The position numbers and the translations under genes are program-made. Below are positions 1-64,000 of a stretch of 64,000 nucleotides of DNA, in pieces. Under the pieces are notes generated by a model. The model was not told where the DNA came from. It worked only from the letters and a program-made list of their open reading frames with translations, and did no database searches. Numbering within the stretch: position 1 is the stretch's first letter; the number at the start of each line of letters is the position of its first letter. Source of the stretch: Narthecium ossifragum (taxonomy: Eukaryota > Streptophyta > Magnoliopsida > Dioscoreales > Nartheciaceae); NCBI GenBank assembly GCA_963920575.1, contig OY986964.1, positions 33,723,685 through 33,787,684 of the forward strand, given 5' to 3'.

Positions 1-541
1 CTACTAATTCAAAGTATTTTCCCCCGAATTCAGTCATCCGAACCCTAATCCATCAGACAAAATACAAAGTCTCAACTTTTCTACTTGTAATCATACTATT
101 GAAACTAACTATAGTGATAAAGGGGGGGAGAGCAAAAGATCAAGAAAGTGAAGCATGGCAAAATGGGCAGTGCCCTAAAGAAATGAAACAAAACAAAGCA
201 TGATATAATGGGATGCATGACCTTAGGATCAGATCAAGGAAGGGGTGATTTCTCATTAACCAACCAAATGCAATCAAAGAAAAAACCTATCTAAGAAGAA
301 GAACTTCTTGAAAAGGCATGAAGGGTCCTTGAAGATGATGCTAGAAATACTCAAGAACTAATTGAAAGTAAAATCTAGCAATCCACACTAACATCAACAA
401 TTAAAGGAGATACAGATATACAAAAGAATCGCTTAAAAGATCACATTATAGCCAATAAACGGATTTGAGTATGTAATAAAAAATTAAGAAATTACCATCG
501 AAGATATCTGTCTGAAGAGAGTGAAGTTCAGAAATCTAGAG

Positions 542-741
542 NNNNNNNNNNNNNNNNNNNNNNNNNNNNNNNNNNNNNNNNNNNNNNNNNNNNNNNNNNN
601 NNNNNNNNNNNNNNNNNNNNNNNNNNNNNNNNNNNNNNNNNNNNNNNNNNNNNNNNNNNNNNNNNNNNNNNNNNNNNNNNNNNNNNNNNNNNNNNNNNNN
701 NNNNNNNNNNNNNNNNNNNNNNNNNNNNNNNNNNNNNNNNN
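542..741. other. Assembly gap (200 N)
   Basis: A run of exactly 200 N. The true length and content are unknown. Reading frames that cross it are meaningless. Confidence 0.99.
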
Positions 742-961
742 ATATAAGTAGAGAAAGCAGTAACATGCAACACAGCAAAGGCACACCTTCGGCCCATTTA
801 TTCTAAACACTCCCGAGGATCATGACTTCCTTCGGTTCACCATAAAGCGATAAACATTCATGCATAATTCATTACAGGATAAACCCCGAGGGTAAAATCG
901 TAAAAACCACATACATGCCAAGCCCCGCGGGCAAAACTCTTGAAAACCCTCTCTGCTACTG

Positions 962-1270
962 AAGGATCGATCCTCACCAAGGGAAGGATCGATCATCCAA
1001 GCAACAGTGAGCTTACCTCACTGTCGAGCCAAAGAAGATCGATCCTTCCTCCCAGGAAGATCGATCTTTTTGGTGACAGAGGGCACCCTTCCAGTCGCAC
1101 CAAGGAAGATCGATCCTTCCTCCCAGGAAGATCGATCATCCTCGGGACGAAGGGTAACCATGCTTACCCAGGCCCCATGATCGATCTCCTCCCATAAGAA
1201 GATCGATCATGTGCTGGGCGCAGCAAGCCAACACTAGAGGACCGATCCTTCCTCCCAGGAGGATCGATCC
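962..1270. repeat. Array of GATCGATC-centred short palindromes
   Basis: About nine copies of (A/G)GATCGATC(C/T) occur at irregular 20-50 bp spacing. Many are paired as AGATCGATCC...GGAAGATCGATC around a CCTCCC core, so adjacent copies can form small hairpins. Two more copies lie at 1823-1853. The array is inside the partial LTR. Similar pairs occur in the unrelated LTRs at 20.6, 26.2, 28.6 and 32.9 kb. Confidence 0.8.
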
Positions 1271-2063
1271 TGATGGGTTCCGGCGTGCTTCTGGCCGGAG
1301 AACCGCCGGAAGACACAACCAAACCTCACCAAACTTGGTGGGTTGGTAGATCTGAGGACCACGAGGCTACTCAAGGCCTCAAAACGGGGAACAACAACTC
1401 CACAAGGAGATTAAACACGAAAAACAAAACCGGATTAAACCCTCAAAAGCAAGCCGGGGTTTGAGTGGGATCCCTACCTCTTCAACGCAGCTTCGATCCT
1501 CAAGTCCTACCCCAGGATCTTCCTCGCATTGCCACGAACCCAACGGGCCTTCAAGCTCCAGGAGAGGTGGCCGGAGGAGGAAGAACGGTGAGCGGAAGCT
1601 CTCAGCCGTAACAGGGGAAAAACAGAGCCGGGAGGAAGAAGAGGGAAGAAGAGAAAGAAAGGAAGGGGGAGGAGAAGGGGATAAGGCCGGGGGAAAGCCG
1701 GCGAAGGCGGGGAAAAGCTGGGGGAGGGGAGGGAAAGTCTTCCCTCCCCTGACAGGGGAAGCGACGACCACCGCGGTGGCCGTCCTTCGAAAGCCACCGA
1801 CAGAGACTTCCATGCACAGGCAGGATCGATCCTCCACGACCAAAGGATCGATCCTCCCTGCCCAGAAGTGCAAACCTGGGCTGAAAAACGAGCCCAAGCC
1901 CAGATCTCCCAAACTAGGTCCCACCTAACCTTTCTAACAAATACAACCATCAAGCAAGGCCTGTGTGTGCACACCCAGTGTGAAACTACCGCCAAGGCGC
2001 AATTTCCCAAATTGCCCTTGGGTTCAACGACAAGCCAAGGGGATAGAGGGACGGGTCCTCACA

Positions 2064-3485
2064 CCCGCCCCCCTTCCGGCGTCGCTGCCAATGATCCGGC
2101 GATCTCTTTATAATACCTATCAGTATTCTCTTTGTAAAAAGAGAATACCTCTATTCATCATGTAAAAAGAGAATCCTTATAAAAAAATAATATTTGCTCA
2201 TATATTGTTTGCAAATTATACATGAATGTATTTCAGTACTCTCTTATCTTATCTTTGTAGTATTCACTTTCTCTTTTTCATTAATATAATCATGAAAAGA
2301 AATGGAATAATCATGATGGCATCAAATCGAAACCAATCCAAACAGATTTGTCATCAAATCGAAACCGATTTGCATGGATCACACCAAAAATGGAAATAAA
2401 CCAACTCATAACTGCCATAAAATAAATACAGCTATATATAATGCCTCAAATATGCAATATATATGAAGTAAGGGTAAAAGTGTCATGCAAAATACCAAAC
2501 CTCCCATAACTGCCTTAAAATGGTGTTTACCCATTAAAACATCATATTGTGATGTACCAGTGAATAAGTTTACTAGATTTGGTGTAAACATTAATAATCT
2601 ATATAATATAAATGACTACATATGGTAAATCTTAATTAACGCTTCGACCAAAATTGACCCAAACAAAAATCTGTGTGATTTTGCAGTCATATCTTCTACA
2701 TGAGTTGTATGATATAATGAGTTTAAATCACACATGGATTTAACCATTTAACTTAAAATATTTATTTATTTATTTACTTATTCTTCTTGTGTTAGCCCCT
2801 CTTATTTCTAAATTAAATGGGCCCCCTGCCACCTGGCAGGGTAACCATCAGGTTAATGGGTGATTCGGTTATAAAAATCGAATTTGATTAATGGATTAGT
2901 ATGAATATTATATAAGATTGATTATATTAGATTAGTATAATATAACTATAGAATATATATAACTGTATGAATTAAATCAACATTATAAAGGGGCGGTTAT
3001 GCATAACCGTTTTTGCTCCTTATAAGGTTGACTAGGTGGTGGGCCCGTGCCACCTGGCATGGCTAACTGCCCGCCCTCACTATTTCTATTATAACTTACG
3101 TCACATCAGCCACTTTTCTTTTTTTTTGTTTATTTAATTATAAATTTATACCACATGTATGCCATGTGTGTATAAGTTTATGACTCAGATGATGAGTCAT
3201 AAAAGTAACTACCATTGAATCTTATATGATTGATAAGTATGTATATTTAAAACTAATCTCCTGGCTTATGATTATAATGATGTATATTTAAAACTAACCT
3301 AGGGAATATGATAAAAATATATAAAATTAATTTAGAAAAATATATATGTAAATAAACTAATAGGAGGTAAATGGTTGTAACCGTTATTGCTTATTATAAA
3401 GTTGATTTATTATTTCAGTTTTGGTTGTACATATTCTCATGGTCATAACAGACTCAGTAGAAGGTGCTGATTGACAGACATTTAC
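2064..3485. other. AT-rich intergenic DNA, no gene seen
   Basis: No coding ORF, RNA gene or complete element could be recognised. A GTAAAAAGAGAAT motif is repeated around 2130-2175. Much of the stretch is AT-rich, with GGGCCCCCTGCCACCTGGCA near 2819 and a diverged second copy of the 'CCACCTGGCA' tract near 3050. These may be remnants of one repeat family. Confidence 0.6.
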
Positions 3486-3886
3486 GGTGCGTTTGGTTGC
3501 GGGATAGTCTATCCTGGGATTAGAGGGGATGAGGATTGGTATCCTGGGATAAGTAGAGGGATATGTATGGTATTTTGTTAAAAAGTAGTGATAAATTAGT
3601 AATATTTGGTTGAAAAAGTATGGATAAAGTTGATGTGATCGGTTGAAAAGTATGGATAATGAAGTAATAATTGGTTAAAAAATAAAAAAGTAAGGATAAA
3701 GTTGATGTGATTGGTTGAAAAGAAGAGAAAATGTAGTAATGATTGGTTGATAAGTATGAATAAAGTATGGATAAAATGGGTATAGAAATGGAGATAAAAG
3801 TGAGAATTAAATGGTGTTTGACTGTAATGCATAGATAAAGTTGACTTAACCCAGGATAGAAATTTCCTATCTCCAAACCAAATCAA
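3486..3886. mobile_element. MITE-like element with imperfect terminal inverted repeats
   Basis: The left end reads GTGCGTTTGGTTGCGGGATA and continues with TATCCTGGGATTAG. The reverse complement of the right end reads GGCCTTGATTTGGTTTGGAG and continues with ATAGG...TATCCTGGGTTA. The ends are therefore inverted, imperfect and about 40 bp long. The interior repeats 'gttgatgtgattggttgaaaag' with variations and has no coding potential. I could not find a convincing target duplication, so the superfamily stays open. Similar GGGATAAGGGGGGATAA sequence occurs near 47.3-47.5 kb. Confidence 0.5.
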
Positions 3887-4149
3887 GGCCCATGTGGATG
3901 TGTAGCGTACACGTGACCATGTACCGAAGGAAAATTGAAGCCAATGATTTGTGACAGAACATGTGAATGACCTCCATAGTCTACAATCTTTTCGAGCCGC
4001 TCAAAGAAATATCTCCTTGCTGACTATTTCCGGTCTTTCTTGATAGAGTAAAGCATTTACTAACTCATTAGAGTCAGAACTGGCTAATAAAGAAAAAAGA
4101 AGAGTGACTAGCAGATTTGATGAGTTCTGACAAGGACAGCAGCAGCTCT

Positions 4150-4156
4150 TATATAT
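4150..4156 (+). promoter_or_regulatory. Candidate TATA box of the first purine permease gene
   Basis: TATATAT lies about 65 bp upstream of the ATG at 4220, a normal spacing for a plant TATA box plus short 5' UTR. It is the nearest such match, but TA-rich strings are common here. Confidence 0.4.
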
Positions 4157-4219
4157 TATTATTATTCCTTCCTATTGTGGTGGCATTTCAACTCCTCATC
4201 CATTTGGTAGAGGATAAAG

Positions 4220-5849
4220 ATGGTTGAGGGTGGTGGTGGTGGTGCTCAAGAAATCCAGCTCCATGTCCGAGGTTAGTGACACCTTCCTCTCTATTTTCTG
4301 CTTGCTCTTTTAATTGTTCACTCTGAGTACCATGGCTCAGTTACATCAGAGAATTTTAGTAGGAAAACAGAGATGATAAGGGGATACTTATAGAAGATTC
4401 ATCTGCATTAATGGAAAATAAGAAATTTAATGGATGGCAAAACGAAGTTATCATCTAGATGAGCTCTAGAAGCAATTCAAATGGAATGCAATTTCCACTA
4501 GCTATCTCGATGAATCACTTCTCTCTCTGACGTATTTCTTAATCGAAATTGGGTTCTTTTGGTCTGTATCGGTTTGGGATGGGTCAGCTTAAGGTATGTA
4601 GAGTTTACAACATTAATTCACAAAATTTCATAGCGAACCATCTAACCATGCAATTAAAATACTAAAATCTCGATTCCAACTGTAGTAGTAAATTTCATAG
4701 CGAGTTATGACTGCTAATTTATAACTTATATATCCCTCTTCTCTGCATGAAAATATATCAATTTTTACAATCCTTTATTCTCAAGGAATCCAAGATTCCT
4801 CAACATCCTTCAAAGATGCAACTATTTCTAACCTGCAACCACCAAGTTGGCAGTGGTGGTTCACAGTGGCCCTCAACATCTTCTTACTGCTCGCCGGCCA
4901 GACAGTGGCCACGCTGCTCGGAAGATTCTACTATGACAAAGGCGGCAACAGCACATGGATGTCGACGGTTGTACAGTCCGTGGGCTTTCCGGTTCTCTTC
5001 CTCCCCTTCCTCCTCTTCCCTTCTCCTTGCAAGTACCCTTGTACAACCCTCCTCACTCATCCATCCAAAGCGAGGATCGCCTTTGCGTACATGTCTCTAG
5101 GCCTAATAGTCGCCGGAGACAACTTGATGTACTCCTATGGGCTGTTGTACCTTCCAGTATCGACCTACTCGCTGATATGCGCATCACAGCTGGCTTTCAA
5201 TGCGATCTTCGCTTACTTCATCAATTCCCAGAGGTTCACCGCTTTGATATTCAACTCTATCATCCTCGTCACCTTCTCCTCTGCCCTCCTTGGCGTCCAT
5301 TCTGACTCAGAGAGCTCCACAAATGGCAAGTATGCGCTCGGCTTCGTACTGACGATAGGCGCGTCGGCCACCTTTTCCCTTATACTCTCTCTGTCGCAAC
5401 TCACCTTCGAAAAACTCGTAAAGAGAGAGACTTTCTCGGTCGTGTTCGAGGCTCAGATATGCATGTCTATCGTCGCCACCATTGCTTCAGTTGTAGGATT
5501 GCTTGCGAGTGGAGAGTGGAGCAGTATAAGAAGGGAGTACGAGCATTTTGACAAGGGGAAGGTGTCATATGTGATGACACTGGTGGGCATAGCTATAGGA
5601 TGGCAGGTGGCCTCCGTGGGGATTTTCGGGCTAGTCTTTGTTGTATCCTCATTGTTCTCGAATGTGATCAGCGCTCTAGCTTCGCCCCTTGTGCCCATTT
5701 TTGCAGTGATCTTCTTCCAAGATAGGATGGATGGGGTGAAGGTTATGGCCATGTTGATTGCTATCTGGGGGTTTGGTTCTTACGTCTATCAGCAATATCT
5801 TGATGATGCCAAAGCCAAGAAGATCCTAACAAGGGATGCAGCAAAGTAG
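4220..5849 (+). CDS. Purine permease (PUP family), two exons
   Basis: This is a plasma-membrane-type importer of purines, cytokinins or related heterocycles of the plant PUP family (drug/metabolite transporter superfamily). I place exons at 4220-4271 and 4786-5849, giving 371 aa, a usual PUP length. Exon 1 (M-V-E, a glycine run, then AQEIQLHVR) ends at G|GTTAGT. The acceptor TTCTCAAG|GA at 4784-4785 restores the frame and a Gly codon. The AG at 4845-4846 would break the frame. Family signatures are RWW-like WQWWFTVALNIF, GRFYYDKGGNS, GLIVAGDNLMYSYGLLYLPVSTYSLICASQLAFNA (split here as two adjacent motifs), GIAIGWQ, and FQDRMDGVK near the C-terminus. About ten hydrophobic segments are visible. 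It is the first of a direct tandem array with the copies at 6424 and 8671. The exact substrate cannot be told. Confidence 0.93.
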
Positions 5850-5953
5850 ATCATGTCCATATATAATTGATAATATATAATAAGACCATGGATGCGCACT
5901 ATTTAATTACATGTATATATCAGCAATATCTTGTGGTAAAAGGTTCATTCTTA

Positions 5954-6125
5954 TGATGCACAAAGATTTAAGATAATCTAAATAATCTAGTCATGATGCA
6001 CAAAATTTTCAGATAATCTAAATAATCTAGTCACTACTAAGATAATCTAAATAATCTAACAAAAATTTCAACCAGAAGTAAATAATCTAGTCATGATGCA
6101 CAAAAGTTTGAAGCACCTTAAAAAA
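5954..6125. repeat. Short tandem repeats AGATAATCTAAATAATCTA
   Basis: Three close copies of AGATAATCTAAATAATCTA and one shorter relative occur, separated by variations of 'gatgcacaaaatttt'. They lie just 3' of the first PUP gene. No function is evident. Confidence 0.7.
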
Positions 6126-6202
6126 TCACTAATGAATCACTACTGAGATAAATTTCAGCAAGAACTTCTTACTTTCTGGGTGATTCCCGTCACAAGTAAC
6201 CA

Positions 6203-6400
6203 TCAGGATAATAAACACGAGGCAACTCCAGATGCAGACCTATCAAGCCAATGATATCCAAAGAGAAGCATCTGCCCTCTCGTACGTTGTAGAGCCCGGG
6301 AACGTGCAAAAACAGGGCAAACTCCAAAGAGAAGCATCTCCCTTCTCAACTGCCATATTGATTTGATCCCTAGGAGAATCGCCTTCATCTCTGCTTCCAA
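6203..6400 (-). pseudogene. Possible RNase H-like fragment of a non-LTR element
   Basis: The minus strand reads SALEAEMKAILLGIKS, which resembles the AE-x-x-A-ILLGI segment of the RNase H-like domain in plant LINEs. After about 20 residues the similarity ends and the sequence repeats an EMLLFG / QMLLFG block. It abuts the 5' edge of the decayed PUP copy, so a LINE insertion may have removed that copy's first exon. The call rests on one short motif. Confidence 0.3.
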
Positions 6401-6423
6401 AGCTGAAACAGAGGACGCAACTT

Positions 6424-7793
6424 GGTGTTCATTGCTCTAGGCATGATGATCGCTGAGGGCAACTTGCTGTACTCGATCATTATGGTCTCTCTTGTACGTA
6501 CCTGCTTCCTGTATCGACATAACTCCCTTGCATGTGCATCGATCGCAGCTAGCTTTCAATGCGGTCTCCGCAGCCCTGCTCGGCGTCCAATCTACCTCAC
6601 AGAGCTACGCACGCAGGAGGGAAGTATATATGCATGCCCTCGGCTCTGTTTCAACGGTAGTCGCATGCATTGGGCACCTTCTCCCTGATACTCTACTTGA
6701 TGCAGCTCACATTTGAAAAGCTCACGTACAATTAAAGAAAGAGACCTAGCTACTCGGTCGTGTTGGAGGCACAGATATGCAGTACTGCTTTCATTGCCTC
6801 TTGCTTTTGCTTCAGTTGTAATAGGGTTGTTTCCAAGTGGAGAATGGAGGGATTATAAAGGGAGAGTATGAGGGGGGTTTGAGAAGGGGAAGTGATACAT
6901 GACCAAGCCCAGACATGATCGAGTCCGATCCGGAGCAGCTTCCGAGGCGATCTGGACGCGTTCGGACTCCATCCGTCCGACTCAGATCTCCATACGACCC
7001 CGGCCGTCGGATGGTCATAACTTTCGACCACGACGTCCGATCAGGGCGTGCAACCAGTCGAAACGACCGGCTCAACGAGCCCGTCATGATTCATCGGAGA
7101 TTAAAGATCTCTCCATGACTTTGACCTCCGAATCTCCAGATTCCTTTTCCTTTGACTTAAAATCTCGTTTTAGTGAAAAACTTTCATTTTTAGGCAGTTT
7201 GTTCGGTCTTTCCTTTTTTTTAGCAAATTTCATATTTCTAATCGGTTTTCTCCTAATTGAATTCCGGGTTTGGTTACTTGGATTAGGTTGATTCATGTTT
7301 GAATCCATGTGTGAGTTGGGTTGACCTCTCCTTAAACATATAAAAGGAGGACTTAGGGTTTGTAAGAGACAGTTTTGATGATGAATAAAATTAGAGTTTT
7401 TGATTTCTCCTCTTGAGAAATCTGATTATCTTTTCCATAGAGAGATTCACGTTTACCCTGCGCCAGGAAGGTGTCACATATATGTGATGAGCCTGGCTAG
7501 TGGGGATTGCTATAGGATGGCAGGCGGTCTATGTGGGCGTTTTTGGCCTGCCTTAATTTGTATCCTCATCGTTCTCGAATGTAGTTAGCACTCTAGCTAG
7601 CTATTTTTGCAGTGATTTCTTCCGTGATAAGATGGACGGGTTGAAAGGTGATGGCCATGTTGATGGCTATTTGGGGGGTTTGTTTCTTATATATATATAT
7701 ATATATCTATCTCAGCAATATCTTGATGACGCCAAAGCCATGAGGGTCTTGAAAGGTGGCGCTGCGGAAATGTCTATCGTTCGCACATCTTGA
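6424..7793 (+). pseudogene. Decayed purine permease, middle copy of the tandem array
   Basis: Fragments in changing frames match the two intact PUPs in order: FIALGMMIAEGNLLYS (family GLIVAGDNLMYS), LLGVQSTSQS, TFEKL, YSVVLEAQICS, then GKVSY-like sequence, GIAIGWQAVYVGVFGL, the DRMDGL region at 7627-7650 and a C-terminal tail ending TGA at 7791-7793. No exon 1 is seen, and several frameshifts and deletions remove the membrane segments after YLPVSTYS. The copy is split between the GFEKGK and VSYVM codons by a solo LTR (6893-7465). A TA microsatellite (about 7691-7706) interrupts the last segment. Non-functional. Confidence 0.9.
6893..7465 (+). mobile_element. Solo LTR inserted in the PUP pseudogene, 5-bp TSD GGAAG
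   Basis: The insert begins TGATACATGA and ends CTGCGCCA, with the 5-bp direct repeat GGAAG at 6888-6892 and 7466-7470. Removing it rejoins the PUP reading across GGGGAAG|GTGTCA. The 573-bp unit has a TATAAAAGG box near 7340 and AATAAA near 7384, as expected for an LTR promoter and R region. No internal retroelement domain remains, so it is a solo LTR left by LTR-LTR recombination. The overlapping ORFs (6899-7291 and its antisense) are not genes. Confidence 0.9.
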
Positions 7794-8670
7794 TAACGAA
7801 ATAATGCATCGGGTTTCGATGCATTCTTTTTCTAAGTGATTTTGGAAGAATAATGTTATGTTTTATACTCAAATTTCTCTGATTGTGGTGATTTAGATCA
7901 AAACCAGTGCCCCCCCCCCCTCACCTGGCACGTAACCAACGACTACCACCTCTCTACCCTCACTAACTCTCTCAATCAGAACTCAATTATTCCCCGTGTC
8001 ATGTATCAGGATATTCTTAGCTCTCACACAAGTTGAGAATGATACTATCCCATTTGAGAATGAGACTATCCCATTTAATAATCCGTACTCCCTCATCTCA
8101 TTTATGACGAGATGACGGATATAAAATAATTTAATTATTTATATCATATTCATATTTCATTCACACATTTTTTTTTTTTACGTATAAAACACCTTCAAAC
8201 AAGTATGATTTCTAATCCCATTCTTTATGTGAATCAAACATACTACGTCATTCTCATTCGAGTCTTCATTCACATCAACTCCATTCCAGCTAAGTTCCAA
8301 TCCGTCCCTATCTCTCGCGGGTACCAAATGTGCGGTAAGTCAGTGAACTAGTATTCATAGTCATGGAAATTTATGCAGACCATAAGCATTTCTTACTAAT
8401 TCTTTATTGCACTCAGCACATCACTGTCTGATGTTAATTGGTTTGTCAGCATACAGACGATTGGAGCCAATCTTGTGAGGCACACGTGATTTTATTTTCA
8501 ATCCCATAGTATGGAAAATATAATTTCTTACTCACAATTACCAATTATATATTGCACAGCTTCCCAGACTACAACGTTATCAAGAAAAGAGAGAGATCCA
8601 CGCAGAGCAGTAGCTACCATCTTCCTCCCAAGCTTCTTCTTCCTTCCTTCTGGCAACCTCTTGATCAAAG
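7794..8670. other. Intergenic region upstream of the second PUP gene
   Basis: No gene is seen. A poly-C run lies at about 7909-7921. The part from about 8020 to 8340 is rich in 'cattctcatt / cccattct' sequence like that near 47.7 and 49.1 kb, and may be an old MITE. A TATA-like TTATATATTG at about 8545 lies roughly 125 bp before the ATG at 8671 and is the best promoter candidate. Confidence 0.5.
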
Positions 8671-10715
8671 ATGGGTGAGGATCATGCTGGTGAGAATGAG
8701 ATCCAACTCCAAGTCGAAGGTCAGTAACACCTTAATTTCTTTTGTTGAATTAAATTCTTAAATGCCATGGCTCGGATTCATCATAGAAATTTCGACCAGG
8801 AATTAAAACAGATAATCTTCATAAATTTGCAGTAATGATTAAATCTATCAGCTGAGAGATCTAATGGAGATCGAAGCAATTAAATGGATGGGCAAAAGGA
8901 AGTCATCCTAATTCTCATGAACTCCAAATGATGGGTTCTGTTGAATAAGTCTTTTGCACATAGTATGTAGGCAATATCTATGTTCTAGATTTGGGCGTAA
9001 TTGAAACCGGATTGAATATATAGCCTATCATTTATTTCAGTCTGGGATGGATCTCCTTTGAATTTGTGATTTTATCAAATATATATATACTAGGTTCATT
9101 ATTTGGCTGTTGTGACAATACTTGAAACTTGATGCATTAAAAAAATTAGAACCTCCCCAAAATAGATAACTTCATGAAGCCATCTGATCTGACCATCAAA
9201 TGCAGTTGCGGACCACCTCACATGTGGAGGAGTCATTTTTATACATATACCCCATGAGGCAAATGCTGTTGCGAACGACCTCGCATGTCGGGCTAGACAA
9301 GGACTGACCAGACATGTGAATCCCCCGTTAGTGGGGTTGATGTATGTGGAGTGGCTGTCATGTATCACTTAGTCTTTTTGCTCAATTTAGCCAAAAAAAC
9401 AAAAAAGTATTCTGATCAAACCATCAAAATAGTCTACACTGCGTTCGATTGTTCTTTAAGACGCATTTCATAGCAACTTATGGAGCACATCAGTTCTACT
9501 ACAGCATATGCCCCCTCCCTCCCTCCCTCAAGGTTATGCTAACTTTCATATTTATGTGCTCTAATTTTATTAATTCTTTGCAATTTAATTAGTTTATTTC
9601 TTTATTTATGCTAACTGACCCTCCTCTTTGCGTATACATGTATATTCTGTTTATACTACATACAAGGTCTCAAAAGACACTGGCAATGGTGGTTGGTGGT
9701 GGCCCTCAACATCTTCTTCGTCATCGTCGGCCAGATTGTGGGTGTGTTGCTCGGAAGATTCTACTTTGCGAAAGGCGGCAACAGCCTGTGGATGTCGACT
9801 CTCGTACAATCCACGGGCTTCCCGCTCCTCCTCCTCTTCTTCATTCCCTTCCCTTATCCTTACAAGGCTTGTAGCTCAACCCTCCTCACTCACCCCTCTA
9901 AAACAAAGATCGCCTTCGTCTACATCACTCTAGGCCTAATCGTCGCCGGAGACAACTTGATGTTCTCCTATGGCCTCCTGTACCTCCCTGTATCGACCTA
10001 CTCCCTCATTTGCGCGTCGCAGCTGGCTTTCAACGCGATCTTCTCCTACTTCATCAATTCACACAAGTTCACCGCTCTGATACTCAACTCCGTTGTGGTC
10101 CTCACCTTCTCCGCCGCCCTCCTCGGCGTCCAGCCCGGCTCACAGAGCTCTACAAAAGATAAGTACGCGCTCGGCTTTGTACTGACGGTAGCCGCATCCG
10201 GCACGTACTCCCTCCTACTCTCATTGCTGCAGCTTGCATTCGAGAAGCTTATTAAGAGGGTGGCCTACTCGGTCGTGTTGGAGGCACAAATATGCATGGC
10301 TTTCACAGCCTCTTGTGCTTCAGTTGCTGGCCTGTTTGCAAGTGGAGAATGGAGCAGGATCCACGGAGAGTACGAGGGGTTTGAGAGGGGGAAGGTGTCA
10401 TATGTGATGACACTGGTTGGGATTGCAATAGGATGGCAGGTAGTATACGTGGGAGCTTTCGGATTGGTTCTTTCGACATCGTCCTTGTTTTCGAATGTGA
10501 TTGCCACTCTGGCTTTGCCCGTTTTGCCAATCTTTGCAGTCATCTTCTTCCATGACAGGATGGATGGGTTGAAGGCCATGGCCATGTTGATGGCTATTTG
10601 GGGCTTTGTTTCTTACATCTATCAGCTCTATCTTGATGATGTCATGGCCAAGAAGAAGGCCTTCAGGGCTGATGCAGAGGAGATGTCAATTGTTTCCGTT
10701 TCCACCGCCTCATAA
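8671..10715 (+). CDS. Purine permease (PUP family), two exons
   Basis: This is a second intact PUP transporter, likely importing purines, cytokinins or related compounds across a cell membrane. Exons are at 8671-8719 and 9667-10715, giving 365 aa. Exon 1 encodes MGEDHAGENEIQLQVE and ends at G|GTCAGT. The acceptor ACAAG|GT at 9665-9666 keeps frame and continues G-LKRHWQWWLVVALNIFF. The intron is 947 bp, longer than the 514 bp of the upstream copy, at the same codon. Motifs match the first gene: GRFYFAKGGNS, GLIVAGDNLMFSYG, LPVSTYSLICASQLAFNAIF, GIAIGWQ and FHDRMDGLKAMAM. The C-terminus is longer by a Ser-rich tail (EEMSIVSVSTAS). The two intact copies and the pseudogene share orientation and exon layout, which points to tandem duplication. 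Confidence 0.94.
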
Positions 10716-12484
10716 TAACATCATGCATACAGGTTTGAAAGAACTATACATGTAATTGATTTGTCTATTCTAACGATAAACTACGTACGTAGTTTTGTAC
10801 TACAAATTAACTATGTCACAAACATAATCAAGCTATTATTTCTCAAGGGATATTTCGTTATAAACCCTTGTAAAGGATCTTTATTGCATAAATACACCCG
10901 ACAAGTATAAAACTAGACATTATATATGCTTTTTGACCATTTTGTCATGATCTTGAAATAACCAAAACATCCACTTAAAAATAACATTCACCTTATGATT
11001 CATTACTAAGTTGGAGTCATGTACTAGAACGAATATACTAAAGATTGGAGTACTATACGATGCATGCTCCAAAGCCAATCAGAAAAGGTGGCAGTGTCCC
11101 AGAGTTGAAACTTTCACTCAGAATCATGGGGACACCATTGAAGCCGAAAAATGCCCAGGAACAGTGGCACAGTGTACCCGCTATCTATCATGCATGGCAT
11201 GATTCCATGTGCTCTTGGCACTTAACAGGTGAGTGGGTTGGTTGCAGAACAACATACATAATTGGGTTGAAGGAATTCAAGAAAAGAGTGAAAAAGGAAT
11301 CCATCACAAGTCACAACCAAAGCCATGATTCGAAATCGCTTTCTGAAGATCGGATCAAACGCGGTTTATGTCGGGAAGAAGACCAGATGCTGCAAGCTAG
11401 TGATGAACAGATAGTTGCGAGTGGAAGCACTAACCTCCTCTTGAGAGTTGTCAGAACTAAAACCATGCATGTCAAAGGTTCTTGTACAAAAAGTACGCAA
11501 ATATTATGCCCAGGATCGTGCCTGCAGGCCATCATCTGCTCACTCCCGGATTTTCTTAGCCCCAATCCCCTAATAAGAAGTATTTTGCTGTTTTTTATGA
11601 TCGGATTTTTGGCTCCTAAGCTAAGAAAGAGTCTATCGGAAAAATGATGATTTCAGGTCGCCGGCTGCCAACTTAATTAGTAGGATAAGTGAAGAATTTT
11701 GACAACTGTTTAACAAGTACAATATCATAGTTAAGACTACATCATCACCGCATCATAGCGGCACTCGCACGTAATTAGCTTTTAAAATATTTGAATGTAT
11801 TTTGTCTTTTTTTTTTTTTTAATAGTTGAATTTTTTATCGTGACTCGAGCACATCCAAGCTCGATGCATTTAATACATTACTGATGTAACTTTGATATAC
11901 TTTTCCTAGCGACAACTTAGAATCTACGACATCTTCTCATATCAACCTCTAACTCGACCCATCATCAAATCACCGTCGGCATGACCCGGTACCAGGGACC
12001 ACCCCACACCCAAACACACATCGCCATGTGTGTTTGACCTTAATAAAAAGATGGATCCCAAGTAATCATCTAACATGCTATATGTATGTCCATATCTATA
12101 TGATCATAGAGTTGACTTAGAATACGTCAACAGCCCAAAGGATGCTAATCCTCACTTCCCCAACCCCTAACCCCAAGATTAATTTAGAAACAAGGCCAAA
12201 AAACCAAATTCATAATTTAACAGGAAAAAAATGTAATTTGAGAAAATATAAATTTTTTTTATTGATTTAGAGTCTTTTGCTTCTATTATACAGACCACAA
12301 AGGTTGAGCTTTCTAACTTTTTTCTACCAAAAAAATAATTTAAAATGGAAGGAAAAAAGTGTGACTTTTTCAGTAAAAAGCGACAAAATCAGAGGGTAAA
12401 AGTGTCACTTCCTCCTACCTAAGTCGGCCAGCTGCCCAGACCGCTTGGGGGCGAGCGAGGCGACTCCGGCGAGGCGAGAACAAT
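10716..12484. other. Intergenic region without a recognised gene
   Basis: A 200-residue open frame at 11045-11647 (+) has no recognisable domain, ordinary base composition and no paralogue here, so I do not call it a gene. The rest is AT-rich, with a poly-T run near 11809-11820. Nothing else can be supported. Confidence 0.5.
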
Positions 12485-13270
12485 CTACGGCAGTGGCAGC
12501 GCCGGTGGCTTGGAGCGGCAGCGCGGGCTTGGCCGCACGAGCGGGCTTAGGCATATTGCGAACCCCGCCATTCCTCCAGAAACGGTGCCTTGGCGGCGGC
12601 GCGTGGCCCTCATCGGCATCGGTGGCGACCGCCGAGGCCTGCACTCCTCCTCCGAGCTGGGGCTCGAGCATTCCGATCCGTTGCCGTTGTGGTCCAGGGA
12701 GATTCCGCGGCACGCGTTGTGGTCCGGGGACATTCCGCGGCACGATTGCCGCGGCCGCTCGCGGAGCTTGTCCTTGGAGCTCTTGCTCTTATGACGACCG
12801 CGGCCGCGGCGGGGGATGAGGGAGGAGAGCCAGGAGCGAGCGGAAGATCCGGACGGGGCTCTGTTCGAATCACTGGGATCGAGATCGTAGGATCTAGCAG
12901 CGCCGAAGAGAATCGAGAAGATCGACGGCTTCTCGAGGGCGAGATAGGCGTCGGCGTCGGCGGAGGCGGAGGCGCGGGGGTGCTGGGGGGTGGACTGGAA
13001 GCGGGGGAAGTGGCAGACGGCGTAGGCGGCGTCGGAGGTGAACGATCTGCGGTGGGAGGTGTACGGCGACACCGAACGCGGGAAAACAAGCAGCCCCTGC
13101 GCCGCTGGAGCGAGCGGGCGAATCGGTGGCGGCGACGGAGGGGAACTGGGCTCGTGGCTGGAAGAGTAGCGGTTCTGGACGGCGGAGGCGGCGAGGATGA
13201 CGAGGCGTTGCCGGAGGCAAGAGGGGCAGACGCCGGGGCCCTCCTCCCAGGGGTGGCGCCTGCACGTCAT
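12485..13270 (-). CDS. Small plant protein with N-terminal C-x-x-HP...GVCPSCLRQRL motif
   Basis: This is a single-exon frame of 261 aa. The ATG at 13270 is preferred because it starts directly at M-T-C-R-R-HPWEEGPGVC, and the longer frame would need a TTG start. The Cys/His-rich opening (C-x2-HP...GVC-x2-CLR-x-RL) resembles the N-terminus of plant OCTOPUS/DUF740-type proteins, which are membrane-associated regulators. The rest is Ser/Pro/Arg-rich and low in complexity, with a GRGRHKSKSSKDKLRER basic stretch. It ends with a conserved-looking GFAICLSPLVRPSP motif, repeated in a decayed copy at 36.3 kb. GC content is far above that of the neighbours, as in many plant single-exon genes. The function is unknown and the family link is by motif only. 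Large ORFs on the plus strand here are antisense shadows. Confidence 0.65.
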   Translation of the reverse strand: MTCRRHPWEEGPGVCPSCLRQRLVILAASAVQNRYSSSHEPSSPPSPPPIRPLAPAAQGLLVFPRSVSPYTSHRRSFTSDAAYAVCHFPRFQSTPQHPRASASADADAYLALEKPSIFSILFGAARSYDLDPSDSNRAPSGSSARSWLSSLIPRRGRGRHKSKSSKDKLRERPRQSCRGMSPDHNACRGISLDHNGNGSECSSPSSEEECRPRRSPPMPMRATRRRQGTVSGGMAGFAICLSPLVRPSPRCRSKPPALPLP

Positions 13271-13333
13271 CTCCGCCGGCGGGCGCCGCCTTGCTCGGTC
13301 ATCACCCGGAATCAAGGAGGAAGCTCCTTCCAA

Positions 13334-14259
13334 AAGGTCGGCCTTTTCTTCTTCTCTCTATCGATTAGAGTAGAACTATATCAAATTAGAGCACTGGTGA
13401 CTGCTCTATTGATGATTTTGGTGATGATTGTTGAGGCCAAAAGGCAGGAAGGTGGCGAGAAGGAGGTGTGATGTTATCCTCTGTTTGTCCAATATGACAC
13501 GTTTTGAGCAAGTTTGAAGCAGTGGGAGGTTTGGTCAGAAACTAGCATATGCCCTCTACTACTTACCTACACTTCGGTGGTGGTGGCTCCAAAGACCAAA
13601 CTGGACACACAGGTGAGCAACTATTTTTTTTAATTTCGGTTAAATGCGGGTTTTTCTATTTTTTTTTCTTTCTTTCTATTTTGATGATTTTGGATTAAAT
13701 AAGTTTTATTTTACAATCATAGATGGAAAGAAATTATCTATTTCTTTTAGTGAGAATTGGTCGGTACAAGATCGCCAAATGCAAAAATCGAGGTTTTTTT
13801 TGGGAAAAAAATCGAGTCTCTTATTCTGATTTGAAATGGTAATGGTTTCCCTTGCGTTGTCCTACGATGGATCCTACATGACAAGCTTAGTCCTACGTGG
13901 ACGGAGAAGTTAGTGAGGGAGGTGGTTAATGGGGAAGTTAGTGGGTGGTTACCTTACCAAGTTGTAGGGGGGTCACTAGTAGTTTTATATGGAGCCCAAC
14001 GTATTTTTAGTTTTGGGTAGATGCCATTATTCCCCTTATTTTCTCATACTTAGCCACATCATTTAATAAGGACATTTTAGTCTATTCAAAATATATTATA
14101 CTATACATAACACAGTATAGTATTGAAACTAGTATCAAATTATCTATTATATACCTTATATAGTGTATAAAATTATACATTATTATCATATACAATGAAC
14201 CAAACGTTGTACAAGTCTTAACCGCTGCACAAACCACACTGGTGGTCAAGCTCACATAA
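13334..14259. other. Intergenic region, no gene seen
   Basis: This is probably the promoter side of the minus-strand gene ending at 13270. It is GC-poor, with T-rich runs near 13624-13680 and 13795-13810. A GTAGGGGGGTCAC tract near 13965 resembles ends of local repeats. No RNA gene or ORF of substance is seen. Confidence 0.5.
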
Positions 14260-14267
14260 GTTTCCTT

Positions 14268-14801
14268 TAGTGATGGCAACGGGGCGGATCGGGGCGGATA
14301 TTGGAATATCCGTCCCTGTCCCCGCACTCCTCCACCCATACCCGCACCACCCCGTCCTCGCGTGAATAATGGAGATCGCGGACCATAACCATCCCCGCGG
14401 GTACGCGGATATTACCCGCAACTCGCGGTTATACGCAAAACCTAAAAATAACCATTCAATTAGCATTAAGCCTCTAAAATCTAGATCTAAATCCACTAAA
14501 CTATCATCAACATTCGGTCTCTAAAATCTAGATCCACCAAACAGTCATCAACAATTAGTCTTTATTAGAGTATTATTATAAAAATAAACTCTCTAAAATC
14601 CACCAAACCAACATTTAGTAGCGGGGCGAGGTGGATAGCGAGGCGGATATTACCCAATACCATAATCCACCCCGTACCCGCACGGATTTTAAATTTATAA
14701 ACCATACCCGTATCCATGGGTAAAAAATTTAAACCATACCCGTCCCCATCGATACGAATCGGATCGATTATCCAGTGGGGCAGTCAATTTTGACATCCCT
14801 A
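14268..14801. mobile_element. Non-autonomous hAT-type MITE, 8-bp TSD GTTTCCTT
   Basis: This 534-bp unit starts TAGTGATGGCAACGGGG, and its right end in reverse complement starts TAGGGATGTCAAAATTG. The inverted ends share TAG-GATG-CAA. The 8-bp direct repeat GTTTCCTT flanks it exactly at 14260-14267 and 14802-14809. An 8-bp duplication with TA(G)-type ends is typical of hAT elements. The interior repeats CGGGGCGGAT / ATATCCGTCCC / CCATACCCG words and has no coding capacity. Confidence 0.88.
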
Positions 14802-15306
14802 GTTTCCTTCCAACAGGAGAGGCGCTGTCACGCCCCGCCCCAATTAAATATAAAATATCCCAAAGATTTATTTAAAATTTTGGCATGACCCTTGGGCACG
14901 GGGACGTGAGATCACTATTACAATTTTTCAATCACTAATAAAACATGATTACAACATTCAATCACATCTATCAGGGACACATTCGCCCATCTACATACAT
15001 TCTTCTCATTCATTTCATTCACATGTTTCATGTACATAGAATTGGTAGACATCAAAATACATAATAATACTTCCCAAATTTACAATAATCAACCATTTTC
15101 AAGTTCCAACATACACATGCCTTTAATACATAAATAAAGAGGCCAAAATACAAAAAATGACTCCTCTGCACAGTACATGATCTCCAAAGGATGCAGTGGT
15201 CTCCGGCCTACCTGCACCAAAAAAAAACCAAAAAATCCAACCAATGAGCTCGAAAGCCCAGTAGGAGTCACCTGACACACTCTAGGACGCTGGTGTACAC
15301 CCACCT

Positions 15307-15580
15307 ATCCTAGTATACTGCCCAAGTATGGTCTGGCTAGTATGGGTAAGTCTTACACGCACAGTCGCCGCGTCCGGCCGTCAATGCTCGCCCATACCCC
15401 TATAGACTCTATACCCAGCCCCAGTATACTAGTATAGGTACAACATCCTATACTAGTTTACTGATCCTAGTATGGTCTGGCTAATCTGGGTAAGTCTTAC
15501 ACGCACAGTCGCCGCGTCCGGCCGTCAATGCTCACCCAGACCCCTATAGACTCCATACAGGCCTCAGTATACTAATATAG
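15307..15580. repeat. Two tandem copies of a 144-bp unit
   Basis: The word TATGGTCTGGCTA begins at 15327 and again at 15471. Each is followed by GGGTAAGTCTTACACGCACA, a CCGCGTCCGGCCGTCAATGC block and CCCTATAGACTC. The unit lies inside the solo LTR. Confidence 0.85.
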
Positions 15581-16289
15581 GCAACACACTCTCAAACCAG
15601 ATCCTCAATCAGATAAAATCCTCAAGTCAAATCTTTAATCTCCAGATCAAAGTCCCCAGATCCAGTCATCAACTAGTCCCTAGACTCTGACCAGTCTAGC
15701 TACAGGACCTGACTAGACCCAATCATAATCCTAGTCCTATGACGGACCCGACATTCCTAGCATGTATGCACAAATCACATAAATAATCAATCAATGAATA
15801 AATTGGTCAATTTAATCTCATATATGCATACAACTCAGGAAAAGCTAGCATGACATTTCATAGCATGATAAAGCAAGCACAGGGCTCAACTAGCCCAACA
15901 CCTCATAACATAGCATACACCCATCATCACAGCGGTATAGTCATACAACATAGCATATACACAACATTGCATCACACATAATTATAACACAACATATAGC
16001 AAACAATCATACAATTTCCTAGGAGGTAACTCCTACCTCAAAAAGCGATTGAAAGGCGATTGACGTGAAATCCCTAAGCCTTGGGGTCCACGTCACGCTC
16101 CGACCTTTGACCGCCGCTCAAACGATCGCCTAAAACACAATAATCGATATTACAATCCATTAGAGCCATACGTAAATTAGTACTACTAGCATTAGATCGA
16201 TCACGAAAAGCCGATCAAAGCGGCACGGAAAACGACATAAACGGGCGTCAGAGGCTCAGCGGCACGTTAGCAAACAGCTAACAGGGCGC

Positions 16290-16445
16290 TGTTGCGTGCA
16301 CAAGGCACTGTCCTGTGCACAGGGCACTGACCCGTGCACAGGGCACTGACCCGTGCACAGGGCACTGGCTAGTGCACCAAGCGCGACGCCGTGCACAACG
16401 CACAGCGCACAGCGCTCAGCGCACACCACTCAGCGCACACCGCAC
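16290..16445. repeat. Minisatellite of GTGCACAGGGCACTGACCC units
   Basis: About four 19-20 bp units of (C)GTGCACAGGGCACTGACC are followed by a GCGCACAGCGCTCA-type array. Each unit contains GTGCAC, a palindrome. The array is in the solo LTR and explains the repetitive local ORFs. Confidence 0.85.
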
Positions 16446-17283
16446 ACCCTTCCTCCCCAAGGATCGCCGGAGCTCACACCGGAGCTCCGTCAGATCTCCA
16501 AACAGGGTGCTCAAGCACCGAGGAGAAGCATCAGGGGAGAAGAAGGGAAGCCATCGCTGTCCCTAGCAAAGTTCCCCAAGAGGTCGGCAGCCATGACTAG
16601 AGAAGGGCCGGCCGGAATCCTCACCGGAATCCATGGCCGTGAGAGGAAACAGGGCTGCTAACTTGGGAAAGAAAAACCCCAGGGACAGGGGACGGCGTCG
16701 GGGTTCACTTCCACCCTTTCCCGACGCTGCAGTCGCCGGGAAGAGGAGTGGCGTCAACTCCGACGTCGTCTCTGGCGACCCATCACCGGAGAAACCCACA
16801 CAAAACCCCAAACCCACCGGAAAATCCACCAAAACTCCTAGGAAGCCCAAGAAAACCGCGATAACAAAGGGGGAAAAGAGCTGGAAGCTTACCTCAGTCG
16901 AGGTTGGGGAGAAATCCGGCGAAGACCCACTGGATCTTCACTCCATAGCGAGCTCCACCTTCTTCCTCCTTTCCTTCTTCCTTCTCCGGCGCCGATCTCT
17001 CTTCCCTGCGGCCGATCTCCCCCTCTTTTAGCTCCGGCGCCGGCGATCTCCGTCTCCTCCACCCACTCTCTCTTCTCTCTCTCTCGATCTCTCTAGATCC
17101 TTCTCTCTCGGGAAAAGGTGGCTGGTTGTGAGGTGAGAAAGAAGAGGGGAAGAAAAATCGGGAGAGAAGAGAGTAGTGGGGTTAGGTGGGAAAATTTGCA
17201 GAAAACCCCTCGCAAACCCCCTTATTACGGGAAAGTCCAATATTTTACATAAAAGCCTGGTTATTTACACCTAGGCCCTTACA

Positions 17284-18775
17284 AGCGCACATAAGAGTTG
17301 CAAAGTTTCACAATATCATTTGCTGGCCACTATAATCAAGAAAGGGCACACATTGGTGAGTAAACAAATGCCCAGTAATAGCGCATATTCTACCCACTTT
17401 AATTATATATCATATAGCATATTCATGTGGAGTTGGAGGACTGGACGAATGTATTTGATATTAAAGGTCCACAGAATCAAGGAGAGAAAGGATAGGCAAC
17501 ATATCTAAATGGGTTGGTGCGATTTTATTAAGAATTGGATTACGCGCGGATTAAGTCCGGAGGAACAATGGACGCTTCTGCAACCCCGAAACGAGACGTT
17601 TCTTGTCCTTTATTTGACGAGAATAGAATAATTCTAGTGTTTGGTTGTTGAACTTAAGGACCGTTTGGATATGAGGATAAATATGCATAAATTTTATTTA
17701 TGTATTCAAATATTTTTTTTAAAATTTTACATAATTATTTTTTATACTTACGTAATTTTTATTTTATTTATTATATAAATTTATCATATTCTTAAACCAA
17801 ATGGTCTTGGTGTTTGATTATACACAGTGGATTTGAAATTTTCAGAATCAAACAGATGTCAGATTAGACATAAGATTGATTTCATGGATTTAAGATGCTA
17901 CGTATTAAGGGTTATGTCCAGTAATTGTACTCTTTTTTTTTGTTGTTAGTGTTTGACTCGCTAGATCTGGTGCTTGAAGAAGTGGTCGCAATAGATGTGA
18001 ATAGTGAAGAGATGATAAGTCTGATGCAATTTACTTTGACGTTGTATAATGTGATACGGTCGATTTGGCTGGTACTAAGAACTGATGCATCGCTGCAAAC
18101 ATCGTACCGGGGAACTGCTTGCAAATACGCATCGTAGGAATGGCTCATCGTATTGGTCAATGAAACATAAAAGAAAATGGTACTAAATTTTTATAATGAA
18201 ACTTTTTTATAAAAAAATAGCTGAACTTTAATCTTGGTTTAATCTCCTAATACGATCGCAGGTTAAATAAATAACCAATAGTGGAAGATGAGCAATTTCT
18301 TGTATATATTAAAGTACAAGCCCTTTCTTTTAAGTATACCATGATTTCTAAAGTTCAAATCTACCAACTTTTCCACTAATTAAAGAGGTTTTTATCACTG
18401 AATTGCTAACGAGTAACCACTATTTTAACAAATTTCCAATAATTGCTAGGATGCATTTTGTTGCTTGTACCAAGCTGAGCACCAGAATTAGACCATCGCA
18501 GACTAAATTAAGCGGTCAATCATGTATTTGCTTTGCTTGCTGGTTGGTATCAAATAAGAGAAGGGGATGACCTGGTTTGGGATCACGACTTGTACTCATC
18601 TGAACGGGTGCTGCAATACAACACTTTTTAGCTGACATCAAAGCTTATAACTGTATGATATTAGATAATAAGATAATTATTGTAATCAATCTCATAAGGC
18701 TCGGTGTATTCTATTAGAGTACTGAGGTTATGTCTTTCTTTTTATGACTTGCGTGATCTAACATGTGAAGAGAGA
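17284..18775. other. Intergenic region; possible small MITE at about 17655-17812
   Basis: The segment from AAGGACCGTTTGGAT (about 17658) to the inverted AAACCAAATGGTCTT (about 17812) has short inverted ends of the kind seen in Tourist-like MITEs, but no clear target duplication. The rest has no recognisable gene. Short ORFs near 17.9-18.2 kb have no domain. Confidence 0.35.
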
Positions 18776-18784
18776 GGGCGTGAA

Positions 18785-19806
18785 CAATTTTGCTAGAGGC
18801 CAGGGTCTTGTAAGGGCCTTGCAAGGCCCTGGCCACGTGGTGCAATTAGAGAGCATCACGTTCTCCCACCCCACCCACCCACCATAAATGCTGATATGCC
18901 AAGCGGGGGGAGAATCCAAGAAATTAGGCGCTGGTTTCAAATTTCCAATCTCTCCCTCTTTCTCTTCCTCTAATTTTCCAATTTCTCTCATTCTCTTCCT
19001 CCCTCCCCGGACCGTGACCTCTCGTCCCTCTCCTCCTCCTCCGGCATCCGCGGCTCCTCCTCCGACATCCACGTGGATCTCCTCCTCCGGCATCCACGCG
19101 GATCTCCTCCTCCGGCTCCTCCTCTTCCGGCATCCGCGGCTCCTCCTCCTCCGGCATCCACGCGAATCTCCTCCTCCGGCTCCTCCTCTGCACGCTCCTC
19201 CTCCTCCGGCATCCGCGGCTCCTCATCGTCATCCTCCGGCATCCGCACGCCTCCTCCTCCTCCTCATGCTGCATCCGCGTGCTTCTCCTCCTCCTCCTCC
19301 TCCGGCATCCGCGGCTCCTCCTCCTCCTCCGGCACCCAAGCGCCTCCTCCTCCTCATCCTGCAGCCGCGTGCTTCTCCTCCTCCTCCTCCGGCATCTGCG
19401 TTCTCCTCCTCCCACATCCGCGCGCGTGCCTCCTCCTCCTCCTGCTGCATCCGCGTGCTTCTCCTCCTCCGGCATCCGCAGCTCCTCCTCCCCCTCCGGC
19501 ATCCGCGGGCGCTCCTCCTCCTCCTTCGGCATCCGTGCACTCCGCCTCCACGCACTCCTCCTCCACCGGCATCCGCGGCTCCTCCTCCACGCGCTCCTCC
19601 TCCTCTGCCATTGGATTAGTTTTTCTAATTTGAAATTCTGTATTTTTGGTTTCAATTTGATGATTTTGTTTCTTCATTAGTATTCATATTTGGAATTCAT
19701 TGTATTTTGGGATGAATTGGATGATACAAGATATCATTCCTTGTAATTGGTCAAGTTTTGAATGACTTTGTTGCCTGGTTTTTTATGTGCACAGGTATTG
19801 ATGAAT
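18785..19806 (+). repeat. Left arm of the foldback element
   Basis: This 1022-bp arm runs from the terminus to the loop edge. It carries a unique outer part (to about 19010), a minisatellite (about 19030-19610) of CTCCTCCTCCGGCATCCGCG units about 18-24 bp long, and a unique AT-rich inner part (19615-19806). Long open frames on both strands rich in Ser/Pro or Arg/Glu are by-products of the repeat, not genes. Confidence 0.9.
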
Positions 19807-19847
19807 GTTCACTATCCATCAATATTCACTATCCATCAATAGTAAAT
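19807..19847. other. Loop of the foldback palindrome
   Basis: This is the 41-bp spacer between the arms. It contains a direct repeat of CACTATCCATCAATA (19810-19824 and about 19828-19841), which could be slippage at the palindrome centre. Confidence 0.8.
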
Positions 19848-20284
19848 ATTCATCAATACTTGTGCACATAAAAAACCAGGCAACAAAGTCATTCAAAACT
19901 TGACCAATTACAATGAATGATATCTTATATCATCCAATTCATCCCAAAATACAATGAATTCCAAATATGAATACTAATGAAGAAACAAAATCATATAATT
20001 GAAACTAAAAATACAGAATTTCAAATTAGAAACACTAATCCAATGGCAGAGGAGGAGGAACGCGCGGATGCCAGCGGAGGAGGAGCGTGCGGAGGCGGAG
20101 TGTACGGATGCCGGAGGAGGAGGAGGAGCGCGCGCGGATGCCGGAGGGGGAGGAGGAGCCGAGGATGCCGGAGGAGGAGGAGGAGAAGCACGCGGATGCG
20201 GCAGGAGGAGGAGGAGGCACGCGCGCGGATGCCGGAGGAGGAGGAGGAGGAGAACGCGGATGCCGGAGGAGGAGGAGGAGAAGC
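19848..20284 (-). repeat. Right arm of the foldback element, inner part
   Basis: This is the reverse complement of the left arm from its loop edge outward. It is interrupted after GAAGC at 20284 by the composite retroelement. The arm resumes at 33334. Confidence 0.9.
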
Positions 20285-21827
20285 TGATAAGACGTGAAAA
20301 GTACACAAATCGCCCCTTTAACTAGTTCTTGTTAGTCTCTGAGCAATGCTATTTTGATTGTATTTTCTCCATTTCAGGCATAAGGACCCTCAGCGAAGAT
20401 TAGATCAAGTTTGGTGTTAAAACGAACAAATAAAGAACCTGCTAGGAGCAAAATAGCAAAGGAGCAAAGATGGACCATCTTTGACATCAAAACTGTACCT
20501 GCTCAGGAAGAACCAGATAATGTGCTATACATGGTTGGAAAGCTCTTGAAGTCTAGATTCCAGAACTTTTAACGGTTTGTGATTTGGAATTTCCTAGAGG
20601 AAGATATGCTATTTTTAGTACAGAGGTGCAGAAGAAGCAGTTACGGAAAACCAGATCGATCTCATCCCAAAGGAGATCGATCTCCTTGGGCGCTGCGGGA
20701 AAAATAGAAGGAAACTGACTAATCCGAGTTAGGGTTTGTCTTAGGCTATAAATAGCCTTCTTTGGGGGCGTTTTGGCCGCCTTCCAGGGCCGAATTTGGG
20801 GTTCCTTTAGACGTTTTTTGCAGCTTTCTTCCCCCTTTTTCTTCCTCCTTTCTTCTCAAATAAATTAGGGTTAGGGTTAGATCTTTGGGAGAAGATCCAT
20901 GGATGGATGGCTTCAACAACCTTCATCAAGGTGTCCTCTTCTTATGATGAGTACCTAAACCCTAGCCTAGGAATTCTATGATGTAGTAAAGTTATTTATT
21001 AGGGTTTTCTATAGATTATGAGTTGTAAATCATACGTTTGATGATTGAATGGATTGTTTTTATGTTCTTATCTATTGGTGTGATTATTATTATATGTTAG
21101 ATGAATGATTTGTTCCTATATGCCCTAGATTTAGGTCTTGTGCATGTTAGGGCTTGAGATTAGGGATTCTCGTCAAACATCTATGCTAGGACCATGGATG
21201 TGAGGATTTCCTTCTCGTGATTAAAGGCCTTGTAATGCTAGGACCATTACACATAATGCTAGAACCATTATGACCGCTTCTTAATCCGTTATTCATCATT
21301 ATTCGAGATTAGGGATTTCATATGTGCTAGAACCACAATGCTAGCGCCAGAACCACTAGGTTAACTCTAATCCTTGATACATTCTAGTAGGCGATCTCAA
21401 GGTGCCAGAACCATCTTGATTATTTACCAATATCCATTCTTGATATTATCCCCGACGTCTTCGTTGAGCGGTAGGACTTCTAGCCATTCACCTATCGACT
21501 ATATGAAATCATCTAAGTTGATTTATCTGCTCTCCTCTTAGGAATACCTAGTAAGTTCTTTATTATTGATTAGAGTTCCTTGGCATTATCTTATCTATTA
21601 GTACTCTTTTCGTATTTGTTTAGTTCTAGATAAAAACCCAAAAGATTATCTTTTTCCCAACTCTTTGTTAGGAATTATACCTAGTATACGACTTAAACCA
21701 TTAGTTCCCTGTGGATTCGACTCGGACTCATTACTATCTACCCATAAAGTAGTTAGTTAGTAGTTTGATTATAAATTTGTAATTTTGGCGTCCTTGTTAA
21801 GGTAACGACACTTTTCAAGGCGTGTCA
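20285..21827 (+). repeat. 5' LTR of element A (1543 bp)
   Basis: It starts TGATAAGACGTG and ends GGCGTGTCA. A TATAAATA box lies at 20747. A telomere-like TTAGGGTTAGGGTTAG is near 20866, and a GATCGATCTC pair is at about 20656-20683. It is the same length as the 3' LTR at 25852, with about eight base differences found by eye. Confidence 0.95.
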
Positions 21828-21833
21828 GAATTT

Positions 21834-21851
21834 TGGCGCCGTTGCCGGGGA
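21834..21851 (+). other. Primer-binding site of element A, tRNA-Asp type
   Basis: TGGCGCCGTTGCCGGGGA is complementary to the 3' end (with CCA) of plant tRNA-Asp(GTC). It is separated from the LTR by the six bases GAATTT. Confidence 0.92.
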
Positions 21852-22141
21852 ATTAATTAGGGTTTTAAGTTGTTTACTTAGTGTAGTTGCTTCCAACTAG
21901 TTGTTTCTTTTGTTCTTATTTATTTATAATAAAAAAAACGAAAATCATAAAAAAAAATTAAAATTTAAAAATACAAAAATAGAATTTGTGCTAACATTTC
22001 TATATCTTTGTGTTGATAGAAGACACCGCCGTGCGAGATTTGAGAACATCTAAGCGACGACGGGCGTCTCATTCTTAGACCATCCACTGTAACGTATTTC
22101 TATCTTTTTGGTGTGATCCTTGATTGTTTTGATTGATATAC

Positions 22142-23920
22142 ATGGCCGATAAGTATATGCCACCGGGTGATGCATTACATGATTATTCTTTACCATCTAG
22201 TCATACACTCGCTTATGTTAATGACACATATGATTGTTCAAATCCAGCATATAATTTGCATGCATACTCTTATGATCCGAATTTGAGTAGTCATACATAC
22301 CCCAATTGGCAATACCAAGGTTACTATCATCCGAATGTTCAACACCAAGGTTACTATCCTAACCCGCACTATGCACCTCGTTTTGAACCGTCTTATCCTT
22401 CTCAACCACAATACCCACCACCCCAACATTGGTATGAGCCTTCTGTCTCTCTTGAACCGCAAGCACAAGTAGAGCCATCTTTAGATGAAAGAATATTTCT
22501 ACAAGAAATTCTACATTCTCATTCGCAATCAATAGCTAGGATACAAGCCCAAATGGAGCAACTCACATCTTTGATTGAATCCTACGATGATGCGGTTGAT
22601 GATTGTAGGAATGATTCGGCACTTCCTAGTTTTAATAATGTTACTGGTGATAGCCAAGTTGTCAATGTTAGTGACACATGCACTTATGAGATTCCTAATG
22701 AGACTTCACTTGTTCATGATGAGTCGAATGATGTTTCGCCGGTGTGTGATGATATTATTGATGATTTCTGGTCGGCGGCACATATTAAATGGTTGAATGG
22801 ACAACTGCCTCATATTGTTCATGATGATGATGATAGTGATGAAAGCATGTGTGACTTAGAGCCTCCTACGATTAATGAGGATGTTGATAATGCTTATCCG
22901 GTTAATGATTTTGAGGCATGTGATGGTGGTATAGTTTATGATAACTCACCGGTTTCCGATGAACAAATTAATGATGGTGCTAATAAAGAGATATTACCCG
23001 CATTTGATGTCATTGATATGTTTCATGAGGACTTACCGGTGTTTGAGTATGCTATTGATGATAATGTTCAGTATGATCAGTCATTACCGGTGAATTATAT
23101 TTTTAATGATAATGAGCCAGTACTTGAGGCATCATATGCGAGTGATATTTTACCGATTTTTGATGATTATGGTGATGAAAGTACATATAATGATAAGTTA
23201 TCGGTTTTTGACGTGTTGGATGATGATGGTGTTTTGCCTTGTTTAAATGATAATGAGGAATCTAGTGATGTTAGCCAAACCTCTCATAGAAAACCTCAAT
23301 TTGAGCTTCTACCATTCATGTCATTCACACTAGTTGAACATTTGGGGAGTATAGACCTTATTTTGAGTAGAGACTATGCTCATTTTCATCGAAACTTCAT
23401 CAAAGATCTTATAAAGACTTCTCGTCCTTCTAGAACTTTGTTTGCTACGGACATTCCCTTTTTCTTTGACGAAGCTTGTTTGCATGGCTTTACCCTTCTT
23501 CTGACCATGTATTTCTTTACCTCAAATCATCGACCTCTAAAAGACCACTTGAGGATGGATCTTTTTATTGAAATTCATGGCTTGAAGGATGAGAATTGGC
23601 CCATGATTAAAACTTTTACTGAATTGTTTGCCATAAATCCTTCTTTATTCTTTGATAAAACATGTTTACACTTCCTCGCCATTCTTAGGAACATGTATTT
23701 CTTTACTTTCACCCATCGACCACCAAAAGCCTATTTGATGATGGACAAATTTACTGATTCACATGATTTGCAGGATGATGATCGACTATTAGCTAGAATT
23801 TTTAATGATTTATTTGCCTTGGACCATCCGTTCTTCATTAATAAATCATGTCTGCATGTTTTCTCTATTCTTAAATCCATGTATTTCTTTACATGGAATC
23901 ATCGACCACCCAAATTTTAG
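22142..23920 (+). CDS. Non-autonomous retroelement ORF, element A (592 aa, unknown function)
   Basis: I do not recognise this protein. The first ATG (MADKYMPPGDALHDY) is at 22142; the open frame upstream begins only with TTG. The N-terminal 110 residues are rich in Tyr, Pro and Gln, with NWQYQGYYHPN and QGYYPNPHY repeats. Next comes a probable short coiled coil (about 115-150), then a long acidic middle with many Asp pairs (about 150-380). The C-terminal 165 residues hold three tandem units of about 62 residues with a core FFFD-x2-CLH...MYFFT-x2-HRPPK. No zinc knuckle, protease, RT, RNase H or integrase motif is present. The frame is intact, as in element B at about 90% or better by eye, which suggests it was functional when the elements moved. 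It might be a replaced gag. Confidence 0.75.
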   Translation: MADKYMPPGDALHDYSLPSSHTLAYVNDTYDCSNPAYNLHAYSYDPNLSSHTYPNWQYQGYYHPNVQHQGYYPNPHYAPRFEPSYPSQPQYPPPQHWYEPSVSLEPQAQVEPSLDERIFLQEILHSHSQSIARIQAQMEQLTSLIESYDDAVDDCRNDSALPSFNNVTGDSQVVNVSDTCTYEIPNETSLVHDESNDVSPVCDDIIDDFWSAAHIKWLNGQLPHIVHDDDDSDESMCDLEPPTINEDVDNAYPVNDFEACDGGIVYDNSPVSDEQINDGANKEILPAFDVIDMFHEDLPVFEYAIDDNVQYDQSLPVNYIFNDNEPVLEASYASDILPIFDDYGDESTYNDKLSVFDVLDDDGVLPCLNDNEESSDVSQTSHRKPQFELLPFMSFTLVEHLGSIDLILSRDYAHFHRNFIKDLIKTSRPSRTLFATDIPFFFDEACLHGFTLLLTMYFFTSNHRPLKDHLRMDLFIEIHGLKDENWPMIKTFTELFAINPSLFFDKTCLHFLAILRNMYFFTFTHRPPKAYLMMDKFTDSHDLQDDDRLLARIFNDLFALDHPFFINKSCLHVFSILKSMYFFTWNHRPPKF

Positions 23921-25851
23921 TATATTTAGTATAACGTCGAGCTAGCGACATTAAACTTAGCGCTTGGTGGGAGGCAACCCATCTCTGCTTTGATTTTTAA
24001 CTACTTGTTTAAAATTTATTCTTTGCACGCTTACTTGTATTTCCCTTTAGTTGCATACTTGATTTTGGGTGTGTTTTCTTTGAATTGAGCTTAGAATGAT
24101 TGAATGGGATGTCATGATCGTCGTAGTTCGATTTCTTGTGTGAATTGATTGATTTGGAGTGTTTTTAATGCCTAGAGGGCCCAGTATTCATGCGTGAGCT
24201 CTCAGCCGTCCATTGGCTGCCATACATGATCCATAGGCTGCAATGATCCTTTTTCCAATCGGACGGTCGCGATCATCAATCAGGACAATATTTTTGATGC
24301 TGAATATTTTTGGTGTTGCGCATGGATGATTTAATGTATTTTAATGTCTATATTTTAAATTATGTGGATGAATGATTGTACAGACTACATATTCAAGAAA
24401 TACAAAGGAGACTCTGCCAAAATTTTTAATAATTTATATGCCTTTTTGTTATTCATGATATATTTTCCATTTATTCTATTTGATTTTTCTTTGGAAAGGT
24501 ATTTTTATGACAGGTGTTCCTTTGTACATTGCTCATGGGCGGATATTAATACCAAATATAGATCGTATTTTCTAGAGACATGCATTTCGTCGGTGGCGAT
24601 GTTTCCGTTGTGTGGGCGAGGTGGTGATTATAATGTGGAAGACGACTACTCTGACACGATCTTATGGTGATCTCTACCCTTTATACCTTGCTTTATTTTT
24701 ATGACTTAGTGTAATTGATGACAATTACATTTAAGTTGGGGGGTAGAATTCTAGAAATTTATGTTTATGATTCTTAGGGAATTCATATCTATTATACTTC
24801 CCTTAAAACATGTCAAAAGAATGACATTATGATTTTTATTGATAAAGATGCATGATTTAGAAATCTATTCGATGATTTGTTCAGAAATTTATATGTCATA
24901 TAAAGTCTAGCAAATTTAGCTATGCATGACATTATCTCTATACTTTAACACTTTTACCATGATTTAGGGATAACTTGACATATCCTAATGCACTAAGCAC
25001 TTTTACATGTTGAAGAGCTGAAATTAGATTCTGAGCCTAAGACTGGGATAAATTTATTGTTCTCTGTCATGTCACAGAAGATACACGAACACATGCAATT
25101 TTCTGTTCACAAAAAAGTATATGTCTGAAAGTGTAGGGTTTTCAACTTAGTAACCGGGCAGTGTGCCTAACCAGCGTGATGTTCGCGTAAAACAGTTGAA
25201 TTACCTGAAAAAAAGAAAAAAACAGAAATAAAAAAAAAGGATTTCATACCTAGTAACCGGGCAGGGTGCCTAACCAGCATGTTGTTCGCGTAAAACGGTT
25301 GAATTTCCTAAAGAAAAAAAGTATGTGTCTGAAAAAAAAAGAACAGATATTGTTATGTGATAGTGGAAAATATGTGCATGTTTAAAATGTTGATCTTGAA
25401 CAGTTGAATGCTTGGATATAATGGAGACTCTGATGCATGTGGAACTTTATTCACACACTGCAGTGTTAAGATTATTTTTGAATTATGATTAAATATGTTG
25501 AAGTATTGGAAGTGTGTTATGACATGCTTGTATTTACTCTACTTTTATGTGTCTGTAAATTAAAGAATACATTCATGAATATTATTTCTATTTGATGCAT
25601 TAGAGTTAATGAATATTATAATTGAGTTCTGATGATATGTCAAGGTGATGTATAGATGTTTGTGGGAATCATCACTGGAAACCCTCAGGAGACTATAACT
25701 CCTCCACTGGAGCCACCCAGGGGTTTAAAGGCTTGTTACACATGCTAAGTGTAATCGTGAGACCTACGAAAGTGGCTAGTTAGGTTTACTGCTTTATGTT
25801 TATTTTTATCTTGCTTTGCTTGAGGACTAGCAAAGATCAAGTTGGGGGGTG
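23921..25851. other. 3' non-coding part of element A with polypurine tract
   Basis: There is no large ORF. A 102-residue frame at 24362-24670 contains a segment AKIFNNLYAF resembling the ORF's ARIFNDLFAL and may be a decayed extra repeat unit. A tandem 100-bp repeat lies at 25149-25316. The polypurine tract is AGTTGGGGGG just before the 3' LTR (about 25840-25849). Confidence 0.6.
25149..25316. repeat. Two copies of a 100-bp unit in element A
   Basis: AGTAACCGGGCAG-GTGCC begins at about 25149 and about 25249. Each is followed by TAACCAGC, GTTCGCGTAAAAC and GTTGAATT, then an A-rich spacer. Element B lacks this region. Confidence 0.85.
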
Positions 25852-27394
25852 TGATAAGACGTGAAAAGTACACAAATCGCCCCTTTAACTAGGTCTTGTT
25901 AGTCTCTGAGCAATGCTATTTTGATTGTATTTTCTCCATTTCAGGTTTAAGGACCCTCAGCGAAGATTAGATCAAGTTTGGTGTTAAAACGAACAAATAA
26001 AGAACCTGCTAGGAGCAAAATAGCAAAGGAGCAAAGATGGACCATCTTTGACATCAAAACTGTACCTGCTCAGGAAGAACCAGATAATGTGCTATACATG
26101 GTTGGAAAGCTCTTGAAGTCTAGATTCCAGAACTTTTTACGGTTTGTGATTTGGAGTTTCCTAGAGGAAGATATGCTATTTTTAGTACAGAGGTGCAGAA
26201 GAAGCAGTTACGGAAAACCAGATCGATCTCATCCCAAAGGAGATCGATCTCCTTGGGCGCTGCGGGAAAAATAGAAGGAAACTGACTAATCCGAGTTAGG
26301 GTTTGTCTTAGGCTATAAATAGCCTTCTTTGGGGGCGTTTTGGCCGCCTTCCAGGGCCGAATTTGGGGTTCCTTTAGACGTTTTTTGCAGCTTTCTTCCC
26401 CCTTTTTCTTCCTCCTTTCTTCTCAAATAAATTAGGGTTAGGGTTAGATCTTTGGGAGAAGATCCATGGATGGATGGCTTCAACAACCTTCATCAAGGTG
26501 TCCTCTTCTTAAGATGAGTACCTAAACCCTAGCCTAGGAATTCTATGATGTAGTAAAGTTATTTATTAGGGTTTTCTATAGATTATGAGTTGTAAATCAT
26601 ACGTTTGATGATTGAATGGATTGTTTTTATGTTCTTATCTATTGGTGTGATTATTATTATATGTTAGATGAATGATTTGTTCCTATATGCCCTAGATTTA
26701 GGTCTTGTGCATGTTAGGGCTTGAGATTAGGGATTCTCGTCAAACGTCTATGCTAGGACCATGGATGTGAGGATTTCCTTCTCGTGATTAAAGGCCTTGT
26801 AATGCTAGGACCATTACACATAATGCTAGAACCATTATGACCGCTTCTTAATCCGTTATTCATCATTATTCGAGATTAGGGATTTCATATGTGCTAGAAC
26901 CACAATGCTAGCGCCAGAACCACTAGGTTAACTCTAATCCTTGATACATTCTAGTAGGCGATCTCAAGGTGCCAGAACCATCTTGATTATTTACCAATAT
27001 CCATTCTTGATATTATCCCCGACGTCTTCGTTGAGCGGTAGGACTTCTAGCCATTCACCTATCGACTATATGAAATCATCTAAGTTGATTTATCTGCTCT
27101 CCTCTTAGGAATACCTAGTAAGTTCTTTATTATTGATTAGAGTTCCTTGGCATTATCTTATCTATTAGTACTCTTTTCGTATTTGTTTAGTTCTAGATAA
27201 AAACCCAAAAGATTATCTTTTTTCCAACTCTTTGTTAGGAATTATACCTAGTATACGACTTAAACCATTAGTTCCCTGTGGATTCGACTCGGACTCATTA
27301 CTATCTACCCATAAAGTAGTTAGTTAGTAGTTTGATTATAAATTTGTAATTTTGGCGTCCTTGTTAAGGTAACGACACTTTTCAAGGCGTGTCA
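25852..27394 (+). repeat. 3' LTR of element A (1543 bp)
   Basis: TGATAAGACG...GGCGTGTCA, equal in length to the 5' LTR. TATAAAT is at 26314. The LTR is followed by AAATTT and then the tRNA-Asp copy, not by a target duplication. Confidence 0.95.
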
Positions 27395-27400
27395 AAATTT

Positions 27401-27452
27401 TGGCGCCGTTGCCGGGGATCGAACCCGGGTCACCCGCGTGACATGCGGGAAT
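27401..27452 (-). other. tRNA-Asp 3' portion (52 nt) at the A/B junction
   Basis: Read on the minus strand this is the tRNA-Asp(GTC) sequence from just before the anticodon stem through CCA. It holds the anticodon arm with GTC, the variable loop, the T arm (GGTTCGATCC) and the acceptor 3' strand ending GGCGCCA. One base differs from the plant consensus I know, A for C just before T33 of the anticodon loop. The encoded CCA, and its placement exactly where a primer-binding site would begin, show that it was copied from a mature tRNA primer and is not a tRNA gene. Confidence 0.9.
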
Positions 27453-27453
27453 T

Positions 27454-29036
27454 TGACACGCCTTGAAAAGTGTCGTTACCTTAACAAGGACGCCAAAATT
27501 ACAAATTTATAATCAAACTACTAACTAACTACTTTATGGGTAGATAGTAATGAGTCCGAGTCGAATCCACAGGGAACTAATGGTTTAAGTCGTATACTAG
27601 GTATAATTCCTAGCCAAGGAGTTGGGAAAAAGATAATCTTTTGGATTTTTATCAAGAACTAAACAAATACGAAAAGAGTACTAATAGATAAGATAATGCC
27701 AAGCAACTCTAATCAATAATAAAGAACTTACTAGGTATTCCTAAGATAAGAGCAGATAAATCAACTTAGATGATTTCATATAGTCGATAAGTGAATGGCT
27801 AGAATTCCTACCGCTCAACGAAGACGTCGGGGATAATATCAAGAATGGATATTGGTAAATAATCAAGATGGTTCTAGCACCTTGAGATCGCCTAATAGAA
27901 TGTATTAAGGATTAGAGTTAACCCAGTGGTTCTGGCACTAGCATTGTGGTTCTAGCACATATGAAATCCCTAATCTCGAATAATGATGAATAACGGATTA
28001 AGAAGCGGTCATAATGGTTCTAGCATTATGTGTAATGGTCCTAGCATTACAAGGCCTTTAATCTCGAGAAGGAAATCCTCACATCCATGGTCCTAGCATA
28101 GACGTTTGACGAGAATCCCTGATCTCAAGCCCTAACATGCACAAGACCTAAATCTAGGGCATATAGGAACAAATCATTCATCTAACAAATAAATCAACAC
28201 CAATAGATATAAAGAAAATATCAATCAATCCATTCAACCATCAAAGTATGATTTACAACTCATAATCTATAGAAAACCCTAATAAATAACTTTACTACAT
28301 CATAGAATCCCAAAACTAGGGTTTAGGTACTCATCTTAAGAAGAGGACACCTTGATGAAGGTTGTTGAAGCCATCCATCCATGGATCTTCTCCCAAAGAT
28401 CTAACCTAATTTGTGGGAAAGAAACTAAGAGAAACCCTAAGAGATGACGAAAATTCGGCCATGGAAGGATGCCAAAACGCCCCCAAAGAAGGCTATTTAT
28501 AGCCTAAGACAAACCCTAACTCGGATTAGTCAATTTCCTTTTATTTTTCCACCAGCGCCCAAGGAGATCGATCTCCTTTGGGTTGAGATCGATCTTCTTC
28601 ACTTCGGGAACTTCAAAAACTGGAATTTGCCCGACCCAGATCGATCTGCATGGGAAGCAGATCGATCTGGTTTTCCGTAAGTGCTTCTTCTGCACCTCTG
28701 TACTAGAAATGGCATATCTTCCTCTAGGAAACTCCAAATCACGAACCGTAAAATGTTCTGGAATCTAGACTTCAAGAGCTTTCCAACCATATATAGTACA
28801 TCATCTGGTTCGTCCTGAGCAGGTACAGCTTTGATGTCAAAGATGGTTCATCTTTGCTCCTTTGCTCTTTTGCTCCTAGCAGGTTCTTTATTTGTTCGTT
28901 TTAGCACCATACTTGATCTAATCTTCGTTGAGGGTCCTTAAGCCTGAAATGGGGAAAAGACAATCAAAATAGCATTGCTCGGAGACTAACGAGACCTAGT
29001 TAAAAGGGTGATTTGTGCACTTTTCACGTCTTATCA
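27454..29036 (-). repeat. 3' LTR of element B (1583 bp)
   Basis: The plus strand reads TGACACGCC...CTTATCA. The length equals the 5' LTR of B at 31746, with about fifteen differences by eye. It is 40 bp longer than the LTRs of A and differs from them at many sites, including the GATCGATC region (28560-28670), which has four copies instead of two. Confidence 0.95.
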
Positions 29037-29614
29037 CACCCCCCAACTTGATCTTTGCTAGTACTCGAGCAAAGCAAGATAAAAATAAACATAAAGCAGT
29101 AAACCTAACTAGCCACTTTCGTAGGTCTCACGATTACACTTAGCATGTGTAACAAGCCTTTAAACCCCTGGGTGGCCCCAGTGGAGGAGTTATAGTCTCC
29201 TGAGGGTTTCCAGTGATGATACCAACAAACATCTATACATCCCCTTGACATATCATCAGAACTCAATTATAATATTCATTAACTCTAATGCATCAAATAG
29301 AACTAATATTCATGAATGTATTCTTTAATTTACAGACCCATAAAAGTAGAGTAAATACAAGCATGTCATAACCGGAGAGACAGCGACGGTGGGCAGCGTC
29401 GTCGGCTCGGGGACAAGCCGACAAGCCAGGACGACGAGCTGTGAGAAGAGAAAGAGCGGGAGGAGAGAGGTAAAACGAGGAAAAGAAAGGAAATTTAGGA
29501 AAAATCCGAAAAAATAGAAACAAAACGTGGAAAAATATTAAAAATTAAGGAAAAATCTAAAAACTCAGGAAAAATCTGAAAAACTACTAGGTTGCCTCCC
29601 AGGAAGCGCTCGGT
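29037..29614. other. 3' non-coding part of element B, with a segment not in A
   Basis: The polypurine tract lies next to the LTR (CACCCCCCAACTTG on the plus strand). Sequence shared with A ends at about 29371. About 29372-29560 is a GC-rich then A-rich stretch (GACAGCGACGGTGGGCAGCG...) absent from A, where A has about 1.6 kb of other sequence. It may be captured DNA. Confidence 0.6.
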
Positions 29615-31432
29615 TTATCGTCTTCCGCTCGACGTTATGCTATAAAGATCAAAACTGAATTTGGGTGGGCGATGGTTCCAGGTGAAGAAATACATTGATT
29701 GAAACATATAGAAGATGTGCAAACATAATTCATCAAAGATGAAAGACTGGTCCCAAGTAATGAAATCATTAAAAAATTTAGTTAGTGACCAATCACCATC
29801 CTGCAAACCATGTGTTTCAATAAATCTGTCTATCATCATATAGGCTTTTGGTGGTCGATGGGTGAAAGTAAAAAAATACATGTTCCTAAGAATGGCGAGG
29901 AGGTGCAAACATGTTTTATCAAAGAATAAAGAAGGATTCATGGCAAACAATTCAGTAAAAGTTTTAATCATGGGCCAAATGTCATCCTTCAAGCCATGAA
30001 TTTCAATAAAAAGATCCATCCTCAAGTGGTCTTTTGGAGGTCGATGATTCGAGGTAAAGAAATACATGGTCCGAAGAAGGGTAAAGCCATGCAAACAAGC
30101 TTTGTCAAAGAAAAAGGGAATGTCCGTAACAAACAAAGTGCTAGAAGGATGAGAGGTCTTTATAAGATCTTTGATGAAGTTTCGATGAAAATGAGCATAG
30201 TCTCTACTCAAAATAAGGTCTATCCTCCCCAAATGTTCAACTAGTGTGGATGACATGAATGGTAGAAGGTCAAATTGAGGCTTTCTATGAGAGGTTTGGC
30301 TAATATCACTAGATTCCTCACTATCATTTAAACAAGGCAAAACACCATCATCATCCAACACGTCAAAAACCGGTAACTTATCATTATATGTACTTTCATC
30401 ACCATAATCATCAAAAATCGGTAAAATATCACTCGCATATGATGCCTCATGTATTGGCTCATTATCATTAAAAATATCATTCACCGGTAATGACTTATCA
30501 TACTGAACATTATCATCAATAGCATACTCAAACACCGGTAAGTCCTCATGAAACATATCAATGACATCAAATGCGGGTAATATCTCTTTATTAACATCAT
30601 CATTAATTTGTTCATCGAAAATCGGTGAGTTATCATAAACTATACCACCATCACATGCCTCGAAATCATTAACCGGATAAGCATTATCAACATCATCATT
30701 AATCGTACGAGGCTCTAAGTCACACATGCTTTCATCACTATCATCATCATCATGAACAATATGAGGCAGTTGTCCATTCAACCATTTAATATGTGCCGCC
30801 GACCAGAAATCATCAATAATATCATCACACACCGGCGAAACATCATTCGACTCATCATGAACAAGTGAAGTCTCATTAGGAATCTCATAAGTGCATGTGT
30901 CACTAACATTGGCAACTTGGCTATCACAAGTAACATTATTAAAACTAGGAAGTGCCGAATCATTCCTACAATCATCAACCGCATCATCGTAGGATTCAAT
31001 CAAAGATGTGAGTTGCTCCATTTGGGCTTGTATCCTAGCTATTGATTGCGAATGAGAATGTAGAATTTCTTGTTGAAATATTCTTTCATCCAAAGATGGC
31101 TCTACTTGTGCTTGCAGTTCAAGAGAGACAGAAGGCTCATACCAATGTTGGGGTGGTGGGTATTGTGGTTGAGAAGGATAAGACGGTTCAAAACTAGGTG
31201 CATAGTGCGGGTTAGGATAGTCATCTTGAGGTTGAACATTCGGTGGATAGTAACCTTGGTATTGCCAATTGGGGTATGTATGACTACTCAAATTCGGATC
31301 ATAAGAGTATGCATGCAAATCATAAGCGGGATTTGAACAATCATATGTGTCATTAACATAAGCGGGTGTCTGACTAAATGGTAAACAATAATCATGTAAT
31401 GCATCACCCGGTGGCATATACTTATCGGCCAT
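29615..31432 (-). CDS. Non-autonomous retroelement ORF, element B (605 aa, unknown function)
   Basis: This is the homologue of the ORF in element A, with the same start (MADKYMPPGDALHDY), Tyr/Pro/Gln-rich N-terminus, short coiled coil (near ERIFQQEILHSHSQSI), acidic middle and three C-terminal units (CLH...MYFFT-x2-HRPPK). The third unit differs (DQSFIFDELCLHIFYMFQ), and the tail runs 13 residues further than in A. The frame is intact. Differences from A are scattered, often conservative, with few indels, compatible with coding constraint. No retroviral enzyme motif is seen. Confidence 0.75.
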   Translation of the reverse strand: MADKYMPPGDALHDYCLPFSQTPAYVNDTYDCSNPAYDLHAYSYDPNLSSHTYPNWQYQGYYPPNVQPQDDYPNPHYAPSFEPSYPSQPQYPPPQHWYEPSVSLELQAQVEPSLDERIFQQEILHSHSQSIARIQAQMEQLTSLIESYDDAVDDCRNDSALPSFNNVTCDSQVANVSDTCTYEIPNETSLVHDESNDVSPVCDDIIDDFWSAAHIKWLNGQLPHIVHDDDDSDESMCDLEPRTINDDVDNAYPVNDFEACDGGIVYDNSPIFDEQINDDVNKEILPAFDVIDMFHEDLPVFEYAIDDNVQYDKSLPVNDIFNDNEPIHEASYASDILPIFDDYGDESTYNDKLPVFDVLDDDGVLPCLNDSEESSDISQTSHRKPQFDLLPFMSSTLVEHLGRIDLILSRDYAHFHRNFIKDLIKTSHPSSTLFVTDIPFFFDKACLHGFTLLRTMYFFTSNHRPPKDHLRMDLFIEIHGLKDDIWPMIKTFTELFAMNPSLFFDKTCLHLLAILRNMYFFTFTHRPPKAYMMIDRFIETHGLQDGDWSLTKFFNDFITWDQSFIFDELCLHIFYMFQSMYFFTWNHRPPKFSFDLYSITSSGRR

Positions 31433-31721
31433 GTATATCAATCAAAACAATCAAGATCACACCAAAAAGATAGAAATACGTTACAGTGGATGGTCCAAGA
31501 ATGAGACGCCCGTCGTCGCTTAGATGTTGTCAAATCTCGCACGGCGGTGTCTTCTATCAACACAAAGATATAGAAATGTTAGCACAAATTCTATTTTTGT
31601 ATTTTAAAATTTTAATTTTTTTTATGATTTTCGTTTTTTATTATTATAAATAAATAAGAACAAAAGAAACAACTAGTTGGAAGCAACTACACTAAGTAAA
31701 CAACTTAAAACCCTAATTAAT

Positions 31722-31739
31722 TCCCCGGCAACTGCGCCA
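31722..31739 (-). other. Primer-binding site of element B, tRNA-Asp type
   Basis: The minus strand reads TGGCGCAGTTGCCGGGGA, one mismatch to the tRNA-Asp 3' end. It is separated from the 5' LTR by AAATTT, the same six bases that separate A's 3' LTR from the tRNA copy. Confidence 0.88.
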
Positions 31740-31745
31740 AAATTT

Positions 31746-33328
31746 TGACACGCCTTGAAAAGTGTCGTTACCTTAACAAGGACGCCAAAATTACAAATTT
31801 ATAATCAAACTACTAACTAACTACTTTATGGGTAGATAGTAATGAGTCCGAGTCGAATCCACAGGGAACTAATGGTTTAAGTCGTATACTAGGTATAATT
31901 CCTAGCCAAGGAGTTGGGAAAAAGATAATCTTTTGGATTTTTATCAAGAACTAAACAAATACGAAAAGAGTACTAATAGATAAGATAATGCCAAGGAACT
32001 CTAATCAATAATAAAGAACTTACTAGATATTCCTAAGATAAGAGCAGATAAATCAACTTAGATGATTTCATATAGTCGATAGGTGAATGGCTAGAATTCC
32101 TACCGCTCAACGAAGACGTCGGGGATAATATCAAGAATGGATATTGGTAAATAATCAAGATGGTTCTAGCACCTTGAGATCGCCTACTAGAATGTATCAA
32201 GGATTAGAGTTAACCTAGTGGTTCTGGCACTAGCATTGTGGTTCTAGCACATATGAAATCCCTAATCTCGAATAATGATGAATAACGGATTAAGAAGCGG
32301 TCATAATGGTTCTAGCATTATGTGTAATGGTCCTAGCATTACAAGGCCTTTAATCTCGAGAAGGAAATCCTCACATCCATGGTCCTAGCATAGACGTTTG
32401 ACGAGAATCCCTAATCTCAAGCCCTAACATGCACAAGACCTAAATCTAGGGCATATAGGAACAAATCATTCATCTAACAAATAAATCAACACCAATAGAT
32501 ATAAAGAAAATATCAATCAATCCATTCAACCATCAAAGTATGATTTACAACTCATAATCTATAGAAAACCCTAATAAATAACTTTACTACATCATAGAAT
32601 CCCAAAGCTAGGGTTTAGGTACTCATCTTAAGAAGAGGACACCTTGATGAAGGTTGTTGAAGCCATCCATCCATGGATCTTCTCCCAAAGATCTAACCTA
32701 ATTTGTGGGAAAGAAACTAAGAGAAACCCTAAGAGATGACGAAAATTCGGCCATGGAAGGCTGCCAAAACGCCCCCAAAGAAGGCTATTTATAGCCTAAG
32801 ACAAACCCTAACTCGGATTAGTCAATTTCCTTTTATTTTTCCCGCAGCGCCCAAGGAGATCGATCTCCTTTGGGTTGAGATCGATCTTCTTCACTTCGGG
32901 AACTTCAAAAACTGGAATTTGCCCGACCCAGATCGATCTGCATGGGAAGCAGATCGATCTGGTTTTCCGTAAGTGCTTCTTCTGCACCTCTGTACTAGAA
33001 ATGGCATATCTTCCTCTATGAAACTCCAAATCACGAACCGTAAAATGTTCTGGAATCTAGACTTCAATAGCTTTCCAACCATATATAGTACATCATCTGG
33101 TTCGTCCTGAGCAGGTACAGTTTTGATGTCAAAGATGGTTCATCTTTGCTCCTTTGCTCTTTTGCTCCTAGCAGGTTCTTTATTTGTTCGTTTTAGCACC
33201 AGACTTGATCTAATCTTCGTTGAGGGTCCTTAAGCCTGAAATGGGGAAAAGACAATCAAAATAGCATTGCTCGGAGACTAACGAGACCTAGTTAAAAGGG
33301 TGATTTGTGCACTTTTCACGTCTTATCA
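31746..33328 (-). repeat. 5' LTR of element B (1583 bp)
   Basis: The plus strand reads TGACACGCC...CGTCTTATCA. Its outer end abuts the target duplication GAAGC (33329-33333). Confidence 0.95.
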
Positions 33329-33333
33329 GAAGC

Positions 33334-33809
33334 ACACGGATGCAGGATGAGGAGGAGGCGCTTGGGTGCCGGAGGAGGAGGAGAAGCACGCGGATGCAGC
33401 ATGAGGAGGAGGAGGAGGCGTACGGATGCCGGAGGAGGACGATGAGGAGCCGCGGATGTCGGAGGAGGAGGAGCGTGCGGAGGAGGAGATCCGCGTGGAT
33501 GCCGGAGGAGGAGATCCACGTGGATGTCGGAGGAGGAGGAGCCGCGGATGCCGGAGGAGGAGGAGAGGGACGAGAGGTCGCAGTCCGGGCAGGGAGGAAG
33601 AGAATGAGAGAAATTGGAAAATTAGAGGAAGAGAAAGAGGGAGAGATTGGAAATTTGAAACCAGCGCCCAATTTCTTGGATTCTCCCCCGCTTGGCATAT
33701 CAGCATTTATGGTGGGTGGGTGGGGTGGGAGAACGTGGTGCTCTCTAATTGCACCACGTGGCCAGGGCCTTGCAAGGCCCTTGCAAGACCCTGGCCTCTA
33801 GCAAAATTG
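33334..33809 (-). repeat. Right arm of the foldback element, outer part
   Basis: This continues the inverted arm from the insertion point (matching left-arm sequence near 19370) to the terminus CAAAATTG. The terminus is followed by the 9-bp duplication GGGCGTGAA. Confidence 0.92.
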
Positions 33810-33818
33810 GGGCGTGAA

Positions 33819-35425
33819 GGAGGTAGGGGGAAGAGAGAGAGAGGTTGATTATAGTGTCAAGTGATATAGTTATTTATTTCTATTTATGATCATATATCTT
33901 AATATCATGATTCAAAACCACCAAAATGATAATGTTAACATCGCGTACAAGTCAACGTACTCACGATGACCACCTCTCTCGGTATTTTTTGGCCGTTGAC
34001 TCTTCTAATCAGGAAGAACCCACGGAGCACACAACATCGAATCATAGTAGGCTTGTAGCTAATTAAATTAAGATTGGTGATATACGTACCACTGGGCGGG
34101 TGTGGAGAATCCACACCCCCTAGCTGGAACGCACTCACCAGCTCTACTCTATCTCTCTCTCATTTAACATTATATATATATATAAGTGGAATATATATAT
34201 GAAAAATATATATGTATATATTTAGTATATATATGTATATATATCTAAAATAAATGTTCATACATATACGTCCCACCTACATATAAATCTTTATGTAGGT
34301 GTGTATTTATGTATAAATCTATAAATACACACCTACATATACGTCCCACCTACATATAGATTTACATTTTATGTATATATATACACTAGTAAATCCCCCT
34401 ACCACTTGATAGGGTAACTACCCTCTCTCTCCATCTCCCCTACTAACTCCCTAACTCCCCCACTAACTCCCCTCCACCTAGGCTCCACCTAGGATAATCC
34501 CTGCCACATAGGACGCCATTAGGACAAACCAAAAGTTTCATTATTAACCATCCTGCTATATAAGGATGATATAGAATATAGATTTACATATATACATACC
34601 TTCATGTTAATTTATATATAAATAACACATATTTATACATTCATACAAAATAACATACATATATATGTTTTTATATAAATGATAATATAAATCACATATA
34701 TGTAAATACGCATATAAATAGCATTTGTATATATGTTATTTATATATTCATCCATACATACCTATATAAACATATTTACATAAATAGTAATATATATTAT
34801 ATAAAATCTCCAAAACACCCCCCCTTAACAACCCAAAACCCCTAAACATCCCTCTTTACCCGTTGGGATTGCACCATGTGGCTGGATTTGGCTGGATTTG
34901 ATCCAGCCACGTGGGTGTGGAGATTTCCCACCCTAATGGGTGGGACTCAAATCATTTTCCTTAAATTAAAAGCCGAAATATCACATCAACGACTATTCTA
35001 ATCATGATTGGTGCTCATCAAGATCACAATTAATAGTAAAAGAATCCAATTGGAATACTTTACCTAATTTTATTTCTAAATCTTTAAACCTCATTAATTT
35101 ACATTCTAGGCTATAAAAAATATCATTATTTTTAGAAGCATTAGCCATCACCCTTAATAGTCATATGAAACAATGATGTGACTTAATTTTCCATCACCAA
35201 CCTCGCTAATTTCCAGCTTAGCATTCTATATGGACACGTAAGAGGAGCAATACTATAAATTATTCTGCTTCAATTTTGTTTTTTTAATTACAATTACAAA
35301 AGCAGAGTTTCTAATTTTTAATAAAAACATAGTTGAAATCAGATAAATTCGAGACTTTTGGAGTGGCAAAAGTGTCATTTTCACTTACCGAAATCTAGCT
35401 TTTTGATAGTTTTATATGCACATCC
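33819..35425. other. AT-rich intergenic DNA with microsatellites
   Basis: TA/TATG-rich tracts occupy about 34155-34250 and 34550-34800. Around 34258-34370 an inverted pair of ACATATACGTCCCACCTACA-type words surrounds a TGTAGGTGTGTATTTATG hairpin. No gene is seen. Confidence 0.6.
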
Positions 35426-36180
35426 ATGCATAAGTGCACCTATATTTTATGTAAAATTTCTAAATTGCCCTTATCCCTATCATCTACCACCCTTGCTACC
35501 ACCGCCAACCACCAACTCCCGCTAGGCCCGCCCTCTCCTTCTCCGGCATCTCCCTCACCTTTCTACTCCTTCTCCATCCTCATCTCCTCATCTCCTACCT
35601 CCTCTACAGCTCGCAGCCACCACTGCCGCCGACCTCAATCTCCGTCCTCCTCACGGATACGACGCCGGCCTTCTCAACTGCATTAACTCCAGCGTCCTTG
35701 ACCACATCTAACACCTCATCCGACATCTCCGCCACCTCACAATCCCTCCACCTCACAATCCCTCCACCATTGTTTCCTGGCCAGATCCGATAATTCCCTG
35801 CCACCCTCGCCCGCATGACCAACCCCTGCCGGCCCTCCGCATCCAACATCTCCCTAAGCCCCATCTTCCCCGACGACGTCCACCTCGACGCCCCCACGAT
35901 CTCCCACATCGCCGAGATCGACCTCGATCTTCGTCTTCCTCACGGATCCAGCCACCCCCTCTCAACTCCATCGACTCCAGCGAGGCCGAGCGGGAGGAGG
36001 GAGAGAGAGAGAGGAGAGAGAACGAGCAGGAGGAGGCCCGCACGCTTGGGAGGAGTAGGGAGAGAGAGAGAGACGACCGTCGCCGGTGACCAGCACCACC
36101 GCCATCACCAGGAGAGAGATGAAGAAGGGGTATTTTTAAAAAATAGTGGCGCATTATAGGTTTTGGTGGTGCATCTAGAA
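35426..36180. other. CT-rich, GC-rich stretch; possible gene remnant
   Basis: Two blocks (about 35636-35710 and 35905-35960) share GACCTC-AT-T-CGTC and CCTCACGGAT words and encode similar DLNLRPPHG / DLDLRLPHG strings. An old tandem duplication of a coding exon is possible. Stops and low-complexity sequence interrupt all frames. No family is recognised. Confidence 0.3.
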
Positions 36181-36249
36181 TCACCCCTAGCTTTTTAGAC
36201 CGGTTGGGATGACCAATGCACATCCTCCTCCGCCAGTGTGGCGCCGGTG

Positions 36250-36400
36250 GAGGCGCGACTCCGGCATGGCGAGGGGCATCTTCCCCGGAGGAACCGGCGG
36301 GGCTCGGGGCGGGCTAGGGCGCATGAGCATGCTCAGGCACATCGCAAACCCATACACTCCTCATCCTCCTCCTCTAGTTTTACCGCTTATCTACTGGCGG
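36250..36400 (-). pseudogene. Decayed relative of the Cys-motif gene at 12485-13270
   Basis: The minus strand reads GVYGFAMCLSMLMRPSP, matching GGMAGFAICLSPLVRPSP near the C-terminus of the 12.5-kb gene. DNA just downstream also matches (CGACTCCGGC...GGCGAG). A TGA lies a few codons upstream and no N-terminal motif is found. Confidence 0.55.
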
Positions 36401-36529
36401 CGCGGCGCGGCCCCCTTCGGGTGTGGTGGTGTTGAACAAGGGGCGACGCCGGTTCCTACAAGGGTTGGAGCCCGAGGAGTATCCCGACAAGGCCACGATG
36501 GTTGCAGGGTCTAGAGGATAAAGGAGGAG

Positions 36530-38490
36530 AGGAGGGGGGGTTGGGGTTCGGCGGAGTGGTGTTGAGGGGTGGATGCGAGGTTAAGGGGGACGATGTAGTG
36601 AAAGTAGGGGAGAAAAAGGTACATGTCTTTTGTACTTTGTAATGGTGTTAAGGTCCCATATCTCATGATTAATATTTTTTAACGAGATATGTCCAATTTA
36701 TGACGCCGACGCCCCCTTCCCCCAAATATTTAGCACTAATTCAGTCATCATCAAGCTGACTCACACTCACGCGATGTAATCCAAATCATGATTCGGCCAT
36801 CGCGCAACCCATGCGCTGTGATCAAGATTAAGAGGATCTAATTTTAAACATGGTCACGCCACTCACTGATTACAGAGCATAAAATGGCTTGTATGGCAGC
36901 TCCATCTTTTACATAGCATCATATAACATGCACACCCTTGTGGCTTGCCTTCTATCAAGTAATTGATTGCATGGCCCTTCTCATACAATACTGCATAGGC
37001 TAATGTATTAACTCGGAATAAAAAGCCGGCACTTAAAAACATCACAAATATGCCCACGATGCATGACATCGTGGTGCCTGATTTTTATTATTTTTTTGTC
37101 AAAAATGACATATCATCACAGAATATAATGTTTTTGTCTGGGCATTCTAATCTAATTCCAAGTTCAAATTTATCTCCTTGTGTACTACTCTCCGTTTGTT
37201 CTTGTTGATTCGGGCAATTAACAACGACAACAATTATTAGTAAATGGCCTAATAAAAAGGCACAAAATTATGAAAATCAAACAATGTCAACATGATACAA
37301 AATATATCGTTGAACACATAATTGTGTGATTTCTAAATATGAAATTAACCTTTTTATTTTTATTTATGTGGTCATTCCATAGATCATCTCTTTTTTTTTT
37401 TTTTTTTTGAGAAGTTGAGTTTTCGATCGGTTGAAGGAGAAGAGAAATTATAAAGATACAGGGCACCATACCGGCCAAACCCCCGTCGGATCACCAATCC
37501 ACACTCGGTTCGGTTGTCTTCCTTTCTTAGCTAAGCCAATATTATTTTTGTATGGTCATATGGAAGGTCATCTAGAATATGCTAATATATTTTTCTTCTT
37601 TGCATTATCTATTATATAAGATCGGGTGCATTCTATTACGTGACTGAATATATCCGATTTAAGTTATATCATGATATATCAAACGATCGAGATAAAATCA
37701 TATGCATATGCATTAACCACCCCTCACCCACACCCTATATAAGGTCATGTTAATAAGATTAATAATATAAGGAAGGGTTTTAGTTATTATACATATTTCT
37801 AATTATTACCATATAGACATTGTTCAATAGACTAATAATAGGGCTTTAGTTGTTATACATACGATTAGGGGTCACATATGATGAATATGATTTCTAAAAT
37901 AACCGTATCCCTCTATTACCCATAACTGAATAATCATGTTCTATCTATGCCAATCTGGTTTCATGCCAATAGGGACGCACATAGTCCTTCATATATGCCG
38001 GCCTCTTTTCTTCTTCGAGTACCCCAAGGGTCTGTTTGGCGACGGGATTGGGGCTCTCGGATTTGAGCTCCATCCTCGTTAAGACCATGTCCCGCCTCAA
38101 ATTCCCCCCTCCACCTTTGTTAGAACCCCGTTGCCAAACAAGATGCAAGGGTGACCGTCGCTGCCCAACGCCGCTCCGAAGCATCTCGCTGCTAACAAAA
38201 CATCGTCGAGCAACCCGGGCGCGCGCATCCTATTCCTAGGCCGTATAGGCTGCACCCACTTTTTTCGCGCCATAGGTTCCTCGCCGTAATTTCTAATTAT
38301 AAGTTATTGCTACCAGCCTACCAAGACTCAAATTAACTTGTATTTTCCACATTGCATGCCAAAAGGCCTAATGTCGCTATTTTTGTTAGCTTAAATAATC
38401 GATTATGGTGATGTAGGGGATGATTGATAATCCAAAGAATAGGGGGCTAAATAAGTAATACATGGCTTTTCCTTTGACAAATTAAATTGT
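36530..38490. other. Intergenic DNA, no gene seen
   Basis: A 20-base poly-T at about 37390-37409 followed by GAGAAGTTGAG may be the tail of an antisense LINE or SINE. Short ORFs have no recognisable domain. Confidence 0.45.
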
Positions 38491-38493
38491 ATA

Positions 38494-38745
38494 ATTTTTT
38501 TTTTTTGAAAAGATAAACTCGGAGGCTGGGATACAATCAACTAGCCAACCTTCTCCCAAGGACTACCAACCACAAGAGTCACATCCGACTCCTGATTATT
38601 CACAAGGAAGGTACTAGCAAAAGTTCTAGCCTGGTGAGCAACCCAATCCGCCCTCTCGTTCTCCTCACGAGTAATAGACAGTAACCTCACGCTACGGAAC
38701 TGGCCCATTCACCACCAGATATCCTGTAAGAGTGGAATAAATGAT
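38494..38745 (-). mobile_element. 5'-truncated LINE tail encoding the end of an RNase H domain
   Basis: The minus strand encodes LLSITREENERADWVAHQA followed by RTFAS and ends at a stop (CTA at 38541), then a poly-A tail (poly-T at about 38493-38505 on the plus strand). The REEN-x2-AD-x-VA-x2-A pattern is the C-terminal signature of the RNase H domain in plant LINEs. Confidence 0.72.
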
Positions 38746-38841
38746 GACCATTTTGACTATGCTTTCCTCAAACATCAATGGCCATTTATGCCGGGAAAAA
38801 GCACCTTTTATGTTATAATTCTTCCATTCAGATGCTATATA

Positions 38842-41507
38842 TGTGAGGACCCGTACCTACAACCCGGTCCGACCGCGTTAGGTCAAGGGTCTGAATTTGT
38901 AGTTTGGCTCGGTTGGCCCTGGGATGCAATCGGTTGATCGCATCGCTGTTTTTGACCCTAGTGGCATTTTGGTAAATATGCTCCCTGGTGGTCAGTTTCA
39001 CACCCGCGTGTGCACACACGGACCTTGTTTGTGTTTGTGCTTGATTAGAATGGTTAGGTGGACCCGGGATCGGAAGATCCCAGCTCGGGCGCGCTGAAGC
39101 TTGCTTTTGGGCAGCTTACAGCCCTTGAGCGATCGATCGGACTCGTTAGCAGAGGTTGGGCAGTTGGGTTTGTGAGGACGGCCGTCGTGGCTGTGTCCTC
39201 CGTTGTCAGAGGAGAGGTCTTCTCCTTCACCTTCCCCAACCTTCCCCGACCTTCCCTGACCTTCCCCTACCTTCTCCTCCTCTTCTCTTCCTCTTCTTCA
39301 TTCTCTTCTTCTCCCTTCTTTCTCTTCTTCTTCCCGGTTCTGGTTTGCTCTGTTTCTCTTCCGGCAGCCCATCTCTTTCGTTGCCGTTCTCCCTCCTCCG
39401 ACCACCTTTTTGGGAGCTTGAAAGCTTGTTGGATTCGTGGCAACGAGAGGAAGACTCTTGGTGTGGTGTGGAACCTCGTTGGTGGTTGGTTTGCGAGGGA
39501 TCAACCGAGGAATGCGCAGTCTGGTAGGTGTTCTACCTACATGAGTTAATTAATGGGTTTAGTTAAATCTAGCCGTTAGATTTTGATGAAATTATGTTGT
39601 TGAATGCATGTTGCTTAATTTAGTCTCTGATTTAAGTTTCATGAACTTTGGTTAAGATTTCGGTAGGATTTATGCATGATAAATCTCGGATTTTCGGTTT
39701 TCTGCTGTTCTTGAAGAACATTCGGCTTGCGGCGAGTTTTTCGGCTTGTACATGCATGATCTTGGATTTTAATGAGAGATAAGAGTTGTAGATCTGTGAG
39801 TCTATTTTCCAACCCAATTGATTTTATATTTTTCCGATTTTTCTATGAGTTTTGGTGATTTTTGTACGAAGCTGTGTCAGAGCAGAGTTCTTGATGAACA
39901 ATGCCACGGATGATCCGTGGATCAACCGTCGCGGTCTCCACGGTCGACCGTGAGCCCGAAAAATAGCGAAAGAACCCCTCACGGTTGATCCGTTGATCGA
40001 CCGTCAACCTTAGATTTTTCACGGTCGATCCGTTGATCGACCGCCAGTCATGAATAGTGTTTTTTGTGGATTTTTGATGTTTTATCATGTTTGATTCTTC
40101 GGGATTCATGTGATTGGTATTCCTAGAGATCTCGATGACTAGCATGTTCTAATTGGTTGTTTTTAGATGATTAATTGTTTGATTTTCGGCATGTTTAATT
40201 AGGTATAAATCATCATTGTTTAATTAGCAATTAATCACATGTCATGCTTATTTATATGTATATTTAGCTTGTGGTTGAACCAAGGGGGTTGTGCCCCTTG
40301 GGATGTTTAGCTAATTAAATGGCAGAGGGTGTGCCTTAAATGTGGTTGATTATTATCTGTGTGGCCGGGGTTGTGCCCCCGTTGTAGAAATTGCTTGCTA
40401 ACGGTCCGTGGGCGCCGTTATAATATTGTATAATTGTAGTTTAAACCTTTATCTGCTTTATGTATGTTTACCCTCCGGCAAGCTTGACGCTTCGCCTAGC
40501 CCGTGTATGTTGTCTTGACATATTGTTGCATGCTGCTATTCCTGTATCTCTGTGCTTGAGCATTGCATGCATCTGTTTGCATTAGAAGCATCAGGCTAGG
40601 TGGTAGACGATGGTTTCGATCGTTGATCCGGGGTTCTCGGGTAGCCCGGATCTAGCCCTAGGGCCGGGGTTTGGGTAGCCGAGGATTAGGACGTGATTGT
40701 CGTCAATGATCATGTTGATATCATTCGAGGATTATTAAGTAGTCGGACTGAATATTATATTGTTGTTTGAGGTTTAGAGGTCGTGTCGCTTCTCCAAGGC
40801 CAAGTGCTAAGGATGGTTGTCGATGCGTTCCCGACGTGGTTCCCCAAGGCATGGGAATCCTGCTTGGGTAAGGGTGATCCTGCATGTTACTGTTCCGTGG
40901 CCTCCTGGTAACATGTTCAGGAGAGAGGTTTCATGACAGGAGCCCTTGGGACATCGATAGGGTTATGGGACCCGTGGCATCCCTTAGACTTAGGCGGAGA
41001 AACGACACTGTTGTTGTTTCCCTTCCTTTCTGTGCGACGTAGAATAGCGTAGAACCCTACTGAGCAAGCTTTGTTGCTCACTCCTACCTGGGCTGCATCG
41101 GCGATGCAGGTCGATGCAGTCCCTTCTTTTTCAGGTAGTTGCGGTGTTGGAGGCGGTACTCCCCTTGGTGGTGCGTGAGATCGAGGATATCATCAGTTTA
41201 TTCTATTCAATTGATGTACAGCTTTAAATATAGAAATTGTAATCTGAAGGAGAAATGTATTTGTATTTCAATTTGATGTAAATTGATCAGAGATTGCTAC
41301 ACTAGATGACTTGAATCATTATTATATCTTTTTAAAGTTAAATTGTATTATGATTTGATGATATGATAGTTTAAATTAATTGTGAATATTGTAATCATGC
41401 ACCATGTTTAAAATTGATGTTTACAGGGAAGGCTTTCGCCGTTTGATTTTAGAGTTTAGGACTCTCACGTTCCGGTCCGGATGGGTTTTCTGGGTCGGGG
41501 CGTGACA
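38842..41507 (+). mobile_element. Large solo LTR (2.67 kb), TSD ATATA
   Basis: It starts TGTGAGGACCCG, ends GGGGCGTGACA, and is flanked by ATATA at 38837-38841 and 41508-41512. The duplication is low in complexity, so on its own it is weak. The start and internal blocks match the partial LTR at 1-2063. The interior has a long pyrimidine tract (39225-39340) and an inverted, GATC-containing array (39905-40050: GGTCGATCCGTTGATCGACC and variants). No gag or pol is seen. Confidence 0.78.
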
Positions 41508-41740
41508 ATATATATGTCCATAAAATTTTTATCATGTTAACTAAGTTAGTACTTAAATAGTTAAAGAATTTTTTTTGTGTGGGTCCTACAATGAGTGACT
41601 CAGCGAGTCACGCCACTTTGCCACTTGGGCATCTCCTCTATGCCACGTCAAATGTATAACAGTTGTTGCAAGCATAGACTCCGTGGTGATTAGTCTGTGT
41701 AATGGGCCGTTCTAGGGCCTCCACAGGATAGAGGCATGTT

Positions 41741-42352
41741 GGAATTGGCCCAACATGGACTAATGGCCTAGTTTGGAAGAAGAAGTGTACTTTGATAACG
41801 GAATAACGACACTATTTTGTCCCCGCGAGGAGAATCAGGAAGCGGACCGGCCTGGTTTGGAAGAAGAAGTGTACTTTGAGTGCGTTAATGGTCGGAGGAG
41901 ATGGCCGGTCAATCTACGAGGACGTCTTCAGCAAGTGTGTTGGTCTATGGCGGAGCTAGAGCAGATAGTTATCAGACATAATCCCCGCGAGGAGAATCAG
42001 GAAGCGGATCGGCTTGCGAGAGCAGGGGCAAGACGTGCAGCCCAATTTTGATGTATTGGTTGCTCATGTAGGGAGGCTCACCTAGTTATGAGAATGTTGT
42101 AATTTGTTATTCCCCAGCCCTAGGGCTCAACTTGTCAAAAAAAAAAAAAAAAAAAAAAATAATTATTTTGTCCGAGCCTCTTTGGCTCAACTTATCAAAA
42201 GAAAAAACAACACTATTTTGATATCCCGAATTGTTTGCTTTTTAATTCATGAAGCTATAGCCTATAGGAGTGGAATATAGAGCTTTATTCCACGCTTTAG
42301 TCCACGCCATCTAATGGAATATAGAGCTTTAGAAATTTATTCCTCTCGTGCC
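41741..42352 (+). repeat. Left copy of a direct repeat flanking the AspRS gene (split by a LINE)
   Basis: GGCCCAACATGGA, TTGATAACGGAATAAC, GATATCCCGAATT, GAAGCTATAGCCTATAGG and GAGCTTTA...TTATTCCTCTC occur in the same order at 47029-47522, about 5.3 kb away. The left copy is interrupted by the LINE tail at 41819-42205. Confidence 0.75.
41819..42205 (+). mobile_element. 5'-truncated LINE with RNase H tail, 14-bp TSD
   Basis: The insert is flanked by AACGACACTATTTT (41805-41818) and AACAACACTATTTT (42206-42219), one mismatch. It encodes ELEQIVIRHNPREENQEADR followed by LARAGARRAAQF and a stop at 42051, the end of a plant LINE RNase H domain. A 20-base poly-A (about 42138-42159) and a second short A-run follow. 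Its 5' junction is complex: 31 bp that duplicate LINE sequence from about 41983, then 30 bp that duplicate target sequence from about 41766, then the LINE proper. Confidence 0.82.
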
Positions 42353-42601
42353 CAGTTTGATAAAGAGCGGTGGTTTGTCTACCTGGGTCAGACCATGTTT
42401 ATTACACATGCCAATTAATCGGTTGGTTGATTCAGTTCGTCGGTAGCTTATTATCGATTGATTAGATGAACCAATCGGTATCTCTTTATCGATTGAAAAT
42501 ACTAATGATCGGATTGGTAGTAACATACCGATCTAGTTCATCGGTATTGCACCATTGATGGAATAAATCAATCAATTAGTATATCACTACCGATTAGAGA
42601 G

Positions 42602-42661
42602 CATGTGCAATGCACATGCCACGTACGTGGTCATGTGCAATGCACATGCCACGTACGTGGT
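42602..42661. repeat. Two tandem 30-bp units, each with two palindromes, upstream of AspRS
   Basis: Each unit contains CATGTGCAATGCACATG and the perfect 12-bp palindrome CCACGTACGTGG, with ACGTGG cores like plant G-box/ABRE elements. A partial third copy (CATGTGCAT) follows. It lies about 240 bp before the AspRS ATG, so a regulatory role is possible but unproven. Confidence 0.8.
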
Positions 42662-42902
42662 CATGTGCATATATTTTTATTCTAGTATCTCACTACCGAT
42701 TGGTTAATATAGTCTATTTTTAGTATTATCAGGATTGGATTGCAGGGACTAATAAATAATTAATTGAGATTTGAGAGACTAATAAGTAATGAGACATTAA
42801 TTCTTATTTCATGATAAACCTATGGGCTCAATAGCATGGGACGCACCCAGTTTACCTTAACCTTATAGATAGATCTCTAAGGGCTCCACGCCGGCCGCAA
42901 CC

Positions 42903-45900
42903 ATGGCATCCGAGCCGCCGGAGCTCCCACCCAACGGCACCGACGGCGCCATCAGCAAGAAGCAGGCCAAGAAGGAGGCGGCCAAGGCCGAGAAGATGCG
43001 CCGCCAACAAGCCTCTTCCTCCTCCGCCGCGGCCTCGGGGGATGCCCCCGACCCGTTCGCCGCCAACTACGGCGATGTCTCCTTAGTCGACATCCAGTCG
43101 AAGGCCGTCTCCGGCCGCACTTGGACGGATATCAGCGCGCTTGTCGCTGCAATGGCCGGGGAAACGGTCCTGGTCCGGGGCCGGGCCCATACGATCCGGC
43201 CGGTGAGCAAGAAGATTGCGTTCGTCGTGCTTAGGCACTCCGGGAGCACCGTCCAGTGCGTCCTCGTGGTAGATAAAGAGTTCGTCAGTCCCCAAATGGT
43301 GAAGTATGCCACCGCGCTCAGCAAAGAGTCCATTGTGGATATCGAGGGTGTCGTCTCTGTCCCCAGTGATCCCATCAAGTCCACCTCGCAGCAGGTCATC
43401 TATCTATTTTACTTGGATTTCTTCGTTCAATGAACCGCAAAAGAGTACATTTTTAAAGGCAATTACACTAGTAAATTCTTTTCCCCTCATGTTGATGACC
43501 AATAGTGTCGCAAAGTTTACTGCGAAAATGTCACTAAGTCGAGGAGAAGTGTTGAGAATTGGCTTTGCTATGCGTTCTATGATGATGAGAAAGTTTTGAG
43601 AATGAATATTGTGAATTACGTTACTCGATAGATGATGTTGGTGGGCTAGCCTATCTTGTATTTTATCCCCTTGTTTTTGTGCAGGTGGAAATTCAGGTGA
43701 GAAAACTGTACTGTGTCGATGCAGCAGCGCCTAATCTTCCATTTAACCTCGAAGATGCAGCACGAAGTGAGAAGGATTTTGCTGCAGCTGAAGCTGCGAA
43801 GAAAGCTGAGGAAGCTGCAAAAGAAGATCCAAATAAGGAGAAAGAGATTGCCGACGCTGAAGCTGCAAAAACAGATCCAAATAAGGAGAAAGAAATTGCT
43901 GAAGCTGAAGCTGCAGAAATAGATCCAAATAAGGACAAAGAAACTGAGGGTACAGCTTCCTCTGCTGACGCTGAAGCTGCAAAAAAGGATCTAAATAAGG
44001 TAAAAAAATAAAATAAAACCTGATGTTAGATCATGGTAGTTTAACTCATTTTCATCGGTATAGCGTTGTTGCGGTTGCTGGTTTATCTTCTGAGTTTAGT
44101 AGTCATTCTTTTCGAATGGTGCAGCCTAAACAACTTGTTCGTGTGGGGCAAGACACACGTTTAAACTACAGATTTTTTGACTTGCGCACTCCAGCGAATC
44201 AAGCTATTTTTGACATCCAGTGTCATGTTGAAGATGTGAGTATGTCTTTTGTTGCATCATGTTCTACTTTTATATGGTTTCTTTTTTTGTATCTTCAGAT
44301 TGGTTTTCTATTAATTGTATGGAGATTAGTCAGCTATGAGAATGCACCTACAGTTAGCCCTAATAATTTTATCTACCCAAACTGTTGACTGTTATTGAAC
44401 GGCTTTTCCTGCTTGGCAATTCCTTGATTTGTCGGCAATTCTTTCTTGGAAACTAATGGCTATCTGTCTGCATGGAATAAGATTCGCTGAGGAGTAAAAG
44501 TCGAGGATGGCAAATTGCTAGTAGATAATAGCATGATTGTCTACAATATTTGTCCTTTGGCCTTTTGATATGTTAATGTTTTGTGCCCCAAATGTGTGGG
44601 TGAATCTACACAGATATTCAGAAGGTTTCTGCGCGCTGAGCACTTTAGAGGGATCCACACTCCTAAGTTAGTTCCTGGATCAAGTGAAGGTGGTGCGGCT
44701 GTATTTAAGCTGGACTACATGGGACAACCTGCTTGCTTGGCACAATCACCTCAGCTTTATAAGCAAATGGCAATTTGCGGTGACTTTGGACGTGTGTTTG
44801 AAGTAGGCCATGTGTTCAGGGCTGAGAATTCTTACACACACAGACATTTGTGCGAGTTCGTCGGCCTTGATGTGGAAATGGAAATTAAGGAGCACTACAT
44901 TGAGGTACTCATACATACTATGAGTTTTCTTCTTTTTTGTTTCAGTCAGCAAACACGTCAGCTCCTCAATGAAATTCTAAGGTTCTAAATGCAGGTCATG
45001 GACATCGTGGACCGTCTCTTTGTTACAATGTTTGACTACTTGAATGAGAATTGCAACAAGGAACTCAATACAATCAAGGAACAATATCCTTTTGAACCTC
45101 TTAAGGTGAAGTTCCTTATTAGTTCTGTATATCTAGTGAAAGTGCTGGTTTTTTGTTGTATCATTGGAAATAGACTAGTCTTTTCTTTGATCAGCAGAAG
45201 GGCACTATTTCTAGCTTACGTTTCTTCCGACTTGTATAAATTTTTCTGGTTTGCAGTATTTACGGAAGACACTGCAGCTCACCTTCCAAGAGGGTGTTGA
45301 GATGCTTAAGGTGCATTCCCATGTAACTCAAATGTGACTTTATCTTTCCTTTGTTTTCATTGGCCAGCATGATGATTTCCTCAGTATTTTAAAAAAAAAT
45401 TATGCCGTTTTTTACTGTTTGATGTCCCTTTGATGTGTGGATCTAGTTGTGGAGGTGTGAAGTGTCATTATATGTCTGCTGGTTCTTCTGTTCTGCTTAA
45501 CAGTGTTAGTTTGATTCGACAGGAAGCTGGCACAGAAGTTGACCCATTTGGAGACTTGAATACAGAAGTTGAGAGAAAATTAGGTCGTCTTGTTCTTGAG
45601 AAGTATGTTCATACGTTTCACTGCGCTAATGCTTTTGATATTTTTCACTGCATCATTCCTTTTTGGTAAAAAATTAGATGATATCAAATTTCTTATTTCA
45701 GGTATGGAACTGAGTTTTATATACTTCATCGGTATCCTCTGGCTGTAAGGCCATTCTACACCATGCCATGTTTCGATGACCGAAGATATAGTAACTCCTT
45801 TGATGTATTTATTCGAGGTCAGATTATCTTTATTTGTTAAATGATGATACTGTTGTTAAAATTATCTGAGTTCAATGTCTTAAGAGCACATTGTTTATCT

Positions 45901-46930
45901 TTTGCTTCAAAACTCTGAAGATGCTTCTTGTTCCATACATTGCAATCATTTGCTCCAAAAGTGCCACCATCTAATTATTTCTCTCACTGCATCTTGGTGA
46001 ACTTGTCTGAATGTCACTTTGTCATATTCATTTGAAGGATACCACATTTTAAATGAAGGTTTTATTTCCTTAGATTACTTAAGCTGGCGGTGACCGTTTC
46101 TTAAAATCTAATGCGCACCACCTTGAACACAAATCAAGCCATTGATGCAGGTCAGATTGGTGGGCGTACTCGCCCCTTTAGTACTAGCCACTGCATAAGC
46201 CAGACTGATCCCTGGCTGCTGCCGATTGTCACATTCCTATATAAATCATCTATCTCTGGCATAGCTGGTGGGGTGAGCTACTTGATATCTGGGACCAGTT
46301 TATCATGTTCTCTTAGTTGGCTTCTCAAATATGAAATAACTCTCCATATCAGACTTTTAGTTCGGAACAATTAAGAAGATGCAGTAGGAACTAATCATTT
46401 GAAAATAGAGACTTCATTGGGTGTATATAAAATGGTAGTGAGTAGTTGTTTTTGTTTTGATATTCTAACTTGTTTGGTATATCTATTAGGTGAGGAGATA
46501 ATCTCGGGGGCTCAAAGAATACACAATCCTGAACTACTAACAACCCGTGCCGAGGAATGTGGCATTGATGTGAAGACAATATCCAGTTACATTGATTCAT
46601 TCAGGTATGACACGTATCTCTGCTGTAAATTTGGTTGTGATTTGCATGTTCTATGTGTACTATGCCCATCTTGTGGTTCCGAAGTCCGAACTCGGACCTC
46701 ATATTGGGAAAAATGGTAGGCGAAGGCCATTTCTAACGTTGAAATCATTTGTCCACAAATGACATGTTCCATGGTGATAAGCATCTCTTTCACTATGTTG
46801 CAGGTATGGTGCTTATCCTCACGGCGGCTTCGGCGTGGGGCTGGAGAGAGTAGTGATGCTTTTCTGCGGCCTCAACAACATACGCAAAACATCACTCTTC
46901 CCCCGCGATCCACAAAGGCTTGTCCCATGA
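42903..46930 (+). CDS. Aspartate--tRNA ligase, cytosolic type, ten exons
   Basis: This class II synthetase charges tRNA-Asp with aspartate in the cytosol. Exons: 42903-43394, 43685-43999, 44125-44235, 44614-44904, 44995-45105, 45257-45310, 45523-45602, 45702-45817, 46490-46604, 46804-46930. All junctions keep frame and give 603 aa, about 50 more than usual for plants. A lysine-rich N-terminal helix (about 18-36), typical of eukaryotic AspRS, precedes an OB-fold anticodon domain (about 85-160). The catalytic part includes [30 protein letters not shown], motif 2 ([16 protein letters not shown], about 373-388) and motif 3 ([13 protein letters not shown] near the end, then [12 protein letters not shown]). 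The extra length is a 16-residue tandem repeat between the two domains (208-269). The exon boundaries were assigned by eye from the family's conserved sequence. Confidence 0.95.
43814..43999 (+). repeat. 48-bp coding tandem repeat in AspRS exon 2
   Basis: Units begin at 43814, 43862, 43910 (with an 18-bp insertion) and 43976 (partial, to the exon end). Each encodes about AAK(T/E)[12 protein letters not shown]. The lengths are multiples of three, so the frame is kept. Confidence 0.92.
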
Positions 46931-47028
46931 TTCGCCTTTGTTGTCATGTGAACCTTATTGCGCTTTGCTTAGCTGATACAATGGAGACTTTTGTCTGTTT
47001 TAGAAGACGGAACCCATCCAGCCATGTT

Positions 47029-47522
47029 CGTCTTGGCCCAACATGGATCATGGGCCTAATTTGGAAGTTGTGTTTGATAACGGAATAACAACGCTGTTTT
47101 GGTATCCCAAATTCCCTAAACTTAGTTTGTTTTATTCGTGTATACTATTTCTAGATGAAGCTATAGCCTATAGGGGTGGAATTTATAATGCTTTCTTTAT
47201 TCCACACCATCTACTTGAACTCTTGACCCCTTTTTGGTATGGGGTTAGAAAAAGTGAGGTTAATGAATGGGGGTAAGAAAAAGTAGATGATAGTGATAGG
47301 TGGAACGGGGATAACCCTGTAATCATTGCTTTTGATGTTTGGGTAAAAAATAGGGATAAGGGGGGATAAAGTGGGATTACGGGGATAACCCTGTAATCAT
47401 TGCTTTTGATGTTTGGGTAAAAAATAGGGATAAGGGGGGATAAAGTGGGATTATCCCCCCTTATCTCTAAGCCAAACAGAGGAATAATAAGAGTGAATTA
47501 GAGAGCTTTATTCCTCTCAGGT
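47029..47522 (+). repeat. Right copy of the direct repeat flanking AspRS
   Basis: This is the copy of 41741-42352, starting just 3' of the AspRS stop. It contains CTTGGCCCAACATGGATCAT, TTTGATAACGGAATAAC, GTATCCCAAATTC, GATGAAGCTATAGCCTATAG and a TTATTCCTCTC end. It also holds a GGGATAAC-rich MITE-like insert (about 47230-47480). Confidence 0.7.
47305..47452. repeat. Perfect 74-bp tandem duplication
   Basis: The unit beginning ACGGGGATAACCCTGTAATC is present twice in a row (47305-47378 and 47379-47452), identical by eye. It lies in MITE-like sequence related to 3486-3886. Confidence 0.9.
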
Positions 47523-48039
47523 CGATCTGGTCCGGCTTTTAGCTGATTCAAAGCTTCTATGAGCCATGTTTGACGCAATTGCGTTGGGCCAAGTTGTTGC
47601 AATTTTTCTCCCAGATCAAATGGATCTAACACAACATAGATGCTCATGGCATGTTTGGTTCGTCCATTTTGGCAGGAATGTAATGCTTTTTTTTTATTCC
47701 GAAGAGGCATTCTGTCATTTGGTTCTCCCATTCTGATCGCAATAGAATGTTTCATTCATTATCGAGAAGAAATGACCCATTCCATTCAGATATGAATGAT
47801 GAATGGGATGTCTAATGACATAATTACCCCTTGATAGTCAATCTCAATCGTTGAATTAAATCATATTGATCATTGGATGAATTAAATCGCCACCATTGGA
47901 TTACACTTATATCAATATGTTTTATATTTATATACTTTATATGCATATATTTTATGTGTATATAAATATAGACCCAAAGGTTAAAATGAAAAGCAGATAA
48001 ACTATGCATATATTAAGTGTTGTATATGTTAAGAGTAGT
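47523..48039. other. Intergenic DNA with MITE-like sequence
   Basis: GGCATGTTTGGTTCGTCCAT (about 47647) and the 'cattctgatcgcaatagaatg' stretch resemble sequence at 49020-49180, where a CTAAGAACCAAAGGTGGCC end occurs inverted. A MITE split by the hAT element at 48040 is possible. No gene is seen. Confidence 0.35.
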
Positions 48040-48870
48040 CAGGGCCGGCCCTGAGTTTTCCTGGGCTCAAGGCGGAAGATAAAAACAGGACCCTGATCTT
48101 CTAAAATACATAAATTTTTTTCGCTTCGAAAACAAACTTTAAGAGAAACATATATTATTGAAAAAAGTATAGCATTGTAATTCATCAAATAGAAAAACCA
48201 CTTTGTCATGCCAAATATAATCTAGCAATCCCAATACAGTTTAACAAAATAGTATACTAAATTCAAATGAAAATAGAAAACTTATAAAAACCAAATATGT
48301 TGCTACTGAAAAATCACCCTCCTTGCATTATTGGCAAAAAAAGTTTCAGATAAGATAGCTAAATTGTTCAACCTTTTCTGTGACATGGTTGATCGAAGAT
48401 AATATTTGATCAACTTCAGTTTTGAGAAACTTCTCTTGACAGAGCCGAGGACTTACTATATATTAGATAAGATTGCTTCAGAAATCAGTTTTTTTTTAAC
48501 ACTCCAATTCTCCCTGTTTATATAAGAACCAAAAAATGAAACAGAAGCGTATAACCTACAAGGGGTGCTAAATAAACCCTTGTTCTCAACATCGCATCAT
48601 TGTGGAAACAAAACTCAATTTATGTTGATAATAAAGACAAAAAGAAATTGAACAAAAAAAGATGTCACAACATATGGAGTACTTCATCGCACGCAAGAGT
48701 AAGAAATTCCAAAATAAATTCGAGTTGAAACTAGAAACAACACGGTGCAAAGAAATCCATATGCTAATAACTCAATTTTAAAATGCAATCAAAGAACAAG
48801 ATGAGTAAATGGAATGAGTATGGCGTAGAAGATGAACAATTCTGGGGGCCCAGAAATTTTTTTCCTAAGT

Positions 48871-48909
<39 letters not shown>

Positions 48910-48988
48910 GAAAAAAAATTTTTGGGCCCCCCCAGAATTGGGGGCCCAAGGCACAGGCCCTCTAGGCCTTGCCTTAGGGCCGGCCCTG
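48040..48988 (-). mobile_element. Deleted hAT element (Tip100-like ends), 8-bp TSD AGAGTAGT
   Basis: The ends CAGGGCCGGCCCTGAG and, inverted, CAGGGCCGGCCCTAAG are flanked by AGAGTAGT at 48032-48039 and 48989-48996. This is a perfect 8-bp duplication, as for hAT elements. Inside is a remnant of the transposase C-terminal dimerisation domain on the minus strand. A TA microsatellite lies at about 48874-48905 between inverted GGGGGCCCA tracts. Non-autonomous. Confidence 0.9.
48303..48443 (-). pseudogene. hAT transposase dimerisation-domain remnant
   Basis: The minus strand encodes SVKRSFSKLKLIKYYLRSTM and continues SQKRLNNLAILSE to a stop. This matches the conserved SERSFSKLK-x-IK-x-LRS-M...RL-x2-LA pattern of the hAT C-terminal dimerisation domain. 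The catalytic part is missing. Confidence 0.88.
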
Positions 48989-49383
48989 AGAGTAGTATAG
49001 TTATTTATACATTATTTTCATTCCATTTTCATGTTTATTCGTGTAAATAAAACATATGAAACCATCATTCCCATTCTTATTTTTTATTCAATCAAATACA
49101 ATTATCATCACTTCATTTCTCAGTTTATTCCACTCCTATTATTATTCCATTTCTTATTCCAATTCTCACTAAGAACCAAAGGTGGCCTTGCAATGTTGCA
49201 TGCTAGCCAGCCAGGCTGGTCTTTCTGGGGCATCATTCTTATTCTCATACCTCATTTTAAACATATCCGTAAAGAATACCATTTTGAGCGCACCCCATGG
49301 GAAGTACGCCCATACCTCCACACGTGGCGGGATCTTATTGGATTTTGGGTGGCCCCATATAGGCTTCCAATCTGTCGGCTTTG

Positions 49384-50010
49384 GGCATGTTTGGTTGCCG
49401 AGAAATGAGCTGTAGTGGAGTGACATTTTAGGGAGTGACTTCACTTTTTAGGGAGTGATTTTTTAGGATTTTCTGAGTTATGGTGTTTGGTTGATGCTTG
49501 AAGTGGAGATATGGTCACCCCCAACTGTGAATAATTTTCAAATTTTTTTTAATAATTTAATATTTTATTTTAATAGTTTTAATAATTAAAATATTTAAAG
49601 ATTAATTATTTAATATTAAGTTATTAATATTTTAATATTAAGTTATTAATATTTCAATATTAAATTATTAATGTTTAAATAATTTTAAATTAAAAATATT
49701 AGAATAATACTATTTTGAATGATGTGGACCAATCACAAGATGACACGTGACATATGGGACCCATTTATATTAATATTTTATTATAGTACGATATTATTAA
49801 TATTATATGTCACTCCTCGGCGAGCCATTTCAACGACTTCGGTCAAAATCGTTCGAAATCAAATTCGAAAGTAGAAGTTAAATTTAGCTTTGGAGTGAAG
49901 TGGTTTGAAGTGACCTCAATATCACTTCAACACCACCAGACAATCAAAGTGATCAGAGTCGGTTCAAAAAAAAGGACTTTTAACTCCACCTCAAGTGAAC
50001 CAAACATGCC
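49384..50010. mobile_element. MITE-like element with GGCATGTTTGGTT inverted ends
   Basis: The left end GGCATGTTTGGTT and the right end AACCAAACATGCC are perfect 13-bp inverted repeats, 627 bp apart. TTT lies on both sides (a 3-bp duplication is possible but weak). The interior is AT-rich with inverted TTAATATT runs near 49555-49690. Its right end is about 690 bp from the DRP1C start codon. Confidence 0.65.
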
Positions 50011-50697
50011 TTTTACAAAAACGAAATTGGAAAGCAAGCATCTCACCGGCTATTCGTAAAGGGCCGTTCACATGTCCCGAGATTCGTGCAGGGCAAGATA
50101 GAGAGCTCCGGCGATGAGCTCGCAGTTTGAAATGTTTTGAAACGAGGGGGACCCCAGCTCACCACCAGCACCACCAGACGCGGACCTCTCTATAACCACC
50201 CCACCTTTTCCAAACTCCACGCGCACCCATATTCAATTATTCAAAGCTTTTATCTTTTTTCCTCCTACATTCCTCCAAAAAAAAAAAATCATAATTGCCA
50301 ATAACTCCATTTCCCTACAAAAACGCCCGTACTTTATAAGCCATTAGACTTTCGTTTCATTCTCACATAGGCATTTATTTACTTTTGACAAGAAGATAAT
50401 GACAATCACGTCCCCTTACAGCGGGCATTACCGTAAAAAAAAAGGCGTGAGCTTATCACCCCCCTCCTTCGCCAACGGGTAGAGAGAGAGAGATAGAGAC
50501 AGAGAGGGGTGGACGCCACTGGACTCTAGTCTTTTTAGAGAGAGAAAGAAACGACAAGCCAACTGCCACTCTCCTCTCTTTCTCTCTTCTCATCTCTCGT
50601 CTCTCGCGGTCTCCGGACCTCCAACTCTCTTCTCCGTTCTCGATTTCTTCTAGGGTCAAGGGCGGTGATTCTTTAGGGTTTCCTTTGGCCGTGGACG
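50011..50697 (+). promoter_or_regulatory. Promoter and 5' UTR region of DRP1C
   Basis: From about 50550 to 50697 the sequence is a CT-rich leader (TCTCTCTTCTCATCTCTCGT and similar) followed by ATTCTTTAGGGTTTCC before the ATG, a common layout for plant 5' UTRs. No confident TATA box is seen, which is usual for constitutive genes. The transcription start cannot be placed. Confidence 0.5.
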
Positions 50698-53600
50698 ATG
50701 ACGACGATGGAGAGCTTGATCGGGCTGGTTAACCGCATCCAGCGCGCCTGCACGGTGCTTGGCGACTACGGCGGCGCTGAAGGCGCCCTTCCCACTCTAT
50801 GGGAGGCCCTCCCCTCCGTCGCCGTTGTCGGTGGCCAGGTATCTCCATTATCAGATCTCTCCGCCGTCCTCTGGGTATCCTTTTCTTTGATTTCGGTTTT
50901 TGTTCTGTCTCTAACTCGGTTCTTGGTGGGATGCGAGATCAGAGCTCCGGGAAGTCGTCGGTGTTGGAGAGCATCGTGGGTCGGGACTTCCTTCCTCGTG
51001 GATCCGGTTAGGGCATCATGGATCTGTGGATTTTAGTTGTTTTCTACGACTTCTTTGACGGAGTTTGGGTAGATGGTGAAGTTCTTGTGCTATTTTGAAT
51101 GAAGGTATCGTGACGAGGAGGCCGCTGGTGCTGCAGCTGCACAAGACGGAGGACGGGCAGGTGGAGTACGCCGAGTTCCTCCACATGCCCAAGAGAAGGT
51201 TCACTGACTTCGGTACGGTGATAGGCTCTTCTCCCATATAGTTAATCTGGTATATTTTTGCTTTTTTTGTTGTTGTTCCTTCCTATTGACAGTTAGCTCG
51301 ATGTACATCTCAGCAGTATCTTGTACATTTTGTGTGGGAATAGTTTCTTTCAAAAAGGCTGTCGCTAGCATACAATTATGAGTTTGATCCTCTAGGAGAT
51401 TGGAAAGGATCGAGTTTTATGCATTGGAATGATTAAAATTTCGTCATTGGATGTGGTTTCTTTTGTTGTGATGCATCCCTGCATTAGTTAGAAATCTCTT
51501 CTTCAATGTGACATAATCTTGGTTACATCACAGGACATCTTGTTTAGTTTGGTATGTATTTCAGGTAAAAGTGTAAAATTTTGATAAGATCGTCTTCTAA
51601 CCACCTTATCCATTATGTAGCCCTCGTACGGAAGGAAATTCAAGATGAAACTGATAGAGTGACAGGAAGGTCAAAGCAAATTTCCCCGATCCCCATTCAT
51701 CTCAGCATCTACTCACCTAATGGTATATTAATTTTTCTGCACCTTTTTTTTTGTTTACGTCATATTTATCTTTTGATGACTTATATTGTGTAGTCATGTT
51801 TATGGAACAGCTTTTGTTCCATGATAATATATCTCATTCACATCTCCACTTTGCAAGTATTCTTGTCTCACAATATTGTGTAGTCATGTTTTTTTCCTAC
51901 TAATATTTGGGCCTCCACAGAAGAGGATTGATTAGAATATATAGACTTCTGATGGTTATTCAGTTAACGAGAAAACTCTGTTGTTTCTTTTTTGGTTTTT
52001 CCTGTCAATGGTACTAATTCCTAATCAATATTTGGTGAATTTCAAAAGTTTATCAATGACGGGATGTACAGATGCTCTTGTGATGTAATCTTATCTTTCA
52101 ATTCAGCAAATAGGAAATCCTTTGTGCGACCCTGGTTTTGGCAGTATTGATTTATGCGATGTGGATTCATCTTGGTAGGCTATATCTTGGACACACCCTG
52201 AATTTATTTTTCGTCATCATGATTGTTAAGCGTGGTTTATGCCTGGATTTCATCTGTTCATTACTTATAGTTTGTTAACTTGTGGATGTGTGGGGCAATT
52301 GTTCTGTAACACCTTTTCTTGGACTCTCCACATAGTAAAGGTAGAAGTCAATTTTTAGGCAGTGGCAAAGTAAAGTTGAAATTGTATGATGGTCTAACGA
52401 CACTGTCTGTGACCAACTTGATCCTACTCGGAATGGCTCAATGCTTTGGTAAATTGCAAATGCAGTTATAATTTGGTAAGCGGAACGACAACTTAAGTAA
52501 GGGACCAACACTTATTGGAAAAAGAACCATATGATTCAGATGAACAGGAAATCAAACCTTCACTATGAAAGCAAGCTGTAAGAAGTATCTTCAAACATGG
52601 CTGTTTGTTAGTTAATCATTAGATCCTTAGAATGTATGGTTTAAAGGGCTTTAATTATTTTCATGGTTCTCGATGTGGTTGACATTGTTAGACCTTTAAT
52701 CTAATTAGAGACTATTAATTGGCAACTTAACTGCCGCATAAATGGTAAGTTTTATCCTTTTCTTCAAGTTTGGCAAAGTTTTCAAGAATTATCCAAACAT
52801 CTTTTTTGTTCTTGATTTTGATGCTTCATAATGTGTGTTGGTTCTTTGTGCTTGAAAGCAAGAATGATACATATCTTTTCCTTTGTTATTGTTAGATTAT
52901 TCAGCATTTCTTGACACCATTTGCTCCTCTGATTAATTTGGCAGTTGTAAACTTGACATTAATTGATCTACCTGGTCTGACGAAGGTTGCCATAGGTAAA
53001 CTTGGTTTTCGCTCAAATTAGTTATTGCCCTTAATATAGAGCTCATCATGCGTCTACACATATAAGATAAGCTCTGATCTTTCTGACAGAGGGACAACCG
53101 GAGACTATCGTCAAGGATATAGAGGATATGGTTCGCACATATGTCGAGAAGGTATTAATTGTGACAATGAGGTGGATTTTAAATGAATTATTTATATTTT
53201 ATTCTAATTCTGAGGGAATTGTGCTTTTGATGTATATTATATTGCAAGAATCCTAACAGGCTAACAAAGTACTTATCTTTTTTACCCTCATCCTCATTAC
53301 ACTGGATTTCATATGTCCATCATCTCATTCTGTTCTCAACACAGTCATGATAGCTGTTTTGTTTTTATGAAGAATTTCACGCGTCTTGAATGTTCTGCTT
53401 TAAAAAATTTTTTTTTATCACATTTTATCTTCAGCGCCTTGTCTTTCAAAATCTATGTACTTTGTTTTCCACATATAATGATATGTCTGTTTTATAGCCC
53501 AATTGCATTATACTGGCGATATCACCAGCCAATCAAGATATTGCGACGTCTGATGCGATAAAACTTGCAAGAGAAGTTGATGCATCAGGTATGCTCTCAA

Positions 53601-56342
53601 TGGCACAATTGCAAAGGGTAACACCCAATGTTTCACAACAATGACATATCGTAATAGAGAATAACTTGTATTGGAAATTTGCATTTATTCCTTGGAGTGT
53701 TTCTTTTCAATTGTAATATGGCTTGTGTTTTTACTGCCTGATGAGTTTTTCCTTCACTGTCATTAGGTGAAAGGACATTTGGGGTGTTGACAAAGTTAGA
53801 TTTGATGGATAAGGGAACAAATGCTCTTGAGGTGAGTTGCAAGTTTCATTGTACCTCATGCACTAACATAGACATTAGGGTTATGCGAAAAATTAAATTT
53901 CTACTCATCTGCTTTTTTGTGTTCACCTTGTTTTCTTCTGAATAGCTAATGTTTGTATTTATTCTCTGTAGGTTCTTGAAGGAAGATCATATCGGTTGCA
54001 GCATCCTTGGGTTGGAATTGTTAACCGTTCACAAGCTGATATAAATAAAAATGTTGACATGATAATTGCTAGGCGGAAGGAACGTGAGTATTTTGCAACT
54101 AGTCCTGACTATTCACATTTAGCAAGTAAAATGGGTTCAGAATATCTAGCAAAACTTCTCTCAAAGGTACTATATGGGAGCATTTATAGGCGTATATGTA
54201 CTTTCATGCAAGAACTTTGAGCGTGATTTGTATTGATATGGTTTCAGCATCTGGAATCTGTTATTCGAGCACGCATCCCAAGTATCACTTCACTGATAAA
54301 TAAAAGCATCGATGAACTTGAGGCTGAGATGGACCATCTTGGCAGACCTATTGCTGTTGATGCAGGAGTGCGTGCTTACCCCAATTGTCTTCTTTCTTGT
54401 AAATCCTATTACCTGAAGGTGTAAACTTACATATCATGAATGACGATGCAGGCTCAGTTATACACAATATTGGAACTCTGTCGTGCATTCGACCGTATAT
54501 TTAAAGAGCATCTAGATGGAGGGTGAGTTCCTCAACTTTATATAAAAACTGTTCATGTGAAAATGGAGAAGATTTATAGGGCATTAAATGAAGAAACTTG
54601 ATTGCAAGTACTCTATACAGCTAGCATAAGATGCATATCTTTACATTAAAAGGGCCTTGATGATAAGCTGCTACAAACAAGTTCTTATTATGGTATGAGA
54701 ACTTTCTTCAAAAAGAGTTTGATGATGCTTCGCAGAGGACTTTCCTGTCAACTTATTAGCCATAGCCCATAGGATCTTGTTTGGGGATGGTAACATGTTT
54801 ATAACCTCGAGATAGTTTTAGAGCTTGTGGTGATGCAGTGGTTGCAATGAAATATCTAGTAAGGTGTTGTTGTGTCTGATGCTGAAAAAAGTAGCTTACT
54901 GAGATATGATTATATGAACATGCCAATGAAGCACGTCGGTTGTAGCTATCATCATTTGAACCTGAGGAAATTTCAGTTATGAGGAGCCTAATCCGAGCAT
55001 ACACATAATCTGCTATTACCCCCCCACCCCCCCCACCCCCCACTAGAAATCACATATTGTACTTGCAAATTTTGGTGGTCTTATATTCTGATAATGTATA
55101 TAGTGTTACTAAAAATGTTCCGCTGACCTATATACAATTGTTGTAAAATGTGAAAAAGTATAATATGCATGTGCATGAGATTGCCTAGTAAGATCCACTA
55201 AATGATGTGCGAATATCATGTTTTTCTCTATATCTGGGCTTCTGAAGCAATATATGTACTATCATCTGCAGGCGACCAGGTGGAGATCGAGTTTATGGCG
55301 TTTTCGATAATCAACTTCCTGCTGCTTTGAAGAAACTTCCATTTGACAGATATCTCTCACTGCAGAATGTGAGAAAAGTGGTCTCAGAAGCAGATGGTTA
55401 TCAACCACATCTTATTGCTCCTGAGCAAGGTTATCGTCGCCTCATTGAAGGTGCTCTGAGTTATTTTAGAGGCCCAGCTGAGGCATCAGTCGATGCTGTA
55501 AGGATCTTATGATTTGTGATGTCATATGCTTACACAGTTTTTTTATTGCTTATATATGTTTCAATGACTCTTGGTATTTTCTTAATGCAGGTACACTTTG
55601 TTTTGAAGGAATTGGTGAGGAAGTCAATTGGAGAAACTCAGGTGAGAATAGCTCTAGTTGTAGCTTCAGCTGAACAATTGCGTGTATGCAGATGACATTG
55701 CTAAATGCTGATTGCTCTGATAACAGGAGCTGAAAAGATTTCCCACTCTTCAAGCTGAAATAGCAGCTGCTTCTTACGAAGCATTGGAGAGATTTCGTGA
55801 TGATAGCCGTAAGACGTCGCTGCGGTTGGTTGATATGGAGTCATCCTACCTGACGGTTGATTTCTTCAGGAAGCTTCCACAGGAGGTGGAGAAACCAGGA
55901 AACCCAGGACACCCAGCAAACCAACCAGCGACACCAGCTATTGATAGATATAGTGAGGGACATTTCAGGAGGATAGGATCCAATGTTTCGTCTTACATAG
56001 GAATGATTTCGGACACGCTCAGAAACTCCATCCCAAAGGCCGTGGTGTATTGTCAAGTTCGGGAAGCAAAGAGGTCTTTGCTCAATTTTTTCTATACGCA
56101 AGTGGGCAAGAAAGAGGTCATTTACCTTCTCGCAGCATTTTCCTTGGCCTTTCCTTCTTCTGTTCGCAGTTGTCTTCTTGATCTCAATGGTTTGGTTTCC
56201 TTCCGCTATGCAGGGAAAGCAGCTTTCGCAAATGTTGGACGAGGATCCAGCACTGATGGAGCGCAGGGTGCAATGTGTTAAGAGGCTTGAGCTGTACAAA
56301 TCTGCAAGGGATGAGATCGAGTCGGTATCATGGGCCCGATGA
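50698..56342 (+). CDS. DRP1C: Dynamin-related protein 1C-type GTPase, fifteen exons
   Basis: This large GTPase assembles at the cell plate and plasma membrane and helps clathrin-mediated membrane traffic and cytokinesis (family knowledge). Exons: 50698-50838, 50943-51006, 51105-51212, 51621-51722, 52945-52995, 53090-53151, 53498-53588, 53767-53831, 53972-54166, 54248-54367, 54452-54522, 55272-55497, 55591-55641, 55727-56116, 56214-56342. Every join keeps frame, giving 621 aa, normal for DRP1. GTPase motifs are GGQSSGKSS (45-53), T72, DLPGLTK (146-152), TKLD (215-218) and NRSQ (246-249). The middle domain and a C-terminal GED ([20 protein letters not shown]) follow; there is no PH or Pro-rich domain. 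The start [20 protein letters not shown] and [19 protein letters not shown] favour DRP1C over DRP1A. It is complete and appears functional. Confidence 0.96.
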
Positions 56343-58088
56343 GGAGGTCCCTTCCCTTCCCTTCATGTTTGTGATAGAGATTCATTCGTGTATATTATAT
56401 AGGCTGTCAGCCGAGGTTGAGCCTTTTAATCCATTGTTGCCGAGTGATCATTGGTTATTTTGCTCTATGAACTTAGATTCTTTTGTTTTTCCCCTTTCTT
56501 TTCCTGACACATTTTTATTCACTATATATACGTCTATGGACACTGGTATTGGACTGCAATCTCTAGTTTGTCGATAACGTTTGACTACTGAATAGTTGTA
56601 CCATCGCAGTGGAATCATGTATTTTTGCATAATCTCAATTCAAAGCCAGCAAAGATTGGAGAAATGAAACAAAGGGAGTGAATGGTTGATGGTGATAATT
56701 TGGAGGACCCATGGATTGTTGGGTGCCCTGTAGTGATCTCATCGAGTATTTTAAAAAATCATTTGAGGTTGCTTGAATCGAAGAAATAACTTATATTTCG
56801 TTCAAAAACTGGAACAATATGGCATGTGTTAATGCCAATGGTTTGATACTGTTTGTGTTGGTTTTTGGCTTTCCAATATCAAATGGAGCTAATTACACAA
56901 AGATATTGCAATCTCTAAATAGCTGGGCTTAGCAGAGAGACACACATATATATATATATATGTACGTATTTGAAAAAGATGAAACAAATTATTTTCATTC
57001 ATCCAAAAAAAAAAATCTAGCCATTCATACTTAATTTGATATGCTCTCTATAAAAGCTTTTTTTTTTAATTAATTGATGCTCTCTATAAAAGCTAAGAAT
57101 GCGGTTATATATGGGCGTGTGCAAGGGTAGATAGCATTTGACGATGAGGACAACTGCACGTACATAAGTTTTCTATGATCTCCACATGAATTAAAGAACG
57201 CACTTATCCATTATGGGCTGAGTTTTTTCTAGATCAGTAAAGGATTCTCATTTCTAAGATGAAGGATAAAAACAGGCAAACTATTAATTTGCTATAAAAA
57301 CAATAAAAGATTCTCTAGATTTAGAGGCAGTACCAATGCTTTTAGCGACGGAAAACCACGCGCCGCTGTTCCTTTAGCGGCGACATTTTCGGTTGGCGCC
57401 GCTAAAAGTCATTTTTTTCCTTTTTTTTTTTTCTCCGGCACTTGGAATCGACAGGCGCAAAAGGAAAAAATCGACTTTTAGCGGCGATAATAGCGTCGCC
57501 GCCGTTGAAACCGTTGGTACCGCTGCTGAAACTTATTCGATCAGGATCTTCTATTCGGTTCGTATATAGCAAATTTAGTTTCCTTTTTTTAACCTTCTTG
57601 AAAGATGTTAGTAAAAGCTTTTCTAAGATTAATAGCTGGGCTTAACCTTCTTGAAAGATGTATCAATAATATTGTTGTGTAATTAGCTCATGAATTTATT
57701 TAAAAAACGCAGGGATATATAAAGAGGAAAGCTTGATAAGGCAGGGACTTGGTTTCCTCCCTGATTTCAAATGACTGACTGATCAACTCGCAAAAATTTA
57801 TATAATGGAATAATAACTTCTTTTCTAACCTTGAAGAATGAAACCAATTTCCTGGATAAGTAGTTAGGTGTAAGGTTCTGCAAATTGCTCCTCCAGAGAG
57901 TTGGGGTCCCTGTATTGATCTCATTGACTCACTGAGTATTTCAAAATATCATTTTAGGTGCTTGAAACGAAGAAATAGATTACATTACGTTCTGCTACAA
58001 CATGATTCTTCGGATCAGGAATTTATCCTGGAATTGATTTGGAAAGTAACATTTCTGGAGACTAACAACGACATCCTTTGTAAAATCT
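56343..58088. other. Intergenic region between convergent genes; possible CACTA-type fragment near 57340-57540
   Basis: The 3' UTRs of DRP1C and of the minus-strand GTPase must lie here. At 57340-57540, TTTAGCGGCGAC, GGCGCCGCTAAAAG, TTTTAGCGGCGATAA and similar words occur in both orientations, like subterminal repeats of CACTA transposons. No CACTA terminus was found. A near-repeat of GCTCTCTATAAAAGCT occurs at about 57042 and 57080. Confidence 0.35.
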
Positions 58089-61000
58089 TTACTTCTCTTC
58101 GTTGCCTTCGTCGCTCCTGATCTTTGCCAACTGGGAGCGTAGCATGTCATGAACCTTACCCTTCAGCTGATCAATGATGAGAATGTTAAAAATTCGTTGA
58201 GAACAAACTTGATACCATAGGAAACACAGTAATCATCGTTCTCAACTTACATACCCGGGAGCCAAAAAAAAGGAAAGATCACACTAACCTCATCAAGACT
58301 AGCTTCATTCTTGATTGAGACACGGATGGCACCACATGGCCCAGACCTTTTGTATCTTACTATATCATCCTCTTCTACGAGACCGCTCTGGCACTCTTGC
58401 AATAAATCACACTTGGAAACAACATCAAGCCACAGGTGATTGCTGAACTTTTCCTTTATTTCTGTGTACGTAATGAACTGCATGATCACAGCAGTGGTTG
58501 TGTCAACAAGCAACCACTAGGAAACATTGCCATTACATGGATAGCATTGCAATACAGAAAAAAGCCTGGACTTTTTCCTGGATATTGACAAAAAAAGTAG
58601 CAAGTCGTCCAACTCTGAACATAAATAATCTATCCAGGGGGCATATTGCTACTAACATAATACGCATTTCTGTTAGGTTCCAGTATGCATATGAAGTAAA
58701 GTTGCGTTGCACTTTAAGGAACTTTACTTATTCTGCGCACGGATTCTAATCTTGAAGACCTGTCTACAAAAGGGATGGCTAACATTAAACTGTATCATAT
58801 TCCAAAAGAGAATCTGAGAGAAAAAAAGGGAACTAGTACCCAAGGAATCAAATCGTGATATTGAACCTAGAACAAAGACAGGTGGTCATTGCCAAAACGC
58901 ATTTGGTAATGCAGTGGATTGCCTGATGGAAAGGCAGGGCAAAGGCAATCCATTTTTTTGGCTGTCAAGAGATGATCTTTCGTACGTCATGCCGCATGGA
59001 GAGGTATGATATCAGGTGACATATTAGTTGCTTGATAACTGATAAGAGATGCCAAATGGCAGCTAGCCCAATCATTCAAACAATAATTCTTATGGTTAAT
59101 CCCCAAATGGTCCTCATGGTTTCATGTGAGAAGTATAGTCCTTTTGCTTTGTTCTATCACGATATACTAAAAACACAGGCCAACATGAAGCTTGCTGCAG
59201 ATGTGATAATCTTTATACGTGGTCTAGGCCAAAGCTTTGGAGAAAGAAACATGTGAAACATACTGCAACCAACCTGATCATCAGGAGAGGTTCCACATTC
59301 TCCAGAGAGATCATGAACGTAAAGTATGGCAGTTGGTAAATGAGAAAGGACAGCGAGTGTTAATCTTTCAAGATTATTCCTGTCATCTGGAAAAGAACAC
59401 AAAAATATCCTCAGTGAATTAGATGTTTAAGCTTGCACCGCACTTGGTGATGCAAAAGTAGTCTGTGATGGCAGTATGATATGCTTGGAAGACCAGAGCA
59501 TCAGAAACAAGTTGTAGAGAGAAAAACATAGATGAGGCAAAGAGTTCTCAAACAGAATCAACAAAAGAAAAAAAGCTAATTCTAAGACTATGAGGCTATT
59601 CGCTAAAGGGGAATCACACGGTGTACATCCTAAGGTAGGTTGTCTATCTCTGAAATGTGGTAGATAAATACGTATGCACAACTTTTTTTGTGCCATATCT
59701 AATGAAAGAAATGCACCAGCAACAGAAAGACCGGGTTACAAATAGAATCCCTATTCCTTTGTAGTAAATGCCCCCTTATGCAGTAAGTTTAGAACCTCGT
59801 ATGCACATATCAAGAATAAAGATGATTTCATTTCCCTACATACTAACATAACTTCATGCAAGCTTGCTTGAAACTCGATGGCTTATCATGTAGAACACAA
59901 TGTCTGCAACAATTTGCTAAAGAAGTTTGCACCACTTATTCTAATGTAGTTTTAGTAGCTATGTCAAGCGATTAAAACAAAAATTAAAAAAGGATGGGAT
60001 CTTGGGCATCTACTAATAAGATGATTCCCCAATGCGCATTAAGGAAACAAGAAAAGTTGCATAGGCATAGTTATCAAAAGCAATAAATAAACAAAATAAA
60101 GTACCATCATGTCTCGTAAGAAGACCTGGAGTATCAGTAACCTGCAGTCGAATTGATTTCAGTTTTCTCTCAAAGAAATAAACAGTGAAGAAATTCAAGT
60201 TAAAACCAAAACAAGTGAGGATATTACCTGAAATCTTTCATAGTCTATATCAATGTGACCCATAAGAATTCCTCTAGTTGTGAAAGGGTAGTTGCAAACC
60301 TGTAGGAAAACAAGCAAATAATTCACAGATATTCAGCATAGATTACATGAAGCAGAAACCTTAATTTGCTCTAGATGCATATATGATATCTTCCTTGATA
60401 CCAAAAGATGCATATATCATATTTTACCCCAAAGTTCCAGTATAGTCTGAAGATATTCCTATAGCATCAAATATGGGTTGTTTTGTGTAGATAAATATGG
60501 TTTCAACTACTTACAACAGTCATAGGAAGCAGATAATAATAGTAAAACATAGAACTTTACCTCCGGTTTCCCTGTTGATAGTAGACGTACAAGTGATGAC
60601 TTCCCCACATTTGGTGCTCCGACGAGACAAAGAGTTGGTATCTCCGGAGAAACCACTGGCATAGCTCTCAATGTCTGTTAAAAATGAATCGAATTACATA
60701 ATATAGGTTGACTGAAGTATAATTGTCAAAATGTCCCTACAATTTAACCAAACAACACTTGAAATGTATAAAGGAGCAAGATTATGCTTTGCAATAAGCA
60801 AATATAATTAAAGTAAAAAAAGCTCCGCTAGAAATCATAATCGAGAACTTTCTAGTTGAGTACATAAAGTATCAAGAGATTATTAGACAGAAGTAGTTCA
60901 TTCAAAGCATGAGCAGCTTTCTGCATTTGGTTTTAAACATTCAACTTCTAACTCATCAAAAAAGAGAATAAGCTAAACGTAGTTCACGAATATAGGTAAA

Positions 61001-63356
61001 AGTACAATATACTTAGCTCGAAAGAAAATTTTTTCAAGAAATACAAAGAAAACCTGTGTGCACCTTTCCTTTTTGCAAGTACATCAAGTCAAATGTCATG
61101 CCTAAAGAATAAGAAGTTATCTTCATTACTAAATCGAAAGATGGGGAATATGAGTTTAACATGACAAATTACCTTTGCAACATGTAAAAGATCATCAATA
61201 GCATTTTTGCCATGTTGGAACACATCCTCAAGCTTCTTTATACCCTATTACACAATACACTTCCACGTTTTTCAGTAAAATATAAAAGATTGACGAGAAG
61301 AAAAAATAAATAATTAAAAGAGCCATGTAACTTGAACATAGAAATAAAGGCATGGGGAGACGTATTCATTTATAAAGCACTGACCTCAGTTAATCGCTCT
61401 TCTGCTTCTCGCTTCGATAAGGACTGTCAAGGTTAAATTTCGAACCTGAATAAAAACCTACCCTTAATGAAGAAATTAAGATACTAGAGGCAATAGAGTA
61501 AAATACTTGTAAAAACATCGAGTCAGGGAAACAACTAGGACTTTATATGCTATGCTTTCTCAATTTTTATATTGTACTTAACCAACCTTTAAGACCACTG
61601 GAAATGTGCCATACATTAAAACGAGTGAACACGAGTTAAGGCCAGAGACAAAGTGACCGAATTAGGAAAATATAATTTTCCATTTGCAATATAAACCTAA
61701 GAAACCATATTGAATCCTATTTTTTGTGATTGAGTGTTCCCAAGGGGGAAAAAAATATTTACAAGTTCAATCATGCCACCACGGTATACACAAACTACAA
61801 AAGCTTATTTTAGTTGGAACAATGAAAAGTTTATGAAGAAGGGCTTTTACTTCTTTCAACCGGGTCAATGGAGAATGATTTATTTGTTGGTTGTGATCTA
61901 ATTTATAACAAATAGTACATAGAAAACCTCCCATTGAACTTAAGCTTACATAGAAGGGGGAAGAAAGACAACAACAACAATGCAGGAACAAAAGGGAGTC
62001 GTAAAGGCTAAGGAGCAATGGGAGGTTAGGAAACAAATGCAAGAGTTGGTTCAGTACTCAAAATACAAGATTCATTCTTTTTTTATTAGATAAGCCCAAG
62101 GGGCTGAGAACAAAGCGATACAAGCTTCATTCATCGAGTGATTAAATTGCTGATGCTTATTTACACATTCAATGTTCTTAAGACTCTACAGGAAGGAACA
62201 ACAGAAGGATGTAAAGTTGTAAAACGGGATTAAACTTATTCCTTTAAGCAGTAGCTACTTACCTAACACGGTCTTTTCTTTTTCCCTCCCCTTTCTTTTA
62301 ACCCGTAAAGTGAAAAGTCAGTGGTAAGCTGTCCACTGAACTCATGATCTATCTAAACACTCAAATGATACTGACCGAATTGCATGAACAGAAGACAACC
62401 CGAAATATAAAAGCACTTGTAGGCTTGGAAGCAAGATTCTGGTACTATTAAATTAAGGATTCTAACTGCTAGAGATACAAATGTAATATAGGATTCACTT
62501 CTAGAGCTGACCTGTGCACAAAGAGATGCATGCTGCTTTCCAACAGATACTAGCTTTTTTCTAAGAGCATCCACTCTACCCAACACCTGTTAAGTACCAC
62601 GAAAATATTTATATGAAACTTAGAGATTGAAAGGCCTCAAACCATGAATTAGAATAATATCAAGAAAAAGAAATTTGCAAGTACATAGCAGGGCACTAAT
62701 TAAATTAATTAGACACTTAATATGTAAACAGAGAAGCCGTGCCATAATTTAATAGAGGTAGCATACCCTCACCACAGAGTAATAAATTTTGGAGTGGCTA
62801 CACAAACCAGTAATAAGGGCAAGGAAAATTCTGAAAATGTAATTCTTACCTCTTCATAATTACCCTCCCCAAGAGTCAACTCGATGAGAGCTTCTTCATA
62901 TGGATGCAGGTGTCGTTTATTGGGAAAGTTTTCCATATATCCTCTTAAAGGAACTGCTAATTCCTTAACACAAGGGCAATTAAGCATGCAGTTCAGCTCA
63001 CAATGTTAATATGTAGTTTTTAACAGATCAAAGAATAGATGTGAAGCCTTACTTTCATTAATGCATCAAGCCGCTTTGCACCTTTATTTCTCTCTCGTTT
63101 CGCAATGTTTGTGATGCCTGTGAATGAAGAAAGTACTATCTTTACCTTGGATGAAAAGAACCATATCCATGACAGGATGGGCTTTCTTTAAAGCAATCTC
63201 ATAATGCAACAGGTAATTTGACGAGAGCACTTTACCCTTAGTAGGAGATACATTCCTCGCTTTTCGTTGTGCTGAAGAAAAGATGTCAGTTGAAGGCATC
63301 ACCATGGGTAGCTTCTGGAATGCACCAACCATCTCATGCCGCTGAGAAGGTTTATC
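58089..63356 (-). CDS. NOG1/Obg-like GTPase, probably chloroplast-type (PDE318-like); 5' end not found
   Basis: This TRAFAC-class GTPase is related to NOG1, a ribosome-assembly factor. The plant version in organelles (PDE318 in Arabidopsis) is my best match. Exons in coding order: 63356-63236, 63117-63053, 62963-62850, 62586-62512, 61423-61385, 61244-61173, 60674-60561, 60299-60228, 60141-60105, 59386-59274, 58477-58289, 58166-58089 (362 aa seen). All joins are in frame. The N-terminal part has the NOG1-type helical region (KRLDALMKELAVPLRGYMEN). Then come G1 GAPNVGKSS, G2 FTTRG, G3 DTPGL, and SKCD in place of the usual NKxD. The stop is TTA at 58089-58091 on the plus strand. The first exon, with any transit peptide, is upstream or beyond the window. 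The organelle assignment is inference from family likeness. Confidence 0.88.
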
Positions 63357-64000
63357 CTGAACAGCAAGTTGGTACTCACAGGCCAATAATGCGAAAAATT
63401 TATCTTCGTAGCTTTATTTGAATCCCATGGATGAAAATATTTATACCCCAAAGAATAGTGAGGAGATTTATTGTAATGAAGATAATTACCAAGTCACATA
63501 GGCCACAAAGAAAAAACATTCTTGGTCTACAAGATGCAGTATTTCATTTCCAGAAGATTCGATTGTACTTTCTGCCAATTATTCTTCACCCCATACTCAC
63601 TATTGCAAGTAAATCAAAACTGCCTTACCACTAGAGGAAGTAGGTAGTAAACCCAGACGCCTATATACAGGCTAGTAGCAGCATATATGTGAGCGGCCTA
63701 ATTGAAAAAGAATCATAGTACGTAAATGCTATAGCTTCTTCAATACATGCAAACCAACAGCTGTAAAGCAACTTAAATACGTAAAAATCAAGGAGAAGCT
63801 CACTGCTTCAAAGTGGACTATGATGGGTTAACTCTGCACACCTATATACACGACCGAGGGACCTTATAGACTATTTTGAAGGTAGTTGGCTGCTGAAATC
63901 AACTTAATCTACTATTATAAATACACTCACATCATAGGCGCAGTACAAATACAGGACATTTGCTGCTATAACCACTGCTAAGTTACCTCAAGAAATGTAG
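63357..64000. other. Probable intron or upstream part of the NOG1-like gene
   Basis: I could not find a convincing further exon with a start codon. The short ORF at 63431-63634 (+) has no recognisable domain. The next exon probably lies past the window. Confidence 0.5.

Follow-up and report, generated by a model that had tools for sequence, protein, structure and literature searches.

The window analysed in this study is a stretch of 64,000 nt of the genome of Narthecium ossifragum (assembly GCA_963920575.1, contig OY986964.1, positions 33,723,685-33,787,684, forward strand), whose sole run of N lies at 542-741. It contains two complete LTR retrotransposons, element A (20285-27394, plus strand) and element B (27454-33328, minus strand), which are joined U5 to U5. 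The features are as follows, in coordinates of the window:

18785..19815, minus strand: other arm of the target palindrome, with the unoccupied site and one GAAGC (GCTTC on the plus strand)
20280..20284, plus strand: left copy of the target site duplication (TSD) GAAGC
20285..21827, plus strand: 5' LTR of A, 1543 bp, its outer end a trimmed U3 (TGATAAGACG)
21834..21851, plus strand: primer-binding site (PBS) of A, 18 nt complementary to the 3' end of tRNA-Asp
22133..23920, plus strand: internal ORF of A, 595 codons, open
25852..27394, plus strand: 3' LTR of A, 1543 bp, with AAGTTGGGGGGTG directly before it
27395..27400, plus strand: AAATTT, the untrimmed U5 letters of A, which lie between LTR end and PBS
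27401..27452, minus strand: copy of tRNA-Asp(GTC), 52 nt of the mature form
27454..29036, minus strand: 3' LTR of B, 1583 bp, U5 end towards the joint
29615..31441, minus strand: internal ORF of B, 608 codons, open
31722..31739, minus strand: PBS of B, one mismatch to tRNA-Asp
31746..33328, minus strand: 5' LTR of B, its outer end a trimmed U3
33329..33333, plus strand: right copy of the TSD GAAGC

Both elements possess near-identical LTRs with TG..CA ends, a PBS and a polypurine tract, and the LTR lengths of 1543 bp (A) and 1583 bp (B) are those after trimming to GTGTCA. Downstream of the PBS of A, ordinary internal sequence (ATTAATT) follows. In the self-comparison, the LTR pair of A (20285-21851 and 25852-27418, including the shared start of the PBS) was 99.4% identical and that of B (27452-29036 and 31744-33328) 99.05%, and A and B matched each other in inverted orientation with 93.9% over 3338 bp. 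A fold-back copy of one molecule was ruled out, as the sequences of the two elements diverge by about 5%, with indels. The LTRs of A differ at 8 of 1543 positions and those of B at 15 of 1583, figures that are compatible with a single date for both (Fisher p=0.21) and give no support to an age difference between the elements. The identity between A and B was greater in R-U5 than in U3, a pattern that might point to copying within a single particle.

The pair shares one short TSD. At the left target junction the sequence reads GGAGGAGAAGC followed by TGATAAGACG, and at the right one CGTCTTATCA followed by GAAGCACACGG; the outer ends are trimmed to TG/CA, both are the U3 ends of 5' LTRs, and GAAGC is duplicated at these two ends and is absent from the inner joint. 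Thus, two U3 ends are found at the target instead of the canonical U3 and U5. By itself, the GAAGC duplication carries modest weight, as in the purine-rich repeat of the flank 5-mers drawn from both sides match by chance in 1.2% of cases. Stronger evidence comes from the target itself, which sits within a palindrome: the other arm runs across the site uninterrupted and has GAAGC once there. In both arms the site is bordered by GAGGAGAACGC and GGCGCTTGGGTGCC, each of which occurs once per arm within the window, and the sequence of the unoccupied site expected from the insertion model is GGAGAAGCACACGG with one GAAGC. This read-through together with the bordering words outweighs the duplication. 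Trimmed outer ends, a 5-bp duplication and a one-copy unoccupied paralogous arm are the marks of a single integrase-type insertion.

A reading of the window made earlier from the sequence only had described two complete elements lying tail to tail as one insertion, with the GAAGC duplication at the outside only and with U3 ends facing both flanks; self-comparison, TSD and unoccupied arm bear this out. Its expectation for the empty site, one foldback arm in which GAAGC occurs once, held in substance, the comparison having been made with the paralogous palindrome arm instead of an allele.

The joint and its tRNA copy

The joint (27395-27453, 59 bp) consists of AAATTT, TGGCGCCGTTGCCGGGGATCGAACCCGGGTCACCCGCGTGACATGCGGGAAT and a T. 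The tRNA copy spans the CCA end to linear nt 24 of tRNA-Asp with one mismatch (nt 32), and after the U5 end of A it extends past A58. The tRNA-Asp genes of the genome are 72 nt long and encode no CCA (three of three fetched from at least seven places listed at 98%). Therefore, the CCA of the joint stems from a mature tRNA, as a CCA followed by sequence matching a CCA-less genomic gene is what a copied primer tRNA leaves. The derivation of the joint from tRNA-Asp, which the sequence-only reading had suggested, was thus supported. That the inner end of B lies at 27454, that the joint occupies 27395-27453 and that the U5 letters of A are untrimmed goes beyond what had been noticed before.

The Rfam tRNA model scored the copy at 21.4 bits, which is under the gathering score of 29, and ARAGORN found no tRNA gene in the window and none in L001, as expected for a truncated copy. 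The 52-nt stretch derived from the tRNA folds no better than shuffled sequences (z=0.47), which is likewise expected of a truncated tRNA and lends no support.

On the side of B, at most 2 nt are kept beyond GTGTCA; at the joint, the untrimmed U5 end of B has lost 4 nt, and the overlap is about 1 nt. A head-to-tail LTR-LTR joint elsewhere in the genome (L045) carries the same untrimmed letters, AAATTT directly followed by TG (U5-U3), and shows independently how the ends of the cDNA look. The joint between A and B is not such a 2-LTR joint, since it connects U5 to U5, and the pair is not a head-to-tail tandem, since A and B are inverted and have four complete LTRs.

Related joints elsewhere in the genome

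In at least 11 places in the genome, the window included, a U5 end is succeeded by a tRNA copy that exceeds the 18 nt of the PBS, and the reversed-pattern control gave none. The counts of the genome searches may be lower bounds, and the 11 places are a count and not a rate; ordinary U5-PBS sites of the superfamily are described by the pattern AAATTTTGGCGCCGTTGCCGGGGA. Among the matches listed, the whole 75-nt mature tRNA was copied at 4 of the 11 places, so that at least the cDNAs there were primed by, or joined to, a whole tRNA.

One of these places, C10b, is a second inverted insertion. Its outer ends are both U3 and are flanked by the duplication ATGAG; of the two partners, one consists of just one LTR and the other is without a 3' LTR, and their LTRs differ at 64 of 1647 positions. 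C10c is a degraded pair joined by tRNA-Asp, for which recognisable outer ends were not found. The prediction that further pairs joined by tRNA-Asp exist in the genome is hence borne out by C10b with its own TSD, and by C10c in degraded form. In C6, the outer ends are an ordinary U3 and U5 with the TSD ATGTT, and the U5-tRNA joint lies inside a head-to-tail product. The joints in C10b and C6 lead to truncated or internal ends.

The partner joined to the tRNA copy was not identified at 5 of the 11 listed places (C9, C4, C5, C3 and C1a), and no matching TSD was present at C9. At C2b the LTR is followed by a 28-nt stretch and then by ordinary internal sequence, with no joint to another cDNA. C10a, to which the match C10:18931395 belongs, is not inverted. 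C1b (C1:25607089, 88% over query positions 15-72) is without a U5 end and AAATTT and was left out of the 11.

A palindromic U5..U5 pattern with gaps of 32-62 matched 4 places, among which only the window is truly U5-U5, and intact U5-U5 pairs therefore seem to be rare in this genome. Two of the other matches (L039 and L041) have a U5 followed by the start of a U3, and at L040 a U3 starts on the right side, with no LTR match on the left. Gaps of 0-30 yielded 2 places, both LTR pairs of the same orientation. As the patterns demand exact matches to both end motifs, diverged pairs escape them; C10b and C10c have a different form.

Possible course of the insertion

It is likely that one integration inserted two cDNAs, U5 to U5, which came from different source copies of one family. 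Plus-strand DNA normally halts 18 nt into the tRNA, and in HIV-1 this stop requires m1A58, as described in PMC9317671. At the U5 end of A, DNA synthesis would have continued into the still-attached primer tRNA with no stop after 18 nt. The CA at which integrase has to trim would thereby have been buried some 58 nt from the terminus, and this end of A would have become unusable. According to the retroviral work described in PMC5041404, integrase inserts the good end if one end is a poor substrate, and host enzymes handle the other. Host end-joining with an overlap of about 1 nt may have linked the blocked U5 of A to the U5 of B, the visible trace being the small overlap and the four lost nucleotides. 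Only the two U3 ends, whose terminal sequences resemble those of U5, would then have been exposed, and integrase could have joined both to the target.

That the cDNAs were joined by their U5 ends before integration had already been proposed from the sequence alone. The U5-U5 joint and the two U3 ends at the target stand as observations; the order of the steps is what we infer, and joining before integration is favoured over joining afterwards, because cDNA-cDNA joints of other geometry seem to be present, including C6 with its ordinary U3 and U5 ends. It is possible, with a distinctly smaller probability, that one integrase complex received its two U3 ends from separate cDNAs, whose free U5 tails were sealed later by end-joining of the host. 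Concerted use of two separate donor DNAs occurs in test tubes, and this course of events, which leads to the same final structure with no prior dimer, fits all sequence evidence equally well. The combination of one end joined by integrase and another joined by the host is, moreover, documented for retroviruses in PMC5041404. By itself, however, later sealing leaves U5-tRNA joints in head-to-tail products of the C6 type unexplained.

It is rather unlikely that reverse transcriptase, after copying the tRNA, switched to another cDNA at its U5 end and so made one continuous inverted molecule. Copying of the tRNA by a polymerase is needed in any case, and both the overlap and the nucleotides lost from the U5 of B are compatible with an end-to-end jump, but the same letters are explained by end-joining, and the joints of C10b and C6 reach ends that are truncated or internal.

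Two independent insertions later united by a deletion or inversion are very improbable. Nested elements are common in plants, and in the repetitive purine-rich flank a chance agreement of 5-mers has to be reckoned with; normal integration, however, would have removed AAATTT and the tRNA copy from the U5 end, and the target aligns across the site to the other arm with one GAAGC. This candidate was therefore rejected on the untrimmed U5 end of A and the collinear unoccupied site. An artefact of assembly or library is the least probable explanation. The locus is indeed a long inverted repeat of difficult structure with a 200-N gap 19.5 kb away, but A and B differ in sequence and by indels, a misassembly is not expected to yield a paralogous unoccupied site or a copied mature tRNA, and the extended tRNA copy follows U5 at at least 10 other places.

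Known systems, significance and lineage

The inverted pair has partial counterparts among known systems. A Moloney MLV circle with a tRNA between its LTRs (Colicelli and Goff 1986, as described in PMC12220202) likewise has a reverse-transcribed tRNA at an extrachromosomal LTR-LTR joint. It is a cloned circle in which tRNA-Gly was modelled as a spurious primer, whereas the pair of A and B comprises two linear genomes joined U5 to U5 through a tRNA of their own primer type and integrated with a TSD. The plant tandem LTR-retrotransposons with one TSD reported in 2025 (PMC11899658) likewise have two internal regions and a single duplication of 4-5 bp and are read as one insertion; there, the internal regions are interleaved with LTRs. 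In the main text of that article the words "orientation" and "tRNA" do not occur, and "inverted" occurs twice, both times in the title of a reference. The LTR-LTR junction circles of plants described in PMC9324142 also arise from end-joined cDNA ends with small indels, but they are single-molecule and extrachromosomal, unlike the pair studied here. In the aberrant proviruses of PMC5041404, the poor end is likewise left to host enzymes and the good end inserted by integrase; there, the end handled by the host is linked to DNA of the host or the virus, and large rearrangements are frequent. By contrast, both target joints of A and B look integrase-made, and the poor ends were joined to each other. 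The literature search found no plant inverted integrant with a tRNA between the LTRs. The earlier statement that such a dimer has no standard description needs qualifying by the retroviral tRNA circle of 1986 and the plant tandems of 2025, as far as these are described in the sources cited.

The pair can be regarded as a case in which a blocked retrotransposon end has nevertheless led to integration, and it suggests that a plant integrase is capable of full two-ended genomic insertion via two U3 ends. The tRNA at the joint is the preserved trace of a step of reverse transcription that is normally discarded, and the tRNA copies constitute a readable record of the primer. Tentatively, failure of the primer-tRNA stop may be a recurrent side-branch of reverse transcription in this plant, in which cDNAs retain at U5 a copy of the entire tRNA or most of it, this end is blocked for integrase, and the molecules re-enter the genome as joined pairs, sometimes via two U3 ends. 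If this is true, whole tRNA molecules and not short fragments of them would serve as primers of these elements; a 2025 review (PMC12786077) names partial tRNAs as the primers of plant elements, whereas 4 of the 11 places found here contain the full 75-nt tRNA-Asp. Under the same condition, inverted pairs would be long hairpin loci, from which small-RNA silencing of the family they belong to could start. Long hairpins were suggested in PMC11624286, without observation, as possibly favouring the silencing of LTR elements, and the inverted pair is a natural long hairpin of the kind proposed there.

The lineage of the elements was approached through their coding content. The domain scan covered the longest ORF of each element (two proteins). 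For the ORF of A, Pfam gave nothing above the cut-off (only Tad8, E 0.094), and for that of B no family. A protein search with the ORF of A retained 0 of 2785 candidates at E<=0.001, and neither this ORF nor the U5-PBS and tRNA patterns had a match in viral_contigs. Unlike in Athila-type elements, the long ORFs of A and B thus match no gag or pol family, and the putative designation Athila-like applies to PBS and layout only, no reverse transcriptase or integrase domain having been found in the two ORFs scanned. Both A and B have a PBS of the tRNA-Asp type a few bp past the LTR, which is a trait of Athila, and the primers that PMC1142308 and PMC6317226 give for non-chromoviruses include tRNA-Asp. 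In the Athila-type Ty3/gypsy elements of soybean described there (Diaspora and Calypso), the PBS likewise complements the last 18 nt of tRNA-Asp; its distance from the LTR is 5 bp in Diaspora (PMC1142308, PMC6317226) and 6 bp here.

Inner joint and source copies of the two elements

The two complete LTR retroelements belong to one family and meet in inverted orientation at their U5 ends:

20285-27394, plus strand, element A, LTR retroelement
27454-33328, minus strand, element B, LTR retroelement

Between the terminal GTGTCA of A (ending at 27394) and the TGACAC of B (starting at 27454) lie 59 bp, consisting of AAATTT, 52 nt complementary to tRNA-Asp (from the CCA to linear nt 24) and a T, with an overlap of about 1 nt with the end of B. 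An untrimmed U5 end with copied tRNA is present at this joint. At the own 5' LTRs, the spacer between LTR and primer-binding site (PBS) is AAATTT in B and GAATTT in A, and the tRNA match comprises only 18 nt, followed by ATTAATT. The tRNA-Asp genes of this genome have 72 nt and do not encode the CCA (3/3 fetched); since the CCA occurs in the joint, it was a mature tRNA that was copied there. The tRNA copy has one mismatch, at nt 32, which could have arisen as an error of copying or by mutation afterwards.

The LTRs (1543 bp in A, 1583 bp in B) differ within the element at 8/1543 positions in A and 15/1583 in B (Kimura distance 0.0052 for A and 0.0095 for B; Fisher p=0.21). Assuming 1.3e-8 substitutions per site and year, these values correspond to ages of 0.20 and 0.37 million years, respectively. 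The LTRs of A and B are 5.3-5.6% apart (Kimura; 5' pair and 3' pair), and the alignment of A with B has 116 gap columns. Therefore, A and B go back to two different source copies, and a single date fits both. When the LTRs are compared (20285-21827 with 31746-33328), the first 900 alignment columns are 90-94% identical and the remainder 97-100%, with a sharp step. Within the ORF of A, at 23437-23914, a 106-nt stretch occurs three times at 186-nt spacing (69-71% alike), with counterparts in B.

Outer ends and target site

Both ends at the target are U3 ends, in the left flank as GGAGGAGAAGC/TGATAAGACG and in the right flank as CGTCTTATCA/GAAGCACACGG. In A and in B the 3' LTR is separated from the GGGGGG tract by a TG; the outer ends lack this TG, as trimming would predict. 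The duplication GAAGC alone is the weaker evidence, because random 5-mers taken from the two flanks are identical in 1.2% of cases. The insertion lies in a purine-rich repeat, itself within a palindrome centred near 19827, and one paralogous unoccupied site exists in its other arm: the flanks, joined with a single GAAGC, align through the join to this arm (83.1%, 1046 columns), which has the same distinctive words on either side of the site. The regions 18785-20284 and 33329-33809 form a long palindrome of purine-rich minisatellite (arms about 83-88% alike), which is one foldback once the insertion is left out.

Extended tRNA-Asp copies and other joints in the genome

The genome (379.4 Mb, 150 contigs; the window is C2:33723685-33787684) was searched for a U5 end followed by the PBS and the tRNA letters that come after it, allowing ≤3 mismatches. 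The pattern matched 11 places, 7 forward and 4 reverse, one of which is the window; the reversed control gave 0.

End of the tRNA copy (linear nt) at each place
C9, C6, C10b and C1a: 1 (complete)
C4: 4
C5: 5
C3: 10
C10a: 20
Window: 24
C10c: 37
C2b: 48

ARAGORN called a complete tRNA-Asp in 4/4 full-length loci given (L034, L028, L029, L035). The usual m1A site, A58, is linear nt 57 of tRNA-Asp by our own count; a mismatch there occurred in 1/11 copies, that of C1a (L035) alone.

C10b (L015/L016; C10:22041783-22047530) is another inverted insertion whose outer ends are both U3. An LTR(+) of 1674 bp is followed by AAATTT, a complete tRNA-Asp copy and an inverted element without 3' LTR, ending in a 5' LTR(-) of 1648 bp. 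The outer flanks are GGATGAG/TGATGAGACG and CGTCTCATCA/ATGAGCC, thus a target-site duplication (TSD) ATGAG lies on two U3 ends. The two LTRs differ at 64/1647 positions. The partner composed of a single LTR and the tRNA copy has the layout of plus-strand strong-stop DNA.

The outer LTRs of C6 share one orientation and differ by 29 mismatches over 1584-1585 bp; the TSD is ATGTT. Inside them lie a third LTR (about 80% identical), AAATTT, a complete tRNA copy and then part of the 3' half for a second time. At C10a (L011/L012; C10 joint 18931429-18931501) a 5' LTR, a 56-nt tRNA copy, a U5 stub, the PBS and a truncated internal region ending without 3' LTR follow each other; CCCCT (shared stretch TTACCCCT) is present at both outer ends, although one of them is not an LTR end. 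C10c consists of a 3' LTR, a 39-nt tRNA copy and part of an LTR in inverted orientation (82% over 421 bp); its outer ends were looked for at the locus and not found. At C9 no matching TSD was seen at the locus, and at C2b a 28-nt stretch precedes ordinary internal sequence. Two head-to-tail LTRs at L045 (C11:19584788-19584829; 94.2% identical), joined as AAATTT/TG, look like an integrated untrimmed U5-U3 joint. At L044 (C9:12908184-12908245), an LTR, the 18-nt PBS, GGAG and another LTR of the same orientation were observed; this is a nested insertion or else a joint that retained the usual stop after 18 nt.

Possible origin, known parallels and neighbouring genes

According to PMC9317671, plus-strand synthesis normally ends once 18 nt of the tRNA have been copied, and HIV-1 requires m1A58 for this stop. 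In the window, the tRNA copy may have rendered the U5 of A unusable, host end-joining would have linked it to the U5 of B, and integrase would then have used the two U3 ends. For a retrovirus with one end being a poor substrate, PMC5041404 describes insertion of the good end by integrase and of the other by host enzymes. We lean towards U5-U5 joining before integration, given that C6 and L045 seem to be further joints between cDNAs.

Searches of an open-licence paper library showed no inverted dimer with primer tRNA integrated in a plant genome. The closest cases there are a retroviral circle carrying tRNA between its LTRs (cited and described by PMC12220202), tandem elements of plants with a single TSD (PMC11899658) and tail-to-tail LTR pairs, given as a suggestion (PMC11624286).

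The window also contains:

542-741, assembly gap, 200 N
4725-5849, purine permease (PUNUT) gene 1
9615-10715, purine permease (PUNUT) gene 2

Both PUNUT genes lie in tandem (79% DNA identity across 979 bp), and the named best matches of the first (4725-5846) are flowering-plant proteins, a large number of them from monocots.
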